A stretch of DNA of 64,000 nucleotides from positions 1,101,447 through 1,165,446 of the forward strand of contig CP030158.1 of NCBI GenBank assembly GCA_003285105.1. Direction: 5' to 3'. Each line of letters begins with the position of its first letter. The stretch's first letter is position 1. The DNA is from Roseithermus sacchariphilus (GTDB lineage Bacteria > Bacteroidota > Rhodothermia > Rhodothermales > MEBIC09517). Of the stretch, positions 1 to 64,000 are shown in pieces. A program made the translations under genes and the position numbers. Below the pieces are notes generated by a model. The model was not told the DNA's origin. It made no database searches and worked only from the letters and a program-made list of their open reading frames with translations.

Positions 1-672
1 GCCCGCCTCGCGCAGGATCACGGGAAACGGGCCGCCGTCCCACGGGTTCATCTGCACGTCCAGCATCAGCTCCACACGGCCCGTTGCTACCAGGGCGTGG
101 CCGTAGGCGTCCGGCCAGCCGACGCAGTAGTAGGCGGCCCGCTGCACCCGCTCCCACTCGGCGGCCCGACCGTGCCGGGCGAACCGCTCGGCGCCGGTGA
201 ACGAGACGAAGCTGCGGCCGAGGTCGGCCGTGGCGGCCACCTGCACGCGGCGGCCGTTGAGCGTGCAGCCGTGCCCCGTGGCGGCGGCCACCATCTCGTC
301 GAGCGCGGGAAAGTAGGCCGCACCGACCTCCACGCGGCCCTCGATCTCCAGCCCGATCAACACCCCGTAGAGCGGCACGCCGCGCATGAACGACTTGGTG
401 CCGTCGATGGGGTCGATGAGCCAGCGGTGGCTCGCTTCCTCGTTGGTGACCCCAAACTCCTCCCCGATGATCGCGTGACCGGGGTAGCGCGCCTCGATGC
501 GCCGGCGGATGTGCTGCTCGGCCTCGCGGTCGGCCCGGGTGACGGGGCTGTCGTCGGCCTTGAAGTCGGCCTCCACGCCGGTGCGAAAGTGGCCGAGGGT
601 CAGGCGGCCGGCTTCGTAGGCGGTTTCGACGGCGAACTCCAGGAAAGCACGCAGGGAGGCAGGGGTGGGCAT
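1..672 (-). CDS. Inositol-phosphatase family enzyme (histidinol-phosphatase-like), C-terminus cut by window edge
   Basis: Reads from ATG at 672 to the window edge as 224 residues without a stop, so the last few dozen residues are missing. It is a Mg-dependent phosphomonoesterase of the inositol monophosphatase superfamily: the metal-binding motifs are visible as GEEF (about residues 70-73), WLIDPIDGTKSF (84-95), and a late NPWDGGP near residue 215. These cover the two catalytic metal sites and the substrate-binding WD motif. The conserved F after GTKS and the overall pattern resemble the HisN-type histidinol-phosphatase branch, but the substrate cannot be fixed from motifs; inositol-1-phosphate or another sugar phosphate remains possible. 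It begins 29 bases after the esterase gene on the same strand and may be co-transcribed with it. Confidence 0.85.
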   Translation of the reverse strand, partial: MPTPASLRAFLEFAVETAYEAGRLTLGHFRTGVEADFKADDSPVTRADREAEQHIRRRIEARYPGHAIIGEEFGVTNEEASHRWLIDPIDGTKSFMRGVPLYGVLIGLEIEGRVEVGAAYFPALDEMVAAATGHGCTLNGRRVQVAATADLGRSFVSFTGAERFARHGRAAEWERVQRAAYYCVGWPDAYGHALVATGRVELMLDVQMNPWDGGPFPVILREAG

Positions 673-701
673 GAAGGCGTGGATTCGGTGGCAGGACCCG
701 C

Positions 702-2123
702 CTACTCCAGCGGCGGCGGGCCCTCAAGATAACCGAGCGACGCCAAAAAGCGATCGGCCGCCTGAAGCGTGCGGAGGTAGTAGGGGTTGGACCCGTCGCG
801 GTAGTTGAAGAAGCCGTGCCCCTGCCCGCCGTAGTAGTAGACGTCGCACCGCGCCCCGGCAGCCTCCATCCGCCGGTCGAAGGCGCGCAGGGTGGCGACG
901 GGGACGAGGCGATCCTCCGTGCCGAGGAAGACGACGGTGGGCGGCGCACCGGGGCGGATGTTGTGGAGGGGGGAGAACGAGCGGTAGCGCGCGCCGATGC
1001 GGTCGTAGCCGTAGCCCCCCGGCCCGTTGTCGATGACGGGGTTGAACAGCACCAGCGCGTCGGGCCGGGCGCTGACGGAGCGGTCGGCGTCGGGTTCGTC
1101 GAAGCCCTCCAGCAGCGCCGTGGCCGCCGCCACGTGCCCGCCGGCGGAGCCGCCCCCGGCAGCGATGCGATCCGGGTCGATACCCAGCTCGGCGGCATGA
1201 GTCCGCATCCAGCGCACGGCCGATACGCCGTCGCGCACGCTCTCGAAGGGGGTCGTCCCGTGGCGGCTGCGGACGCGGTACTCGGCCGTGGCCGCTACCA
1301 TGCCGCGGGCCGCGAAGTAGCGGGCGTGCGGATAGAACGGCGTCGGCGTTCCCCCCGTCCAGCCGCCGCCGAAGAAAAACACGATGGCGGCCCGGCGGTC
1401 GTCCGGGGTATGCCCCTCGGGGAAGAACAGATGCAGCCGCAGCGTGTCCGTCCCGGCGATCTTGTAGACGGCGGTCGTGTCCGGCCCGAGGGCACGCCGC
1501 AGCCGCGGCAGGTGGCGCGTAGCAACGACGCGGTAGGCCGGGCCGTAGGCGGCCTCGTAGGCGGCCGAGTGGTGCACCGCCGGGAAGCCCTGTGCCGCCC
1601 GATCCGCCAGGTAGGCACTCACCTCCGCCGGCGAAAACGGCAGCACCCCCTCGCCGGCCCATTCCACGGCCAGCCGGCCGTAACGCGCCAGCCGCTCCGT
1701 GCCGCCGCCCCCGCTGTTCGCCGTGGCGACGAACGCCTCCACGAGCGCGTCGGGGTCGCCGCCGGCCGCCTTGTAGGGACGCAGATGGACCCGGACGATG
1801 CCGGGCGAGAGGGTGTCGATCAGCGGCTCGGGCGGGCCGGGCGGCAGGGCGGCCCACTCCCACGCCATCCACCGCCGTGCCGCTGCGGGGTCCGGCACGG
1901 CGTGCTCGCTACCCAGCGCGGCCTGATGCAGCAGCTTGTAGAGGTCCTGCACCGTCATCGCCGGGTAACGCGCAACCTGCGCGACCAGCACCCGGCGCAG
2001 CAGCGCGGCCTCCGCCGGAGCCTCCTGCGCCCGAACCGGCCGCGCGCCGGGCACGATCAGCAGGACCAGCAGCAGCCCCGCGGCGGCCCCCCGAAACCAC
2101 ACAGACGAGCACGCAGGAATCAT
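702..2123 (-). CDS. Exported alpha/beta-hydrolase (esterase) with an uncharacterised N-terminal domain
   Basis: 473 residues with a signal peptide of about 33 residues ending ARPVRAQ. Two parts follow. Residues about 36-225 form a domain I do not recognise, starting with a YPAMTVQDLYKLLHQAALG stretch. Residues about 230-465 are an alpha/beta-hydrolase of the BD-FAE/acetylesterase type: an oxyanion-hole FFGGGW, nucleophile elbow GGGSAGGH, acid in LGTEDRLVP and histidine in GQGHGFFN. The catalytic triad is therefore intact, and a carboxylester such as acetylated carbohydrate is the likely substrate class. The N-terminal domain has no signal of its own after the leader, so the protein looks like a genuine two-domain periplasmic enzyme. 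It is followed on the same strand by the inositol-phosphatase family gene. Confidence 0.8.
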   Translation of the reverse strand: MIPACSSVWFRGAAAGLLLVLLIVPGARPVRAQEAPAEAALLRRVLVAQVARYPAMTVQDLYKLLHQAALGSEHAVPDPAAARRWMAWEWAALPPGPPEPLIDTLSPGIVRVHLRPYKAAGGDPDALVEAFVATANSGGGGTERLARYGRLAVEWAGEGVLPFSPAEVSAYLADRAAQGFPAVHHSAAYEAAYGPAYRVVATRHLPRLRRALGPDTTAVYKIAGTDTLRLHLFFPEGHTPDDRRAAIVFFFGGGWTGGTPTPFYPHARYFAARGMVAATAEYRVRSRHGTTPFESVRDGVSAVRWMRTHAAELGIDPDRIAAGGGSAGGHVAAATALLEGFDEPDADRSVSARPDALVLFNPVIDNGPGGYGYDRIGARYRSFSPLHNIRPGAPPTVVFLGTEDRLVPVATLRAFDRRMEAAGARCDVYYYGGQGHGFFNYRDGSNPYYLRTLQAADRFLASLGYLEGPPPLE

Positions 2124-2147
2124 CGGGAGCAGCCGGGAGCGATGGGT

Positions 2148-3167
2148 TCATCGGATGCGGGCCACGCGCCCGTGGGCGACGGCCTCGCCGGCGCGAAGCC
2201 GGTAGACGTACAGCCCCCCCGCCCGATCCGGGGCGACGAACGTGGCCCGGTGCCGGCCCGGCGCCCGGGGGCCGTCGACCAGGCGCGCCACGCGGCGGCC
2301 CAGCACGTCGAACACCTCCAGCGTCACGTGCTCCGGCTCGCCCACCTCGTACACGATGGTCGTTGCCTCACGGAACGGGTTCGGGTAGGCCGGCAGCAGC
2401 CGAAAGCCGGCCGGCGAGGCCGGCACCTCGGCTGCCGTGGCCTGCGTGTAATAGACGCGCAGCAGCGGCCGTTGGGCCTCGGTGGGATACTCCCGGCTGT
2501 CGAAGCGCCGCGTCGTCTGGGCGGCGCTCTCATCTCCCAGGACGATCCAGCCGTGGTTCTGCCCGGGGTCGTCCAGCCAGGCCTGCACGTCCGCCGTCAT
2601 GGCCGCCGAGGGCCCCCAGGTGTAGAAGCCGATATCCCCCAGGGTTGCGGATGCAGCCGGTTCGGCCGTGAAGTCGCCGCCGGGGTTGCTCCACCGCGTG
2701 CCGTCGAAGGAGGTATGCAGCCACGTGGCATCGCCCGTGGCCGCTGCCGTGCCGCTGCCCTCATTACCGCTCGCGTCCGACGCCCCCTCGCCCCAGGCCG
2801 CCGTGACGCGGTGGAGACGGGCCGGGTGCAGGTCGATGCCGGAAGCACGCCGGGATACGTGCAGCGTCAGCGTCACGCTGTCGATCCGGGCGCCGGCCGG
2901 GACGACGGCGGCTACGTCGAACCGCAGAAGCGCCCGTCGCCGCGTCCCACCGCTGGTCTGGCCGGCAAAGAGATACTGCCCGGCGCCGTTGCTGATCGTG
3001 CCATCGGAGCTTTCGTAGAGCGTGTTGTCGTGCGAGGGCACCAGCGTGACCTCGGTCTGGGCGCGAGCGGCGGGAAGGCCCGGCCCCCCGATGACGAACA
3101 GGACGAGGAGGAGGGTACAGTATCGCGGCAGCATACGGCGGGCGGAGCGGTGACGGGAGGGATGCAA
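2148..3167 (-). CDS. DNRLRE-domain surface protein with T9SS type A sorting signal
   Basis: 339 residues. A signal peptide (ending LPAARAQ) may start at M1 or at M12 (MLPRYCTLLL); the second start gives a more typical leader. Residues about 38-235 show the DNRLRE/CBM96-like pattern (SHDNTLYES, RALLRFDVAAV, ADVQAWLDDP, FDSREY), a beta-sandwich found in secreted carbohydrate-active or cell-wall proteins. The last about 80 residues are a T9SS type A sorting domain: YPNPFREATTI, VFDVLGRRVARL and GGLYVYRLRAG. The protein is therefore predicted to be exported by Sec, then moved across the outer membrane by the T9SS and left on the surface or released. No catalytic domain is present, so an adhesive or binding role is inferred. 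Confidence 0.82.
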   Translation of the reverse strand: MHPSRHRSARRMLPRYCTLLLVLFVIGGPGLPAARAQTEVTLVPSHDNTLYESSDGTISNGAGQYLFAGQTSGGTRRRALLRFDVAAVVPAGARIDSVTLTLHVSRRASGIDLHPARLHRVTAAWGEGASDASGNEGSGTAAATGDATWLHTSFDGTRWSNPGGDFTAEPAASATLGDIGFYTWGPSAAMTADVQAWLDDPGQNHGWIVLGDESAAQTTRRFDSREYPTEAQRPLLRVYYTQATAAEVPASPAGFRLLPAYPNPFREATTIVYEVGEPEHVTLEVFDVLGRRVARLVDGPRAPGRHRATFVAPDRAGGLYVYRLRAGEAVAHGRVARIR

Positions 3168-3199
3168 GCCGAAACGGCCGGCCCCGCCTCAGGGTCCCG

Positions 3200-3319
3200 C
3201 TTTCAGCCGTTCAGCCGTCAGCTTTCAGCGGTCAGCTTTCAGCCGTCAGCTTTCAGCCGTCAGCTTTCAGCGAGCAGCCCAAAGCCAGTAGCCCACAGCC
3301 GTCAGCCCACAGCGGACAG
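3200..3319. repeat. Heptamer tandem repeat array, 17 degenerate units
   Basis: A 120-bp run in the gap between two divergent genes that splits into 17 consecutive units of seven bases (one unit has eight). Most units have the form CnnnnAG on the plus strand: CTTTCAG and CCGTCAG alternate through the core, then degenerate into CGAGCAG, CCCAAAG, CCAGTAG, CCCACAG and CGGACAG. The strict 7-base phase through degenerate units distinguishes it from chance low complexity. It resembles the short tandemly repeated repetitive sequences of cyanobacteria. The rest of the 305-bp gap shows nothing else recognisable except the inverted copy at 3355-3375. Confidence 0.85.
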
Positions 3320-3354
3320 TTGCACGACAAGCCCCATAGTGCCAGGCCAGAACG

Positions 3355-3375
3355 CTGACCGCTGAAAGCTGATCG
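3355..3375. repeat. Inverted heptamer units facing the 3200-3319 array
   Basis: Three units, CTGACCG, CTGAAAG and CTGATCG, are in the opposite orientation to the main array. The 14 bases at 3355-3368 are the exact reverse complement of 3222-3235, so a transcript through the gap could pair over a loop of about 120 bases. Confidence 0.7.
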
Positions 3376-3472
3376 CCGTCGACCCCTCGCCCTTCGACCG
3401 TTGCTCCCGTATCTTCCAGCCGGGCACGGCCGCTCGTGCCGCTCCGGGGTCCTCTCTCATCCCTCACGCTCC

Positions 3473-4393
3473 ATGGTGCGCATTCCGTTCTTGCTGTTGC
3501 TCATCGCCCTCAGCGGGCTGCCGGCGGCGGGTCAGCCCCGCGTTCACGACGCCGCCCTCCAGGCCCGGCTGGAGCATCTCGTCGAGGGCTTCCGGGGCGA
3601 CGTCGGCATCTACGTGCGCCACCTGCCCACCGGCCGGGAAGCCGCCATCCAGCCGGATACGCTGTTTCCCACCGCCAGCCTCATCAAAGTGCCGATCCTG
3701 CTCAAGACGTTCGACGCTATCGAGCAGGGGGTGCTGGACTACCACCAGCCGCTCGTCTACCGCGATTCACTCTATTACCCGGGCGAGGACCTCATCGGGG
3801 CGCTGAAGGACAGCAGCGTGATCGCCCTGAGCAAGGTGGTGATGCTGATGATCACCACGAGCGACAACACCGGCAGCCTGTGGTTGCAGGGACTGGTGGG
3901 CGGCGGCACGGCGATCAACGACTGGCTGGCCGCGCACGGCTTCGAGCACACCCGCGTCAACTCCCGCACGCCCGGCCGGGAAGCCGCCCGCGAGGTCTAC
4001 GGCTGGGGGCAGACCACCCCCCGCGAGATGGCCGAGATGCTGGTGATGATCCGCGAAGGCCGGGCCGTCAGCCCCGCGGCCAGCGAGGAGATGTATCGGG
4101 TCCTGACGCGCATCTACTGGAATGACGAGGCCCTCTCCCAGCTCCCGCCGACCGTGCAGACCGCCTCGAAGCAGGGCGCCGTCAGCCGCTCGCGCTCGGA
4201 GGTGGTGCTGGTCAACGCCCCGCACGGCGATTACGTCTTCGCCGTCATCACGAAGAACCAGGAGGATACGCGCTGGACGCACGACAACGAGGGGTACGTG
4301 CTGCTGCGCGACGTGTCCCGGCTCCTCTGGCAGTACTTCGAGCCCGATGCCGACTGGCATCCCGCCCCGGGCATGGAGCGGTACTGGGAGTGA
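3473..4393 (+). CDS. Exported class A beta-lactamase-like serine hydrolase
   Basis: 306 residues from ATG 3473, chosen because it opens directly into a signal peptide (MVRIPFLLLLIALSGLPAAG); the upstream in-frame extension is not leader-like. The serine beta-lactamase/penicillin-recognising fold is shown by the active-site motif SLIK (S-x-x-K, about residue 72), an SDN loop (TTSDNTGSLW), and a KQG in place of the usual KTG triad (TASKQGAVSRSRS). The S-x-x-K and SDN motifs support acyl-enzyme chemistry. The altered third motif and absence of a clear E166-type RxxELN segment leave it open whether it hydrolyses beta-lactams or cell-wall peptides. Many environmental relatives are annotated only as serine hydrolases, and resistance should not be assumed. 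Confidence 0.85.
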   Translation: MVRIPFLLLLIALSGLPAAGQPRVHDAALQARLEHLVEGFRGDVGIYVRHLPTGREAAIQPDTLFPTASLIKVPILLKTFDAIEQGVLDYHQPLVYRDSLYYPGEDLIGALKDSSVIALSKVVMLMITTSDNTGSLWLQGLVGGGTAINDWLAAHGFEHTRVNSRTPGREAAREVYGWGQTTPREMAEMLVMIREGRAVSPAASEEMYRVLTRIYWNDEALSQLPPTVQTASKQGAVSRSRSEVVLVNAPHGDYVFAVITKNQEDTRWTHDNEGYVLLRDVSRLLWQYFEPDADWHPAPGMERYWE

Positions 4394-4453
4394 CGGAACC
4401 AGCCAGGCGAGCAGGGCACACGCCCTGGACAGAGGTCCGCCGCGGGCTCGCTC

Positions 4454-6130
4454 TTACCAGGGCCCCCGGTTTTCCCAGAGCGTGACGCGCCCGCGCCGGT
4501 CGGCGGGGTCGGCCGGGTCCAGGTGCATGCTGCCGGTGAGGAGGTCCGGGCGGCCGTCGCCGGTGAGGTCGGCCACGGCCAGGGTGATGATAGAGGTCGG
4601 GGTAGAGCCGATGCCGTGGGGGGTGAACTGCTGCGCGCCGTCGTTTTCCAGCCAGATCAGGCTCCTGCGGTTCGGGTCGGACCAGTCGTTGAGGAGGCTG
4701 GCCGCCACGATGTCCAGGTCCCCGTCGCCGTCGAGGTCGGCCGGGACGGCCCGGTAGGCGCCGTAGAAGCGGATCAGGTCGTGGTAGGTGAAGCGGAGGT
4801 GGCCTTCGTTTTCCAGCCATTGCACGCCGTGGTAGGGCCGGATCATCGGCGAAGAGAGGTCGAAGGCATCGCCGTTGGTGTAGAGCAGGTCCAGGTCGCC
4901 GTCCCGGTCGAGGTCCACCGGTTCGAGGCTGGAGGAACCGAACGTGGGAGAGGCCGCCTTGAAGAGCGTGTGTTCGGTGAAGCGGCCGTCGCCCCGGTTG
5001 ATGAAGGCGGCGACCTCCTCGAACTGCTGGGCGATCAGCGCGATGACGTCGAGCCGCCCGTCGCCGTTGAGGTCGGTAGGCAGCACATGCACGGCGCCGG
5101 GTTTGTGGCTGATGGTGTGGAAGGCGTAGGTGCCGGGAGCCTGCTGTTCCAGCCAGCCGATGCGGCCCGTTTTGAGGAAGCCGAACACGGCCACGAAGAA
5201 GTCCACGTCGCCGTCCCCGTCGACGTCGCCGGGGCGGACGTCGGCGACGCGGCCGACGTCTTTCAGCAGCGCCCAGGCGTCGAAGCGTCCCTCGCCGGTG
5301 TGGGTGAGCAGCAGCACACGGCCCACGCGGTCGTCCGTCGGCGTGTCGCTGCCCACGTCGGCGATGACGACGTCCGGCCGGCCGTCGCCGTTGAAGTCGC
5401 CGACCTCGGTATGGCCGGGGTAGGGCACGGCCATCAGCGTCATCTCCGTCCAGCCCGCGTCCGTGCGGCGGAGCCAGGAGAGGCGGTGCCGGGCAAAGTC
5501 GCCCACGAGCACGTCCGTCTGCCCGTCCTGGTCGAGGTCGACGAGGTTGACGTTGCCGATCTGGGGGAGCGTGGAGGGGTCCGGCGGGTGGCCGATCGGC
5601 CGAGCCTCAAAGCGGAGCCCGGAGGGGGGTGGGTCGGGAGGGAGCGGCTCGTCGGGGCCGCTGAAGGCGAAGTAGTAGTGCGCCACGTCCAGCCATTGAT
5701 CCCGGGTGAGGTCCATCCACTGCCGGTAGGGCTGATGGGTGGGGAGCGGGTCGAAGGTCGGGGCCTGCCTGTGATAATAGGCCACCTTGCTCATGAAGTG
5801 GAGCACGGCGTCACCCCAGCGCGAGGTCGGCAGGTCGCCGGGGGCCGGAAGCGTGTGGCAGCCGCCGCATTTGGCCTCCAGCTGGATGGCCTCGGCCCAG
5901 GCGGCCCGGTCCAGCCCGATGCGCTGATTCAACGGGTGGGCCGGGTCGGCCACGGCGCCGTCGGTCACCGTGTGGCACGCCGCGCAGGCCGTGGGCTCGT
6001 CGGGAGCGGGAAACGGCGGGGCGTCAGCAGACAGGGGGACCGGGGTGCGATGTCCGAGCACGGCGGCGAACAGCAGCACCAGGCCGGGCGGCACACCGAG
6101 GATCCAGAGCAAACCGGGGCGACGTCGCAT
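4454..6130 (-). CDS. Membrane-anchored diheme/FG-GAP (VCBS) repeat protein
   Basis: 558 residues from ATG 6130, which begins MRRRPGLLWI and leads into one N-terminal transmembrane or signal segment (about 7-26). Two c-type heme motifs follow: CAACH at residues 49-53 and CGGCH at 88-92. From about residue 180 to the end there are repeated FG-GAP/VCBS units with calcium-loop signatures (DLDQDGQTDVLVGD, DFNGDGRPDVVIAD, DVDGDGDVDFFVA, DLNGDGRLDVIAL, DLDRDGDLDLLYT, DLDGDGDLDIVAA, DLTGDGRPDLLTG), which fold as a beta-propeller. The combination suggests a periplasmic electron-transfer or ligand-binding protein; the partner is unknown. The open frame extends much further upstream, but that part lies opposite the next gene and does not look like protein. 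Confidence 0.82.
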   Translation of the reverse strand: MRRRPGLLWILGVPPGLVLLFAAVLGHRTPVPLSADAPPFPAPDEPTACAACHTVTDGAVADPAHPLNQRIGLDRAAWAEAIQLEAKCGGCHTLPAPGDLPTSRWGDAVLHFMSKVAYYHRQAPTFDPLPTHQPYRQWMDLTRDQWLDVAHYYFAFSGPDEPLPPDPPPSGLRFEARPIGHPPDPSTLPQIGNVNLVDLDQDGQTDVLVGDFARHRLSWLRRTDAGWTEMTLMAVPYPGHTEVGDFNGDGRPDVVIADVGSDTPTDDRVGRVLLLTHTGEGRFDAWALLKDVGRVADVRPGDVDGDGDVDFFVAVFGFLKTGRIGWLEQQAPGTYAFHTISHKPGAVHVLPTDLNGDGRLDVIALIAQQFEEVAAFINRGDGRFTEHTLFKAASPTFGSSSLEPVDLDRDGDLDLLYTNGDAFDLSSPMIRPYHGVQWLENEGHLRFTYHDLIRFYGAYRAVPADLDGDGDLDIVAASLLNDWSDPNRRSLIWLENDGAQQFTPHGIGSTPTSIITLAVADLTGDGRPDLLTGSMHLDPADPADRRGRVTLWENRGPW

Positions 6131-6285
6131 GGAAAGGCGCAGGGGGCGGGCAGAAGAGACGAGCAGCGAACACGACCGAGGACAGCGCCCCGGGTGCCAC
6201 GGCCGTGAACACGGTGGCCCACGTCCTGTTTCGAGCCCACGCCCCCCTGATCCTCCCGCAGCCCTCATGCTCCATCCCTCAACCC

Positions 6286-7212
6286 TCACCGACAGTTCGG
6301 CCGGTGTTCGGCGACGGGGGCGTCGGGGCCGGTGCGGTAGTAGCGCTCCCCGTTGAGAAACGTCTTGCCGTCCTCGTCGGTGAGGATGTACTCGTGCGTC
6401 CGGCCGTCGTGGAAACGGAGGAGCAGCACCGATTGCCCGCCGCGGTGGACCACCTCCCATTGCCCCTGGCCCTGATCTCGGCCGCCGCCGTAGCCGCTGG
6501 CGTTGTACCCGCTGCCGAAGCCGCCGTCGACGCTCAGGCTGCTGGAGCTGCCATAGAGGAAGTAGCCGGCCTGGCACAGGTCGATCGTGGCCTCGCTGGA
6601 ACTGCCGACGTAGGCGCCGTCCACACCGCCGCTGTAGTAGCTCGACAGGTAGGTCAGCCGCATCCCACTCAGCCGCTGCCTCCACTCGTCGACCACGGAC
6701 GGGGTCTGCGGTGCGGTGAAGACGACGCTGCGCGCCAGCGCCTCGGCATAGCCGGCATAGGCGTCGGTGTACCGGTTGGCCTCGGTGGCGGCGAGGATCG
6801 TGACGCCGCCGCCGTGGGGCGAGAGCAGCCCGATGGCGTACACGCGAGCCGCCTGGCCCTGGATGGTGCCCTCGTACTCGCCCCGCAACCCCCGCTCGCC
6901 GAAGGGTTCGAGGGCGCTGCTGAGCCGGAGCATCGTGCCGTCGTCCTCGACGAGGCCCTGCTGCGCTTCGGCCCGCAGCGCGTCCAGGCTGTTCAGGTCG
7001 TGAAAGAGTACGAGCAGCAGCCCGGGAATCGTGTGGGAGCCAAAGATGAAACCGCCCTCCACGGCCTGGCCGACCCAGCCGTCGGGCGCTTGCAGGCGGA
7101 TGCCCCGGTACGGATCGCTCATCGGCTCCGTCGTGGGCTGGTCGGCGACGGCCTGGGACCGGGCGGAGGTCCATGTCAGGAGCAAGACGGGAAGCAACAG
7201 CCAGTAGCGCAT
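6286..7212 (-). CDS. Secreted protein of unknown function
   Basis: 308 residues with a signal peptide (MRYWLLLPVLLLTWTSARS). The N-terminal half (YRGIRLQAPDGWVGQAVEGGFIFGS...) resembles a small alpha/beta fold seen in secreted proteins that carry a predicted PsbP/DcrB-like domain, but I cannot assign it firmly. Residues about 195-305 carry a Gly/Ser-rich stretch (GGFGSGYNASGYGGG) and then GQWEVVHRGGQ, LRFHDGRTHEYILT and FLNGERYYRTG, a conserved-looking C-terminal module of unknown function. The gene sits directly upstream of the diheme/FG-GAP gene on the same strand with a 155-base gap, so the two may be expressed together. Confidence 0.75.
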   Translation of the reverse strand: MRYWLLLPVLLLTWTSARSQAVADQPTTEPMSDPYRGIRLQAPDGWVGQAVEGGFIFGSHTIPGLLLVLFHDLNSLDALRAEAQQGLVEDDGTMLRLSSALEPFGERGLRGEYEGTIQGQAARVYAIGLLSPHGGGVTILAATEANRYTDAYAGYAEALARSVVFTAPQTPSVVDEWRQRLSGMRLTYLSSYYSGGVDGAYVGSSSEATIDLCQAGYFLYGSSSSLSVDGGFGSGYNASGYGGGRDQGQGQWEVVHRGGQSVLLLRFHDGRTHEYILTDEDGKTFLNGERYYRTGPDAPVAEHRPNCR

Positions 7213-7423
7213 GGCGGGCAGGAGGTCGAGGAGAGGTGCCTTTACCTGCTCCTCGGAAAAGCCGCCCGAGAAGGATCAGGGCCGGGCGAAGCCGAGGACG
7301 TGGGAGGGCACAGGGAAACCGCATCCCGGTGCCGCGCGTGCCGGTGTGGTTCCTTCGCCCGAGCGAGCCGGTGATCCCATGTCCGGTCCTACGAACACGC
7401 CGGGCAGGGAGAGGGTAGAAGAG

Positions 7424-7465
7424 CCGTCAGCTTTCAGCCGTCAGCTTTCAGCCCGTAGCCAACAG
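7424..7465. repeat. Heptamer tandem repeat, six units
   Basis: CCGTCAG, CTTTCAG, CCGTCAG, CTTTCAG, CCCGTAG, CCAACAG in exact 7-base phase, ending ten bases before the start codon of the LmbE-like gene. Same family and same core units as the array at 3200-3319. The rest of this 263-base gap is unremarkable. Confidence 0.75.
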
Positions 7466-7475
7466 CCCTCCTCCC

Positions 7476-8381
7476 ATGCGCTCCGGCCTCATTCTGGTCC
7501 TGCTCCTTGCCGCCGTGCCGGCCCGCCATGCCGCCGCCCAGGACACCGACCCCGTCGACGTGCTGATCGTCACCGCACACCCGGACGACGAGGCAATGTT
7601 TGCGGCGACGGTCTATGCCATCACCCATCATCTCGGCGGGCACGTGGACCTGGCGCTCGTCACCGACGGCAGCGGCGGGTTCAGCTACGCCGGCCTCGCC
7701 GAACCGCTCTACGGGCTCGACCTCGACAACGAAGCCGTGGCGCGCCACTACCTGCCGGCCATCCGCAAGCAGGAACTCATGGCCGGCGGCCGCATCATCG
7801 GGCTGCGGAATTACTTCTTCCTCGACCAGCTCGATCACGCCTTCACCACCAACGTCGACACCGTCCTCCAGCACGTCTGGGACGTGGACTTCGTGCGCGA
7901 GCGGCTGGTCACCCTCCTGCAGCGGTACCCGTACGACTACGTCCTCGTGCATCTGCCCATCGACGAGGGCTTCCACGGGCACCACAAAGCGGCGACGATC
8001 CTGGCGCTGGAGGCCGTGCAGACGTTCCCGCCCGCGCAGCGGCCCGTCGTGCTGGGCGGCCTGGTCGGCAGCAGCGAGGACGCCGGGGCGATGGAGATGG
8101 CCTACGAGGGCCTGCCCGGCTACCCGGTCACCGCCGTCGATCCGGCCACGCCCGTCGCGGTGTTCGACCGGCGGGGGCCGCTGAGCCCGGACGGGCAGCT
8201 CGACTACCGGATCATCGTCAACTGGCTGATCGCCGAGCACAAGAGCCAGGGCACCATGCAGCTCTTCATGATGCGCCCTGAGGCCGACCTGGAGCGGTTC
8301 TGGTTCTTCGCCCTCAACGACCCGGCCCGGCTCCCCGGGGTGCAGCGGCTCTTCGAGCGGCTGGCCGACGCGCGGCCATAA
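7476..8381 (+). CDS. Exported PIG-L/LmbE-family deacetylase
   Basis: 301 residues with a signal peptide (MRSGLILVLLLAAVPARHAAAQ). The zinc-binding motif of the PIG-L family, AHPDDE, is at residues 34-39, and the second metal histidine is in GFHGHHKAA (about residue 165). The family removes acetyl groups from N-acetylglucosaminyl lipids or related amino sugars; the substrate here is not predictable. The leader means it acts in the periplasm or outside, unlike the cytosolic MshB/BshB enzymes of low-molecular-weight thiol synthesis. The start is supported by the leader, with a heptamer repeat immediately upstream. It is followed by the metal ATPase gene after 118 bases. Confidence 0.88.
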   Translation: MRSGLILVLLLAAVPARHAAAQDTDPVDVLIVTAHPDDEAMFAATVYAITHHLGGHVDLALVTDGSGGFSYAGLAEPLYGLDLDNEAVARHYLPAIRKQELMAGGRIIGLRNYFFLDQLDHAFTTNVDTVLQHVWDVDFVRERLVTLLQRYPYDYVLVHLPIDEGFHGHHKAATILALEAVQTFPPAQRPVVLGGLVGSSEDAGAMEMAYEGLPGYPVTAVDPATPVAVFDRRGPLSPDGQLDYRIIVNWLIAEHKSQGTMQLFMMRPEADLERFWFFALNDPARLPGVQRLFERLADARP

Positions 8382-8499
8382 CCCCCACCGGCCCGGCGTG
8401 GGCTTCTCATCGAGTTCTCATCGCGGACCGCCGCGCGGCGCCAAACCGAACCGCCGGCGGGGCGTTGTCTCCCTGCTTCGCCACCCACCCTCGCGTGCC

Positions 8500-10911
8500 A
8501 TGCCCTCGGATTCCTCCCGCGCCCCCCATCCGCCGCCGGACGCTCCGCCGCCGGACGCTCCGCCGCCGACGTGTGCCGACGCGGCCCATGCCGCCGCCCA
8601 CGAGGTCGACGGCGTCGTGCGCGTGGAGATCGACACCGAACGCGGCCGCGTCGCGCTGGACTACGACCGCCACCGGCTCTCCCCGGCCGATGCCGAACGG
8701 CTGCTCCGCCGGATGGCGGCCGCCGTGGAGGCACCGGCCACGACGTGCGCGCTGCACCTGCGGCCGTGCGGCGGGCGTAGCTGCGAGTCCTGCGCGCTGG
8801 CCCTGGAGCAGCGCCTGCGCCGGGTGCCCGGCGTGCGCCGCGCCGAGGCCTCCTTCCGCAGCGGCCTCCTGCGCATCGACTACGACCACCGGCTCACCTC
8901 CGAGGCCGACCTGGCCCGCGTCGTGCAGGACTTCGGGGCGGTTGCCACGTCGCCGGCCGCTACGTCGCCGGCTGCGGAGTCCGCGCCGCCTCCTGCCTGG
9001 CGGGCCTGGCTCGCCGGCACACGGCGGGAAGCCCTCTTCGTCGGCCTCACGCTGATCGGGCTGGCCGCGGGCGGGCTGACGGAATGGCTGGATGGCCCCC
9101 CGCTCGCCACCTGGATCGCCTACGGCATGGCCTACGTCTTCGGCGGCTGGGACGGCCTCCGCAACGGATGGGCCTCGCTGCGGCAACGCACCGTGGACAT
9201 CGACCTGCTCATGGTGCTGGCCGCGCTCGGCGCCCTCGCCATCGGCGCGCCGTTCGAAGGCGCCATGCTGCTGTTCCTCTTCTCCCTCTCGAACGTCCTC
9301 CAGCACTACGCCATCGGGCGATCCCGCCGGGCCATCCAGGCGCTCATGCAACTCCGGCCCGACACGGCCACCCTGCTGCGCGACGGCCACGAGGTGACCG
9401 TCCCCCTGGACGAGGTCGCCGTCGGGGACGTCTTCGTGCTGCGCCCCGGCGACCGGGTGCCGCTCGACGGGGTGGTGCTCGACGGGCACAGCACGCTCGA
9501 CGAGTCTTCGCTCACGGGCGAGTCGGTGCCGGTCTCGAAGGAGGCCGGCGCCGAGGTCTTCGCCGGAACGATCAACCTGGACGGCAGCCTGACGGTACGG
9601 GTGACCCGGCCCGCACAGCAGTCCACGCTGGCCCGGATGATCGAACTGGTGGAGCAGGCCCAGGGCGAGAAGGCCGTCACGCAGCGGCTGATCGACCGGC
9701 TGGAGCAGCCCTACGCGCTCGGGGTGCTGGGCATGACGGCGCTCGCCGTCGTCCTGCCCGTCCTCTACGGCGAGCCCTTCGGTGAGGCGTTCTATCGGGC
9801 GATGACGCTGATGGTGGCGGCCTCGCCGTGTGCGGTGGTCATCTCCACCCCGGCGGCGGTGCTCTCGGCCATTGCCGCCGGCGCCCGGCGCGGGGTGCTG
9901 TTCAAGGGCGGCGTCTACGTGGAGGCCGCCGCGCGCGTCCGGGCCGTGGCCTTCGACAAGACCGGCACGCTCACCGAGGGGAAGACGCGCCTGACCGACG
10001 TCGAACCCCGGCCGGGAACGGGCCTGACGGCCGAGGCGCTGCTGGGGCTTGCCGCGGCCGTGCAGGAGCGCTCCGAGCATCACCTGGCCCGGGCCACCGT
10101 CCGGGCCGCCCGCGAGCGGGGCGTGTTCCTCCCGGCGGCCTCGGCCTTCCAGGCCGTCATCGGCAAGGGCGTCCAGGCGGTGGTGGACGGGGCCACGGTC
10201 CACATCGGCAACCTGCGCTACTTCGAGGACCCCGCCCTGCCTGCGGCCGACGGCCTCGACGAAGCCCGCGCGGCCCGCGCCGCCCTCCAGCAGCGCGGCC
10301 GGACAAGCGTGCTGGTGGCGCGGGAAGCGGACGGCCGCCTGACGGTGCTGGGCTGGCTCGGCTTTGCCGACCGGCTCCGGCCGGGCGCGGCGGCCGTGAT
10401 CGAACGCCTCCGCCGGCTGGGCGTCGAGCACGTCGTCATGCTCACCGGCGACAACGAGCACGTGGCCCGGGCCATCGCCCGGGAAGCGGGGGTGGATGAG
10501 GTCTACGCCGAACTCCTGCCTGCCCGCAAGGTGGAGATCGTGCGCGAGCTGACCGCCCGCTACGGCGCCGTGGCCATGGTGGGCGACGGCGTCAACGACG
10601 CCCCGGCGCTGGCATCGGCGACGCTCGGCGTGGCGATGGGCGGCGCCGGCACGGACGTCGCCCTCGAAACCGCCGACCTGGTGCTGATGGCCGACGACCT
10701 CGCCCGCCTCCCCTACGCGCTGGCGCTGAGCCGGGCCACTCGCCGCACGCTGATCGCCAACCTCACGATCGCCTTCGCCGCCATCGTCGTCATGGTGGCC
10801 GCCATCCTGACCACCGGCATCCCGCTGCCCCTGGCCGTCGTCGGCCACGAAGGCTCGACCGTCCTCGTCTCGCTCAACGGGCTGCGGCTGCTCGGCTTCC
10901 GGGGAACCTGA
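8500..10911 (+). CDS. P1B-type metal-transporting ATPase, P1B-4-like, with N-terminal HMA domains
   Basis: 803 residues from ATG 8500. The P-type core is complete: phosphatase loop (STLDESSLTGESVPVSK), phosphorylation site DKTGT at 486, hinge GDGVNDAPAL. Metal-selectivity motifs are SPC at 442-444 in the sixth transmembrane region and HEGST at 783-787 in the last. This SPC plus HEG(G/S)T pair is characteristic of the P1B-4 class, which exports cobalt, ferrous iron or zinc, rather than the CPC of copper or zinc pumps. Before the membrane domain there are two heavy-metal-associated-like folds: the first (about 22-80) lacks a CxxC, the second has C95-x-x-C98. An N-terminal Pro-rich linker (PPPDAPPPDAPPP) precedes them. 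Located in the inner membrane; role in metal efflux inferred. Confidence 0.9.
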   Translation: MPSDSSRAPHPPPDAPPPDAPPPTCADAAHAAAHEVDGVVRVEIDTERGRVALDYDRHRLSPADAERLLRRMAAAVEAPATTCALHLRPCGGRSCESCALALEQRLRRVPGVRRAEASFRSGLLRIDYDHRLTSEADLARVVQDFGAVATSPAATSPAAESAPPPAWRAWLAGTRREALFVGLTLIGLAAGGLTEWLDGPPLATWIAYGMAYVFGGWDGLRNGWASLRQRTVDIDLLMVLAALGALAIGAPFEGAMLLFLFSLSNVLQHYAIGRSRRAIQALMQLRPDTATLLRDGHEVTVPLDEVAVGDVFVLRPGDRVPLDGVVLDGHSTLDESSLTGESVPVSKEAGAEVFAGTINLDGSLTVRVTRPAQQSTLARMIELVEQAQGEKAVTQRLIDRLEQPYALGVLGMTALAVVLPVLYGEPFGEAFYRAMTLMVAASPCAVVISTPAAVLSAIAAGARRGVLFKGGVYVEAAARVRAVAFDKTGTLTEGKTRLTDVEPRPGTGLTAEALLGLAAAVQERSEHHLARATVRAARERGVFLPAASAFQAVIGKGVQAVVDGATVHIGNLRYFEDPALPAADGLDEARAARAALQQRGRTSVLVAREADGRLTVLGWLGFADRLRPGAAAVIERLRRLGVEHVVMLTGDNEHVARAIAREAGVDEVYAELLPARKVEIVRELTARYGAVAMVGDGVNDAPALASATLGVAMGGAGTDVALETADLVLMADDLARLPYALALSRATRRTLIANLTIAFAAIVVMVAAILTTGIPLPLAVVGHEGSTVLVSLNGLRLLGFRGT

Positions 10912-10981
10912 GGCCCGGCACCGCTTCGGCACGGTGTATGCTCCCGCGCGTCGTGTTCGCGTTCCCGAGCCGCACCGCACC

Positions 10982-12160
10982 ATGAGCGCCGATTTCTACG
11001 CCCGCCTGCCCGCCGTCGACGACTTCCTGGCCGTGCCCGACGAACGCCACTATGCCGACGTCCCCGCCGACTGGTGGGTCGTCCTCACCGACATCGAAGG
11101 GTCGACGGCGGCGGTGGAGGCAGGCCGCTACCGGGACGTCAACTTCGTCGGAGCGCTCGGTATTGCCGCCGTGCTCAATGCGGCCGCGCCCGTCGAGGTG
11201 CCCTACGTCTTCGGGGGCGATGGGGCCACGCTGCTGGTGCCTCCGTCCGTACTGCCGGCCGTCCGCACGGCCCTGGCCGGCGTGCAGGCATCGGCCTCTC
11301 GCGCGTTTGGCCTGACGCTGCGGGCCGGGCTCGTGCCGGTCCGCGACCTCTATGCGGAGGGGCATCGGGTGCGGGTCGCCCGCTTTCGCGCGGAGGCGCA
11401 CTACGCGCAGGCCGTGTTTCTGGGCGGAGGGCTGGCCGCGGCCGAACGGTGGGTCAAGGACCCGATGGCCGGGGTCCGATACCGCCTCACCGTGCCCGAG
11501 GGAACGGCACCCGAGGCCGACTTCACCGGCGTCGAGTGCCGCTGGGCCCGCATCGACAGCCCCCGCGGGGAGACGGTGACGCTCCTCGTGGCCGCGACCG
11601 ACCCGGACGTCTACCGCGAGGTACTCCAGACCATCGACCGCCTCTACGGCCCCGATGCGGCGCGGAGGCCCGTCGTGCCCCGGCATCTGCATCCCGGCTT
11701 CCATCCGCTCCGGCTGAGCCGCCATGAGCCGCAGGTGCGGGCCGGCACGTCGGCCTGGGCACGCGGGCTCTACACCGCGAAGATCTGGCTGCAGAACCTC
11801 CTGCTCGTGCTCTTCCTCCGGTTCGACGTCACCACCGGCTCCACCCGCTGGCGCGACTACCTCCGCCTCATCAGCGCCACGACCGACCACCGCAAGTTCG
11901 ACGAGATGCTTCGCCTGGTGATGACCGGCACGCCGGCGCAGCGCGAGGCGCTGGAGCACTACCTGACCGATCGGGAGGCCCAGGGAGTCCTGACCTACGG
12001 CCTGCACGTCTCCGACGGCGTGGTGATGACGTGCCTCGTCTATGAGCGGATGGGCCGGCAGGTCCACTTCGTCGACGGCGCCGACGGCGGCTACACACGC
12101 GCGGCGCAGCGCCTGAAGGCCCGGCTTCGCACGCCGGCTCCGCACGCCGGCTCCCGCTAG
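10982..12160 (+). CDS. DUF3095 family protein (nucleotide-cyclase-like N-terminus)
   Basis: 392 residues from ATG 10982 (MSADFYARLP). The protein matches the DUF3095 pattern: a segment VLTDIEGSTAAVEAG (D37 region) like the start of a class III cyclase domain, followed by YVFGGDGATLLVP (about 76-88). In real cyclases these places hold the metal-binding aspartates, so a nucleotide-binding or cyclase-related role is a reasonable guess, but no activity is established for the family. The C-terminal half has a hydrophobic segment (WLQNLLLVLFLRF). Its stop codon overlaps the stop of the converging histidine kinase gene by four bases (CTAG), so the two genes are tail to tail. Confidence 0.82.
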   Translation: MSADFYARLPAVDDFLAVPDERHYADVPADWWVVLTDIEGSTAAVEAGRYRDVNFVGALGIAAVLNAAAPVEVPYVFGGDGATLLVPPSVLPAVRTALAGVQASASRAFGLTLRAGLVPVRDLYAEGHRVRVARFRAEAHYAQAVFLGGGLAAAERWVKDPMAGVRYRLTVPEGTAPEADFTGVECRWARIDSPRGETVTLLVAATDPDVYREVLQTIDRLYGPDAARRPVVPRHLHPGFHPLRLSRHEPQVRAGTSAWARGLYTAKIWLQNLLLVLFLRFDVTTGSTRWRDYLRLISATTDHRKFDEMLRLVMTGTPAQREALEHYLTDREAQGVLTYGLHVSDGVVMTCLVYERMGRQVHFVDGADGGYTRAAQRLKARLRTPAPHAGSR

Positions 12161-13428
12161 GCCGGATCCGCCAGCGCCGGCAGGACGAGGTGCAGCGTGG
12201 TGCCGCACCCCGGCCCGTCGCTGGCAGCCCAGAGGCGACCGCCGTGCAGTTCGGCCAGCTTCCGGGCGATCGTCAGCCCCAGGCCCAGGCCGCCGTGGGT
12301 GCGGGTCAGGTAATCCTCCACCTGGAAAAACTCGTCGAAGATACGATCCAGCGCCGCCGCCGGCAGCCCGATGCCGGTGTCCTGCACATCGATGCGCACC
12401 CCGTCCTCGTCGCGCCCGGCACGCACGGTGACCGTGCCGGACTCCGGGGTGAACTGGATGGCGTTCTTGAGGAGGTTCGAGACGACCTGCCGGAGCTGCT
12501 CCGCATCCCCGCGGATCCACAGCGGATCGGCCGGTAGCAGCAGCCGCAGCGTCAGACCGCCGGCGGCCGCCTCGGCGGCAAAGGCTTCGCGTACCGTCCG
12601 CAGCAACGCCCGCACGTCGACCGGCGTGGCATCGTGGAGCACCACGCCGCCGTTGAGCAACTCCATCTGCGCCATCGTCTCCAGCACCTCCTTCATGCGC
12701 TCGCCGGCATCCATCGCATCCGCGACGAAGGCTTGCAGCGCCGGCGGAGCATCGTCCCGGAGGATGCCGAGCGAGCCGAGGATCGCCGTCAGCGGCGTAC
12801 GCAGCTCGTGCGCGGCAATCGACAGAAAGCTGGCGCGGAAGCGGTCGAACGCCTGGAGCCGGTCGTACGCCTGCTGGACGAGTTGCATCTGGCGGGCGTT
12901 GCGGATGGAGATGGCGGCGTGCGCCGCCAGGATCGAGAGCACCTCCACATCGGATTCGGAGAAGGAGCCACCCCGCTTGTTCAGCGCCTCCAGCACGCCG
13001 GTCGGGCGGCCGTCGAGGCACATCGGCACCCCCAGCAGCGAGCGCGTCTCGAAGCCCACCTGGCGGCCGACCTCCTCGTAGTGATCGTCCGCCGCCGCCA
13101 CGTCGTCGACGCGCACGACCTCGTTGTCCGTGAAGATGCGCCCGGCGAGGCTGCCGTCGAGGGGGACGGGAATCCGGCGGATCGCCTCCAGGTCCGCCCC
13201 GGTGGCGGCTGCAAAGCGCAGTTGTCCGGCCTCCTCGTCATAGAGCAGCAACGAGGCCGCCTCACAGTCCAGCACGTCCGCCGCCGTGTCGATGATGAAG
13301 GGCAGCAGGTCGTCCATGTCCCGCGTGGCATTGAGGCGCACGCTGATGGCGAGCAGCCGCTCGTAGGCCAGGGGCGAGAGCGGGGTGGGAAGGGCGTCTG
13401 TCGAAGGCATGCGGGCTCCACGATCCAT
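12157..13428 (-). CDS. Soluble GAF-domain sensor histidine kinase
   Basis: 423 residues if started at 13428; M7 (MPSTDALPT, 13410) is an equally good start. No membrane segment is visible. A GAF domain spans about residues 22-180, followed by a HisKA dimerisation/phosphoacceptor domain with H207 in SIAAHELRTPLTAILG. The HATPase domain (about 300-420) has the N-box NLLKNAIQFTPESG, D-box DTGIGLP and GLGLTIA. The kinase probably senses a cytoplasmic small molecule or redox state through the GAF domain. No response regulator gene is adjacent, so its partner is encoded elsewhere. It converges on the DUF3095 gene and is divergent from nothing nearby; the next upstream gene on the same strand is the cytochrome c gene. 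Confidence 0.88.
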   Translation of the reverse strand: MDRGARMPSTDALPTPLSPLAYERLLAISVRLNATRDMDDLLPFIIDTAADVLDCEAASLLLYDEEAGQLRFAAATGADLEAIRRIPVPLDGSLAGRIFTDNEVVRVDDVAAADDHYEEVGRQVGFETRSLLGVPMCLDGRPTGVLEALNKRGGSFSESDVEVLSILAAHAAISIRNARQMQLVQQAYDRLQAFDRFRASFLSIAAHELRTPLTAILGSLGILRDDAPPALQAFVADAMDAGERMKEVLETMAQMELLNGGVVLHDATPVDVRALLRTVREAFAAEAAAGGLTLRLLLPADPLWIRGDAEQLRQVVSNLLKNAIQFTPESGTVTVRAGRDEDGVRIDVQDTGIGLPAAALDRIFDEFFQVEDYLTRTHGGLGLGLTIARKLAELHGGRLWAASDGPGCGTTLHLVLPALADPA

Positions 13429-13538
13429 ACGATGAAGCCGCCCCGGCCCCGTCGGGCGCCGGCCGGACCGGGGCGGCCTACCACACCATGTACCCTGAGG
13501 ATCGTCGCCCGGCCGTCCGGCTTAAGCGCGCCGGGGGG

Positions 13539-14426
13539 TCAGACGGATTCCCCCGGCCGGGCGTCCGGCAGGGTCTGGAGGTAGAGATAGAGCGCCCGCA
13601 GCTCCTCGTCCGTCATGTGCCCCAGGGATGACCAGGGCATATACTTGTCATCCAGCGCCGTGCCGCCGGGCCGGGTCCCCGTCCGCATGGCCGCCACGAA
13701 TTCGGCCTCGGTCCAGCCTTTGACCGAGGCCAGCGAGGGCGAGTAGGGCGCGCCCGGCTCCGGGTGCGGAGCCCCCAGCAAGTCCTGTCCATGACAGGCT
13801 TTGCAGAGGTGAGCCCGGTAGGCCCCGAACGCGACCGTCGGGCCGGGCGGCGGCGCCGTCTGATGCGCGCGCTCGTGGTCGATGAGGCCGTCGATCGTCG
13901 ACAGCTGCCCGGCACCGGCGAGGATGCGCCCCAGCGGCCGTATCGAGGTCGGCGGCAGTACGTGATCGACGGCGGGGATCGTCTTCAAATAGGCCACCAT
14001 CGCCGCGAGCTCCCGGTCGTCGAGATAGGCAAAGGCATCGGACGGCATGATCGCCAGCCCACGGCCGCTCTGGCCGACGCCGTGGCGGATGGCCCGCTCC
14101 CAGTCGGCATCGGTGTACGTGGCTCCGATGCCGCCCTGGCCCGGCGTCAGGTTCGGGGCGACCATCAAAAACGGTGGGGCGTCGGCGAGGATGGCCCCTT
14201 CCAGCTGCGCGCCGTGGCAATGCGAGCACGCGTGCGTCTGGACGAGGTGTTGCCCCCACGCCAGCGCAGCGGAGTCCGCCGGGGCTGCCGCCACGGCTTC
14301 CGACGGCAGGGATACCGGCTCGGTCATCAACGAGCCGCCGCGCACGTAGAGCGCGGTGAGGAAGACGGCAAGCAACAACACGACCCCGCCAAGGCCGATG
14401 CCAATCCACTTGAAAACGGTGTTCAT
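13539..14426 (-). CDS. Membrane-anchored diheme cytochrome c
   Basis: 295 residues. An uncleaved-looking transmembrane anchor (about 6-27) is followed by two cytochrome c domains. Heme motifs are CSHCH at 67-71 and CKACH at 208-212; distal methionine candidates lie in IMPSDAFAYLDD and KYMPWSSLGHMTDEEL. This layout matches diheme cytochromes that pass electrons in the periplasm, for example to terminal oxidases or from dehydrogenases. No oxidase or dehydrogenase gene is nearby, so its partner is unknown. The upstream 293-base gap to the divergent serpin gene contains an AT-richer patch near 14530-14550 that may hold a promoter, but no element is convincing. Confidence 0.9.
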   Translation of the reverse strand: MNTVFKWIGIGLGGVVLLLAVFLTALYVRGGSLMTEPVSLPSEAVAAAPADSAALAWGQHLVQTHACSHCHGAQLEGAILADAPPFLMVAPNLTPGQGGIGATYTDADWERAIRHGVGQSGRGLAIMPSDAFAYLDDRELAAMVAYLKTIPAVDHVLPPTSIRPLGRILAGAGQLSTIDGLIDHERAHQTAPPPGPTVAFGAYRAHLCKACHGQDLLGAPHPEPGAPYSPSLASVKGWTEAEFVAAMRTGTRPGGTALDDKYMPWSSLGHMTDEELRALYLYLQTLPDARPGESV

Positions 14427-14719
14427 GGGTCCGGGAGATGAGAGAGAGGGGCTGAAGGGCCGGCGCTACCGCTGGGCCGCCCGGATGTAGAGGCGACATC
14501 GCACCGTGGAGCGGGGCAGGAGATGTGTGAAGAAATGGCAAAATAATCTCCTGTGCGGCATACATCAAGAGCCGGGCCGCCCGGCGCCGGAAGCCGGGGA
14601 ATAGGCGATCTGAAACCGGCGTCTAATCAGGAAACGAGCGAGAACCGCCCGCGGCATTGAACATCGACCGCGGCGTCCGGCTCGTCCCATATGCTGCTCA
14701 CGTCCTGCCCCATGCTTCC

Positions 14720-15937
14720 ATGCGCACGCGTCTGATCCCGCTGTTGGTGCTGTCCTTCCTCGCCGCATCGTGCTCGGTCTTCGGCCCCGAGGACGCCCGG
14801 GTCCTCCGCGCCCTGACGGCCGATGAATCCAGCGTGGTCGAGGCCGATAACCGCTTCGGCCTGCGGCTCTTCGGCACCCTCAGCGCCGAGACGCCGGAAG
14901 CCAACGTCTTCATCTCGCCCCTGAGCGTGTCGATGGCGCTCGGGATGACGCTCAACGGCGCCGCCGGTGAGACGCGCGCGGCGATGGAGCGCACCCTCGC
15001 CCTCCACGGCCTCACCCCGGAGCAGATCAACCAGGCCTACCACGGCCTGATCGACCTGCTCCGCGGCCTCGACCCGGACGTCCTCTTCTACCTCGCCAAC
15101 TCCATCTGGTACCGCCAGGGCGTCCCCGTCGAACCGGCCTTCCTCGAAACAAACCGGACCTACTTCGACGCCGAGGTGGCCGCGCTCGACTTCGCCAACC
15201 CGGCCAGCGTGGACGTCATCAACCGCTGGGTGGACACCCGGACCCGCGGCACCATCGAGCAGATCATCGACCAGATCAGCCCCGACGTCGTGCTGTACCT
15301 CATCAACGCCATCTACTTCAAGGGCACCTGGCGCTACGCGTTCGACCCCTCCGACACGCACGAGGCCCCGTTCCACAACCTCGACGGCTCGACGTCCATG
15401 GTGCCGATGATGCGGCTGGACGCCGACCTCGACGTCGTCCATGCCGGAGACGTGCGCGCCGTCGAGCTCCCCTACGGCGACGGACACTATGCGATGACCC
15501 TCGTCCTGCCCGGCGACGATCTGCCGCTCGACTCACTCGTCGCCCGGCTGGACGCCACCACCTGGGCGGACTGGACGAGCCGCCTGACGAAGGTCCCGTC
15601 GGTCACCGTCTACCTGCCGCGCTTCAAGGTGGAGTATCGGGAGGAACTCAGCACCGTGCTGAGCGCGCTGGGGATGGGCGAGGCCTTCGATCCATCCGCC
15701 GCCGACTTCAGCGGCATCCACGCCTCCGGCGGTCTGTACCTCAGCGGGGTGTTCCACAAGACCTTCGTGGACGTGGACGAGAAAGGCACCGAGGCGGCCG
15801 CCGTCACCGCCGTCGAGGTTCGGGAAACCTCGGTCGGCCACGACGCCGTGTTTCGGTTCGATCGCCCGTTCCTCTACCTGATCCGCGAGCGGCATTCCGG
15901 CACCATCCTGTTCGTCGGAAAGATGGTGCGGATGTAG
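14720..15937 (+). CDS. Lipoprotein serpin (serine protease inhibitor family)
   Basis: 405 residues from ATG 14720, chosen because it begins a lipoprotein leader (MRTRLIPLLVLSFLAASC) whose lipobox LAASC puts the mature N-terminus at Cys19; the frame is open 63 bases further upstream. The serpin fold is clear: NVFISPLSVSMALGM near the N-terminus, NAIYFKGTWRYAFDP, and a C-terminal FDRPFLYLIRERHSGTILFVGKM. The hinge of the reactive-centre loop is EKGTEAAAVTAVEV (E354 onwards), with small residues at P12-P9, the pattern of inhibitory serpins. Counting 17 residues from the hinge Glu places the scissile bond near ET/S (inference). It is probably tethered to the outer or inner membrane and guards against serine or cysteine proteases. 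Confidence 0.92.
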   Translation: MRTRLIPLLVLSFLAASCSVFGPEDARVLRALTADESSVVEADNRFGLRLFGTLSAETPEANVFISPLSVSMALGMTLNGAAGETRAAMERTLALHGLTPEQINQAYHGLIDLLRGLDPDVLFYLANSIWYRQGVPVEPAFLETNRTYFDAEVAALDFANPASVDVINRWVDTRTRGTIEQIIDQISPDVVLYLINAIYFKGTWRYAFDPSDTHEAPFHNLDGSTSMVPMMRLDADLDVVHAGDVRAVELPYGDGHYAMTLVLPGDDLPLDSLVARLDATTWADWTSRLTKVPSVTVYLPRFKVEYREELSTVLSALGMGEAFDPSAADFSGIHASGGLYLSGVFHKTFVDVDEKGTEAAAVTAVEVRETSVGHDAVFRFDRPFLYLIRERHSGTILFVGKMVRM

Positions 15938-15991
15938 CGGCGGGCGGGACCGGATGGCGGTTTTCACTCCGATCCCCCCGGCCTTCATCCT

Positions 15992-17620
15992 TCATGGCGT
16001 CTCCGATCCCAGCATCTCGTCGGTGTAGGCTTCCATCTTCAGCGTCTCGTATGCTTCGAGGCGCTGGCGATACATGGTGTGCAGGAGATCCGCCCGCTGC
16101 TGGTAGAGCGCCCACTCCACCTGGTTGCGCTCGGATGCCGGACGCGCCTCCAGCGCCTGGATCTGCTCGCCGAGCGCTTTGAGTTCCTTCTCCAGGTACG
16201 TCATCTGGATCTTCAGGCGGTGCAGCTCCCGGCTGAGGTCGCCCCGACGGCCTTCCTCCTGGCCGGCGGGCACCATCACCTGAACGTGCCGACGCGCTGC
16301 CTCGCCCCGCTCCTTCAACTCGACCAGGATCCGCTGCAGGCGCTCCTGCTCGACCTGTGCCGCCATCTGGTCTGCCTCGGCGGCGGCGCGTTCGGCCTGG
16401 AGCCGGGCCTGCCGCTTGGCCTGCTCGACCTGGTCGCGCACCTGTACATCGAGGTGCAGCACCTCGGGGACCGCCACGGGGGCCGCCACGGGGGCCGGCG
16501 CCGGGGCCTCCCCGACGGCTACGGTTTCGCTGCTCGTGTAGCTTGCAGAACAGGCCGCCAGCAGGGCGGGGATCAGCAACACCGCGGCGGCTACGGGCAG
16601 CGTCCAGCGGAGCAGGCGGGGGGACGGGTTCAGCGCGGATTTCATGGCGGCGAGTCGTTGTTTGAGGGTCGCATCGAGTTCGACCATGCGCAGCGGCACC
16701 GGGCCGGCGGGGTCGTTCAGGGGAGAGAAGCGGAGCAGCAACTCGGCGTACGGACGCGGTGCCACACGGCGCCCGGCGAGGGCCTCGGCGTCGCAGGACA
16801 CTTCGCGGTACTGCTCGATGCGTCGCTGCAGGAGCCAGACGCCGGGATGCACGGCGAACAGGCAGGCCGTCACCCGTACCAGCCAGCTGACGGCGTAGTC
16901 GTGGCGGCGGATGTGGATCAGTTCATGCACGAGCGTCATCCGCAAGGCCTCCTCGTCCGCCAGCACGTCCGCCGGGAGGACGATCACCGGCGCCCGCCAG
17001 CCGAAGGTCATCGGGGTCGTTCGCGGCGGAGCCAGCAGCAACGTCACCGGCGCCTCCACCCCCATCTCCCGCGCGAGGCGTCGGGTACGTGCGTGCACCT
17101 CTTCGCTCCACAGCGGCGTCAGGGAGGCCTGGTAGGCCCGCAGGCGCCGGGCGAGATACGCCAGCCGGGCCAGCAGGAAGCCGCCCATGCCGAGCGCGAT
17201 CAGCGTCGCCACGCCAATCAGGTGCGCCAGGCTCCACGCCTCCGCACCGGGAGCCTGCTGCACCGACGGGCCGGGCAGAGCCGGCCCCACCGGGGCCGGT
17301 AAAGGCGCCGGAGAGGGGGCCGGAGAGGGCGCCGGAGAGGGGGCCAGAGGAGCCTCCAGGACCCACAGCGGCCCCTCGCCGACCGGTAGCCACCCGCCCC
17401 ACGACGCCGGCATCAGCGGTGTCATCAACAGACTCAGGGGCAACGCCAGCATCAGCGCCAGATGGGCCCGGTACTGCAACAGCGCCGGTGCACCCCGCCA
17501 GCTCCGCAGCCCCAGATACACCGGCACCGCCAGAACCGTCCAGGCCAGCAGGGGCCGCCAGAACAGATCCGCCCCCAGCACCCCCAGCGCCGAGAGTCCG
17601 TCAGCGAGCGTCGTCATCAT
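15992..17620 (-). CDS. BlaR1/MecR1-like M56 membrane metallopeptidase with coiled-coil C-terminus
   Basis: 542 residues. Four hydrophobic segments are seen (about 15-40, 52-72, 133-155 and 334-356). The cytoplasmic zinc peptidase motif HELIHIRRHD has H232, E233 and H236. A Pro/Ala-rich linker (SPAPSPAPSPAPLPAP) lies between the second and third segments. In BlaR1/MecR1 the C-terminus is an extracellular penicillin-binding sensor; here it is replaced by about 150 residues rich in Glu, Gln, Arg and Ala that look like a coiled coil, so beta-lactams are unlikely to be the signal. The gene overlaps the end of the BlaI-like repressor gene by 20 bases, so the two are translated from one transcript. 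Inferred role: signal-activated protease that cleaves the repressor. Confidence 0.9.
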   Translation of the reverse strand: MMTTLADGLSALGVLGADLFWRPLLAWTVLAVPVYLGLRSWRGAPALLQYRAHLALMLALPLSLLMTPLMPASWGGWLPVGEGPLWVLEAPLAPSPAPSPAPSPAPLPAPVGPALPGPSVQQAPGAEAWSLAHLIGVATLIALGMGGFLLARLAYLARRLRAYQASLTPLWSEEVHARTRRLAREMGVEAPVTLLLAPPRTTPMTFGWRAPVIVLPADVLADEEALRMTLVHELIHIRRHDYAVSWLVRVTACLFAVHPGVWLLQRRIEQYREVSCDAEALAGRRVAPRPYAELLLRFSPLNDPAGPVPLRMVELDATLKQRLAAMKSALNPSPRLLRWTLPVAAAVLLIPALLAACSASYTSSETVAVGEAPAPAPVAAPVAVPEVLHLDVQVRDQVEQAKRQARLQAERAAAEADQMAAQVEQERLQRILVELKERGEAARRHVQVMVPAGQEEGRRGDLSRELHRLKIQMTYLEKELKALGEQIQALEARPASERNQVEWALYQQRADLLHTMYRQRLEAYETLKMEAYTDEMLGSETP

Positions 17621-18002
17621 GATCCTCCTCCAGCGACGATAACAGGTTCCGAATCTCTGCGCGGTCTTTCTCCGTGAGCGCCTCGTAGGTCACCAGCGAC
17701 TCGACCAGCTCGACGGGCGAGCCGCGAAAGACCTTGTTCAGAATGCCCGTCAGCAGGCTGTGCTTGACCTCCGCCGGCGGCCGGGCCGCCCGGTACACGT
17801 AGGCGTTTCCTTCCTTCTCATAGGTGAGATAGCCCTTGTCGGCCAGTTTCTTCATGATCGTCATGATGGTCGTATAGGCGACCTGTCGCTTCTGCAAGAT
17901 CTGCGCGTGGATGTCGGCCACCGTCGAGGGGCCGCTCGTCCACACGTGCTGCAACACCTCCATCTCCGCTTCCCCCAGCGGAGCGAGTGAGGATCGTCTC
18001 AT
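17601..18002 (-). CDS. BlaI/MecI/CopY-family transcriptional repressor
   Basis: 133 residues from ATG 18002 (MRRSSLAPLGEAEMEVLQHVW). Winged-helix DNA-binding domain over residues 8-78 with the family pattern LGEAEMEVLQHVW, STVADIHAQILQKRQVAYTTIMTIMKKLADKGYL, followed by a dimerisation and cleavage region ending in acidic residues. The family represses its own operon and is inactivated when the partner protease cleaves it. The start is supported by the promoter and operator directly upstream (18052-18080), which leaves a 5' leader of about 40 bases; a longer in-frame extension would run through the promoter and is rejected. Overlaps the downstream BlaR1-like gene by 20 bases. Confidence 0.92.
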   Translation of the reverse strand: MRRSSLAPLGEAEMEVLQHVWTSGPSTVADIHAQILQKRQVAYTTIMTIMKKLADKGYLTYEKEGNAYVYRAARPPAEVKHSLLTGILNKVFRGSPVELVESLVTYEALTEKDRAEIRNLLSSLEEDHDDDAR

Positions 18003-18051
18003 GGCGTGTGCGGTCGGGTTCAACGTGCCTGCGAACGTGCCTACGATTCCC

Positions 18052-18080
18052 ATCATACTATACCCATAGTAATAAGTCAA
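18052..18080 (-). promoter_or_regulatory. Sigma-70-type promoter of the blaI/blaR1-like operon
   Basis: On the minus strand a -35 TTGACT (18080-18075), a spacer of exactly 17 bases and a -10 TATGAT (18057-18052), two matches of five out of six each to the consensus hexamers. The predicted start site is near 18045, about 43 bases before the repressor ATG. Operator 18056-18071 lies between the hexamers and touches the -10. Confidence 0.75.
18056..18071. promoter_or_regulatory. Palindromic operator for the BlaI-like repressor
   Basis: TACTATACCCATAGTA: perfect 6-bp arms TACTAT/ATAGTA around a 4-base centre, closely resembling the TACTACA/TGTAGTA-type half sites bound by BlaI and MecI. Its position between -35 and -10 would block RNA polymerase. 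Autoregulation is inferred from position. Confidence 0.8.
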
Positions 18081-18277
18081 GGGGCGAGGGAAGAAGCCTC
18101 CATCCCGAACCCGGTTGTCCCCGTGCCTCCCGTCCCGCCCGGGACGCACCGCGTCAAGGACCCGTGGAAAAACGCCGCCGCCCCGGAACAATGCAGGAAG
18201 CCCGGCGATCTTGGGAGCCCGATGCCCGGGACGCCGGTAGAGGCGATCCCTGCCACGCCCCATCCACCCCTGGTCCC

Positions 18278-19216
18278 ATGCTTCTCACCTCGGCGGATCT
18301 CCGCTTTCCCACGCCTCCGGAGCAGCTCTTTGGCCGCAAGGGGCCGCTCGTGGTCGAGGTCGGCTTCGGGGACGGGCGGTTCACGGCCGGGCTGGCCCGG
18401 CGGCACCCGGACTGGAACATCATCGGGGTGGAGGTCTCGGCCGCCTCGGTGAAACGCGCGCGCAGCCGGTTCCTGCGCGAGGGGATCACGAACGTGCGCA
18501 TCTACAAGGGGAACGGCTCCTTTCTGGTGCGCAACATCGTCCCCGCGGGCCGGCTGCACCGGGTGTACGTGAACTTCCCCGACCCGTGGCCGCGCAAGAA
18601 ACACCACGCCAACCGGCTGCTCCGCCGTCCGTTCTTCGCGCTGCTCTCGACGCGGCTGGAGCCGGACGGAGCGCTCTGGCTCACGACCGATCACGAGGCC
18701 TACTTCCGGTTTGCGCTGGAGGAAGCCCGCAGCACCGGCCTGTATCGCATCGAGCAGAAGCCGCCGCCGCCGCCCACCCTCCAGACCAAGTACGCGCAGA
18801 AATGGCTGGCGCAGGACAAGCCGATCTACCACGCCGTCTTCACCCGGCTCGCTGAAGCCGCCCCCCATCCGCCCGACCCCCTCGTCCCCATGCACCACGC
18901 CCGCCTGTCCGGCCCGCTGCCGGCGCTGGACGCCTTCACCAAGCTCGTCCACCGCTTCGACGGCGGCACGGCCGTCGTCCTGGAAGCCTTCCGGCGCGTC
19001 GGCCGCGACGAGGTCGTCTTCGTCACGCAGGTCGATGAAGGAGATCTGATCCAGGACCTGCTGATCGAGGCACGCCCCGACGCCGACGGGGGCCTCTTCG
19101 TCGGCGTCAAGCGCTTCGGGGATCCGCTGCCCACCCGCGGCGTCCGGGAGGCCGTGCATTGCGTCACGGAATGGCTGGCGGCGCAGGGCCTGACGGTGGT
19201 GGATCGGCGGTACTGA
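18278..19216 (+). CDS. trmB: tRNA (guanine-N7)-methyltransferase with C-terminal extension
   Basis: 312 residues from ATG 18278. It makes 7-methylguanosine at position 46 of tRNA using S-adenosylmethionine. Family motifs are the SAM loop VEVGFGDGRF (about 25-34), the acidic IGVEVS, the substrate motif VNFPDPWPRKKHHANRL (about 98-114) and TKYAQKW near residue 170, the position of the usual TxYExK. TrmB proteins are usually 210-240 residues; this one carries about 100 further residues (from HPPDPLVPMHHARLSGPL) that contain a beta-rich repeat and are not part of the catalytic domain. No frameshift is seen, so the extension appears genuine. It stands alone, divergent from the repressor operon. 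Confidence 0.9.
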   Translation: MLLTSADLRFPTPPEQLFGRKGPLVVEVGFGDGRFTAGLARRHPDWNIIGVEVSAASVKRARSRFLREGITNVRIYKGNGSFLVRNIVPAGRLHRVYVNFPDPWPRKKHHANRLLRRPFFALLSTRLEPDGALWLTTDHEAYFRFALEEARSTGLYRIEQKPPPPPTLQTKYAQKWLAQDKPIYHAVFTRLAEAAPHPPDPLVPMHHARLSGPLPALDAFTKLVHRFDGGTAVVLEAFRRVGRDEVVFVTQVDEGDLIQDLLIEARPDADGGLFVGVKRFGDPLPTRGVREAVHCVTEWLAAQGLTVVDRRY

Positions 19217-19387
19217 GGCCGCAGAACGCGGGGGAAAGGCCGGGGAATCGGGAGCGAACCCGAGGCGCGGATCCGTCCATCGATCCGTCGCATCTGGCCC
19301 GTCCGCCCGGCTTGCCTCGCTGGAACGGGGAGCCTACTTTGAACCCCCCAGGTTCAGAGCGCTTCGGCACACCCACCTTCCACCGCC

Positions 19388-19933
19388 ATGCCGCCCCTTA
19401 CGCGCCGCGCGTTCCTCCAGACCCTCGGCGGCTCCGCCGGCCTGCTTCTCCTGACGGCCCCGTACCACGCCGCGGCCACCCCACACCCTCCCGCCCCCGT
19501 AGAGATTCCCCCCGATCTCTCCTGGGAGATGCTGCTCGAAGCCTTCGGCGCCCTGCCGGACATCGACCCGAGCTGGCAGCAACGCCACGAGGCCACGGTG
19601 GGCATGCACCTCCGCATCTACGACACCGAGGGCAGGCTGGTGGCCCAGCTGGTCCGCTGCCGGTACGACGAACGCGGCCCGATCTGGCGCTGTCGCTTCG
19701 TCGGGGAATCCCTCCTGCCGCGCGTCCGGCGGGTGGTGCTCCAGCACGCGGTCCGGGCAGCCGGCTCAGCCGGTCGCCACGGGGCGTTCCGGGTCGGTGA
19801 TCCAGTGACTCCACGATCCTGGATACAGGCGTGCACCGGCGAACCCGGCGTGTGCCAGCGCGAGGAGGTTGTGGGCGGCCGTCACTCCGGAGCCGCAGTA
19901 GCAGATGACGTCGGCCTGCGGAGCGCCGCCTAG
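19388..19933 (+). CDS. Tat-signal protein of unknown function, tail overlapping the sulfurtransferase gene
   Basis: 181 residues. The N-terminus has a twin-arginine leader: LTRRAFLQTLGG followed by a hydrophobic stretch and AAATPHP, so export by the Tat route is predicted. Residues about 35-125 (LSWEMLLEAFGALPDIDPSWQQ, GMHLRIYDTEGRLVAQLVRCRYDERG) look like a small folded domain but belong to no family I recognise. From about residue 127 the reading frame runs antisense through the last 168 bases of the convergent sulfurtransferase gene, and composition there is not protein-like. The original stop may have been lost, or the true end may be elsewhere. The N-terminal part is well supported; the C-terminal 55 residues are doubtful. 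Confidence 0.6.
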   Translation: MPPLTRRAFLQTLGGSAGLLLLTAPYHAAATPHPPAPVEIPPDLSWEMLLEAFGALPDIDPSWQQRHEATVGMHLRIYDTEGRLVAQLVRCRYDERGPIWRCRFVGESLLPRVRRVVLQHAVRAAGSAGRHGAFRVGDPVTPRSWIQACTGEPGVCQREEVVGGRHSGAAVADDVGLRSAA

Positions 19934-20608
19934 GAGCCGCTCGAAGCGCCGGCGCAGGACGTCGGGCGGCAGGAAGCGCCCCCGGTCGTCCAGGTTCTCG
20001 CGGAACGGGGCCGAAAGCGCCCCGGGGATGTGCCCGGCCACCGGATCGATGGGTTCGACCTCCCCGCGGTAGCGCTCGGCCGCCCGGGCATCGAGCAGCC
20101 GGACCCCCGGAGCACGCCGCACGATGTCCTCGACGTCGGCGAGCAACGCCGGGCGGGGGTGCGGGACGAACCGGGCGGGGGCCGGCACCTCCTCGCCGCC
20201 TCGAACGGCATACCCGCCGGCCTGCCAGGCCGGAAACCCGCCGTCGAGCACCGCCACGGCGTCGTGCCCGAGCCAGCGCAGCATCCACCAGAGCCGCGCC
20301 GCGATGGCCCCGCCCGCATCGTCGTAGGCCACCACCTGCGTCGTGTTGCCGATGCCGAGGCGCCCGAGCGTCGCCGCAAAGGCCTCGGGGGTCGGCAGGG
20401 GGTGCCGCCCGGTCACGCCCGGCCGCACCGGCCCGGACAGGTCCTCGTCGAGGTGGGCGTAGGTAGCGCCGGGGATGTGGGCCTCGGCATAGGCCCGGCG
20501 CCCGCGCGCCGGATCGTCCAGAGAGAAGCGCACATCGACGACGGCCCATCCGGGATCTCCCAGATGGGCGGCCAGGTCGGACGGCTGGATGAGGGTCGTG
20601 TACGTCAT
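19766..20608 (-). CDS. Two-domain rhodanese (3-mercaptopyruvate/thiosulfate sulfurtransferase)
   Basis: 280 residues, the usual length for tandem rhodaneses. The N-terminal rhodanese domain is inactive in this family (VVDVRFSLDDPARGRRAYAEAHIPGA). The C-terminal domain has the catalytic loop CYCGSGVTAAH near residue 240, where the persulfide-forming cysteine is followed by GSGVTA. That loop matches 3-mercaptopyruvate sulfurtransferases (CGxGVT) better than thiosulfate enzymes (CRxGVT), so SseA-type activity is favoured. It transfers sulfane sulfur to thiols or cyanide in the cytoplasm. No signal peptide. The 3' end overlaps the Tat-signal gene on the other strand by 168 bases. Confidence 0.9.
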   Translation of the reverse strand: MTYTTLIQPSDLAAHLGDPGWAVVDVRFSLDDPARGRRAYAEAHIPGATYAHLDEDLSGPVRPGVTGRHPLPTPEAFAATLGRLGIGNTTQVVAYDDAGGAIAARLWWMLRWLGHDAVAVLDGGFPAWQAGGYAVRGGEEVPAPARFVPHPRPALLADVEDIVRRAPGVRLLDARAAERYRGEVEPIDPVAGHIPGALSAPFRENLDDRGRFLPPDVLRRRFERLLGGAPQADVICYCGSGVTAAHNLLALAHAGFAGARLYPGSWSHWITDPERPVATG

Positions 20609-20763
20609 GGGGAAGGAACCGGAGAGAGGCGGGAAGCACGGGCCTTATACTCCTTCCGGACCGGCCGGGTGCACGAGCGCGCCTTCAGGGAACGTCCGGA
20701 CCCCGATGTGTCTTTACAGCCCGTAGCTGCCTCGCATTCGCCCCACCTGATGCCGCCCGGCCC

Positions 20764-21426
20764 ATGTCCAACAAAACCATCCCGTTGACCGACGCCCTGC
20801 GTGCGTACCTGCTGGACGTCTCCCTGCGTGAAACCGACGTGCAACGCCGCCTGCGCGAGGAAACGGCCCGGCTCCCGGAGTCGACCATGCAGATCGCCCC
20901 GGAGCAGGGGCAGTTCATGGCGCTGCTCGTCCGGCTGATGCGGGCGGAAAAGGCGCTGGAGGTCGGGGTGTTCACCGGCTACAGCGCCCTGACCGTGGCG
21001 CTGGCCCTGCCGCCGACCGGCCAGATCGTGGCGTGCGACATCAGCGAGGCCTACACGGCCGTGGCCCGCCGCTACTGGGAGGAAGCCGGCGTCGCGCACA
21101 AGATCGACCTGCGGATCGGCCCGGCGGTCGAGACGCTCGACTACCTGCTGGAGCACGGGCACGCGCGTACGTTCGACTTCGCCTTCATCGACGCCGACAA
21201 GCCGAGCTACGACGCCTACTACGAGCGTGCCCTGCAGCTCCTGCGGCCCGGCGGGCTCATGGCCCTCGACAACACCCTGCGCGGCGGCCGCGTCATCGAC
21301 GAGCGCGCCCAGGACGACAGCACGCGGGCCATCCGCGCTCTCAACGAAAAGCTACACGCCGACGACCGCATCGACCTCAGCCTGGTCCCTATCGCCGACG
21401 GGCTGACGCTGGCCCTCAAACGGTAG
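20764..21426 (+). CDS. SAM-dependent O-methyltransferase (caffeoyl-CoA/catechol type)
   Basis: 220 residues, typical for the Methyltransf_3 family. Motif I is ALEVGVFTGYSALTVALALP (about 60-79), the acidic residue binding SAM ribose is in VACDIS, and the metal ligands are in FAFIDADKPSYDAYYE and ALDNTLRGG, which implies a Mg-dependent catechol-type reaction on a small aromatic or hydroxylated acceptor. The specific substrate cannot be inferred; bacterial members act on diverse phenols or are involved in secondary metabolites. It stands alone and converges with accC across a strong GC-rich hairpin. Confidence 0.88.
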   Translation: MSNKTIPLTDALRAYLLDVSLRETDVQRRLREETARLPESTMQIAPEQGQFMALLVRLMRAEKALEVGVFTGYSALTVALALPPTGQIVACDISEAYTAVARRYWEEAGVAHKIDLRIGPAVETLDYLLEHGHARTFDFAFIDADKPSYDAYYERALQLLRPGGLMALDNTLRGGRVIDERAQDDSTRAIRALNEKLHADDRIDLSLVPIADGLTLALKR

Positions 21427-21429
21427 AGC

Positions 21430-21471
21430 AGGGGGGCGGGGAGCACCCCGCCATCGTGCCCCCCGCCCCCT
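21430..21471. terminator. GC-rich hairpin between convergent genes
   Basis: Inverted repeat with arms 21431-21446 and 21456-21471 (14 of 16 positions pair) and a nine-base loop. It lies in the 49-base gap between the stops of the O-methyltransferase gene and accC, so it could end transcripts from both sides. No long T-tract follows. Confidence 0.6.
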
Positions 21472-21475
21472 CTCG

Positions 21476-22975
21476 TCACAGGCGGCGCCGGAGTGCCCAG
21501 CGGCTGGCCGCGGCGGTCGGGTCGGTGCCGTTGACCGCCGGGACCGGCTTGCGCCTTTGGGCGCGGAAGAGCGTGGCCGCCACGGCCGCCGCCTCGTCGA
21601 AGGCCGGGTCGTCCGGCGTCAGCACCGACGGCTCGAAGTGGTCCTGCACGAAGTGCGTGGAGAAGCGGCCGCTGCGGAAGGCCTCGTGGCCCATGACGAA
21701 CCGGCAGAACGGAATCGTCGTCTGCACGCCGGCGATGTCGTATTCGTCCAGCGCCCGCTCCATGCGGCGGATGGCCTCCTCGCGCGTACGGCCCCAGGTG
21801 ATCAGCTTCGAGATCATCGGGTCGTAGTGGATGAGCACCTCGCCGCCCTCCTCCACCCCGGCATCGACGCGCACGCCGAAGCCGGAAGGCGGGGCATGGC
21901 GGAGCAGCGGACCGGGATCGGGCAGGAAGCCGGAGAGCGGGTCCTCGGCGTAGACCCGGCACTCGATGGCATGACCGTGGATCGAGAGATCCTCCTGCGT
22001 GTAGCCCAGTTCCTCCCCTTCGGCCACGCGCAACTGCTCGGCCACGAGGTCGAGCCCGGTGATGCCCTCGGTGACCGGATGCTCCACCTGCAGGCGCGTG
22101 TTCATCTCCATGAAGTAGAAGTTCAGGTCTTTGTCGACCAGAAACTCCACGGTGCCGGCGTTGAAGTACCCGCAGGCCCGGGCGGCAGCCACCGCTGCGT
22201 CACCCATCTTCTGGCGCACCTCCGGCGTGAGGATAGACGACGGGGCTTCCTCGATGACCTTCTGGTGGCGGCGCTGCACCGAACACTCGCGCTCGAACAG
22301 GTGCACGCAATGGCCGTGCTGATCCGCGAGGATCTGAAACTCGATGTGACGGGGCTGAACGATGTACTTCTCGATGAAGACCCGCCCGTCTCCGAAGGCC
22401 GAGGCGGCCTCGCTGCGGGCGGCCCGGAACGAACGAGCGAACTCGGCGGGATCCTCGACGATGCGCATGCCCTTGCCGCCCCCGCCGGCCGCCGCCTTGA
22501 TGAGCACCGGATAGCCGATCTCGTCCGCGATGCGAGCGGCTTCGTCGGGGTCGTCGATGGCGTCGGTGGTGCCCGGTGCCATGGGCACGCCGGCCTGCTC
22601 CATCAGCAGGCGTGCCTCCGTCTTGTCGCCCATGGCCTTGATGGCCTGCGGCGGCGGGCCGATGAAGATCAGGCCGGCGTCGGCACAGGCCTGCGCGAAC
22701 GTGGCGTTCTCGGAGAGAAACCCGTATCCGGGATGGACGGCATCGGCGCCGCTGCGGTGTGCAACCTCCAGGATCTTTTCCTGTACGAGGTAGGACTGGG
22801 CCGAGGGGGCCGGCCCGATCAGGTAGGCCTCGTCGGCCAGGCGCACGTGCGGCGCCGTCCGATCGGGCTCGCTGAACACCGCAACCGTCCCGATCCCGTG
22901 CTCCCGGCACGTCCGAATGACCCGAACGGCGATTTCACCACGGTTGGCGATCAATACTTTGCGAATGGTGGCCAT
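21476..22975 (-). CDS. accC: Biotin carboxylase (acetyl/propionyl-CoA carboxylase subunit)
   Basis: 499 residues. It carboxylates biotin on the carrier protein using ATP and bicarbonate, the first half-reaction of acyl-CoA carboxylase. Visible motifs are the N-terminal KVLIANRGEIAVRVIRTCRE, VHPGYGFLSENA, the ATP-grasp glycine loop KAAAGGGGKGMRIV (about 160-173), ERECSVQRRHQKVIEE and MEMNTRLQVEHPVTE with the catalytic Glu/Arg residues. Standard AccC is about 450 residues; the extra C-terminal 50 (ending PAVNGTDPTAAASRWALRRRL) resembles longer enzymes from propionyl-CoA carboxylases. No biotin carrier or carboxyltransferase gene is adjacent, so the partner subunits lie elsewhere and the acyl-CoA preference is undetermined. 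Confidence 0.93.
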   Translation of the reverse strand: MATIRKVLIANRGEIAVRVIRTCREHGIGTVAVFSEPDRTAPHVRLADEAYLIGPAPSAQSYLVQEKILEVAHRSGADAVHPGYGFLSENATFAQACADAGLIFIGPPPQAIKAMGDKTEARLLMEQAGVPMAPGTTDAIDDPDEAARIADEIGYPVLIKAAAGGGGKGMRIVEDPAEFARSFRAARSEAASAFGDGRVFIEKYIVQPRHIEFQILADQHGHCVHLFERECSVQRRHQKVIEEAPSSILTPEVRQKMGDAAVAAARACGYFNAGTVEFLVDKDLNFYFMEMNTRLQVEHPVTEGITGLDLVAEQLRVAEGEELGYTQEDLSIHGHAIECRVYAEDPLSGFLPDPGPLLRHAPPSGFGVRVDAGVEEGGEVLIHYDPMISKLITWGRTREEAIRRMERALDEYDIAGVQTTIPFCRFVMGHEAFRSGRFSTHFVQDHFEPSVLTPDDPAFDEAAAVAATLFRAQRRKPVPAVNGTDPTAAASRWALRRRL

Positions 22976-23158
22976 GGCTTCGGGGGATGATGACGTGGCT
23001 GTGTGGGCTCATCCAGACGGTGAGAACGACCACCGGGCAGGGGCCGGCGGGTCGGGCCGGGTCGTCGCACCGATGAGGGGTTGCGACCGCGGAGCGGCAC
23101 CCCGGCCCGCAGGGTGCCACCCGGCCCCGGCATAGTACACAGGGGGCAATAGACCGGC

Positions 23159-24091
23159 ATGGCAACGGTTAAAGATTATTATAAAATCCTTGGCGTAGAC
23201 GAGGGCGCGAGCGCGGCGGCCATCAAGAAGGCATACCGCACGCTCGCACGGCAATACCACCCGGACCGCAACCCCGACGATCCCGGAGCGGAGGAGCGCT
23301 TCAAGGAGATCCAGGAAGCGTACGCCACGCTCTCGGACGACCGCAAGCGCAAGGCGTACGACGCCCGGCGACGGCATCCCTTCGGGGCCTTCGGTGGCTT
23401 CGGCGATGCCGGTGGCGGCTTCACCACCTCCGGCGGCAGCCGCTTTCGCCGGGCACCGGACGGCTCCTACGTGCGCTTCGAGCACGAGCCCGATCACGGC
23501 GACGGCGGGTTCGGCAGCTTCGGCGACCTGTTCCGCAGCTTCTTCGGGGGCGAAGCGACCGCCGGCGCGCACACCACCGCCCGGAGCCTCGACGTCGAAA
23601 CCACGCTCCGCCTTCGGTTCGACCAGGCCCTCCGGGGGGGCAAGACCGAACTCACCCTGCCCGACGGCGAACACATCCGCCTGACCATCCCGCGGGGCGT
23701 CCGGCCCGGCTTCAAGATCCGGCTGCGCGGACGCGGGCAGACCGGCCCGCGCGGCACCCGCGGCGACCTCTACGTCACGTTCGACGTCGAGCCGCATCCG
23801 CGCTTCACGCGCAAGGGCAACCACCTCCACCTCGTCGAGTCCATCGGCGTGATGGAGGCGCTGCTGGGCACCACGCGCCGCATCGAAACCCCGTACGGCA
23901 AACAGATCCGGCTGACCATCCCGAAAGGCACGCAGCCGGGCGAGACGTTTCGCCTGCGCGGCCAGGGTGTGCAAACCGACCGGGACACCGGCGACCTCCT
24001 CGTCGAGGTCGACGTCACCGTCCCGAAGGACCTGACCGAGCGCCAGGAACGGATTCTGCGCGAGGCGGCCCGGGAAGCCGGGCTACTGTGA
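23159..24091 (+). CDS. J-domain chaperone without zinc fingers (CbpA/DnaJ type II)
   Basis: 310 residues. The J domain covers residues 4-70 with the Hsp70-stimulating HPD in [10 protein letters not shown] Gly/Phe-rich linker ([28 protein letters not shown]) follows, and then the two beta-barrel substrate-binding domains of DnaJ C-terminal type ([53 protein letters not shown]). The four CxxCxGxG zinc motifs of classic DnaJ are absent, matching CbpA. It delivers unfolded proteins to DnaK in the cytoplasm. The first about ten codons after ATG are strikingly AT-rich (GTTAAAGATTATTATAAA) for this genome, as if selected for an unstructured translation start. Confidence 0.93.
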
Positions 24092-24119
24092 ACCGGCCGT
24101 CTGCCGGCCGTCCGCCGGG

Positions 24120-24416
24120 CTACTCCGCGCCGGGCCGGTCCGGATGGGGACGGTAGAGGGTGGCGATGCGGCCCAGGGTCTGCACCAGCTGCACGCCCTC
24201 GATGCGGGACGCCAGATCCAGGCCGGCCTCGCGCGGGCTGAGGAAGGCGGCATCCAGCACCTTGACTTTCAGCAGCTCGCGCCGGTGGAAGGCTTCCTCC
24301 ACCGCCTGCACGACGGCGTCGGTGACACCCTCCTTGCCGATGTGGACGGCGGGCTTGAGATGGTGGGCCTGCGCCCGCAACCGGGCGCGTTCTCGGGAAG
24401 TGAGGGGGGGCATCAT
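24120..24416 (-). CDS. yhbY: YhbY-family CRM-domain RNA-binding protein
   Basis: 98 residues from the first of two adjacent ATG codons (24416 and 24413). The second start has the better spacing to an AGAGGA sequence. The single CRM domain is recognisable: LTSRERARLRAQAHHLKPAVHIGKEGVTDAVVQAVEEAFHRRELLKVKVL, where GKEGVT is the family GxxG loop. Members bind pre-50S ribosome particles and help assembly. The gene converges with the J-domain gene, 28 bases apart. A longer in-frame extension upstream is not conserved-looking and was not used. Confidence 0.9.
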   Translation of the reverse strand: MMPPLTSRERARLRAQAHHLKPAVHIGKEGVTDAVVQAVEEAFHRRELLKVKVLDAAFLSPREAGLDLASRIEGVQLVQTLGRIATLYRPHPDRPGAE

Positions 24417-24646
24417 GTCCTCTGGAATCACAGCATGTCCACGGCCGGAAGCGCGTGCTCCAGCGTTCGCGCGGCCCCTTGGACGCCTTGCCCCGCCCGG
24501 CGATCCCTCGCCCGGCAGACCGGACCGGGAAAAACGCGCGGATCCTGCGGTGCCCGCCCCCATGCCGCCCACGGCCCCCTATATTCCCTCCGTTTGAAGG
24601 CTCTTTCTTCCGTTGCATTCCGCCCGACACACCCCTCCACCCGGCC

Positions 24647-25309
24647 ATGCTGCTGTTCTACTGTGCCACCGAGGCCGACCTGCCCACCCTTCGCCGCGAG
24701 GGCTTGCCGGCCGGCTCGATCCTGTGGACCCACCTCGACCTCGCCTGTGACGACGACGCCGGACGCGTGCTCGTGATCGACCCGCTCCGGTTCGACCCCG
24801 GGCTGCTCGACGTCCCGGGCGAGGCGGTCGAGGTCGGCGGCGTGCCGCCGGAGGCCATCTGCAACCTGACGCCCTACCGGCCCGCCGTACCGGTCGATGC
24901 CGGCGGCGGCTACGTCGTCCGCCCCGGCCCCGGGGACCCGGAGTTGCTGCTCATCCGGCGGCGCGGCGTCTGGGACCTGCCCAAAGGCAAACGGGACGAC
25001 GACGAGAGCCTCCCCGCCTGTGCCCTGCGCGAGGTGCGCGAGGAGGTCGGCATCCGTATCCTGACGCTCATCCGCGAGCTGGGCACCACCGTTCATGGCT
25101 ATGAGCGCGACGGCGCCTATCACGTCAAGACGACGCACTGGTACCTGATGCGCACGCCTGAGACCACCTTCACCCCCCAGACCGAGGAAGGCATCGAGGA
25201 GGTCGCCTGGATGGCCTGGCCCCGGGCCGTCGAGGCCATCGGGTACGAGACGTTTCGCCGGCACATGCGTCGCGTCGAGCGGACGGTACGCCTCACGCTG
25301 AGGCCGTAG
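24647..25309 (+). CDS. Nudix hydrolase with an additional N-terminal domain
   Basis: 220 residues from ATG 24647. The Nudix box begins at G114 and fits the G-x5-E-x7-R-E-x-x-E-E-x-G pattern completely (GKRDDDES... ALREVREEVGI), so nucleoside-diphosphate-linked substrates are hydrolysed with divalent metal. The preceding RRGVWDLPKGK and following VHGYERDGAYHVKTTHWYLM are typical of the fold. Residues 1-90 form a separate domain that starts LLFYCATEADLPTLRREGLP and includes WTHLDLACDDDAGRVLVIDP. It resembles the fold of DUF952/RNA 2'-phosphotransferase-like proteins, which bind ADP-ribose-type ligands, but this is only a resemblance. Substrate such as ADP-ribose or a diadenosine polyphosphate is not decided. 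Confidence 0.88.
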   Translation: MLLFYCATEADLPTLRREGLPAGSILWTHLDLACDDDAGRVLVIDPLRFDPGLLDVPGEAVEVGGVPPEAICNLTPYRPAVPVDAGGGYVVRPGPGDPELLLIRRRGVWDLPKGKRDDDESLPACALREVREEVGIRILTLIRELGTTVHGYERDGAYHVKTTHWYLMRTPETTFTPQTEEGIEEVAWMAWPRAVEAIGYETFRRHMRRVERTVRLTLRP

Positions 25310-25335
25310 TCCGGACGGTACGGCATCGTGGGCCG

Positions 25336-25376
25336 GGAGGAGAGCGCCGCCACCGAAGCGCGCGACGCCCTCCTCC
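25336..25376. terminator. Hairpin between convergent Nudix and oxoamine synthase genes
   Basis: Arms 25336-25346 and 25366-25376 pair at 10 of 11 positions (GGAGGAGAGCG against CGCCCTCCTCC) across a loop of about 19 bases, in the 78-base gap between two stops. No T-tract. Confidence 0.4.
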
Positions 25377-25387
25377 AGAACGCCCCG

Positions 25388-26692
25388 TCAGGCAGCCGTC
25401 CGGGCCTTCGGATCGAGGGCAAAGGCGAACCGGCGCCAGGCTTCGGCCACGACCTCCACCAGGCGGTCGATGTCTTCCCGCGTGTGCGTCGCCATCAGGC
25501 TGATGCGGAACCGCTGCTTGTCGATCGGGACGGCCGGGTACTCGACCGGGTTGAGGAAGATGCCGGACTGGTGGAAGAAATACGTCGCCTTGCGCATGTG
25601 CATGGTCTGCGGCACCAGCAGGGGGATGATGGGCGTCTGCGGGTGGATGTCGAACCCGATCTCACGCAGGCAGCGCCCCGTGTAGTCGACGTTGTCCCAC
25701 AGGCGCTGCACGAGGCCCTCCTCGCGCTCGAGCAGGTCGAGCCCGGCCAGCACCGCCGCCACCGTGGCCGGCGGGATCGACGAGGAGAACATGTACGAGC
25801 GGGCACAGAAGCGCAGGTAGTCGGCGATGGGCTTGGACGTCGAGATGGCACCGCCGACGACGCCGAAGGCCTTGCTGAAGGTGGACATGACGACGTCGAC
25901 GTCGCGCTCCACGCCGAAGTGGTGCGGGGTGCCCCGGCCGTTCGGCCCCATCACGCCCGTTCCGTGGGCGTCGTCGAGGAGCAGGATGGCACCGTGCTGC
26001 TTGCACAGGCGGGTGATCTCATCGAGCGGAGCCACGTCTCCATCCATCGAATAGACCCCTTCGACGCCGACGAAGGCATCGCCGGAGCCGCGGGTGCCGT
26101 GGGCCTCCAGCAGCCGGGCCAGCTCGTCGACATCGTTATGGGCGAACTTGTAGCTGACCGCCCGCGTCATCTGCAGCCCGTCGATGAAAGAGGCGTGGCT
26201 GTAGAGGTCGTAGAAGATGGCATCGTTGCGGGTCGGCAGGCTCCCGAGCGCGCCGACGTTGGCTCCGTAGCCGCTCTGAAAGATGACCGTGTCTTCCTTG
26301 TCTTTGAGGGCCGAAAGACGCGCTTCGAGCTCCTGGTGCAGCTTCGTGTACCCGTTGAGCAGCGGCGGGCCGCCTACCCCGGCCCCGTACTCGTCGACGG
26401 CCTTCCGGACGCGTTCGAGCACGTAGGGATGGCTGGTCAGCCCGAGGTAGTTGTTCGACCCGAACATGAGCATGGGTTTCAGATCGCCCGTGTACGGGTC
26501 CTCGATCTGGATCTCGCGGTCGGCCATGGTGGTGGCGGTGCGGAGCACGAAGATGGACCGGTTGCGAATCCGGCCGCTCCACCAGTCGGAAAGCAGCCCC
26601 ATGCGTTCGTGGAAACCGACCTTCCGGCCTCGTAGCAGCACGTCCCGCAGATCGAAGTTCTCTCCTCCGGTGGGTTCGTATGGCTCAGCCAT
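25388..26692 (-). CDS. PLP-dependent alpha-oxoamine synthase (serine/cysteate acyltransferase or KBL/BioF type)
   Basis: 434 residues from ATG 26692 (MAEPYEPTGG); the frame is open further upstream without leader or conserved sequence. The enzyme family condenses an amino acid with an acyl-CoA or acyl-ACP and releases CO2. Diagnostic motifs are MLMFGSNNYLGLTSHPYV, the aldimine region LLLDDAHGTGVMG and the PLP lysine in VMSTFSKAFGVVGG (about residue 270). The substrate-loop sequence GAGVGGPPLLNGYTKLHQELE differs from textbook KBL (threonine pathway), BioF (biotin) and SPT (sphingolipid). In Bacteroidota such enzymes make sphinganine from serine or capnine from cysteate, and either is plausible. 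The 324-base gap upstream is AT-rich near 26840-26900 and probably carries its promoter. Confidence 0.85.
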   Translation of the reverse strand: MAEPYEPTGGENFDLRDVLLRGRKVGFHERMGLLSDWWSGRIRNRSIFVLRTATTMADREIQIEDPYTGDLKPMLMFGSNNYLGLTSHPYVLERVRKAVDEYGAGVGGPPLLNGYTKLHQELEARLSALKDKEDTVIFQSGYGANVGALGSLPTRNDAIFYDLYSHASFIDGLQMTRAVSYKFAHNDVDELARLLEAHGTRGSGDAFVGVEGVYSMDGDVAPLDEITRLCKQHGAILLLDDAHGTGVMGPNGRGTPHHFGVERDVDVVMSTFSKAFGVVGGAISTSKPIADYLRFCARSYMFSSSIPPATVAAVLAGLDLLEREEGLVQRLWDNVDYTGRCLREIGFDIHPQTPIIPLLVPQTMHMRKATYFFHQSGIFLNPVEYPAVPIDKQRFRISLMATHTREDIDRLVEVVAEAWRRFAFALDPKARTAA

Positions 26693-26874
26693 AACGGCAT
26701 CGTGGGTTGGGTGGGTGGGGAGGGCGAACACTCTCACTCTTTCAGGCGCCGCATTCAGAAGGCCCTCCCGTTTTCCTGGTCTGGTGGGGCAGGAAAGCGA
26801 GCACACATAGCCGGGGTGGGGAACACGGCTGCCTTATGGCCTAAGATTGTAGATTCTTCACAAATCTCAAAATC

Positions 26875-26882
26875 TATTTTTG
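26875..26882 (+). promoter_or_regulatory. Candidate Bacteroidota-type -7 element
   Basis: TATTTTTG matches the TAnnTTTG consensus for the Bacteroidota primary sigma factor exactly. It lies in an AT-rich island (26840-26900) that stands out in the 324-base gap 26693-27016. The predicted start would be near 26889, about 130 bases before the small gene at 27017. A TTG lies 25 bases upstream, further than usual. The opposite strand has a one-mismatch TAGATTTT-type element that could serve the oxoamine synthase. Apart from this island and short inverted repeats I see nothing in the gap. Confidence 0.35.
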
Positions 26883-27016
26883 AAACGTTACGATTTCCTG
26901 ACTGCAACTTCGCCGTTCCTTCCCCGTCCGTTCTCGGAGCGACGGGCGATGACGGCATGGGATTTGTCGACGGAGGCCTGCACGCCGTTCCGGTCCTCCT
27001 TTCCCGTGCCCCATCC

Positions 27017-27244
27017 ATGCATACGTCTCCGCGCTTCTCCTCTCCGTCGGCAGCCCCTGCCACCTCCAGCAAGGCCCGCCTCATGCAGCGGCTGCTCCAG
27101 ACCGCCGGGGGCGACCCGGCGCTGTTCGCGGGCCTGCGGGCCATGATCTGGGATGCCTACAGCGAGGCGGACTATCCGTTCGGCCCGTCGGAGGAGGGGA
27201 TGTGTCTGTGGTGGGAGCACCAGCAACAGACCACGCCCGGGTGA
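27017..27244 (+). CDS. Small protein of unknown function
   Basis: 75 residues from ATG 27017. After a low-complexity Ser/Ala/Pro-rich N-terminus (SSPSAAPATSS), residues 28-70 read KARLMQRLLQTAGG, LFAGLRAMIWDAYSEADYPFG, EEGMCLWWEHQQ, which is amphipathic and plausible as a short helical domain. No family is recognised. Support is the presence of an AT-rich promoter-like island upstream and the fact that neighbouring genes leave this space free. The in-frame ATG at residue 30 is an alternative start. The frame is open for 315 bases before this ATG, but that part is not protein-like. Confidence 0.45.
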   Translation: MHTSPRFSSPSAAPATSSKARLMQRLLQTAGGDPALFAGLRAMIWDAYSEADYPFGPSEEGMCLWWEHQQQTTPG

Positions 27245-27333
27245 TGTCGGGGCCTGCCTCGGCCGATCCCCCCGCTGCGGGCCGGAGGAAAGGCTGACCG
27301 GTTCCGGCGGCAAAATCCACCGTCCGGGCCTGG

Positions 27334-29133
27334 TCAGGAACGAGGAAAGCGGACCGTGACGACGGTTCCGCCGGGGATGTGGCTCTCCACGTCGATCGTG
27401 CCGCGCAGCTGCGTCACCAGGCGTTTGGTGATGGCCAGGCCCAGCCCGCTGCCCTCGTGCGAGCGCCGCAGCCCCGTCGAGGCCTGCCGGAACTCCTCGA
27501 ACAGGTGCGGCATGAACTCCGCCGGAATCCCGATCCCGGTGTCGATCACGCGGATCCAGAGCGTGCTCGGATTGCCCCCGACCTGCACGGTCACGCCGCC
27601 CTGCTCGGTGAACTTGAGGGCGTTTCCTACGAGGTTGTGGAGGATGCGGTGGAGGAACGACACATCGAGCATCGCCGTCGTGTCGGGCGTGTCCGCCTGC
27701 ACGCGCAGCGTCAGGCCGCGCTCCTGCGCCACGGGCGTCAGCAGCCGCGCCACCTCGTGCGCCTCCCGCAGCACGTCGACGGGTTCGAGGTGAGACACCA
27801 CGTTTCCGCTCTCCAGCTGGGCCAGGTCCAGAATGGAGCAGAGCGTATCCATCAGGCGCTGCGCGCTCTGGTCGATCAGGTGGGCAAACTCGCGGTGCTC
27901 CCCCTCCACCTCGCGCGAGAGCGTATCGGCCAGGCCGATGATGCCGGCCAGCGGCGTCCGGATCTCGTGGCTCATGTTGGTCAGGAAGGCGCTCTTGAGC
28001 CGGGCCAGCTCCTCGGCGCGGTTGCGGGCTTCGACGAGCTGCGCCTCGTAGGCCTTGCGCTCGGTGATGTCGCTCAGGTACACCGACACCCCTTCGCCAT
28101 AGGGATAGATGCTGACCGAGAACCACCGTTCGAGGGGCGGATAGTAGACGTCGAGTTGCCCGGCTCGGCCGTGCCGTGCGGCGTTCCAGCATTGCTCCAG
28201 GATGTGCTCTCCCACGCGACCGATGAACACGTCCTGCACGGGGCGTTCGAGGAGATCCTCCCGCGAAAAGCCGAGGATGCGCTCGGCCTGCGGATTGACG
28301 TAAGTGAAGCGCCAGGACCGGTCGAGGGCGAAGAAGCCGTCCGTGATGCTCTCCAGGATCCGCTCGATCCGCTGGTTGGAGGCCTGCAACGCCGCATGGG
28401 CCTTGCGGAGATCGTTGTGGGCCTCGCGCAGGTTCTTCAGCGTCTGCCCCTCGTACAGCCACCCCAGATAGCCGATGACCAGCGCCACGGTGGAGGCACA
28501 CAGCAGGTAGAAGAGCCAGGCATCCCGGGGGGAGGAGAAGTTGGGAAACGGATAGCCGCTGACTTCCAGCACGTAAAACCCGGCGGTGACGAGCGTGACC
28601 AGCCCGGCGAAGACGAAGCCGAACACCGGCCCGACCAGGAAGGCGGCCAGCCAGGGCACCACCAGATTCCAGAGCAGCGTCGGGTCTTCCAGGCCGGCAT
28701 CTTGGAACGCCTGGAAGGCGATGATGCCCATGGCCTCCACGCAGAGCAAAAACCCTGGAATGGTGACCGATCCGGTGATGCGCAGCAGCAGCGGGTTCAG
28801 CAGCAGCAGCGTGCCGCCGAGGAACATGACCCACAGGCTGGAGGCCGGATACAGCCCAAGGAGGCTCATCACGCAGCCGAAGAACACGCCGACGCCGAAG
28901 AGCACGAAGGACGTAACCACCAGTAGCCGCGCCCGCCGGCGCATGTCCACGTCGAGCGCGCCGCCCTCGGGCAGAAAGAGATCGACTACGTCGAGGAATA
29001 CTCGGAACCGGGCCGTCCGCGGTGCTTCCGAAGAAGCGCCGGGAGACGGCTCAGCGGGCGAATCGGAGGCCGGCGCAGAGGTCGGGTTCGGCCGGGCCGT
29101 CCGCCGCTCGCGAAGCGAATTCATTACATCCAC
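27334..29133 (-). CDS. Membrane PAS-domain sensor histidine kinase
   Basis: 599 residues. A Pro/Ser-rich N-terminal tail is followed by about six transmembrane segments (roughly 68-235) with short loops, i.e. a membrane-embedded sensor domain, not a periplasmic one. A coiled linker leads to a PAS domain (about 262-375: ESITDGFFALDRSWRFTYVNPQAERILGFSREDLL). The HisKA domain has the phosphoacceptor in LTNMSHEIRTPLAGIIG (about residue 400), and the HATPase domain has NLVGNALKFTEQGG, DTGIGIP and SGLGLAITKRL. No receiver domain and no neighbouring response regulator. Signal unknown. Confidence 0.9.
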   Translation of the reverse strand: MDVMNSLRERRTARPNPTSAPASDSPAEPSPGASSEAPRTARFRVFLDVVDLFLPEGGALDVDMRRRARLLVVTSFVLFGVGVFFGCVMSLLGLYPASSLWVMFLGGTLLLLNPLLLRITGSVTIPGFLLCVEAMGIIAFQAFQDAGLEDPTLLWNLVVPWLAAFLVGPVFGFVFAGLVTLVTAGFYVLEVSGYPFPNFSSPRDAWLFYLLCASTVALVIGYLGWLYEGQTLKNLREAHNDLRKAHAALQASNQRIERILESITDGFFALDRSWRFTYVNPQAERILGFSREDLLERPVQDVFIGRVGEHILEQCWNAARHGRAGQLDVYYPPLERWFSVSIYPYGEGVSVYLSDITERKAYEAQLVEARNRAEELARLKSAFLTNMSHEIRTPLAGIIGLADTLSREVEGEHREFAHLIDQSAQRLMDTLCSILDLAQLESGNVVSHLEPVDVLREAHEVARLLTPVAQERGLTLRVQADTPDTTAMLDVSFLHRILHNLVGNALKFTEQGGVTVQVGGNPSTLWIRVIDTGIGIPAEFMPHLFEEFRQASTGLRRSHEGSGLGLAITKRLVTQLRGTIDVESHIPGGTVVTVRFPRS

Positions 29134-29414
29134 AAAAGCACACGCCGCAAAATCAGTGGGGGAACGAGGAGCTTCTGGATAAAAACTCCAGGGTCATCCT
29201 GCCACGACGAAGCGCCGGCGGTACGCGAGCACGTACCGTACACACGGGTTCTTGCAGAATGGAGCCGACAAGCCGGCATACGGGGTGGGACTGCGAAAAT
29301 AAGGCCATTCTGCGTCGATAACCACCTTCGCCGGCGCCTTCACCGAGAAACCTTCCTCGCACCTGCCCCGGGCCTTCGGAAACAAAGTGCCTGGTCGCGA
29401 CCTGAAGCTCCGTC

Positions 29415-31231
29415 ATGCGCCGCGCTTCGTCCAGATCCCGTTCCACCCGTGGCCCCGCCGCCGAGGCGTCCACGCGGCGGCCTCCGGCCGCGCTGTGGCG
29501 GACGCTGCAACGCATCTTCACGCTGAGCCGCCCCTACCGGCTGCGCCTCTACACCGCGATGGCGCTGACGCTGGCCGCCTCCGCCATCTGGCTCGTCGTC
29601 CCCCTCGGCCTGCGGTCCCTGCTCGACGCGGTGTTCGTCGAGGCCAACGGCCGGCTCCTCGACCGCATGGCGCTCGGGCTCGTGGTGCTCTTCCTCGTGC
29701 AGGCCCTCGTCGGCTTCGGCGGTCGCTACCTGCTGGAGTGGACGGGCGAGCGCATCGTGGCCGACCTGCGGCAGCGCCTCTACGCGCACCTCAACCGCCT
29801 CGACTTCCGCTTCTTTGCCAACCAGCGTACGGGGGACCTGACCTCTCGCCTGACCAACGACGTCTCCTCGGTCCGCAACGCCGTCACGAACGCCCTCGTG
29901 GACCTGCTCACGCAGGCGCTGACGCTGGCCGGCTCGGTGGTGCTGATGGTGACGCTGAACTGGCGGCTGAGCCTCATCATCTTCGCCGTGGTCCCCCCAC
30001 GACGCTGGCCGCGCGGTACTTCGGGCGGAAGATCCGCGTGCTCGCCCGCGCCATCCAGGATCGCCTGGCCGACACGACGGCCGTCGCCGAGGAAGCGCTC
30101 ATGGCCGTGCGCCTGGTGAAGGCCTTCGCCCGGGAGCCCTACGAGGTCCAACGCTACAACGCGGCGGTGGAGAACCTCTTCGGCGAGGCGCGGCGGCGCG
30201 TCGTCATCAGCCAGATCTTCTGGTCGGTGGTGGGGACGACGTTCATGCTGGCGCTGGTGGCCATCTTCTGGTTTGGCGGCACGGAGGTGCTGGCCGGGCG
30301 GCTGACGGCGGGGGACCTCGTCGCCTTCATCTTCTACGCCTTCAACATCGCCCGGAGCGTCGGCGGCCTGTCGCAGCTCTACACCGTCTTCAACAGCGCC
30401 GCCGGGGCCTCGGAACGGATCTTCGAGCTGCTCGACACCACGCCCGAGGTCCGCGATGCGCCCGGCGCGACGACGCTGCCGCCCGTGCGGGGGGCCGTGC
30501 GCTTCGAAGACGTCTCCTTCCAGTATGAGCCCGGCCGGCCGGTCCTCCGTGGCATCACGCTCTCCGTCGAGCCGGGCGAGACGGTGGCGCTCGTCGGGCC
30601 GAGCGGGGCCGGCAAGACGACGCTGCTGAACCTCATCCCCCGCTTCTACGACCCCACCGCCGGGCGCCTCCTCGTGGACGGGCACGACCTGCGCGCGGTG
30701 ACGCTGCGCTCGCTGCGCACGCAGATTGCCGTCGTGCCGCAGGAGGTCCATCTGTTCGGCACGTCGATCCGGGAGAACATCCGCTATGGTCGTCTCGATG
30801 CCACGGATGCCGAGATCGAAGCGGCCGCCCGGGCCGCCAACGCGCACGCGTTCATCGAGGCCCTGCCCGACGGGTACGACACCACCGTGGGCGAGCGGGG
30901 GCTGAAGCTGAGCGGCGGGCAACGGCAACGCATCGCCATCGCCCGCGCTCTCCTCCGCGACGCCCGCATCCTGCTCCTGGACGAGGCCACCTCCTCGCTG
31001 GACTCGGCCTCGGAGGCCCTCGTGCAGGAGGCGCTGGAGCGGCTCATGACCGACCGGACGACCTTCATCATCGCCCATCGGCTCTCCACCGTGCTGCACG
31101 CGGACCGCATCGTCGTGCTCGACCGCGGCCGCATCGTGCAGCAGGGCACGCACGCCGCGCTGGTCGCCGAAGACGGCCTCTACCGCGACCTCGCCGCGCT
31201 GCAATTTCAGGATACGACCGTCTCTGACTGA
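29415..31231 (+). pseudogene. ABC exporter half-transporter (MsbA/MDR-like), frameshifted in a C6 run
   Basis: The protein is split between two frames. From ATG 29415 the first frame gives the N-terminal membrane domain through LNWRLSLIIFAVVP; at the six-C run 29993-29998 the frame must shift by one to continue as TTLAARYFGRKIRVLARAI and on to the stop at 31231. One more C would restore VVPPTTLAARYF, the expected family sequence. The second part has the rest of the six-helix membrane domain and a complete ATPase: Walker A GPSGAGKTT, Q-loop VVPQEVHLFG, signature LSGGQRQRIAIARALL, Walker B ILLLDEATSSLDS, H-loop AHRL. The full product would be about 605 residues and export lipid or drug-like molecules. 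A sequencing error or real slippage mutation are both possible. Confidence 0.8.
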
Positions 31232-31245
31232 TCTGGCGGATCCGA

Positions 31246-32331
31246 TTATCCTTCAGGCAGCGGGCCAGTCTCCGGACGGGTAAGAGCGGGCATGGTACGC
31301 CCCTGTCGTACCGTTTTCTCATCCTGCATGCGGATGACGACGGTAGAGGCGATCTTGTCGTGAACGCCCTGGCGGTTGGGATCCCAGTACACCTGGGCGA
31401 AGCCGAGCAGGCCCGTGACGGCGCCGGCCGCGTAGCCACCGAAGCGCTCGAAGGCCATCCACAGGGTGAGGGAGCGGCCGTCGAGGCGGTAGACCCGCAC
31501 GCCGAGCAGCCGCTTGCCGGGCGTATAGCCGTTCCACCAGGCCAGAATCAGGGTGAAGTAGACACCGATCCAGCCGAAGGTCAGGCCGAAGTCGGCCGCC
31601 AGCGCCCGCACGCTGTGCCGGAAGCTCGGGTTCTCGACGATCTCCGTCAGCTCCTCGTTTTCGTCTTCCAGATCGTCGACGCGGTCCTCCAGGCCCTCGA
31701 TCACAGCAGCCCGCCGGCGCAGTTCGTCACCGGCAACGACGAGTTGCACGACGCGCTGCAGACTGTCGAGCGTGGTGCTGTCCTGCGCGGCGAACGCCTC
31801 GGTGTATCTCCGGAGGGCCGCCTCAGCCTCGGCCCGCTCGTCTGCCGTGCGTGGCTCTTCGCGGGTCGCCTCCCTGACCTCATTCAGCACATTACGGACC
31901 GAGGCCGGCGTCATGGCGTCCAGGTTCAGCCCGAGCGCCGCCAACTGCTCGTCGGCCTCTGTCAGCGCTTTCGCCACCTCCGCGCTGTCGGCACCGGACA
32001 GGCCAGTCATCGTGGCGTCAGCTTCGTCGTCATCCCCCTCGATGAACGACACGGCCGTGCCGAACAGGATGAGCGCCCCGACAAGGGCCAGCGCAGCGCG
32101 ACCCATCCGGCGCAGCGGATGCCGCTTGCCCGACCGCATGGCCAGCCGAAAGAACAACACCGCCGCCACCAGCCCGGCGATGACCCCACCGCCGAGATTG
32201 GCCAGGATCCCGGCCAGGGTGATATCGACCAGCAGGGCCAGCGCACGCCGTTTCGGCGTCGCCAACTCAGCCCCCAGCAGTTCCGGAGCGACCCGAAAGG
32301 CGGTGTCGGTTACGATGTGACGCGGATCCAT
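31246..32331 (-). CDS. RDD-family membrane protein with a large coiled-coil insertion
   Basis: 361 residues. The RDD signature is split. Residues about 25-100 have the first half (KRRALALLVDITLAGILANLGGG and a second membrane segment). Residues about 235-335 have the remainder (GLTFGWIGVYFTLILAWWNGYTPGKRLLGVRVYRLDG, QGVHDKIASTVVI). Between them lie about 130 residues rich in Glu, Asp, Ala and Arg (DDDEADATMTG... ELRRRAAVIEGLEDRVDDLEDENEELTEIVE) that look helical and coiled. A typical RDD protein is about 150 residues without such an insert. The family's function is uncertain; ion transport has been proposed for some members. It converges with the ABC exporter gene after 14 bases. Confidence 0.8.
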   Translation of the reverse strand: MDPRHIVTDTAFRVAPELLGAELATPKRRALALLVDITLAGILANLGGGVIAGLVAAVLFFRLAMRSGKRHPLRRMGRAALALVGALILFGTAVSFIEGDDDEADATMTGLSGADSAEVAKALTEADEQLAALGLNLDAMTPASVRNVLNEVREATREEPRTADERAEAEAALRRYTEAFAAQDSTTLDSLQRVVQLVVAGDELRRRAAVIEGLEDRVDDLEDENEELTEIVENPSFRHSVRALAADFGLTFGWIGVYFTLILAWWNGYTPGKRLLGVRVYRLDGRSLTLWMAFERFGGYAAGAVTGLLGFAQVYWDPNRQGVHDKIASTVVIRMQDEKTVRQGRTMPALTRPETGPLPEG

Positions 32332-32372
32332 GACAAGGCCGGCCGGTGCCGGTGATCAGGCGAAGGTCGCCA

Positions 32373-34898
32373 TCAATCCTGCCCGACGAAGAACACGGCG
32401 TTGGCGAAGAGCAGGCGGCCGCCGTACCAGAAGGCGCGGAAGAGCGGATCGTCGACCATGTAGATCACGGCGCCGCGGCCGAGGTCCTGCACGCCAAAGA
32501 CGAGGGTGTCGGCGAGTTTCTGCTGTGCCCGATGCCCGGCGAACCCGCTCACGGGCGCCCCCTCGCGCAGGGCGCCGACCGTCCAGCCGTCCTTCAGGAA
32601 GGCGAAGGCCTCGCTGCCGCGCTTGAGCGAGAAGTAGGTGTCGCCCACGCCGAAGCCGAGCGGGTGGGTGCCGTCGATCTGCACGCGGTAGACCGCGCCG
32701 GTGACGGCGTCGGAGATGGCCCGGCGTTCGCGGTCGGCATAGGGCACCGGCGCCGGAGCGTCCTCGTCGTTCTCGTCGGCGGCCTCCTTGCGTTGCAGGG
32801 CGAAGCCGCTCTTGCCGGCCAGGAAGCCGGCGGCGTCCTCCAGGGCAATGAGCCGCCCCCCGGCGCGGACCCAGTCCCGGACGTCGGCGAGCACCTCGTC
32901 CGTCAGCACCCGGCCGTAGGAGCCGCTCGGCAGCACCAGCACGTCGTAGTCGCCCAGGTCGATGCGGCCGAGGTCGTCGGGGTGGAGCAGCGTGACGGGG
33001 TAGCCGAGTTGCTGGTCGAAGAAGTGCCACACCTCGCCGGCGGCATAGGAACGCACCGGGTTCTCGGCCAGAACGGCCACGTGGGGCCGGTCGAGGAAGG
33101 CGACGTCGTCCGAGCCGAAGTCGGGGCCGGTGGTGACGAAACCGGTCGCCACGGCGTGCAGCGGCTGGCGGTGCTCCGCCGCGAGGGCGGGGATCACCTC
33201 ATCGAAGGTGGCTCCCAGGTGTTCGTTGAGCGTGCGCGTCAGGATCAGCGTGCCCGGCGCGTACGCCTGGCCGTCGATCTCGAAGGGCCGCGTGGCAAAG
33301 CGGGGGTTGACGCCGGCGTTCAGCAGCGCCGCGAGGAACTGCGCGTCGGCAAAGCTCTGCCACCGGGCGATGTAGGCATAGGGCTTCTCGACGGCGCCGG
33401 AGAGGGCGGCCGGCGCGGCCGGGGGCGCATCGGTGTCGGGGTCGATGCGGTCGGTGAGGGCGTAGGCGTCGACGTTGTAGACGTAGGGCAGCGCCCAGGC
33501 CGTGATGTCGTAGGAGAGCGAATCCTCCAGCATCGCACGCGGCTCGAAGAGCACCTTCGTCAGCACGGCCCGCGGCTGGAAGGTGCTCACGACGAGGTCG
33601 CCCGGCTCGACGGAAACGGCCCCGGTCGCGCCGGTGCGATAGGCAAAGCCCCGCGTCTGCCGCGCGCGCGTGGCGTACCCGTAGGCGATGCCCTGCCCGT
33701 CCAGGTGCGCCGCGAGCGCCGCCAGCACATCCGGGTCGTTCGTGCCTTTGACGAGGTACGTTTTGTACGCGCCGGGCGGGTTGGTCCGGGCCTGCTCGTA
33801 GTAGGCGGCGAACTCCTGCTGGACGCGCTCGGCGTTCTGCGCCGTGATCTCGACGGTCGAGAGGCCGGTGGTGTGGTGATGTTCGATGCGCTCGCGGAGG
33901 GTGAGGGTGTCCCCCTCGGCGGTGATGATGCCCAGGCCGGCGCGGCCGCTGCCGCCCTGCTCGTACGTCATCCCGATGGCCCCCTGGTACGTCGGCCACG
34001 TGTCCCCGTAGCCGGGGTAGAACAGATCGAAGCGCTGGCGGGTGAAGTAGAGCCAGCCGTTGGCGTCGAAGTACCGCGCGTGGTTCTGCCCGATGGTCGT
34101 CTGGAAGGCCCGCTGCCACGGCGTGATGTCCTCGTGGTAGGGCCGCGCGGCCGGAGCGAAGTAGTACGGCTCATCGACGCCCTGCTCGTGGAAGTCGACG
34201 TGCACGTGCGGCATCCAGCGCTGGTAGAGCGGCAGGCGCTGCTGCGTCTCGCGCTGCGTCATCCAGGCCCAGTCGCGGTTCAGGTCGAAGTAGTAGTGGT
34301 TCGTGCGGCCGCCGGGCCAGGGCTCGTGGTGCTCGCGGGCGTCCGGGTTCGGGTTCGGGAAACGCCCCACCGTCTCGTTGTACCAGTGCACGTAGCGGTC
34401 GCGTCCGTCCGGGTTGATGCAGGGGTCGAGGATGACGACGGTGTGTTGCAGCCAGGCCTGGGTGCGGGCATTGGCGGGGTTGGCCAGGTCGTAGAGCGTC
34501 TGCATCGCCGCCTCGGTGCTGACGGACTCGTTGCCGTGCACGTTGTAGCTGAGCCAGACCAGGGCGGCCGTCGGACCGCTGACGGCCCCCTCGGCCAGCC
34601 CGGCCCGCCGCAGGTTGTTCAGGCGGATCGTTTCCAACTGGGCCAGGTGCTCCGGCGTGGCGATGTAGGCCACGAGCAGCGGCCGGCCCTCGTTCGTCTC
34701 ACCGTAGCGCTCGATCCGTACGTTCGGCGAGTGCGCCGCCACGTGCTCCACGTAGTCGACGACCCGATGGTGCGGGGTGAACCGATCCCCCAGCGCATAG
34801 CCCAGAAACTCGGCGGGCGAAAGGAGCCGATCCTGACCCGCCGCGGCAGGGACGAGCAGGACGAGAATGAGAAACGACAGCAAACGACGGTGGGGCAT
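32373..34898 (-). CDS. Exported M14-family zinc carboxypeptidase with C-terminal extension
   Basis: 841 residues with a signal peptide (MPHRRLLSFLILVLLVPAAAG). The M14 peptidase domain covers about residues 35-360: zinc ligands in NVHGNESVSTEA (H121, E124), the substrate-binding NPDGRDRY and NRDWAWMTQRE, and the third ligand histidine in HVHVDFHEQG. The remaining about 450 residues include a part with VAVLAENPVRSYAAGEVWHFFDQQLGYPVTLL and YDVLVLPSGSYGRVL, reminiscent of a glutamine-amidotransferase-like fold used as an accessory domain in large secreted peptidases of this phylum. Probably digests proteins or peptides outside the cytoplasm. A heptamer repeat array lies in the 139-base gap upstream. 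Confidence 0.9.
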   Translation of the reverse strand: MPHRRLLSFLILVLLVPAAAGQDRLLSPAEFLGYALGDRFTPHHRVVDYVEHVAAHSPNVRIERYGETNEGRPLLVAYIATPEHLAQLETIRLNNLRRAGLAEGAVSGPTAALVWLSYNVHGNESVSTEAAMQTLYDLANPANARTQAWLQHTVVILDPCINPDGRDRYVHWYNETVGRFPNPNPDAREHHEPWPGGRTNHYYFDLNRDWAWMTQRETQQRLPLYQRWMPHVHVDFHEQGVDEPYYFAPAARPYHEDITPWQRAFQTTIGQNHARYFDANGWLYFTRQRFDLFYPGYGDTWPTYQGAIGMTYEQGGSGRAGLGIITAEGDTLTLRERIEHHHTTGLSTVEITAQNAERVQQEFAAYYEQARTNPPGAYKTYLVKGTNDPDVLAALAAHLDGQGIAYGYATRARQTRGFAYRTGATGAVSVEPGDLVVSTFQPRAVLTKVLFEPRAMLEDSLSYDITAWALPYVYNVDAYALTDRIDPDTDAPPAAPAALSGAVEKPYAYIARWQSFADAQFLAALLNAGVNPRFATRPFEIDGQAYAPGTLILTRTLNEHLGATFDEVIPALAAEHRQPLHAVATGFVTTGPDFGSDDVAFLDRPHVAVLAENPVRSYAAGEVWHFFDQQLGYPVTLLHPDDLGRIDLGDYDVLVLPSGSYGRVLTDEVLADVRDWVRAGGRLIALEDAAGFLAGKSGFALQRKEAADENDEDAPAPVPYADRERRAISDAVTGAVYRVQIDGTHPLGFGVGDTYFSLKRGSEAFAFLKDGWTVGALREGAPVSGFAGHRAQQKLADTLVFGVQDLGRGAVIYMVDDPLFRAFWYGGRLLFANAVFFVGQD

Positions 34899-34940
34899 GG
34901 AGCGAGTGGGGGTGGAAGTGGGGGATCAGGGATACCAACG

Positions 34941-35033
34941 GGCGAGGGGCGAGGGGCAAAAGGCAAAGGGCGGCCACCGACAGGCAGAAAGCCACCCGCC
35001 GACGGCTGACCGCCAATGGCTGACCGCCGACGG
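34941..35033. repeat. Heptamer tandem repeats, two adjoining sub-arrays
   Basis: 34941-34975 is five 7-base units of the GGCGAGG/GGCAAAG kind. 34985-35033 is seven units (CAGAAAG, CCACCCG, CCGACGG, CTGACCG, CCAATGG, CTGACCG, CCGACGG), the inverse orientation of the family at 3200-3319. The array fills the gap between the stop of the DUF2911 gene and the start of the M14 peptidase gene. Confidence 0.7.
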
Positions 35034-35037
35034 CTCG

Positions 35038-36195
35038 CTACTCCACGCGGATCGGCACGTCGTAGGAGGTGCGATCCCACTGGAGGCGCAGCAGGCCGCG
35101 GCCACCACCCTGGTCCTCGATGACGATGGTGAACGTCTCGACGGGTTCGTCCAGCGTCGTACGCGTCATGGGGACGCGGCCGAGGTCGCGGTCGGCGTTG
35201 TAGGTGGTGCCGCCCTGCCCCGTCTGGCGGTTGACGATCAGCGTGCCGCCGTCCGCCTCGGGGATCGTGTAGAGCGTGTATTCCCCCGGCGGGACGCGCA
35301 GGTCGCCCAGGCGCAGGGGGCGGTCCGTGGCGAAGTGCGTGGCCCGGTTGGCCCCGGTGCGCCAGACCTGGCCGTAGGGCACGAGCGCGCCGAAGATCTC
35401 CCGGCCCCGCTTCGACGGCGTGCCATAGTCCACCGTGATGGTCGCCCTGCCCAGGGTCACCTCCGTCGTCGCCCGACCGGAGAGGGCCCCGAAGGACTGC
35501 CCCGCGGCGTCGCGCCCGGCAAACTGCCGGGCCAGCCCCTCCACGTCCAGGTCGGCATGGCGGTCGACGGTGAGCTTGCGCGTGGTGCCGGCGGCGTCCA
35601 GATGCAGCAGATGGCCCTCGGCGTCGGTGCGAACGCCCATCGTCCCACGGAAGGGATGGGTGACGGTCATCGAGTCCGGGGCCAGGTCCCGGATGACGAA
35701 ATCCCAGGTGCGCGTGCCGGCATAGAGCGGCTGCGTGTGCTCGGCTTCTCCGGCCGCCCGGGCCTGCATCAGCATCAGGTCGAACGGCCAGTGAATCATG
35801 TCGAGGAAGGGCAGGACGTGAGGCGGGGCCGCCAGGGCCAGGGTCCGGGTCTCGTCGCCTTCCGTGATCGTCGTGCGCAGCGAGTCCCCGTCGCGGCGGG
35901 TGACGACGGTTTCGAGCGGCGGGGCATCCGCCGCTGCCAGCGGATCGGTGATCGTGGCCGTCAGTTCCACGAAGGCCCCGTCGGGGTCCAGCGTCAGCCG
36001 GTAGTGCTGGAGCGTGGTACGGGGCGTGCGCAGCACCACCGTCGCCTCCATGCCGTCCGGCCGGTGCGTGAAGCGCTCGACGGCCAGCGTATCATCGCCC
36101 AGGCGAGTGAGGAAGGCCGCCCGGGGCGGGGGTGTGGGAGCACACGCAGACAGGAGCAAGAGCACGGCAACGCCGGCCGGAGCAAAGCGAAACAT
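35038..36195 (-). CDS. DUF2911 lipoprotein
   Basis: 385 residues from ATG 36195 (MFRFAPAGVAVLLLLSAC), chosen because it opens a lipoprotein leader with lipobox LLSAC; the longer upstream frame is not leader-like. The N-terminal about 220 residues are beta-rich without a recognised family. Residues about 235-380 match DUF2911: TVDYGTPSKRGREIFGALVPYGQVWRTGANRATHFATDRPLRLGDLRVPPGEYTLYTIPEADG. Proteins of this family are exported in Bacteroidota and their function is unknown; the fold is predicted to be a beta-sandwich. It lies upstream of the M14 peptidase gene on the same strand and may be co-expressed with it. Confidence 0.85.
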   Translation of the reverse strand: MFRFAPAGVAVLLLLSACAPTPPPRAAFLTRLGDDTLAVERFTHRPDGMEATVVLRTPRTTLQHYRLTLDPDGAFVELTATITDPLAAADAPPLETVVTRRDGDSLRTTITEGDETRTLALAAPPHVLPFLDMIHWPFDLMLMQARAAGEAEHTQPLYAGTRTWDFVIRDLAPDSMTVTHPFRGTMGVRTDAEGHLLHLDAAGTTRKLTVDRHADLDVEGLARQFAGRDAAGQSFGALSGRATTEVTLGRATITVDYGTPSKRGREIFGALVPYGQVWRTGANRATHFATDRPLRLGDLRVPPGEYTLYTIPEADGGTLIVNRQTGQGGTTYNADRDLGRVPMTRTTLDEPVETFTIVIEDQGGGRGLLRLQWDRTSYDVPIRVE

Positions 36196-36290
36196 GGCGG
36201 TCGCGGGATGGTGAGGGATCTCCGTGAAAATCCGATCCCGACCGCACGAACGCAACCGGGCCGGCACGCCCTTCTGCCGGCGACCGGGCC

Positions 36291-38852
<2,562 letters not shown>

Positions 38853-39021
38853 TCTGCCGTTCAGTCTATGGGTCTTTCGGGCCCGATGCCAGAGGCTCCC
38901 GCACGACGCGAGGCCCCGGCGCGACCGGTCACTGGCGCTGCCATCGGTTCCGGCGTCAGGCTGTGCGGTACGGACACGGACGGCACCTGGTCATCGGAGC
39001 CGCGAGCGACCCGGCTATGAA

Positions 39022-39051
39022 AGTATAGTACATCATGCCGCATCCCTACAA
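39022..39051 (-). promoter_or_regulatory. Candidate promoter upstream of the hybrid kinase gene
   Basis: On the minus strand, TTGTAG (39051-39046), an 18-base spacer and TATACT (39027-39022). The -10 is one mismatch from TATAAT; the -35 keeps only TTG. It lies about 170 bases before the kinase start, in the only AT-rich patch of the 559-base gap 38853-39411, and next to the tandem duplication. Confidence 0.35.
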
Positions 39052-39063
39052 GCCTTCGACGCA

Positions 39064-39477
39064 AGCGAGCCTGTTTGATGCGGCCCCTGGACGAACCGGC
39101 CTCCCACCCCTCCGCCGCCACCGGCGGGCCGTCCGGCCCCAAGACACCACACCCCTCCGGGCGTAACCTCAGGCATGGTCACCTCAGGGAAGGACGGCGG
39201 CGCCTTACGCGTCCGCCGGGCGCAGATCGCGGGCCTGGAGCTGGAGGGTCGTCCGCCCGCGCCACGTGTTAGCGAGCCTGTTTGATGCGGCCCCTGGACG
39301 AACCGGCCTCCCACCCCTCCGCCGCCACCGGCGGGCCGTCCGGCCCCAAGACACCACACCCCTCCGGGCGTAACCTCAGGCATGGTCACCTCAGGGAAGG
39401 ACGGCGGCGCCTTACGCGTCCGCCGGGCGCAGATCGCGGGCCTGGAGCTGGAGGGTCGTCCGCCCGCGCCACGTGTT
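39064..39477. repeat. Perfect 207-bp tandem duplication spanning the recJ 3' end
   Basis: Two identical 207-bp copies, 39064-39270 and 39271-39477, with no difference by direct reading. The unit contains the last 22 codons and stop of recJ plus about 140 bases of downstream sequence. The intact gene ends inside the second (gene-proximal) copy; the first copy holds a second, detached 3' end with no start. 207 is divisible by three, but the copy lies beyond the stop, so the protein is unchanged. The rest of the gap 38853-39063 shows only the candidate promoter. Confidence 0.95.
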
Positions 39478-41154
39478 TTCGTTGATCGAGAAGAGCATTT
39501 CGAAGGCGTGGCCCTGCCGGCGGCTCTGTTGCAGCAGCGCGAGGTGCCGGTGCAGGCCGAAGCCGATCACCGGCAGGCACACGTCGCCCTCCGGGCCACG
39601 CTGGCGCACCTCGAAGCGCAGGTGCCGCTGGTCGGCCCCGACGAGGCGAGGCTCGCCGGCCACCCGGAGGTTCGTCCCACGGAAGACGGGGGTCAGGTTT
39701 CCGGGGCCGTGGGGGGCAAACTGCCGGAGCACCGCCCAGAAGCGCCCGTCGATGTCGGCCAGGTGCAGGCCGGCGTCGTACGCCTTCGTGGGGATCAGCA
39801 TGTCGGGCGTCATGGCAGCTTCCACCACGTCGTCGAGGCGATCGCGGAAGGCGGGGATGTTTTCCACGGGCAGCGACAGGCCGGCGGCGTGGGCGTGCCC
39901 GCCGAAGCGGGTCAGCAGATCCGCACAGGCCTGGAGGGCTTCGAAGATGTTGAGGCCGTCGATGGAGCGCGCAGACCCTTTGGCGGCGCCGTCGACGGTG
40001 CAGAGCATGACGGTGGGGCGATGGTACTGCTCCAGCACCCGGCTGGCCACGATGCCGATGACGCCCTGATGCCAGTCGGGCTGATGCAGCACGAGGGCGT
40101 GGCGCATCCGCCCGCTGAGGTGTCGTTCGGCCTGCTTGAGCGCCTCCTCCCGCGTTTGCAGGTCGATGGTGCGGCGCTGCCTGTTGATGGCTTCCAGCTT
40201 CTTCGCGAGCTCGGCGGCGCGGGCCGGGTCGTCGGTGAGCAGGAGTTCCACGGCCTCCGCGGCATCCCCGAGGCGTCCGGCGGCGTTGATGCGCGGGCCG
40301 AGGCCGAAGACGATGCGCTCGGTGGAGACGGCGGCGAGGTCGAGGCCGGCCTGCTGGGCGAGGGCACGCAGGCCTGGACGAGGCCGTTCGGCGAGGCGCC
40401 GCAGGCCCTCCTGCATGAGCAGGCGGTTCTCCCCCACCACCGGCACGATGTCGCTGGCAATGGAGACGGCGACGAGGTCGAGCAGGTCCATCGCCTCGCC
40501 GGGGTCCCGGCCGAGCGTGGTCAGCGTGGCCTGCGCCAGCTTGAACCCGACCCCACAGCCGGAGAGCTCCTTGAAGGGATAGGCACAATCGGGGCGCTTG
40601 GGGTCGAGGACGGCGACGGCGCGGGGGAGGGCGTCGTGCGCGGTGTGGTGGTCGCAGATGATGAGGTCGAGCCCGCGCGCCCGGGCATAGTCGGCCTCCT
40701 CGGTGGCGGTGATGCCGCAATCGAGGGCGATAATGAGTGAGGCGCCCTGCTCGGCCGCCGCGTCGATCCCGGCCCGGCCGAGGCCGTAGCCGTCGGTGAA
40801 GCGGTTGGGGATGAAGTAGTCGACGTCCAGCCCCTGGCGCCGCAGGAAGGTGGTCATCAGCGCCGTGGCCGAGGTGCCGTCCACGTCGTAGTCGCCATAG
40901 ACCAGCACGCGCTCGCGGCGGCGGACGGCCCGGGCCACCCGCTCGGCGGCGGCCGTCATGTCCTGCATCAGAAACGGATCGTGCAGGTGCTCCAGGGCCG
41001 GGCGGAAGAAGCGCCGGGCGGCGTCCAGCGTGTCGATGCCACGCAGCACGAGGCAGCGGGCCAGGGCTTCGGGCAGGTCGTTCAGGGCCGTCTGCAACGC
41101 GGCGACGCGCTCGGGGCGGTCGACGTGGCGCAGCTCCCAGCGGTACGTACGCAT
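39412..41154 (-). CDS. recJ: Single-stranded-DNA-specific exonuclease RecJ
   Basis: 580 residues from ATG 41154 (MRTYRWELRHVD). RecJ degrades single-stranded DNA 5' to 3' in recombination and mismatch repair. DHH-family motifs are visible: VLVYGDYDVDGTSATALM (about 85-102), IIALDCGITA, IICDHHTAH (the DHH), DLVAVSIASDIVPV, and the C-terminal DHHA1 glycine-rich GGHAHAAGLSLP followed by the OB-fold domain (FRGTNLRVAGEPRLVGADQRHLRFEV). Length matches bacterial RecJ (about 570-580). The last 22 codons lie within a 207-bp tandem duplication, but the encoded C-terminus (NTWRGRTTLQLQARDLRPADA) is complete. Confidence 0.95.
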   Translation of the reverse strand: MRTYRWELRHVDRPERVAALQTALNDLPEALARCLVLRGIDTLDAARRFFRPALEHLHDPFLMQDMTAAAERVARAVRRRERVLVYGDYDVDGTSATALMTTFLRRQGLDVDYFIPNRFTDGYGLGRAGIDAAAEQGASLIIALDCGITATEEADYARARGLDLIICDHHTAHDALPRAVAVLDPKRPDCAYPFKELSGCGVGFKLAQATLTTLGRDPGEAMDLLDLVAVSIASDIVPVVGENRLLMQEGLRRLAERPRPGLRALAQQAGLDLAAVSTERIVFGLGPRINAAGRLGDAAEAVELLLTDDPARAAELAKKLEAINRQRRTIDLQTREEALKQAERHLSGRMRHALVLHQPDWHQGVIGIVASRVLEQYHRPTVMLCTVDGAAKGSARSIDGLNIFEALQACADLLTRFGGHAHAAGLSLPVENIPAFRDRLDDVVEAAMTPDMLIPTKAYDAGLHLADIDGRFWAVLRQFAPHGPGNLTPVFRGTNLRVAGEPRLVGADQRHLRFEVRQRGPEGDVCLPVIGFGLHRHLALLQQSRRQGHAFEMLFSINENTWRGRTTLQLQARDLRPADA

Positions 41155-41299
41155 CAATCGAGGGTCTCTACATCTCCCGGCAGGGCTCACGTTCTGCCGG
41201 GGAGTATATCAGCCGGCCACCGAAGGATGCAAGCCGGCCGGGGCATGCCTGCCAGACACGGCGTGCCGGCCGGTGTAACCTCGCCCCGAAACGTGCCTC

Positions 41300-42418
41300 T
41301 CACACCCCGACCACGGCGGGCCGCCGCTCGTCCACCACGGTTTCGATCTCGCGCAGGAAGCGGGCCTCGGCTTCGGCCACCCACGCGCGGAAGGCCTCGG
41401 TGCGGGGGGCGTGATGCGGCAGGTACGCCAGCAGCCGGTCGATGGCGAAGTGGTCGTCGTAGAGGCCGGCGCCGACGGCCGCCGCATCGCGGGCGTTGCA
41501 GTACTGTTCGAAGTGGCCCTCCACCGGAACCATCAGCACCGGCTTGCCCAGGTACATCGCCTCGCACACGCTCTCGAAGCCGGCGGTGCAGACGAGCCCC
41601 CGGCACCGCGCCATCATCTCCAGGAAGCGCGTGTCGTGGAGGTGGTGAAAGGTGAGATTCGGATGCGGACGCCAGGGGTCGGGGGCGGACGGATTGTCCC
41701 AGAAGGCATGTAGCACCACCTCGGGATGATCCGCGTGCCAGCGCCGGACCTCCTCGCCCAGGCCGTGGTTGAGCACGTAGGCGAGGATGAAAGGCTCCTC
41801 CCGGTCGAGCGGCTGCCGGAGCAGCTCGTCGCGCAGCAGCGGCGGCACCACGACCAGCCCGCGCTCGGGCCGGTCGTCGGCCGGGTAGAACGAGAGCGCC
41901 AGCCGCCGGGCCGCGCCGAGGGCGGTGAGGGCGGTGAACCCCCGGGCCAGCCCGCGCTGAAGGGGCCGGTCCGGCGGAAACGGGTAGACGGGGTGCAGAA
42001 AGAGGTACTGGTGCCCGATGGCAACGAACGGCACGCGGGGACGATACAGGGCGTGATAGATCCCGGCGAGCGGCTCGAAGAAGGTCAGCACCACGTCCGG
42101 CTGCTGCCGGCGGAGGGCGGCGTCGATGACGGCGAGGCTGCGCCGGAAGGCCCGCAGGCTCCGCAGGTTCTGCCACAGGGTCGCCCCCCAGCGGACGCCC
42201 CGGTGCTGCGGGTCCGTCACGAAGTTGGGGCTGGCGAACTCGGTGACGGGCGCCTCGATCCTGTCGCGGAAGAAGGCCGGCACGGCCCGCGCCGAGCTGC
42301 GCCCGAGCAGCACCCCGGTCAGCCGGTGGCCCGCCCGCGCCAGCATCGACCGCAGCGCCAGCGCCTGCGTCATGTGGCCGCGGCCCTCGCCCTGGACGAT
42401 GAACAGACAGCGCAGCAT
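41300..42418 (-). CDS. Glycosyltransferase of the MurG/GT28-like (GT-B) type
   Basis: 372 residues from ATG 42418 (MLRCLFIVQGEGRGHMTQAL), chosen because the GT-B N-terminal glycine loop GEGRGHMTQ follows immediately. The C-terminal nucleotide-sugar domain shows CTAGFESVCEAMYLGKPVLMVPVEGHFEQYCNA, the pattern of MurG-like and monogalactosyl-diacylglycerol synthase-like enzymes. No membrane segment or leader; probably membrane-associated at the cytoplasmic face. It lies 93 bases downstream of the LpxH-like gene on the same strand, consistent with a role in cell-envelope lipid or glycolipid synthesis, but donor and acceptor are unknown. Confidence 0.85.
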   Translation of the reverse strand: MLRCLFIVQGEGRGHMTQALALRSMLARAGHRLTGVLLGRSSARAVPAFFRDRIEAPVTEFASPNFVTDPQHRGVRWGATLWQNLRSLRAFRRSLAVIDAALRRQQPDVVLTFFEPLAGIYHALYRPRVPFVAIGHQYLFLHPVYPFPPDRPLQRGLARGFTALTALGAARRLALSFYPADDRPERGLVVVPPLLRDELLRQPLDREEPFILAYVLNHGLGEEVRRWHADHPEVVLHAFWDNPSAPDPWRPHPNLTFHHLHDTRFLEMMARCRGLVCTAGFESVCEAMYLGKPVLMVPVEGHFEQYCNARDAAAVGAGLYDDHFAIDRLLAYLPHHAPRTEAFRAWVAEAEARFLREIETVVDERRPAVVGV

Positions 42419-42511
42419 GTCGGAATCGGATGGCGTGTGCCGGCCCGGGGAGGCCGGTCGGGGGTTCGTGGGCAGAGCCAACCCAGCAGGGCCGCCCCGG
42501 CAGGGCCGCCT

Positions 42512-43375
42512 TTACACCGCCGGCCGGGGCTGTACCTCCACGGCCTCCGGCGACCTCTCCACCGCCCCGTCGCCACCGGGGGCCGGGCCGTGCGGCAGGG
42601 CGTTGTGCGACGCGTGATCGTGCGGCGCGTGGTCGATGGTCACCCAGCGGATGATCTCCAGGCGCCCGTCGACGTGCTCGACCAGGGCCGTGCAGCTCTC
42701 CACCCAGTCGCCCGTGTTGGCGTAGAGCAGGCCGTCGATGGTGCGCAGTTCGGCATGGTGGATGTGGCCGCATACCACGCCGTCGACGTCCCAGTTTCGG
42801 GCCTCCCGCACGACGGCCTCCTCGAAGCGACCGACGTACTGCACGGCCTGCTTCGTCTTGAACTTCAGGTAGGCCGAGAGCGACCAGTACGGCAGCCCGA
42901 GCCGCCGGCGAACCTGGTTGAACCAGCGATTCAGACGAAGCACCACCTGGTAGGCGTGCGACCCCAGCCGCGAGAGCCACGGGGTGTAGCGGATGATGCC
43001 GTCGAACTCGTCCCCGTGCAGGATCAGCAACTGGCGGCCCGTGGCCGTCGTGTGCAGCGCCCGCTGCTGGATGTGGATGCCACCCATCTGGAGATCCAGG
43101 AAATCCCGCGCGAACTCGTCGTGGTTGCCGGGGATGTAGACGGCACGCGTGCCCTTGCGCACCTTCCGCAGGATCTTCTGGACGATGTCGTTGTGGAGCT
43201 GGCTCCAGTACCAGGAACGCGCCAGCGCCCACCCGTCGAACACGTCGCCGACCAGGTAGAGGTAGTCCGATTCGTTGTGCCGGAGGAAGTCCAGCAGGTA
43301 CTCCGCCCGGCACTCGCGCGTGCCCAGGTGGAAATCGGAAAGCCAGATGGTGCGGTACCTGTTCGTGCAATCCAT
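42512..43375 (-). CDS. LpxH-like metallophosphoesterase (UDP-2,3-diacylglucosamine diphosphatase family)
   Basis: 287 residues. Calcineurin-type phosphoesterase with all five metal motifs: SDFHLGT (about 13-19), VGDVFDGW, PGNHDEF, LHGDEFD and CGHIHHAE. These and the spacing match the UDP-2,3-diacylglucosamine pyrophosphatase family that makes lipid X in lipid A synthesis, though this longer subgroup of about 260-290 residues is less studied than E. coli LpxH (about 240). The C-terminal 35 residues after the last conserved motif are His/Pro-rich and probably disordered. Likely peripheral at the inner membrane. An AAGGAGG occurs about 28 bases before the ATG, too far to act as its ribosome site. 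Confidence 0.85.
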   Translation of the reverse strand: MDCTNRYRTIWLSDFHLGTRECRAEYLLDFLRHNESDYLYLVGDVFDGWALARSWYWSQLHNDIVQKILRKVRKGTRAVYIPGNHDEFARDFLDLQMGGIHIQQRALHTTATGRQLLILHGDEFDGIIRYTPWLSRLGSHAYQVVLRLNRWFNQVRRRLGLPYWSLSAYLKFKTKQAVQYVGRFEEAVVREARNWDVDGVVCGHIHHAELRTIDGLLYANTGDWVESCTALVEHVDGRLEIIRWVTIDHAPHDHASHNALPHGPAPGGDGAVERSPEAVEVQPRPAV

Positions 43376-43489
43376 GGGCCTGCCCGGTTCACGAAGCGTC
43401 TCCTCCTTAAGTACGTGCCGGCTGTTATCCGGGCATTACGCCCGTGTTAGTAAATCATTGGATGACGCCTGAGGCACGCCTTACCATGA

Positions 43490-43534
43490 ACGACGACGCC
43501 GGACCTCCCGTGGTGGGAAGCCCGGCGCCGTCGT
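43490..43534 (-). terminator. Long hairpin downstream of the T9SS protein gene
   Basis: Arms 43490-43502 and 43522-43534 pair at 12 of 13 positions, with an inner CTCCC/GGGAG-type pairing, about 50 bases after the stop of the T9SS gene (minus strand). No T-tract follows. It separates this operon from the LpxH-like gene. Confidence 0.6.
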
Positions 43535-43584
43535 CCGTGGTTCGAGCGATGAGGCGTCGAGAGGAGACCCCCCGGAACGCTTCG

Positions 43585-46557
43585 CTATTTCATCAGCAGC
43601 ATCGACCGAGTGAGGGTGTGGCGGTCGGTGCGAAGCTGGTAGAAGTACAGCCCGGAAGCCAGGTCGGCCGCGTCGAAGGCGACGCGGTAGGTCCCGGCGG
43701 CGCGGGCGTCGTCCACCAGCACGGCGACCTCCCGGCCCAGCACGTCGAAGACGGCCAGCCGGACGGGCTGCGCCTCGTCGAGCCGGAATTCGATCGTCGT
43801 GCTCGGGTTGAACGGGTTGGGGTAGTTCTGCAGCAGCTCGAAGCGCGTCGGGACGCTCGCGTCGACCCGCTCGATGGCGGTGGAGGTAAAGCCGCCCTGT
43901 GCGATGAACGTCCAGCCCGGGGTCCAGAGGGTTTCACCGAAGGCTCCGATGAAGCCCGCGTACTCGAAGAACCCGTCCCGCGGCGCCGCTTCCGCCGCCT
44001 CCAGCTCCAGCGCCGGGCTCCCCGCCGTCGGCCGCGGGTCCAGACTCCCGTCCGCCTCCCGGCTGATCGACCGCAACTGCGGATCCACCCCCAGCCGGTT
44101 CTGAGCCGCAAACGCCGCCGCTACCCACTCCTGCTGGAACACGTCGCTGTAGGCGTCCAGACCCACCCCGTTGATGTCCCCGAACCCGTACCAGATGTTG
44201 TTCCGCAGCACCAGATCCCCCTGCTCCAGACGCTGACGGCTGTCCACCTCCGACCCCGCCACGTCCTCGATCGTCACACCCGCCCCCGCAAACTCCGTGA
44301 AAATCGAGTTGTAGTACTTACCCCCGGCGTTGTCGTCGATCGTCAGCGCGTAGTCGTTCGAGGTCAGCAGCGCCTGGCTCCCCGCCCCGATGTACGTCGC
44401 GTTGTAGATGACCGGCATCGCGTAGGGCTCGCCCGTCTCCGGGTCCGTGCCCCCGTCGTGCTCGCCACCCGTCCCCGCCGCATCCGTCGCGTGGATCCCG
44501 AACCAGAACTGACCCCGGCCCCGGAACCCCTCGTCGTAGTCGAACAGGTCGTCCCCGACGAAGGCCGCCACCAGGTACTTCGTGTCCACCGTACCCCCGA
44601 ACCACTCGAACCCGTCGTCCTGGTTGGCGAAGACCTCCACGTGGTCGATCTGCGTGCCGCGCCCGACACCGCCCATCGTCAGCCCGTTGATCTCGTTGTC
44701 CTGCCCGAAGATCGCGCCCCCGTGGCGGATCGAGACGTAGCGGAAGATGCCCGAGTCGTCCTCGTCGTCCGTCCCCCCGTAGAAGTTACGCGGGTCGTCC
44801 GGCGGCAGACCCTCGATGGCGTTCTCCCCGCCGCCGACGTTGATGCGCGCCCGCCCCAGGATCAGCACGCCGCCCCAGAGCCCGCGGTCCGAGGGCCCCA
44901 GGTCGTCCGGGTCGGTCACGTCGTCGTCCTCGCTCGTGAAGATGATCGGGCTGCCGGGCGTGCCCTGCGCGTAGATCTTGCCCCCGCGCGAGACGATCAG
45001 CGCCGTCTCCTGGTCGCCCGTGGTCGGATCGGCCTTGGCCTTGATGACCGTCCCGGCCTCGATCGTGAGCGTCTCGCCCTCCTCGACGTAGACGTAGCCG
45101 TCCATCAGGTAGACGGTGTCGTTCGTCCAGACCACGTCCCCCTCGATGTCCGCGTTCGTCACCGTCACGGTGGTGGTGGGCACCGGCGCGGTGGCGTCCT
45201 CCACGAGGAAGCCCCCTTCGTCGAGGAAGGTCCAGCCGGTGGTCCAGAGGGTCTCGCCGAAGGCTCCGATGAAGCCCGCGTACTCGAAGAACCCGTCCCG
45301 CGGCGCCGCCTCCGCCGCCTCCAGCTCCAGCGCCGGGCTCCCCGCCCTCGGCCGCGGGTCCAGACTCCCCGTCGCCTCCCGGCTGATCGACCGCAACTGC
45401 GGATCCACACCCAGATGGTTCTGAGACGCAAACGCCGCCGCTACCCACGCCTGCTCGAACACGTCGCTGTAGGCGTCCAGACCCACCCCGTTGATGTCCC
45501 CAAAACCAAACCAGATGTTGTTCCGCAGCACCAGATCCCCCTGCTCCAGACGCTGACGGCTGTCCACCTCCGACCCCGCCACGTCCTCGATCGTCACACC
45601 CGCCCCCGCAAACTCCGTGAAAATCGAGTTGTAGTACTTACCCCCGGCGTTGTCGTCGATCGTCAGCGCGTAGTCGTTCGAGGTCAGCAGCGCCTGGCTC
45701 CCCGCCCCGATGTACGTCGCGTTGTAGATGACCGGCATCGCGTAGGGCTCGCCCGTCTCCGGGTCCGTGCCCCCGTCGTGCTCGCCACCCGTCCCCGCCG
45801 CATCCGTCGCGTGGATCCCGAACCAGAACTGACCCCGGCCCCGGAACCCCTCGTCGTAGTCGAACAGGTCGTCCCCGACGAAGGCCGCCACCAGGTACTT
45901 CGTGTCCACCGTACCCCCGAACCACTCGAACCCGTCGTCCTGGTTGGCGAAGACCTCCACGTGGTCGATCTGCGTGCCGCGCCCGACACCGCCCATCGTC
46001 AGCCCGTTGATCTCGTTGTCCTGCCCGAAGATCGCGCCCCCGTGGCGGATCGAGACGTAGCGGAAGATGCCCGAGTCGTCCTCGTCGTCCGTCCCCCCGT
46101 AGAAGTTACGCGGGTCGTCCGGCGGCAGACCCTCGATGGCGTTCTCCCCGCCGCCGACGTTGATGCGCGCCCGCCCCAGGATCAGCACGCCGCCCCAGAG
46201 CCCGCGGTCCGAGGGCCCCAGGTCGTCCGGGTCGGTCACGTCGTCGTCCTCGCTCGTGAAGATGATCGGGCTGCCGGGCGTGCCCTGCGCGTAGATCTTG
46301 CCCCCGCGCGAGACGATCAGCGCCGTCTCCTGGTCGCCCGTGGTCGGATCGGCCTTGGCCTTGATGACCGTCCCGGCCTCGATCGTGAGCGTCTCGCCCT
46401 GGTCGACGTAGACGTAGCCGTCCATCAGGTAGACGGTGTCGTTCGTCCAGACCACGTCCCCCACGATGTCCGCGTCCGTCACGGTCACGACCGGCTGGGC
46501 CTGGGCCGCAACCGGGAGGAGGATTCCCAGCACAAGGGTAGTAATTTGTCGTAGCAT
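43585..46557 (-). CDS. T9SS-exported protein built of two nearly identical 440-residue repeats
   Basis: 990 residues from ATG 46557 (MLRQITTLVLGILLPVAAQA), a good signal peptide; the upstream extension is not. Two copies of one domain (about residues 24-445 and 464-885) each contain TNDTVYLMDGYVYV, TIEAGTVIKA, SRGGKIYAQGTPGSPIIFTSE, GLWGGVLILGRA, YVSIRHGG, GGVGRGTQIDHVEVF, WFGGTVDTKYLVAAFV. This pattern of short beta strands with conserved Gly suggests a right-handed beta-helix. The final about 90 residues are a T9SS type A sorting domain (NYPNPFNPSTTIEF, VFDVLGREVAVLV, GLYFYQLRTDR). It follows the TonB-dependent receptor gene on the same strand, an arrangement common in this phylum for receptor-partner pairs. 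The ligand is unknown. Confidence 0.85.
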   Translation of the reverse strand: MLRQITTLVLGILLPVAAQAQPVVTVTDADIVGDVVWTNDTVYLMDGYVYVDQGETLTIEAGTVIKAKADPTTGDQETALIVSRGGKIYAQGTPGSPIIFTSEDDDVTDPDDLGPSDRGLWGGVLILGRARINVGGGENAIEGLPPDDPRNFYGGTDDEDDSGIFRYVSIRHGGAIFGQDNEINGLTMGGVGRGTQIDHVEVFANQDDGFEWFGGTVDTKYLVAAFVGDDLFDYDEGFRGRGQFWFGIHATDAAGTGGEHDGGTDPETGEPYAMPVIYNATYIGAGSQALLTSNDYALTIDDNAGGKYYNSIFTEFAGAGVTIEDVAGSEVDSRQRLEQGDLVLRNNIWFGFGDINGVGLDAYSDVFEQAWVAAAFASQNHLGVDPQLRSISREATGSLDPRPRAGSPALELEAAEAAPRDGFFEYAGFIGAFGETLWTTGWTFLDEGGFLVEDATAPVPTTTVTVTNADIEGDVVWTNDTVYLMDGYVYVEEGETLTIEAGTVIKAKADPTTGDQETALIVSRGGKIYAQGTPGSPIIFTSEDDDVTDPDDLGPSDRGLWGGVLILGRARINVGGGENAIEGLPPDDPRNFYGGTDDEDDSGIFRYVSIRHGGAIFGQDNEINGLTMGGVGRGTQIDHVEVFANQDDGFEWFGGTVDTKYLVAAFVGDDLFDYDEGFRGRGQFWFGIHATDAAGTGGEHDGGTDPETGEPYAMPVIYNATYIGAGSQALLTSNDYALTIDDNAGGKYYNSIFTEFAGAGVTIEDVAGSEVDSRQRLEQGDLVLRNNIWYGFGDINGVGLDAYSDVFQQEWVAAAFAAQNRLGVDPQLRSISREADGSLDPRPTAGSPALELEAAEAAPRDGFFEYAGFIGAFGETLWTPGWTFIAQGGFTSTAIERVDASVPTRFELLQNYPNPFNPSTTIEFRLDEAQPVRLAVFDVLGREVAVLVDDARAAGTYRVAFDAADLASGLYFYQLRTDRHTLTRSMLLMK
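43910..46480. repeat. Internal tandem duplication, period 1320 bp
   Basis: Within the T9SS gene two copies lie 1320 bases (440 codons) apart. 44190-45080 and 45510-46400 (891 bp) are identical by line-by-line reading. The outer parts (43910-44189 against 45230-45509, and beyond 45081/46401) differ at scattered sites. Conserved core with diverged edges points to recent duplication or gene conversion. Confidence 0.93.
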
Positions 46558-46707
46558 GAGTGTCTGAAAAGGATGGTGGATAAGTGGATGTGAGTGCGCG
46601 TCCGACCTGCAAGCTAGAGACGCCGCCGGACCCCCGAAACCCCTGCCATGCAAGGATAAAAAGCTCTTAACGGAAAGAGAACGATTTGTTAACACAGGCC
46701 GGATACG

Positions 46708-46741
46708 CGAGCGGGGAGGCACCCGGATGCCTCCCCGCTCG
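46708..46741 (-). terminator. Strong hairpin between the TonB-receptor gene and the T9SS gene
   Basis: Perfect 14-bp stem, arms 46708-46721 and 46728-46741, six-base loop, 36 bases after the receptor stop. A T-tract is lacking. It could end or weaken transcription so that the downstream T9SS gene is expressed less, or from its own promoter in the AT-rich patch 46655-46695. Confidence 0.65.
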
Positions 46742-46776
46742 GCCGCCCCGACGGGACGGCCACCGACGCCTTGGGA

Positions 46777-49668
46777 TCAGAGTTCGTAGGACAGCGACAG
46801 CTTGAAGGAGCGGCCGTACTCGTAGCGGCGCGTTTCGTACGTGGCGCCCCTGTAGTCCTGCTGCTCCACGAAGTCGGCACCGAGCAGATTGTCCACGGAC
46901 AGCCGCAGTTCGAAGGCGTCGAAGAGCCGCTGGCTGAGCGAGAGGTAGAGGTCGTCGCGCGGCTGCTCGAAGATGTTGGGCGCACCGCCGAGCGTGACGG
47001 CCGTCAGGCGCTCGCCGAAGCGGTTGTAGGAGAGCGAGGCCGCCGTGCCGGTGCGCGGGTTGTCGTAGGTCAGCCCCACGTTGATCACGTAGGGAGACTG
47101 CCCCTGGAACGGCCGCGTGGGGGCGATGTCGAAGCCCTCGGCAAATTCCAGCTCCCGCTCCGGCACGTCCACCTCGGAGGCGATCAGGGCCAGGTTCGTG
47201 TAGAAGACCAGGTCCCGCAGCGCCGGCGTGAGCCCGTCCAGGGCCTTGCGGGCCTCGAATTCGACGCCGTAGACCGTGGCGGCGGGCACGTTGACATAGG
47301 TGACCTGGTTGTTGTTGGAGACGAAGACGCGCTCGATGGGCTGCTGGAAGTATTTGTAGAAGCCGCTCACGGCCAGCACCTCGCCGGGGCGCATGAACCA
47401 CTCCCAGCGCAGGTCATAATTGGTGATGAGCGTGCGCTCCAGCTCGGGGTTGCCCGACAGCTCCGGCCCGCCGGCGAAGCTGAAGGAGGTGAACGGCGCG
47501 ATCTCGCGGAAGGTCGGCCGGGCCAGCGTGCGTGTGGCGGACAGGCGCAGGTTCGCGTTGGAGCCCAGCGCATAGATGAGGTTGACGGAGGGCAGCACGT
47601 CCCCCTCCTCGATGCGCCCCGGCGCCTTCGTCGAGTCCCGGCTGACGATCTCCATGTTCGTCGTCTCGTAGCGCACCCCCCCCACCAGCCGCAGCCGGCG
47701 CAGCAGCGGCCACTCGATCATGCCGTAGGCCGCGGCGACCTCCTGCGTCCCGTCGTAGTTGTTGGCCGGCCGGGTGCCCTCACGGATCGTATTCCCGAAA
47801 ACATACCGCCCCCGGGTGGAGTCGATGATGCCGACCTTCTCGGGAGCGAAGTAGGCATCTATGTCTCCAAAAAACTGAGCAAATTCCAGCGCATTGTCTT
47901 CGTAGTCGAACTTCCGCTCGCGGAAGGTTCGATCCTTGTAGAGATAGGACCCGCCGACCTTGATCTGTCCGCTCCGGGCACCCCGCCGCAGCGGGATCGT
48001 CAGGTTCAGATTGCCCTCGGTGTTCTCCTCCTGCAGGTCGCGCCAGAGGCGGGTGGGCGGAGTGGCGTTGGAGGAGCCGAGGTTGATGTTGTAGACGCGG
48101 AAGCTGGAGTCGGCGCGGGTGACGGTGACGTACTGATCGAAGAAGAAGCGCAGGTCGGGCTCGTCCTGCGTGGTGCCGGTCCGCGCGGCGTTCCAGTCGA
48201 TGCGCAGGCCGGCCAGCGCGGGCAGGGCGTGCTCGCCGCGGGCCTGGTAGGACTGCACACGGCGCTCGGTGTACTGCAACACGTAGGTCTCGTAGGTGAC
48301 CGTGGGGGCGAAGTTTTTGGGATAGGGGCCGTACTGGTAACGGCCCAGCGCCTCGCCGTCCTGGGTGCGCAGCACGTTGAGGCTGACCTCGTGGTAGGGA
48401 TGCGGCTGGTAGGCCAGCGTACCGAGCAGCCCCCAGTTGGCCGAATGCGTCCCGCTCATGTCGGTGAAGACGAAGTCGGCGTTGAGCGAGTCGGCACCGG
48501 GGTCGACGGCGGCGTACTGCGCCGTGCGGCCGTCGTCGTAGCCGCTGTAGCCCTGGCTGTAGGTGCCGCTGGCGACGAACCCGAGCGGGCGCCCCAGAAA
48601 CGACACCCGGTTGCCGGCCGAGAGGGCATAGCTCTGGTTGAGCCCGGCCGTGCCCATGCGCGGCACCATGACGCTGTTGAAGGAACGGGAGAAGGCGTCC
48701 AGCTGCGCGGCCAGCTCGGCGTCGCGCCGGGCCTGGGTGGGGCGGGGAATGACGACGTCCGGATCCCGCAACGGCGCCGGGATCTCCCGCAGGCCGTCGT
48801 CGAAGCCCAGCCAGTCGGTGCCGCTGGCGGGGCCGGTCATGAAGCGATCGCTGCGCGAGACGACCGTGTTGAAGGCCGAGGACGCCGACGCCTTCAGCGT
48901 GAAGCCGTCCGGGAAGGTCTTCGTGTTGACGTTGACGCTGCCGCCGGAGAAGCTGCCCGGCTGGTCCGGGGTGAAGGTCTTCGTGGCGACGATGTTGTCG
49001 AGCAGGTTCGTCGGAAAGAGGTCGAACTGCGCCGCGTTCTGGTCCGGGTCGGCGCTGGGCATGCTGGTGCCGTTGAGCTGGGCGGTACTGTAGCGCCCGC
49101 CCAGGCCGCGGACGTAGACGTACTTGCCGCCGACGACCGAGGCCCCGGTGACCTTCGTCATGGCCTCGGCCGCGTTGCCGCTGCCGGCCTGACTCATCGC
49201 CTCGGCGCTGATGGCATCCTTGACGGCGGCAGCCTTCTGCCGCTGGTTCAGCAGCGCCGCCTCGGTGTTCTGCACCAGCCGCGCCTCGACGACGACCTCG
49301 CCCACCTCCACGGCCTCGGACGTCATGGCGATCTCGAGGCGCGTCGTCTCTCCGGCGCGCACGGCCACCCCGGTGATCGTCACGGGGTTGTAGCCGATGT
49401 AGGAGGCCTGGAGGGTGTACGTGCCGGGGGCCACCTCCGCGATGGTAAACGCGCCGTCCAGGTCCGTGGCGGCCCCGATCGTCGTGCCTTCGATGATGAC
49501 GTTCACACCGATGAGCGTCTCCCCGGTCTCGCCGTCGACGACGAGGCCGGCGATGGTGCCGGTCTGTGCCCGGGCGGGCACCGTGAAGCCGGCGGTCAGG
49601 ACGGCGGTCAGGCCGAGGAGCAGCAGCGGCAGCAGGCCGCGCACCGGCGTGCGAAACAGGTGGATCAT
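46777..49668 (-). CDS. TonB-dependent outer-membrane receptor with carboxypeptidase-regulatory-like N-terminus
   Basis: 963 residues from ATG 49668 (MIHLFRTPVRGLLPLLLLGL), a signal peptide ending VPARAQ. Residues about 36-120 are a CarboxypepD_reg-like domain (GTIAGLVVDGETGETLIGVNVIIEGTTIGAATDLDGAFTI). The plug domain follows (DAISAEAMSQAGSGNAAEAMTKVTGASVVGGKYVYVRGLGGRYSTAQLNG, LDNIVATKTFTPDQPGSFSGGSVNVNTKTF). The rest is a 22-strand-type beta-barrel with alternating aromatic residues, ending in ...RSFKLSLSYEL. It imports a ligand across the outer membrane using TonB energy. The plug resembles receptors with a SusC-independent arrangement; there is no SusD gene. The T9SS beta-helix-like protein downstream is the probable partner; the substrate is unknown. 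Confidence 0.93.
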   Translation of the reverse strand: MIHLFRTPVRGLLPLLLLGLTAVLTAGFTVPARAQTGTIAGLVVDGETGETLIGVNVIIEGTTIGAATDLDGAFTIAEVAPGTYTLQASYIGYNPVTITGVAVRAGETTRLEIAMTSEAVEVGEVVVEARLVQNTEAALLNQRQKAAAVKDAISAEAMSQAGSGNAAEAMTKVTGASVVGGKYVYVRGLGGRYSTAQLNGTSMPSADPDQNAAQFDLFPTNLLDNIVATKTFTPDQPGSFSGGSVNVNTKTFPDGFTLKASASSAFNTVVSRSDRFMTGPASGTDWLGFDDGLREIPAPLRDPDVVIPRPTQARRDAELAAQLDAFSRSFNSVMVPRMGTAGLNQSYALSAGNRVSFLGRPLGFVASGTYSQGYSGYDDGRTAQYAAVDPGADSLNADFVFTDMSGTHSANWGLLGTLAYQPHPYHEVSLNVLRTQDGEALGRYQYGPYPKNFAPTVTYETYVLQYTERRVQSYQARGEHALPALAGLRIDWNAARTGTTQDEPDLRFFFDQYVTVTRADSSFRVYNINLGSSNATPPTRLWRDLQEENTEGNLNLTIPLRRGARSGQIKVGGSYLYKDRTFRERKFDYEDNALEFAQFFGDIDAYFAPEKVGIIDSTRGRYVFGNTIREGTRPANNYDGTQEVAAAYGMIEWPLLRRLRLVGGVRYETTNMEIVSRDSTKAPGRIEEGDVLPSVNLIYALGSNANLRLSATRTLARPTFREIAPFTSFSFAGGPELSGNPELERTLITNYDLRWEWFMRPGEVLAVSGFYKYFQQPIERVFVSNNNQVTYVNVPAATVYGVEFEARKALDGLTPALRDLVFYTNLALIASEVDVPERELEFAEGFDIAPTRPFQGQSPYVINVGLTYDNPRTGTAASLSYNRFGERLTAVTLGGAPNIFEQPRDDLYLSLSQRLFDAFELRLSVDNLLGADFVEQQDYRGATYETRRYEYGRSFKLSLSYEL

Positions 49669-49886
49669 GGCGGGATGCAGCGGGCGAGTGGTCTCTGCGA
49701 AACGACGCGCGGGCGGCGCCCGGACCGAGCCCGACGCTGCGAGCCGGGGCGATGGCTCGGAGGCAGCGACGAAGGCGGCTCGATGCGTGAGAGGCCCGCG
49801 CAGGCGGATTTCGGCGGCCAAACTAGCCGGCCCATGTTATCCCCGTATTACGACCCTTCCACCCGGCCTCCGGCCTTCGTTTTTTT

Positions 49887-51266
49887 ATGCGATGTTCACG
49901 CGGCCCCGGCCGCCTGCGCGCCGGCGTGTGCCACCAGCCCCCCCGAGGCACCCCCGACGGGCAGGCGAGAAACCAAACCCTCGGAGCCGATGTTCGTTGG
50001 AACGCCTATCCACCCATCCTCGCCGGCCGGCTCTTGTTCGCTTCCCGCACACATTCGTACCTGACGCTGTTCGCCCTCTGGCTGATGGTCTTCGCCGCCA
50101 GCAGCCAGGTCATCATCATCTCCCCCATCCTGCCCCGCATCGGGGAGGCCCTGGCCGTGCGGGACGCCCTGCTCGGGCTCTTCATGAGCGCCTACGCCGT
50201 CACGCTGTGCGTCTTCGCGCTCATCACCGGCCCCATCTCGGACAAGATCGGGCGGCGGCGCATCCTGCTGATCGGCTCGGCGGCGATGACCGGCGCGCTG
50301 CTGCTGCACGGGGCAGCGTTCGACTTCTGGTCGCTCTTCACCGTGCGCGCGCTGGCGGGCGCGGCCGGCGGTATGCTCAGCGGTGCCGCCGTGGCCTACG
50401 TGGGCGACGCCTTCCCCTACGAGCGGCGCGGCTGGGCCAACGGCTGGGTCATGAGCGGCATCGCCTTCGGGCAGATCCTGGGTATCCCGCTGGGCATCCT
50501 GCTGGCCGACGCGCTCGGCTTCCGGGCGCCGTTCCTGGCCTTCGCCGGGGTGATGGCGCTCGCGTTCCTGCTGATCTGGTTCATCGTGCCGCAGCCGGAC
50601 GTGCAGCGGGACCGGCAGAAGCTCACGATCCGCCGCGCGGTGACGAACTACGTGCAGCTGCTGCAACAGCCCGTCACCCGGGCCGCCGTCATCGCCTACT
50701 TCCTGATGTTCTTCAGCATCGGGCTCTACGTGAGCTACCTGCCGCTCTGGCTGGAGCGGGACATCGGCTTCAAGGGCGAACAGATCGCGCTGCTCTTCGC
50801 CGTCGGCGGTGTGGCGAACGTCCTGACCGGCCCGCTGGCCGGGCGGCTCTCCGATGAGATCGGCCGCAAGCCGCTCATCGTCACCTCCTGCCTCGGCCTG
50901 GGCGTGGTCATGCTCGGGACGACCTACCTCATCACGAGCCTCTGGTCCGCCTACGTCCTCTTCGCCCTGGCGATGATCATGGTGTCCATGCGCATCAGCC
51001 CGCTGCAATCGCTCATCACGGCGCTCGTGCCGGATCATCGCCGCGGCATCCTGATGAGCCTGGCCGTCGCCATCGGGCAGGTGGGTGTGGGCATCGGGGG
51101 CGGCGCGGCCGGCGTGGCCTTTACGAAGTACGGCTATGCCAGCAACACCCTCCTGGCCGCCGCCTTCATCGTGGCAATGGCCCTGCTCGTCCAGTTCCGC
51201 CTGCCCGAACCCGCCGGGCCGTACGAAGCGGTCGACTCCACCCCCCGGCCCGAGGCGGTCGATTGA
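49887..51266 (+). CDS. Major facilitator superfamily transporter
   Basis: Up to 459 residues; twelve hydrophobic segments begin at about residue 58 (YLTLFALWLMVFAASSQVIII). Family motifs are visible: motif A GPISDKIGRRRILLIGSA after the second helix, its second-half copy GPLAGRLSDEIGRKPLIV, and RALAGAAGGMLSGAA. This set matches drug/multidrug exporters of the DHA1 type, but the substrate is not predictable. The start is uncertain: the only ATG before the first helix is 49887, which would add an Arg/Pro-rich N-terminus unlike a membrane leader. A TTG start near 50032 (LFASRTHSYLTLF) is plausible. The stop is followed by a heptamer repeat and then pgi. Confidence 0.87.
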   Translation: MRCSRGPGRLRAGVCHQPPRGTPDGQARNQTLGADVRWNAYPPILAGRLLFASRTHSYLTLFALWLMVFAASSQVIIISPILPRIGEALAVRDALLGLFMSAYAVTLCVFALITGPISDKIGRRRILLIGSAAMTGALLLHGAAFDFWSLFTVRALAGAAGGMLSGAAVAYVGDAFPYERRGWANGWVMSGIAFGQILGIPLGILLADALGFRAPFLAFAGVMALAFLLIWFIVPQPDVQRDRQKLTIRRAVTNYVQLLQQPVTRAAVIAYFLMFFSIGLYVSYLPLWLERDIGFKGEQIALLFAVGGVANVLTGPLAGRLSDEIGRKPLIVTSCLGLGVVMLGTTYLITSLWSAYVLFALAMIMVSMRISPLQSLITALVPDHRRGILMSLAVAIGQVGVGIGGGAAGVAFTKYGYASNTLLAAAFIVAMALLVQFRLPEPAGPYEAVDSTPRPEAVD

Positions 51267-51325
51267 CGGCGAGGGCCGCAAAGGGCGGAGTTCGAAGGGC
51301 GCACTACCGACCCCGTTTCCTCGGC

Positions 51326-51353
51326 CGCCCTTCGCCCTTCGCCCCTCGCCCCT
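51326..51353. repeat. Heptamer tandem repeat, CGCCCTT/CGCCCCT units
   Basis: Four units in phase: CGCCCTT, CGCCCTT, CGCCCCT, CGCCCCT. The units are the complement of the GGCGAGG type at 34941-34954, allowing for phase. It lies in the gap between the MFS gene and pgi. Confidence 0.6.
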
Positions 51354-51443
51354 CCACGCGTCCTCCCCGCTTGCCGTCCCGGCGTGCAGCCGGTACCTTG
51401 TGGCGATGATTCCGTACCCCTCAACGCTATCCTGCCACCTGCC

Positions 51444-52733
51444 ATGCTCTGGCTCGACATAGACCTCGCCCGTCCCTTCCTCGACGACCCCGATGCACTC
51501 CAGGCCCTCCGGCCCCGGACCGACGCCGCCCACCGGGCGGTGCTGGACAAGTCCGGCGCCGGCAGCGCCTACCTCGGCTGGCGTGACCTGCTGCTGCATC
51601 CGAACGATGCCCTGCTGGAAGACATCGCCACGACCGCCGCCGAGATCCGCCGTGATGCCGACGTGTTCCTCTCCCTCGGCATCGGCGGGTCTTACCTGGG
51701 CGCGAAAGCCGTCATCGACGCGCTCACGCCGTACTTTCCCGCCGCCGACGCTCCGCGCAGCGGCCCGGAGGTGCTCTTCGCCGGCCACCACATGAGCGGA
51801 GCCTACCTGCGCCAGCTCCTCGCCTATCTGGAAGGCAAGTCCGTCTACGTCAACGTCATCTCCAAGAGCGGAACGACGCTGGAAACCGCCCTCGCCTTCC
51901 GGCTGGTGCGCCGCTGGATGGAGGAGCACTTCACCGACGCCGACCGCCGCATCATCGTCACAACGGACCCCTCGAAGGGGGCACTCAACGAACTCCGCGC
52001 GAGCAAGGGATACAAGAAGTACGAGATCCCGCCCGACGTCGGCGGACGCTTTTCCGTGCTGACGCCGGTCGGACTCCTGCCCATCGCCGTCGCCGGCATC
52101 GACATTCGCTCCCTCTTCTATGGCGCCCGCGATGCCTGCGTCCGCTACGCCAACCCCGGCGACGGCAACCCGGCGCTGACCTACGCGGCGATGCGCTACC
52201 TGCTCTCCCGCCAGGGCTACCACGTCGAGATCCTCGCCGCCTTCGAACCGTGCCTCAGCAGCTTCGGCGACTGGTGGCAACAACTCTACGGCGAGAGCGA
52301 AGGCAAGCAGCATGAGGGCCTCTACCCGGACAGCCTCCAGTACTCCACCGACCTCCACTCCCTGGGGCAATACGTCCAGGACGGCCGGCGCATCCTGCTC
52401 GAAACCTTCCTGATGCTGGACGACGACGGCGGCGACCTCGTCGTCCCCCCCACCGACCCCGACCTGGACGGCCTCAACTACCTGGCCGGCCAGACCTATT
52501 CGCACATCAACCGCCAGGCCTACCAGGGCACCGCCGAAGCCCACGCCGAGGGGGGCGTACCGGTGATGACGGTCTGGCTCGACCGTCTGGCCCCGGACAC
52601 CCTCGGCACGGCCATCTACTTCTTCGAACACGCCGTGGCGGTCAGCGGCTACCTGCTCGGTATCAACCCCTTCGATCAGCCGGGCGTCGAGGCGTACAAA
52701 AAGAACATGTTCCGCCTCCTGGGTCGCCCCTGA
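51444..52733 (+). CDS. pgi: Glucose-6-phosphate isomerase
   Basis: 429 residues from ATG 51444 (MLWLDIDLARPF); the 60 bases upstream in frame are not conserved. It interconverts glucose-6-phosphate and fructose-6-phosphate in glycolysis and gluconeogenesis. The PGI sugar-isomerase signatures are present: FLSLGIGGSYLGAKAV, VNVISKSGTTLETALAFR, and the C-terminal GYLLGINPFDQPGVEAYKKNMF. Length matches the shorter Gram-positive-like branch (about 430-450), not the 550-residue enterobacterial form. It is the last gene before the candidate replication origin. Confidence 0.95.
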   Translation: MLWLDIDLARPFLDDPDALQALRPRTDAAHRAVLDKSGAGSAYLGWRDLLLHPNDALLEDIATTAAEIRRDADVFLSLGIGGSYLGAKAVIDALTPYFPAADAPRSGPEVLFAGHHMSGAYLRQLLAYLEGKSVYVNVISKSGTTLETALAFRLVRRWMEEHFTDADRRIIVTTDPSKGALNELRASKGYKKYEIPPDVGGRFSVLTPVGLLPIAVAGIDIRSLFYGARDACVRYANPGDGNPALTYAAMRYLLSRQGYHVEILAAFEPCLSSFGDWWQQLYGESEGKQHEGLYPDSLQYSTDLHSLGQYVQDGRRILLETFLMLDDDGGDLVVPPTDPDLDGLNYLAGQTYSHINRQAYQGTAEAHAEGGVPVMTVWLDRLAPDTLGTAIYFFEHAVAVSGYLLGINPFDQPGVEAYKKNMFRLLGRP

Positions 52734-52859
52734 TCCTGCCGCCCGCTTCCCCCCCCTCCCCTTCGCGCCGCCCTGTCTGGCCCGCTTTTCGCTGCCGGAC
52801 AGGGCGGTGGCGCGCTGGCCGGTCCGTCGTCTCTGCGCCCCTCCCGGTGAGTATTCGGC

Positions 52860-53380
52860 CGGTCTGTCCACAACCGTGCACAAGCTGTGGAAAACAGGGG
52901 GATAGACCGGGTAAAACCCACTCGCGTTATCCACATCGTGGAGGAGGCGTGTATAACCCGGCCCGTCATGCACGGCTCGTCCACGCTCATCCACCGTGTG
53001 CATAGCGGTGCACAACCTGGAGCGGATTTTCCCTCTGCGGGTGTGGATAGCGGTGGATACGTGGGTAACCCGGCGCGCATCGCGGCAAACACCCGCTCCA
53101 GCGACTTTCTGCCGCCCCCTTCCTGTGGATAGATCCGGGGAGAAACCGGGCGGTTTATACACAACCCCGGATTTGAAATGTGCATTTCTCCGCTATCCAC
53201 ATTTCCACAGGCCCTACTACTACCTGCTACTTTCTTTTTTACTCTTATTAAAAATAGTTAGGGGCTGTGGAGGGCCATCGGTCCACCCCTGTATATCGGT
53301 ATAACGTGGTGTATCGATCAGGGATCGGGATATATTACCATCCGGTTATATACAGGAAAACAGCACCGTTTGAGCGGAAC
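52860..53380. other. Candidate chromosomal replication origin (oriC)
   Basis: The 655-base gap 52734-53388, between convergent pgi and comEC, contains many DnaA boxes. Perfect TTATNCACA boxes: 52927-52935 and 53155-53163 (plus strand). One-mismatch boxes: 52886-52894 (minus, TTTTCCACA), 53042-53050 and 53124-53132 (minus, CTATCCACA), 53193-53201 (plus, CTATCCACA). Two-mismatch boxes: 52864-52872 and 53201-53209. The AT content rises sharply at 53228-53260 and 53290-53360, unusual for this genome. Box clusters and AT-rich unwinding sequence together are characteristic of bacterial origins, whose boxes bind DnaA-ATP. dnaA itself is not in the window. 52734-52860 holds nothing recognised. Confidence 0.82.
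53193..53260 (+). other. Basal unwinding module: box pair, GC block, DnaA-trio, AT tract
   Basis: In order: DnaA box CTATCCACA (53193-53201), a second box ATTTCCACA sharing its first base (53201-53209), a short GC block GGCC (about 53210-53213), CTACTACTACCTGCTAC (53214-53230), and a T/A-rich tract to 53260. The middle run is the complement of the 3'-GAT-5' DnaA-trio repeats described in Bacillus subtilis, at the same side and spacing. This is the single-strand-loading element of the origin. Confidence 0.75.
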
Positions 53381-53388
53381 ATCGTGCC

Positions 53389-55851
53389 TCATCGCCATGG
53401 CCGCGTGGTGATGCGTCGTCCATCGCTGCGTACCCAGACGGCACCGTGGTCCGCGGTGGTCACGACGGTAGCGCCGGCATGCCGCCATCGGTCCAGCACC
53501 TCCGTGTCGGGCAGGTCGTAGCGGTTGGTCCGGGCCACGCTGACGACGGCAAGCGGCGATCTGCCGTGGGTGACGTGCCGGACGAAGGCGGCGGTGCTGC
53601 TCGTGGCGGATCCGTGGTGAGCCACCTTCACCACATCGCTGGCCAGCAGCGGACCGTAGCGGTGGACCATCTGCCGTTCGGCCTCGGCTTCGGCATCGCC
53701 GGTGAAGAGCAGGGCCGTCTGCCCGTACTGCACCCGCAGCACCACGGAGCCTTCGTTGGCGTCTTCGAGCCGGGCCAGCGTCGGGGTGGGGGAGAGAACC
53801 TGCAGGCGCACGGTGGGGTCGAGGTCGAGCGTCATGCCTGCCCGCAGGATCGCGTCGGGGACGTCGAGGCGGTCGAGCACGCGCCGCATCTCGGCGTAGA
53901 GGTCGGACGCTCCGGCGTGTCCGGGGTGGTAGACGGTTCCGACATCGACGTGGTGCAGCAGCGTGGGGAGCCCGCCCAGGTGGTCGCTATGCGGGTGGGT
54001 GACGACGACGGCATTCAGCCGGCGGATGCCGTAGCGGTGGAGGTGGGCGCGGAGGGTGCGGGCACCCCGGTCGGTGTAGGCGTTGCCCGGCCCGGTGTCG
54101 ATCAGGACATGGCGGCGGTTCGGGAGCGAGAGCAGCGCGGCATCTCCCTGGCCGACGTCGAAGAAGACGACCTCCAGCGCGGGGCGATGGGCGGGGTGGA
54201 GGGCCACGGTCCACGTGCCCAGCGCGGCCAGCAGCAGCGCCCCGAGGAGTAGCCGCCAGCGCAGGCGCGGCCGCGGCCACTGGGCCAGCGCCCCCAGCGC
54301 CAGAACGAACGCCCCGAGCAGCCAGCCGGAGGTCAGGTAGCCGTCGACGGCCGCAAAGGCGAGCCGGCGTGCCCCGGCCGCAGCCAGCGAGCCGAGCAGC
54401 GCCTCGAAGACCCCGGCGGCCGCTCCGAAGGCATCCGCCAGCGCGGCAGGGGTCAGCAGCGTCAGCAGGCCCGCCGCGAGGGTCAGGGCCGTCAGCGGGA
54501 TGGCGGCGAGGTTGAGCAGCAGCCCGGCGAAGGACGCATACCCGAAATGGGAGAGGAGGACCGGCATCGTGCCGAGGGTGGCCGCCATCGAGGCCGTCAC
54601 GAGCCCCGCAACGCGCCGGCGCAGGCGGCCCCGCCGTAGCGCCTCGGGCATGGCCCGCCACAGCACCGGGGTCAGCGTGATGAGGGCCGCCACCGCGGCG
54701 AAGGAGAGCTGGAACCCGGCCTCGAAGAGCGACGCCGGCCGCATCAGCAGCAGCACGACGCCGGCAACGCCCAGCAGGTTCAGCGAGCGCGTCGGCCGCT
54801 GTACCAGCACCGCGCCGATCCAGAGCCCGGCCATCACCACGGCCCGGACGACGGAGGTGCCGGCGCCGGACAGCAGCGCGTAGGCCAGCAACACCCCGAG
54901 CGTCACGACGGCCCGGATCCACTCGGCCGTGCGCCAGCCGAATCCGCAGCGCAGCAGCGACGGCCGCAGCAGGTGGTAGAGCGCCAGCCCGATCAGCATC
55001 ACATGCAGCCCGGAGATCGCCAGCAGGTGCAGCAGGCCCGTCCGCGCAAAGTCGTCCTGCACGTCGCCGGCCAGGGCCTGGCGGTTGCCGAGGATGAGTG
55101 CCGTGAGCAGAGCCTGCGTGGTGGGCCGGGGAACGTGTTCGGCCAGGCGGCGGCGGACGACCTCCCGGAGCGTGACGGTGGCGTGCTCGATCGGCGTGCG
55201 CCGGCGTCCGAGGACCTCGAGCGCGTCGGCATCGGTGAGCGTGACCAGGGCGTGGATGCCCCGGCGGCGCAGGTACGCGCCGTAGTCGACGTCGGCCGGA
55301 TTGCGGCGCGAGGGGAGGGGGGCGAGGGCCGCCGTCAGGCGGAGCACATCGCCCCGGGCCACGGGCGGATAGCCGGGGGGCGGCTTCCACGAGGGTGCCG
55401 CCAGCGTGACCTGCACGCGGCCCGCCCGGGGCACCGCCACTCCACCGGGGTCGGCCACGGTCACGTCCGCCAGGACGAGCCGGGTCCCGATTCCGGTAAG
55501 GATGGGGTCGTCTGCGACGCGGCCGGTGAGCGTGAGCGGGCCGGCGGCCGTGCGGTCGGCCAGGTGCGCGACGTCGTGCGCCGGTAGCCGGCGGTCCAGA
55601 TCGTACCGGAGCCCACCGAGCGCCAGCAGCAGCAGCCCGGCGGCCAGCGCCCGACCGAGCGGCCGCAGGTGAACCAGACGGCGGGAGCGCCCCGTCCCCA
55701 GGCCGAGCCCTCCCAGCCCGGCGACGGCCAGGCCCGCCCAGAGCCACCACGGAACGGACACGGTTGCGGCCACCGCGATCCCGCCGGCCAGGCAGGCCGC
55801 CATCACCAGCGCCGGATAGGCGTGCGGGGTCGGGAAGGTGTCGGGACGCAT
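53389..55851 (-). CDS. comEC: ComEC/Rec2-family DNA uptake channel
   Basis: 820 residues from ATG 55851 (MRPDTFPTPHAYPALVMAACLAGG); longer in-frame starts lie in unconvincing sequence. An N-terminal region with transmembrane segments and an OB-like domain (about 90-200, LTLTGRVADDPILTGIGTRLVLADV) precedes the polytopic Competence domain (LLHLLAISGLHVMLIGLALYHLL, GAGTSVVRAVVMAG, EAGFQLSFAAVAAL). The C-terminal metallo-beta-lactamase-like domain (about 560-815) has DVGQGDAALL, VVVTHPHSDHLGGLPTLL and KVAHHGSATSSTAAF. The complete architecture suggests a working channel for transporting one DNA strand across the inner membrane during natural transformation. It borders the candidate origin. Confidence 0.93.
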   Translation of the reverse strand: MRPDTFPTPHAYPALVMAACLAGGIAVAATVSVPWWLWAGLAVAGLGGLGLGTGRSRRLVHLRPLGRALAAGLLLLALGGLRYDLDRRLPAHDVAHLADRTAAGPLTLTGRVADDPILTGIGTRLVLADVTVADPGGVAVPRAGRVQVTLAAPSWKPPPGYPPVARGDVLRLTAALAPLPSRRNPADVDYGAYLRRRGIHALVTLTDADALEVLGRRRTPIEHATVTLREVVRRRLAEHVPRPTTQALLTALILGNRQALAGDVQDDFARTGLLHLLAISGLHVMLIGLALYHLLRPSLLRCGFGWRTAEWIRAVVTLGVLLAYALLSGAGTSVVRAVVMAGLWIGAVLVQRPTRSLNLLGVAGVVLLLMRPASLFEAGFQLSFAAVAALITLTPVLWRAMPEALRRGRLRRRVAGLVTASMAATLGTMPVLLSHFGYASFAGLLLNLAAIPLTALTLAAGLLTLLTPAALADAFGAAAGVFEALLGSLAAAGARRLAFAAVDGYLTSGWLLGAFVLALGALAQWPRPRLRWRLLLGALLLAALGTWTVALHPAHRPALEVVFFDVGQGDAALLSLPNRRHVLIDTGPGNAYTDRGARTLRAHLHRYGIRRLNAVVVTHPHSDHLGGLPTLLHHVDVGTVYHPGHAGASDLYAEMRRVLDRLDVPDAILRAGMTLDLDPTVRLQVLSPTPTLARLEDANEGSVVLRVQYGQTALLFTGDAEAEAERQMVHRYGPLLASDVVKVAHHGSATSSTAAFVRHVTHGRSPLAVVSVARTNRYDLPDTEVLDRWRHAGATVVTTADHGAVWVRSDGRRITTRPWR

Positions 55852-56086
55852 GGGCCGCTTTATTTCGACCCTGGCTAGACACCGGCCCCGCAGAGCCATA
55901 ACTTGCGCGGTACGCGGCCGGCGCTTTGCGAACAACCCATGAAACCCCGGGTCCTCCCCGAACCTTGTTCTTTGTTTGCGATTCCAGCCCGTTAGTTCAA
56001 CACGGCCGTCGTCGCGGCGGCTGTGTCTTCGTAGTACGCGGCGCCGTGCTCTCTGCGGCGCCATCGGTTCGAACGGACGCTGTGTT

Positions 56087-56566
56087 ATGATTAGCCGACG
56101 AGAAGCGCGCGAGCGGGTCATGCAAGCGCTGTATGCGCGCGAACTGGCCGAGGGGGACGTTCAGCACGTCATCGACACCATCCTCCGTCCGCACCTCAAG
56201 GACGATCCGGGCAGTCTGGGTTTTGCCACGCGGCTCTTTCTGCGCTCGCTGGATCACGCCGAGGAGGCCGACCGGATCATCGCCGAGCACGTCAAGAACT
56301 GGGACGTCTCGCGCATCGCGCTCATCGACCGGTTGCTGCTACGCATGGCCATCTGCGAGTTTCTCGCGTTCGAGGACATCCCGCCCAAGGTGACGATCAA
56401 CGAGGCCATCGAAGTCGCCAAGAAGTACAGCACGCCTCGCAGCGGGCAATTCATCAACGGGATCCTCGACGCCGTGCTGTTGCAGCTTCAAGAGGAAGGG
56501 CGTCTCAAGAAGTCGGGCCGGGGTCTCGTCGGGATGGAGTCGCTACAGGGACGCACGGCCTCCTGA
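56087..56566 (+). CDS. nusB: Transcription antitermination factor NusB
   Basis: 159 residues from ATG 56087 (MISRREARERVMQALYARELAEGD). NusB forms a complex with NusE on boxA RNA for antitermination of rRNA operons. The family pattern is clear: SRREARERVMQALYA at the start, NWDVSRIALIDRLLLRMAICEFL and PPKVTINEAIEVAKKYSTPRSGQFINGILDAV. Length is close to the usual 130-160. The 111-residue-long in-frame stretch upstream is rejected because it overlaps the divergent comEC side and is Arg-rich. The following phosphatase gene is 47 bases downstream on the same strand. Confidence 0.95.
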   Translation: MISRREARERVMQALYARELAEGDVQHVIDTILRPHLKDDPGSLGFATRLFLRSLDHAEEADRIIAEHVKNWDVSRIALIDRLLLRMAICEFLAFEDIPPKVTINEAIEVAKKYSTPRSGQFINGILDAVLLQLQEEGRLKKSGRGLVGMESLQGRTAS

Positions 56567-56613
56567 TCGCGTCTCATCCGGTGTTCCGTTCGCTGGCCAG
56601 CTCGCGTATTCTC

Positions 56614-57276
56614 ATGGGCCTGATCGCCATTGGAGACATTCACGGCTGCGCTCGCACCCTCGATCGGCTGCTGGAGCGCCTGGCGCCGTCGGCCGATGAC
56701 CACCTCGTCTTCGTCGGAGACTACATCGACCGCGGGCCGGACTCGAACGGCGTCATCTCGCGGCTGCTGGCCCTGCGCGACCAGGTGCGCTGCACCTTCC
56801 TGCGCGGCAACCACGAGGCCCTCATGCTCGGGTACCTCGACCAGGGCGAGTACGACCTCTGGCACGTCAACGGCGGCGCGGCCACGCTGGACAGCTATGT
56901 CACCGATTCCGCCCACCGGCACGTGGACATCCCCACCGCCCACCTCGACTTCATCCGGTCGACGGCGCTCTACGCCGACACGCCGGACTTTTTCTTCGTC
57001 CATGCCGGTCTCAAGCCGCACCTGTCCATCGCGGAGAATCTGGCGCGGTACGACGAGGACGTGTTTCTGTGGGAGCGTGGGCATCTCCAGGCCCGGGAGC
57101 TGGCCTGGGAGAAATGCGTCGTCTGCGGGCACACGCCGCAGCCGGAACCCATCAACCGGGAGCGTCTCATCGCCATTGACACCGGTTGTGTTTATCATCT
57201 GCACCCGCAGTTGGGCCGTCTGACGGCCGTGCGGCTGCCCGAGCGTACGTTCGTCTCCGTGCCCTACGAGGGGTGA
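56614..57276 (+). CDS. PPP-family metallophosphatase (PrpA/ApaH-like)
   Basis: 220 residues from ATG 56614; a GTG at 56581 would add 11 residues. The five metal-site motifs of the serine/threonine phosphatase (PPP) superfamily are complete: GDIHG, GDYIDRGPDSNGV, LRGNHEALML, VHAGLKPHL and CGHTPQPEP. Both diadenosine tetraphosphatase (ApaH) and small bacterial protein phosphatases (PrpA/PrpB) share this signature. At about 220 residues it is closer to PrpA-like phosphatases; ApaH is usually about 275. Two cytoplasmic metal ions are expected. It probably forms a transcription unit with nusB. Confidence 0.88.
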   Translation: MGLIAIGDIHGCARTLDRLLERLAPSADDHLVFVGDYIDRGPDSNGVISRLLALRDQVRCTFLRGNHEALMLGYLDQGEYDLWHVNGGAATLDSYVTDSAHRHVDIPTAHLDFIRSTALYADTPDFFFVHAGLKPHLSIAENLARYDEDVFLWERGHLQARELAWEKCVVCGHTPQPEPINRERLIAIDTGCVYHLHPQLGRLTAVRLPERTFVSVPYEG

Positions 57277-57287
57277 CGGCCCGTTCG

Positions 57288-57821
57288 TCAGAGGCGGAAC
57301 CAGAAGCCGGCGCGCAGGAAGGGACGCTGGACGCCGGCTTCGGCGAAGAACTGCCGGCCGCCTCCGAAGGCGCTCGTGTAGCGGATGAAGGGCTCCAGGA
57401 ACAGGCTGAAGCGCTGGTTCTTGTCGGCCGGCGTCTCGTCGATGGCAAAGAAGAGCCCGGGGCCGAAGCGCAGGCCGAAGTCCAGGTCGTTGCCGGCGTA
57501 GAGGGTGCTGGAGAACAGCCGGGTGATGGCCAGGATGCGGACGGCCGCGCCGATGCCGGCGGCGATCTGGACGCTGCCCTCGCCTCCGGCAAACTGCGGG
57601 GAGGAGTCGACGTACAGGACGGCCTCGCGGGTGTACCAGCTACGCGGCGAGAGGTATCCGGCCTGCAGGCCGATGCCGGGCAACGCGGCCAGGCCCACCT
57701 GCAGCAGGGACGCGTCCCGGACGGGTGCCACGGGGGTCTGGGCGGCGGCCGGCATCGGCGCGGCCGACCCGGCCAGAGCGGCCACGCCGAGCATCAGCAG
57801 GAGGCGGTGCAGCGGTGCCAT
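57288..57821 (-). CDS. Small exported outer-membrane-type protein
   Basis: 177 residues from ATG 57821 ([20 protein letters not shown]), which has a signal peptide ending AAAQT; the longer frame upstream lies opposite the ychF gene start. The rest alternates short beta strands: [67 protein letters not shown], and ends [10 protein letters not shown] with a terminal hydrophobic strand as in outer-membrane beta-barrels. Unknown function. It converges with the phosphatase gene (12 bases apart) and is divergent from ychF. Confidence 0.75.
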
Positions 57822-57921
57822 CGCAGAGGAACAATTCGGATCGAGGGTGATAGAGTGCGCCCGGGATTCCCGAGGGGGTCTCATCCGTACAGCCATCCAT
57901 GAGCATGCCAAGATAGCAACC

Positions 57922-59016
57922 ATGTCCCTACGGTGCGGCATCGTCGGGCTCCCGAACGTCGGAAAGTCGACCCTGTTCAACGCGCTGAGCAGCGCCGGCG
58001 CGGAGTCCGCCAACTATCCCTTCTGCACGATCGAGCCCAACGTGGGTGTGGTGCCGGTGCCGGATCCGCGGCTGGCGCGGCTGGCCGAACTGGCCGGGTC
58101 GGCGCGGGTGGTGCCCACCACCATCGAGTTCGTCGACATCGCCGGGCTGGTAGCCGGTGCTTCGAAAGGGGAGGGGCTCGGTAATCAGTTCCTCGCCCAC
58201 ATCCGCGAGGTCGATGCCATCATCCACGTCGTGCGCTGCTTCGAGGATGAGAACGTGGTGCACGTCTCCGGCTCCGTGGACCCCGCCCGGGACATCGAGA
58301 TCATCGAAACCGAATTGCTCCTGCGGGACCTGGACACCGTCGAGAAACGCATCGAGCGCACGGCCCGGCAGGCTAAGAGCGGCGACAAGAAGGTGCGGGA
58401 GGAGCTGGCCTTCTACGAGCGCCTGCAGGCGCACCTGAGCGCCGGCCGCCCGGCCCGCGGTTTCGAGGCGGCCGATGAGGAAGCGGCGTGGCTGCGGTCG
58501 CTGTTCCTGCTCACCTCCAAGCCCGTCCTCTACGCCGCCAACGTCAGCGAAGCCGACCTCCCCGACGGCAACGCCTACGTGGACGTCGTCCGGGAGATCG
58601 CGGCGAAGGAAGGCGCGCGCGTGGTCGTCGTCTGTGCCGAACTGGAAGCACAGATCGCCGAGCTGGACGAGGACGAACGGGCGGCGTTTCTGGAGGAGAT
58701 GGGGCTCGAAACGTCCAGCCTGGAGCGGCTCATCCGGGCGGCCTACGAGCTGCTCGGCCTCATCACGTTTTTCACGGCCGGGCCCAAAGAGACGCGCGCC
58801 TGGACCGTCCGCCGCGACACCCGCGCCCCCCAGGCCGCCGGCGTCATCCACACCGACTTCGAACGCGGCTTCATCCGGGCCGAAACCATCAAGTTCTCCG
58901 ACTACGACCGCCTCGGCAGCGAGGCGGCCGCCCGTGAGGCCGGCGCCATGCGCTCCGAAGGCAAAGACTACGTCGTCCAGGACGGGGACGTGATGCTGTT
59001 CCGCTTCAACGTCTGA
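57922..59016 (+). CDS. ychF: Ribosome-associated ATPase YchF/OLA1
   Basis: 364 residues, the exact usual length. N-terminal G domain with G1 [14 protein letters not shown] (9-22), G3 [21 protein letters not shown]4 region [10 protein letters not shown], and the C-terminal TGS domain (about 280-362, [39 protein letters not shown]). The altered G4 specificity (no NKxD) makes YchF an ATPase. It binds the 70S ribosome and is involved in stress and redox responses. The gene lies between two small outer-membrane-type protein genes on the opposite strand. Confidence 0.96.
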
Positions 59017-59081
59017 AAAAGCCGCCTTTCGCCCCGGACCGCTCACCCGTTTTCTCCGTCTGCGGCGAGGGGACTGCCGGC

Positions 59082-59810
59082 TCAGAACAGGCGGCCGAAG
59101 GTCAGGCTGATGGTCGGTGTGCCGAAGCCGTGCTGGCGGGGCTGCACGGCCGGTTCGAGGAGCTGCACGCCGTCGAACACGTAGCTGAAGGCATAGCCCA
59201 GCCGGATGCCCTGCGTCATCCGCCGGCTCAGCCCGAAGTGCGCGCCGAGCGCGATCATCCCGCCGTAGCCGAGGCGGAACGTCCCGCGTGGCAGCGCCCC
59301 GATGGAGTCGTAGGTGCGCTCTTCGGCGTCCCGGAGGCCGTTGCCGTTCGCGTCGTCGAAGTACGGGTATTCCCAGCCGAGCGTCGGGCCGGTGATGATC
59401 TGGAGGTACGGCCGGAAGTTGTCCTGGATGGATTCCTGGAAGAGGCGGCGTTGCAGGCCGATCTGGATCGGCATCATCAGGAAAAAGTTGGCCTTGCGCG
59501 GGATGGAGCGCCGCCCGAAGAAATCGAAGAACACGACCTCGCGCTCGTCCTTGCCCGCGGCCAGGCTCAGCTCCAGGCTGAACGAGGTGACCCGGCTCAG
59601 CGCCCGGTGGTAGTATCCGCCCAGCCCGAAGCCGCTGTTGGTCAGCAGCACGGTGAACCCCATGCCGCTGCCGTAGGGGTTGAGCCGTGCGGCGCGTTCG
59701 CCGTCGGGGGCCTGCGCCCGGACCGACGCGGCAAGCAGCCCGCCGGCGAGCATCAGCAGCCCCAGCGCGGCGGATGCGCTTCGAAGCCATCGGAACGCGC
59801 GGATACCCAT
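59082..59810 (-). CDS. Exported outer-membrane beta-barrel-like protein
   Basis: 242 residues with a signal peptide (about 1-32, ending ASVRAQ). Alternating hydrophobic strands with aromatic residues (GMGFTVLLTNSGFGLGGYYHRALS, FSLELSLAAGKDEREVVFFDFF, LGYGGMIALGAHFGLSRRMTQGIRLGYAFSYVFDG) and the C-terminal ISLTFGRLF are typical of outer-membrane barrels. An acidic loop DDANGNGLRDAEE has the pattern of a calcium-binding loop. Function unknown. It converges with ychF across 65 bases. Confidence 0.78.
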   Translation of the reverse strand: MGIRAFRWLRSASAALGLLMLAGGLLAASVRAQAPDGERAARLNPYGSGMGFTVLLTNSGFGLGGYYHRALSRVTSFSLELSLAAGKDEREVVFFDFFGRRSIPRKANFFLMMPIQIGLQRRLFQESIQDNFRPYLQIITGPTLGWEYPYFDDANGNGLRDAEERTYDSIGALPRGTFRLGYGGMIALGAHFGLSRRMTQGIRLGYAFSYVFDGVQLLEPAVQPRQHGFGTPTISLTFGRLF

Positions 59811-59939
59811 CTGGTGGACGGTCTGGCGAGACGCAACGGGGACTCGGGAGCCTACCCGAGGCGCACGGGTTTGTTCTGACTGCCGTATCCTGCCGTCATC
59901 TCCGCCGTCCCGATTCCGATCACCATCCCTCCACGCGCC

Positions 59940-60767
59940 ATGCCTGCCTGCCTCGTCCGCCGCCTCTCCCTGCCGCTGGTGCTAGCCGCCGGGCTGCTCC
60001 TCGCCGGCTGTGCCGCCGAACCCGAAAGCCCGTCCGATGCCGCCTCCGCCGGCATCGTGCCCGCCACCCGTGCCGACTCCATCGCCCTGAAGGTCTACGA
60101 AGCGCACGGCGGCCCCGAGGCCTGGGCGTCCGTGCCGTACCTCCGGTTCGATTTCGCCTTCGGCCAGGGCGGCCAGCGGCAGCGCATCGCCAGCCACCTG
60201 TGGGACCGCCACACCGGGGCCTACCGCGTCGAGTGGACACGCGGGACCGACTCCACGTACGTGGCGCTTTTCAACGTCAACCACCACCGCGACGGCCAGG
60301 TGTACCTGAACGGCGAGCCCGTGCCCGCCACGCAGAACGCCGAGCTGCTCGAACAGGCCTACCGCCGTTTCATCAACGACACGTACTGGATGCTCATGCC
60401 GGTGAAGCTGTTCGACCCCGGTGTGCAGCGCGCCTACGTCCCGGATTCCTCCGATGCCGACACCGACGTGATCCGGCTGTCGTTCGAGCAGGTGGGCCTC
60501 ACGCCGGGCGATCAGTACTGGGTCTACGTGGACCGGACCACCGGGCGCGTGAAGGAATGGGCCTTCGTCCTCCAGAGCGGCAACCGGGGCCGTTTCGCCT
60601 GGACGGCCTACGAGGAATTCGACACGCCGGCCGGCCCCATCGCCATCGCCACCGCCAAGCCGGCCATCGGAGCCGACCGGACGCTGTACACGGACCGGGT
60701 GGAGGTGCTGACGGAGGTGCCCGCGGACCTGTTCACCGACCCCCGCCCCCGTCTCGTGACGGAGTAG
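59940..60767 (+). CDS. Lipoprotein of unknown function (possibly DUF6503-like)
   Basis: 275 residues with a lipoprotein leader (RRLSLPLVLAAGLLLAGC, lipobox LLAGC). Mature sequence begins with an Asp/Ser/Ala linker. The body has VYEAHGGPEAWASVPYLRFDFAFG, HTGAYRVEWTRGTDSTYVALFNVN, a beta-rich pattern reminiscent of LolA/LppM-like barrels or the DUF6503 family of Bacteroidota, a resemblance only. It is 46 bases upstream of the LolC/E-type permease gene on the same strand, so a role in lipoprotein traffic or membrane maintenance is possible but unproved. Confidence 0.8.
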   Translation: MPACLVRRLSLPLVLAAGLLLAGCAAEPESPSDAASAGIVPATRADSIALKVYEAHGGPEAWASVPYLRFDFAFGQGGQRQRIASHLWDRHTGAYRVEWTRGTDSTYVALFNVNHHRDGQVYLNGEPVPATQNAELLEQAYRRFINDTYWMLMPVKLFDPGVQRAYVPDSSDADTDVIRLSFEQVGLTPGDQYWVYVDRTTGRVKEWAFVLQSGNRGRFAWTAYEEFDTPAGPIAIATAKPAIGADRTLYTDRVEVLTEVPADLFTDPRPRLVTE

Positions 60768-60813
60768 CCGGAGCCCACCCGCCGTCTCGCTCGCATCCAT
60801 CGCCCTGCCCCTC

Positions 60814-62079
60814 GTGGACTATCGGCTCCTCATCGCCCGGCGGTATCTGATCAGCCCGCGGCAGGTCACGCTGATCTCCGTCATCACCGGCATCTCGATG
60901 GCCGGGGTGGCGCTCGGCGTGGCCGCGCTGATCGTGGTGCTCTCGGTGATGAACGGGTTTTACGACTTCGTGCGGGATCTGCTCGTTTCCCTCGACCCCC
61001 ACGTGCGCATCGAGCGCGTCGGGGAACGGGGGTTTGCCGGGGCCGACTCGCTGATGGCCGTGGCCCGGTCGATCCCTCACGTGGAGCAGGCCACCGCCTA
61101 CGTGGAGGGCAAGGCCCTGCTGGTCCACGGCACCGGCCGAGACGCCAGCCGGGTCGTCATCGTGCGCGGCGTGGATCCGGCGACGCTCACCGGGGTGAGT
61201 GACGTCGCCGCCCGCACGGGCTTCGGCTCGTTCGACCTGGGGCGGCGCAACGGGCGGCCGGGCATCGTGCTGGGGATGAGCCTGGGGCAGCGGCTGGCGC
61301 TGCTGCCCGGCACCGACACGCGCCCCGCCAGCGAGGTGGCCCTGCTCTCGGCCCCCGGCATCGAACGCATGCTCTCGCAGCCGTTCGGGGGGGTGCCCCT
61401 GGCCCGGTTCGAGGTGCGCGGCCTGTTCGAGCTGGAGCAGACCTACGACGAAACCCACGTCTTCATCAGCCTGGAGGACGCCCAGCGGCTGTTTCGCATG
61501 GAGGGCCGCGTCTCCGGCGTCGAGCTGCGGCTGGACGACCTCGGGCACGCCGGGGCGGTCAAAGCCCTCCTGCAGCAGCGCCTCGACCCGAACCGCTTCT
61601 CCGTGCGCACCTGGTACGACCTGCAGCAGTCCCTCTACGACGTCATGCAGCTGGAGAAGTGGGGGGCCTCCGCCATCTTGATTCTGATCGTCGTCGTGGC
61701 GGCCTTCAACATCATCGGCTCGCTCACCATGATCGTCATCGAGAAGCGCCACGACATCGGGGTGCTCCAGGCCATGGGGGTGTCGCCGCGCAACGTCCGC
61801 CGCATCTTCCTGACCGAGGGGCTGCTGATCGGCCTGATCGGCGCGGGCATCGGGCTCGTGCTGGGGCTGGGCATCGCCCTCTTGCAGCAGCACTTCGAGC
61901 TGGTCCCGCTGGCCGGCGCCGAGTCGTTCCTGATCGACGCCTACCCGGTTTCGATCCACGCGCTCGACGTCGTGCTCGTCGTCCTCGTGTCGATGCTGCT
62001 GTGCGTGCTGGCGGCGATCTACCCCGCGGTCCGGGCCGCTTCCATCGAGCCGGCCCGTGCGGTGCAGGTGGACGGCTGA
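60814..62079 (+). CDS. LolC/LolE-family lipoprotein-releasing ABC permease
   Basis: 421 residues from GTG 60814 (VDYRLLIARRYL). It has one N-terminal transmembrane segment (about 22-50: VITGISMAGVALGVAALIVVLSVMNGF), a periplasmic domain of about 210 residues (MacB-PCD-like), and three C-terminal segments (SAILILIVVVAAFNIIGSLTMIV, IGLIGAGIGLVLGLGIALL, VLVVLVSMLLCVLAAIYP) with the typical EKRHDIGVLQAMG coupling helix. It works with a LolD ATPase to release lipoproteins from the inner membrane. No LolD gene is adjacent. GTG was chosen because no ATG precedes the first segment. Confidence 0.9.
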   Translation: MDYRLLIARRYLISPRQVTLISVITGISMAGVALGVAALIVVLSVMNGFYDFVRDLLVSLDPHVRIERVGERGFAGADSLMAVARSIPHVEQATAYVEGKALLVHGTGRDASRVVIVRGVDPATLTGVSDVAARTGFGSFDLGRRNGRPGIVLGMSLGQRLALLPGTDTRPASEVALLSAPGIERMLSQPFGGVPLARFEVRGLFELEQTYDETHVFISLEDAQRLFRMEGRVSGVELRLDDLGHAGAVKALLQQRLDPNRFSVRTWYDLQQSLYDVMQLEKWGASAILILIVVVAAFNIIGSLTMIVIEKRHDIGVLQAMGVSPRNVRRIFLTEGLLIGLIGAGIGLVLGLGIALLQQHFELVPLAGAESFLIDAYPVSIHALDVVLVVLVSMLLCVLAAIYPAVRAASIEPARAVQVDG

Positions 62080-62341
62080 GAGGGGCGGGAGAAGGTTGCG
62101 GGCAAGATGGAAAACGCTGAATCCGCCCTTCAAACCACGTCCTTCGCGCTTGAACTCCCTCGTCGAAGCCACGCACGACGCCCGGAATTCGCCGGGCTCT
62201 CATGCGGCGTACCGGGATCGGGGTGGCATTATTGATTCGATTCCCTGATTATCCGGTGTTCCGAGCGGCCGTGGTCGTGCCCGGTGCGTCCGGCCCTGCC
62301 TGCGGGGGGCGTTCTCTCACAACCGTCTGCACAGTACGCGT

Positions 62342-63169
62342 ATGGTCCACAAGCAATTCAACATGGTCGGCATCCCGGAGCGTCCGGCGAAGCCTCGTCC
62401 CGAGGGGCTCACCCTCATGCTGGACAAGGGCCTCTCGGCCCGGCAGGTGGAGGACGTGCTAGACGTCGCCGCCGAGTACATCGACCTGGTCAAGCTGGGC
62501 TGGGGCACGGCGGTGATCACCCCCGGGCTGGAGCGGAAGCTGGCCATCTACCGGGCGGCCGACGTGCCGGTGTATTTCGGCGGTTCGCTGTTCGAGGCCT
62601 TCTATCTGCGTCGCCAGTTCGACACCTATCGCCGCCTGCTCGACCACCTGGGCATCCGTCACGTCGAGGTGTCCGATGGGTCGCTGGAGATGGCACGGGA
62701 TGAGAAGCTCGGGTGCATCCACGTGCTGTCCCGGGATTTCACCGTGCTGAGCGAGGTCGGGTCGAAGGACAAGGACACGATCATGCCGCCGTACAAGTGG
62801 GTCAAGTACATTCAGCAGGAGCTGGAGGCCGGCAGCTGGAAGGTGATCTGCGAGGCCCGGGAGAGCGGCACGGCCGGCATCTTCCGCCCCAACGGGGAGA
62901 TTCGCTCCGGCCTGGTCGACGAGATCGTCGACCTGATCGACCGCCGTCTCATCATCTTCGAGGCGCCGCAGAAGGCGCAGCAGGTCTGGTTCATCAAGCA
63001 CTCCGGGCCGAACGTCAACCTGGGCAACATCAGCCCGGAGGAGGTGATCCCGCTGGAGACGCTGCGCCTGGGGCTCCGTGCGGATACCATGTTCGACTTT
63101 TACCGGGAGGACGAGGCGGCCCCGGTTCGCCCTCATCTCAACGGGGACGACGCCGGCGGACCTGGCTGA
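62342..63169 (+). CDS. comA: Phosphosulfolactate synthase, ComA type
   Basis: 275 residues. The family adds sulfite to phosphoenolpyruvate to give phosphosulfolactate, the first step of coenzyme M synthesis in methanogens and of sulfolactate synthesis in some bacteria. It folds as a TIM barrel; the pattern is clear: GLTLMLDKGLSARQVEDVLDVAAEYIDLVKLGWGTAVI, VYFGGSLFEAF, HVEVSDGSLEM, VGSKD, MPPYKWVKYIQQELEAGSWKVICEARESGTAGIF, and FEAPQKAQQVWFIKHSGPNVNLGNI. No other coenzyme M genes are nearby, so the product more likely feeds sulfolactate, cysteate or sulfonolipid formation. It is separated by 262 bases from the LolC/E gene and by 268 from rpmB; both gaps show nothing recognisable. Confidence 0.9.
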   Translation: MVHKQFNMVGIPERPAKPRPEGLTLMLDKGLSARQVEDVLDVAAEYIDLVKLGWGTAVITPGLERKLAIYRAADVPVYFGGSLFEAFYLRRQFDTYRRLLDHLGIRHVEVSDGSLEMARDEKLGCIHVLSRDFTVLSEVGSKDKDTIMPPYKWVKYIQQELEAGSWKVICEARESGTAGIFRPNGEIRSGLVDEIVDLIDRRLIIFEAPQKAQQVWFIKHSGPNVNLGNISPEEVIPLETLRLGLRADTMFDFYREDEAAPVRPHLNGDDAGGPG

Positions 63170-63437
63170 CGCCGCCTGCCCGCGCCGGGGCGACGAACCG
63201 GGCCGGGGGCCGGCGGAAACATTTCGCCCCGGCGGCGGCTACAACGGCGGTCGTTCATCAAGAATTCCCGGCCGGGGCGGTTTCAGGGCCCGTATGCGGC
63301 TTGATCCGCAGGGCAGGGCGTGCCTATATTTTCAGGCTCCCGGTGTCCTGGCCTGAACGGTGAGAAGGCGCCGGCACACGCCCGGGAACGGACCGGGGCA
63401 CCCTCGCGGAACGCGCACAGTCAAAGCATCGATAGAC

Positions 63438-63674
63438 ATGGCACGCAGAGATCAGTTGACGGGCAAGGGCCCCCGGGCGGGCAACCACGTGTCCCACGCC
63501 AACAACAAGGCCAAGCGTCGTTTCGACGTGAACCTGCAGAAGAAGCGGTTCTACATTCCGAGCGAGGATCGCTGGATCACGCTGCGGGTGTCGGCCAAGA
63601 CGCTCAAGACGATCAACCGGAAAGGCATCGAAGCCGTGTTGAAGGATGCGCGCGCCCGCGGCGTGCGCGTCTGA
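63438..63674 (+). CDS. rpmB: Large-subunit ribosomal protein bL28
   Basis: 78 residues from ATG 63438 ([34 protein letters not shown]). The bL28 pattern is complete, with [21 protein letters not shown] and [24 protein letters not shown]. First gene of a ribosomal operon with rpmG and the DUF4295 gene. No CxxC zinc motif is present, so this is the zinc-independent form. The preceding 268-base gap presumably contains the promoter, but no element is convincing. Confidence 0.97.
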
Positions 63675-63705
63675 GACAGCCCGGCCGGGCCGATAAGGAT
63701 CTGCC

Positions 63706-63711
63706 AGGAGG
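63706..63711 (+). promoter_or_regulatory. Shine-Dalgarno site of rpmG
   Basis: AGGAGG, nine bases before the rpmG ATG. A full-length match to the anti-Shine-Dalgarno sequence is notable because most genes in Bacteroidota do not use one. Confidence 0.85.
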
Positions 63712-63720
63712 GATCAGATT

Positions 63721-63894
63721 ATGGCAAAGAAAGGTAAAGACATCCGCACCAAGGTCATTCTGGAGTGCACCGAGGCGCCGGGGACGTCCCGCTATGCGAC
63801 GATGAAGAACCGGCGCAACACGACGGAGCGGCTGGAGTTGAGGAAATACAATCCGGTGCTGCGCAAGCACACGCTGCATCGGGAAATCAAATGA
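63721..63894 (+). CDS. rpmG: Large-subunit ribosomal protein bL33
   Basis: 57 residues from ATG 63721 ([25 protein letters not shown]), close to the 50-60 residues usual for bL33. The family pattern is [30 protein letters not shown] at the C-terminus. The single Cys in LECTE has no partner, so the four-cysteine zinc ribbon is missing (zinc-independent form). 46 bases after rpmB; 17 bases before the DUF4295 gene, each with its own AGGAGG. Confidence 0.97.
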
Positions 63895-63897
63895 GCC

Positions 63898-63903
63898 AGG
63901 AGG
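63898..63903 (+). promoter_or_regulatory. Shine-Dalgarno site of the DUF4295 gene
   Basis: AGGAGG, eight bases before ATG 63912; it begins four bases after the rpmG stop codon TGA (63892-63894). Confidence 0.8.
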
Positions 63904-63911
63904 TTTGAACC

Positions 63912-64000
63912 ATGGCCAAGAAAGTCAGCAAGAACCAGCGTACCGACCGTGGGAAGAACAACACGGCGAAGAACATGGTGAAGATCGTCGTGTCGGAGAA
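63912..64000 (+). CDS. DUF4295 protein (probable bL38), cut by window edge
   Basis: 29 codons are visible from ATG 63912 (MAKKVSKNQRTDRGKNNTAKN, then MVKIVVSE). The short basic sequence and position directly after rpmG match DUF4295, a protein of about 50 residues found in Bacteroidota. I recall that it was seen as an extra large-subunit ribosomal protein called bL38 in a Flavobacterium ribosome structure; this identification is from memory. The rest of the gene lies beyond the window. Confidence 0.85.
   Translation, partial: MAKKVSKNQRTDRGKNNTAKNMVKIVVSE

Follow-up and report, generated by a model that had tools for sequence, protein, structure and literature searches.

The window, meaning the whole stretch of DNA that was analysed (64,000 nucleotides), covers bases 1,101,447-1,165,446 of a genome that consists of one contig of 4,807,988 bases. 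Two genes in it, pgi on the plus strand (51435..52733; PF00342, E=2.4e-25) and comEC on the minus strand (53389..55980; PF03772, E=2.3e-53), turn their 3' ends towards a gap at 52734..53388. Both genes were assigned by Pfam and by synteny, and their start codons are approximate. They are the same flanks that an earlier note on this DNA had named when it proposed a chromosomal origin between them, and the downstream gene nusB was also confirmed by Pfam. With pgi and comEC in convergent orientation, the gap is flanked by gene ends on both sides, and the DnaA boxes found in it therefore belong to neither gene's promoter. A 14-nt inverted repeat, 93% complementary, is located at 52768-52807, 35 nt past the pgi stop codon; it is possibly a transcription terminator that would shield the candidate origin.

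The most prominent feature of the gap is an array of DnaA boxes (52864..53209), the putative DnaA-oligomerisation region, which includes two-mismatch boxes and eight boxes with at most one mismatch, at 52886 (-), 52927 (+), 52948 (-), 52997 (-), 53042 (-), 53124 (-), 53155 (+) and 53193 (+). Two of them are perfect, namely TTATCCACA at 52927..52935 and the TTATNCACA box at 53155..53163, which reads TTATACACA, both on the plus strand. The box at 52886 reads TTTTCCACA, and those at 53042, 53124 and 53193 all read CTATCCACA. A ninth box with one mismatch (TTATATACA, 53346..53354, + strand) lies apart from the array, in a second AT-rich patch. The two perfect and four one-mismatch boxes listed in the earlier note were all recovered with the mismatches given there, and the boxes at 52948, 52997 and 53346 are additional to them. 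In the 64-kb window, 15 boxes with at most one mismatch were counted, nine of them inside the gap, and shuffled versions of the window held a mean of 5.55 over their whole length. The motif is not generally enriched in the genome, since 409 such boxes were found in 4.808 Mb and the reversed control gave 436. At this genome-wide rate only 0.04 boxes would be expected in the 470 nt that hold nine (Poisson P(≥9) ~7e-19), which bears out the earlier judgement that chance clustering is very unlikely. The note had also named a better box cluster at another locus as grounds for giving up the proposal; in the 1.26 Mb of the genome sampled, the runner-up 500-nt stretch held three boxes. The gap is moreover the sole place in the whole genome with two perfect boxes within 1 kb. 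The sharp rise in AT content described earlier is real as well: GC drops from ~0.70 to 0.38 at 53210-53269, and of all 100-bp stretches in the window the least stable is in the gap.

Unwinding module of the gap

At its comEC-side end the array passes into an ordered module, which from 53193 reads CTATCCACA TTTCCACA GGCC CTACTACTA, the last element being three CTA repeats, and continues into 40 bp at 27.5% GC. The first DnaA box of the module, CTATCCACA, occupies 53193..53201 and is indicated by both the box scan and conservation, and the second, ATTTCCACA, which is an 8-bp repeat of the first, occupies 53201..53209 and is indicated by conservation; both are on the plus strand. They are followed by the GC-rich spacer GGCC (53210..53213, + strand), whose position is kept in relatives, and by three contiguous DnaA-trios (53214..53222), conserved across the order, which read CTACTACTA on the plus strand and form 3'-GAT-5' repeats on the minus strand. 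The AT-rich segment at 53223..53262 is, by composition and stability, the predicted DNA unwinding element, and an additional CTACTT is found at 53227-53232. The published definition of the basal unwinding system (BUS) comprises a DnaA box with at most two mismatches, optionally in tandem, a spacer of 0-16 bp with a peak at 10-13 bp, and at least three DnaA-trios with a central A and the consensus 3'-GAT-5' (PMC8287927). In the gap, the box CTATCCACA is accompanied by ATTTCCACA, 12 bp separate the end of box 1 at 53201 from the first trio at 53214, and the trios number exactly three in a contiguous row, which is the minimum length. When a rule of the published type was applied to 1.26 Mb of the genome, the site in the gap received the top score, and strict patterns for the unwinding module matched the gap alone in the whole genome. 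The gap holds a BUS-type module, and unwinding at this place is predicted from its architecture.

The BUS of Bacillus subtilis oriC (incC) is experimentally established. The module described here resembles it in the tandem DnaA boxes, the short GC-rich spacer, the TAG-type DnaA-trios of the same strand sense and the AT-rich unwinding element that follows them (PMC8287927, PMC6669920, PMC10316083). It differs from the B. subtilis BUS in that dnaA is not a neighbour of the gap, boxes 1 and 2 share one base because they repeat at 8 bp, only three contiguous trios are present, and an inverted box faces the module over the unwinding element in a genome with no DnaD-family match. The oriC of Escherichia coli likewise combines an array of DnaA boxes with an adjoining AT-rich unwinding element, apart from dnaA. 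However, its BUS score is weak (PMC8287927) whereas that of the gap is strong, and its two box groups stand on one side of the unwinding element, whereas here a box is also found on the far side.

Conservation in Rhodothermales and beyond

The earlier note had suggested comparing the gap across Rhodothermales, and in most of the order's genomes this comparison located the module at the corresponding position, after pgi and often beside comEC. The comparison was made at the level of the order, as no second member of the family was found among the genomes searched. Relatives of pgi were detected in 80 of the 99 genomes. Among the 29 that could be read on both sides of the gene, many had 6-20 boxes in the 700 nt after pgi as against 0-3 in the 700 nt before it, and in most of the 29 the count was high after pgi and near zero before it. 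A comEC match lay within 1.5-2 kb, directly or one gene on, in most of the remaining genomes. The module aligned across the order as NNNTCCACATNTCCACA, a GC-rich spacer, CTACTACTAC and then AT-rich DNA. In the wider class, the strict pattern CCACATNTCCACA-N2-6-CTACTA was found in 24 of 245 genomes, with one copy in each, and its reversed control in none. Among the genomes of the order examined, a box cluster at pgi was absent in G003, G017, G020, G009 and f9, and in f9 the module was found away from pgi. In both f7 and f9 the module has a UspA-like gene as its neighbour, and in three genomes from other families within the class it stands beside dtd and purM, the gene names being taken from a reading of the translations. 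At the other extreme, G072 and G090 carry 13 perfect DnaA boxes within 700 nt after pgi, which is far above other members of the order.

Facing box and helicase loading

Beyond the unwinding element, an inverted DnaA-box core, TGTGGA, faces the module on the minus strand (53266..53271). It is a weak box, with three mismatches to the 9-mer, and it was recognised from the inverted repeat I7 and from conservation. When 53 genomes were selected on the left module only, 24 of them had TGTGGA 44-67 nt beyond box 2, compared with 0.64 in shuffled sequences and 0 of 53 in the opposite orientation, although the number of independent cases is lower than 24 because close relatives are not independent. 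Of 394 genomes in the phylum, 41 contained the full pattern TCCACA-N2-6-CTACTA-N25-55-TGTGGA, almost all of them members of the class and two from outside it, and the reversed control gave three. A stricter form, TCCACA-N2-6-CTACTACTA-N22-52-TGTGGA, gave at least 117 matches across 84,980 species, where roughly 18 would be expected by chance. At 55 of the 80 loci examined among the matches listed, many of them in other phyla, a dnaA match was found within ~1.5 kb, and the arrangement therefore marks true origins in other phyla too; on the frequency of the facing box these loci are uninformative, because that box was part of the selecting pattern. Such dnaA-adjacent origins of Nocardia, Streptomyces, Clostridium and Gemmatimonadota (L243-L322) share the facing-box pattern with the gap and lie mostly 0.6-1.5 kb from dnaA, whereas here dnaA is 230 kb away. 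The predicted facing box is conserved across the class. It may be a new part of the origin, as a literature search of partial coverage found no description of it. Two loci stood out among the matches: L306 (Ktedonobacter racemifer) and L322 (Dictyobacter aurantiacus) hold 25 and 18 boxes, respectively, in 500 nt, and their two arms, each with trio-like repeats, are almost symmetrical; no dnaA match was found in the 8 kb examined around them. Between the facing box and comEC, a short motif GTATATC(A/G)G was observed at 53289-53320 of the window, and roughly a dozen relatives have it 75-115 nt past the module, TATATC being present in 15 of the 53 genomes compared with 2.2 in shuffles. Another origin protein might bind to this motif, or it might, in relatives, be part of a promoter.

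The set of helicase loaders encoded in the genome bears on how such an origin would work. A DciA match is present, no DnaD-family match was found in the genome, and DnaC/DnaI-type matches above the cut-off comprised only dnaA itself and one long protein. For these reasons DciA, the only known loader type found in the genome, is probably the helicase loader, and since a DnaD-family match is missing from the genome, a DnaD recognition pathway is not to be expected. DnaA, whose gene lies 230 kb away, would bind the box array at 52864-53209, and the box pair at 53193-53209 would guide a DnaA-ATP oligomer over GGCC onto the minus-strand trios at 53214-53222. By analogy with the BUS architecture of B. 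subtilis, DnaA on the trios would open the AT-rich element at 53223-53262. The helicase would then be loaded, probably with DciA, and two forks would depart. The far edge of the opened stretch is probably marked by the conserved inverted box (53266-53271).

A more ambitious role can be proposed for the facing box. The loading of the second helicase is regarded as unsolved in the field (PMC10201434). In a two-sided origin, DnaA would load from 53266-53271 onto the plus strand as well, and would in this way place the second helicase. The spacing and orientation of TGTGGA in the 53 genomes, the class-wide recurrence of the facing-box pattern and the combination of DciA with no DnaD-family match all speak for this possibility, but no distinct row of trios is seen in the right arm. 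Of 80 right arms examined, just three did better than 95% of their shuffles, T-periodicity across the order is weak, and in the window the right arm shows one trio-like step and its box has three mismatches. An inverted box across the unwinding element, as a mirrored BUS would require, is present in the form of TGTGGA at 53266-53271; neither a run of opposite-strand trios nor a completely mirrored BUS, in which both strands would carry trios, is supported by the same counts. We consider loading from both sides unlikely, and it is equally doubtful that the far-side box is a functional second DnaA landing site fixing the place and strand of second-helicase loading in a lineage with DciA and without DnaD. 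The reading preferred here is an origin with one BUS-type module and a conserved facing box.

Chromosomal position and the dnaA locus

On the chromosome, dnaA (0.924 Mb) lies ~230 kb from the gap (1.1545 Mb), in agreement with the earlier statement that dnaA is not adjacent. To relate both places to strand composition, an origin and a terminus were fitted to G versus C at third codon positions, with leading and lagging genes treated separately, in 20-kb samples along the genome and a denser stretch around the candidate, together about a quarter of the genome. The gene calls used for this fit were approximate and followed a simple composition rule. Requiring a G-richer leading strand told origin from terminus, which the fit without this constraint could not. 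The best-fit origin was at 1.147-1.149 Mb with a quasi-95% interval of 1.147-1.168 Mb, and the fitted terminus, at ~3.38 Mb, was near the opposite side of the chromosome. This genome is high in GC and has a weak skew, and the bootstrap range of the origin (1.03-1.19 Mb) was wider than the likelihood interval. The gap was only 1.1 log-likelihood units below the best fit and dnaA 44.6 units below it, by which the dnaA locus is rejected as the origin. The earlier expectation of a skew minimum at the gap is borne out in the form of this strand-corrected change-point, whose interval covers 1.1545 Mb. The fit was also made for two complete relatives. For G010, a single contig of 4.50 Mb, it placed the origin exactly at the pgi gap of that genome (2.394 Mb). 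For G016 (3.26 Mb) it placed the origin at 27 kb, the pgi gap being at 32.4 kb with a delta of 2.6, so that the change-point was about 5 kb off the gap, within a range of 3-7 kb, and dnaA near 1 kb had a delta of 11.6.

Sites of the parS type cluster near origins. Three perfect parS sites (TGTTTCACGTGAAACA) were found in the whole genome, at 1,188,316, 1,188,375 and 1,193,936, which is 34-40 kb from the gap versus 264 kb from dnaA; all other matches genome-wide had two mismatches and were at control level. An origin at or near dnaA, with the cluster in the gap acting as a datA-like DnaA-titrating site, could appeal to three boxes immediately upstream of dnaA, one perfect and two with one mismatch (L001 2733, 2744 and 2962), but it conflicts with the skew fit and with the position of parS. 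No BUS-type module was found near dnaA in the 1.26 Mb scanned, the dnaA stretch included, the strict patterns match the gap alone genome-wide, and a titration site is not expected to retain an unwinding module, so that this explanation is highly improbable. The boxes upstream of dnaA, outside the window at G000:C1:925318-925555 (L001 2733-2970), are as expected for DnaA autoregulation. As a separate observation, two full Bac_DnaA domain genes at separate places were found in six of ten relatives searched (G012, G024, G029, G034, G047 and G058), and one such gene in the genome of the window.

DnaA boxes do occur in promoters, and a uspA-like gene starts downstream of the module in several relatives, but a DnaA-regulated promoter or an unrelated regulatory region is the least credible reading of all, as the gap between two convergent 3' ends has no gene to drive, promoters are not characterised by such a box density, by trios or by an unwinding element, and the module persists beside neighbours as different as pgi/comEC, uspA and dtd/purM.

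Taken together, the gap combines an intergenic cluster of DnaA boxes, an easily melted AT-rich element adjoining them (40 bp at 27.5% GC) and a location at the replichore skew change-point (with about a quarter of the genome sampled), and nearby parS sites add support, although they do not define an oriC. The proposal of the earlier note is upheld by the box cluster and by four independent tests, namely the skew change-point, parS, the module and its conservation, and the pgi-comEC gap is predicted from these elements, with a probability of roughly 95%, to be the chromosomal replication origin. The DnaA-trios, the parS sites and the facing box are additions to what that note had described. The origin placed here is of a known type and was unannotated until now. 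In a literature search of partial coverage, no paper joining the DnaA-trio with Bacteroidetes and no Rhodothermus origin were found; a computed prediction for relatives may exist in DoriC. The feature is ordinary but important, and it was found from sequence alone. It locates the origin in a lineage where the position of dnaA gives no guide, and a short signature, consisting of tandem 8-bp boxes, a spacer, CTA trios, an unwinding element and a facing box, marks the origin in related genomes, fragmented ones included. In bacteria apparently without DnaD, the facing DnaA box also offers a defined base change by which one answer to the question of second-helicase loading could be tested.
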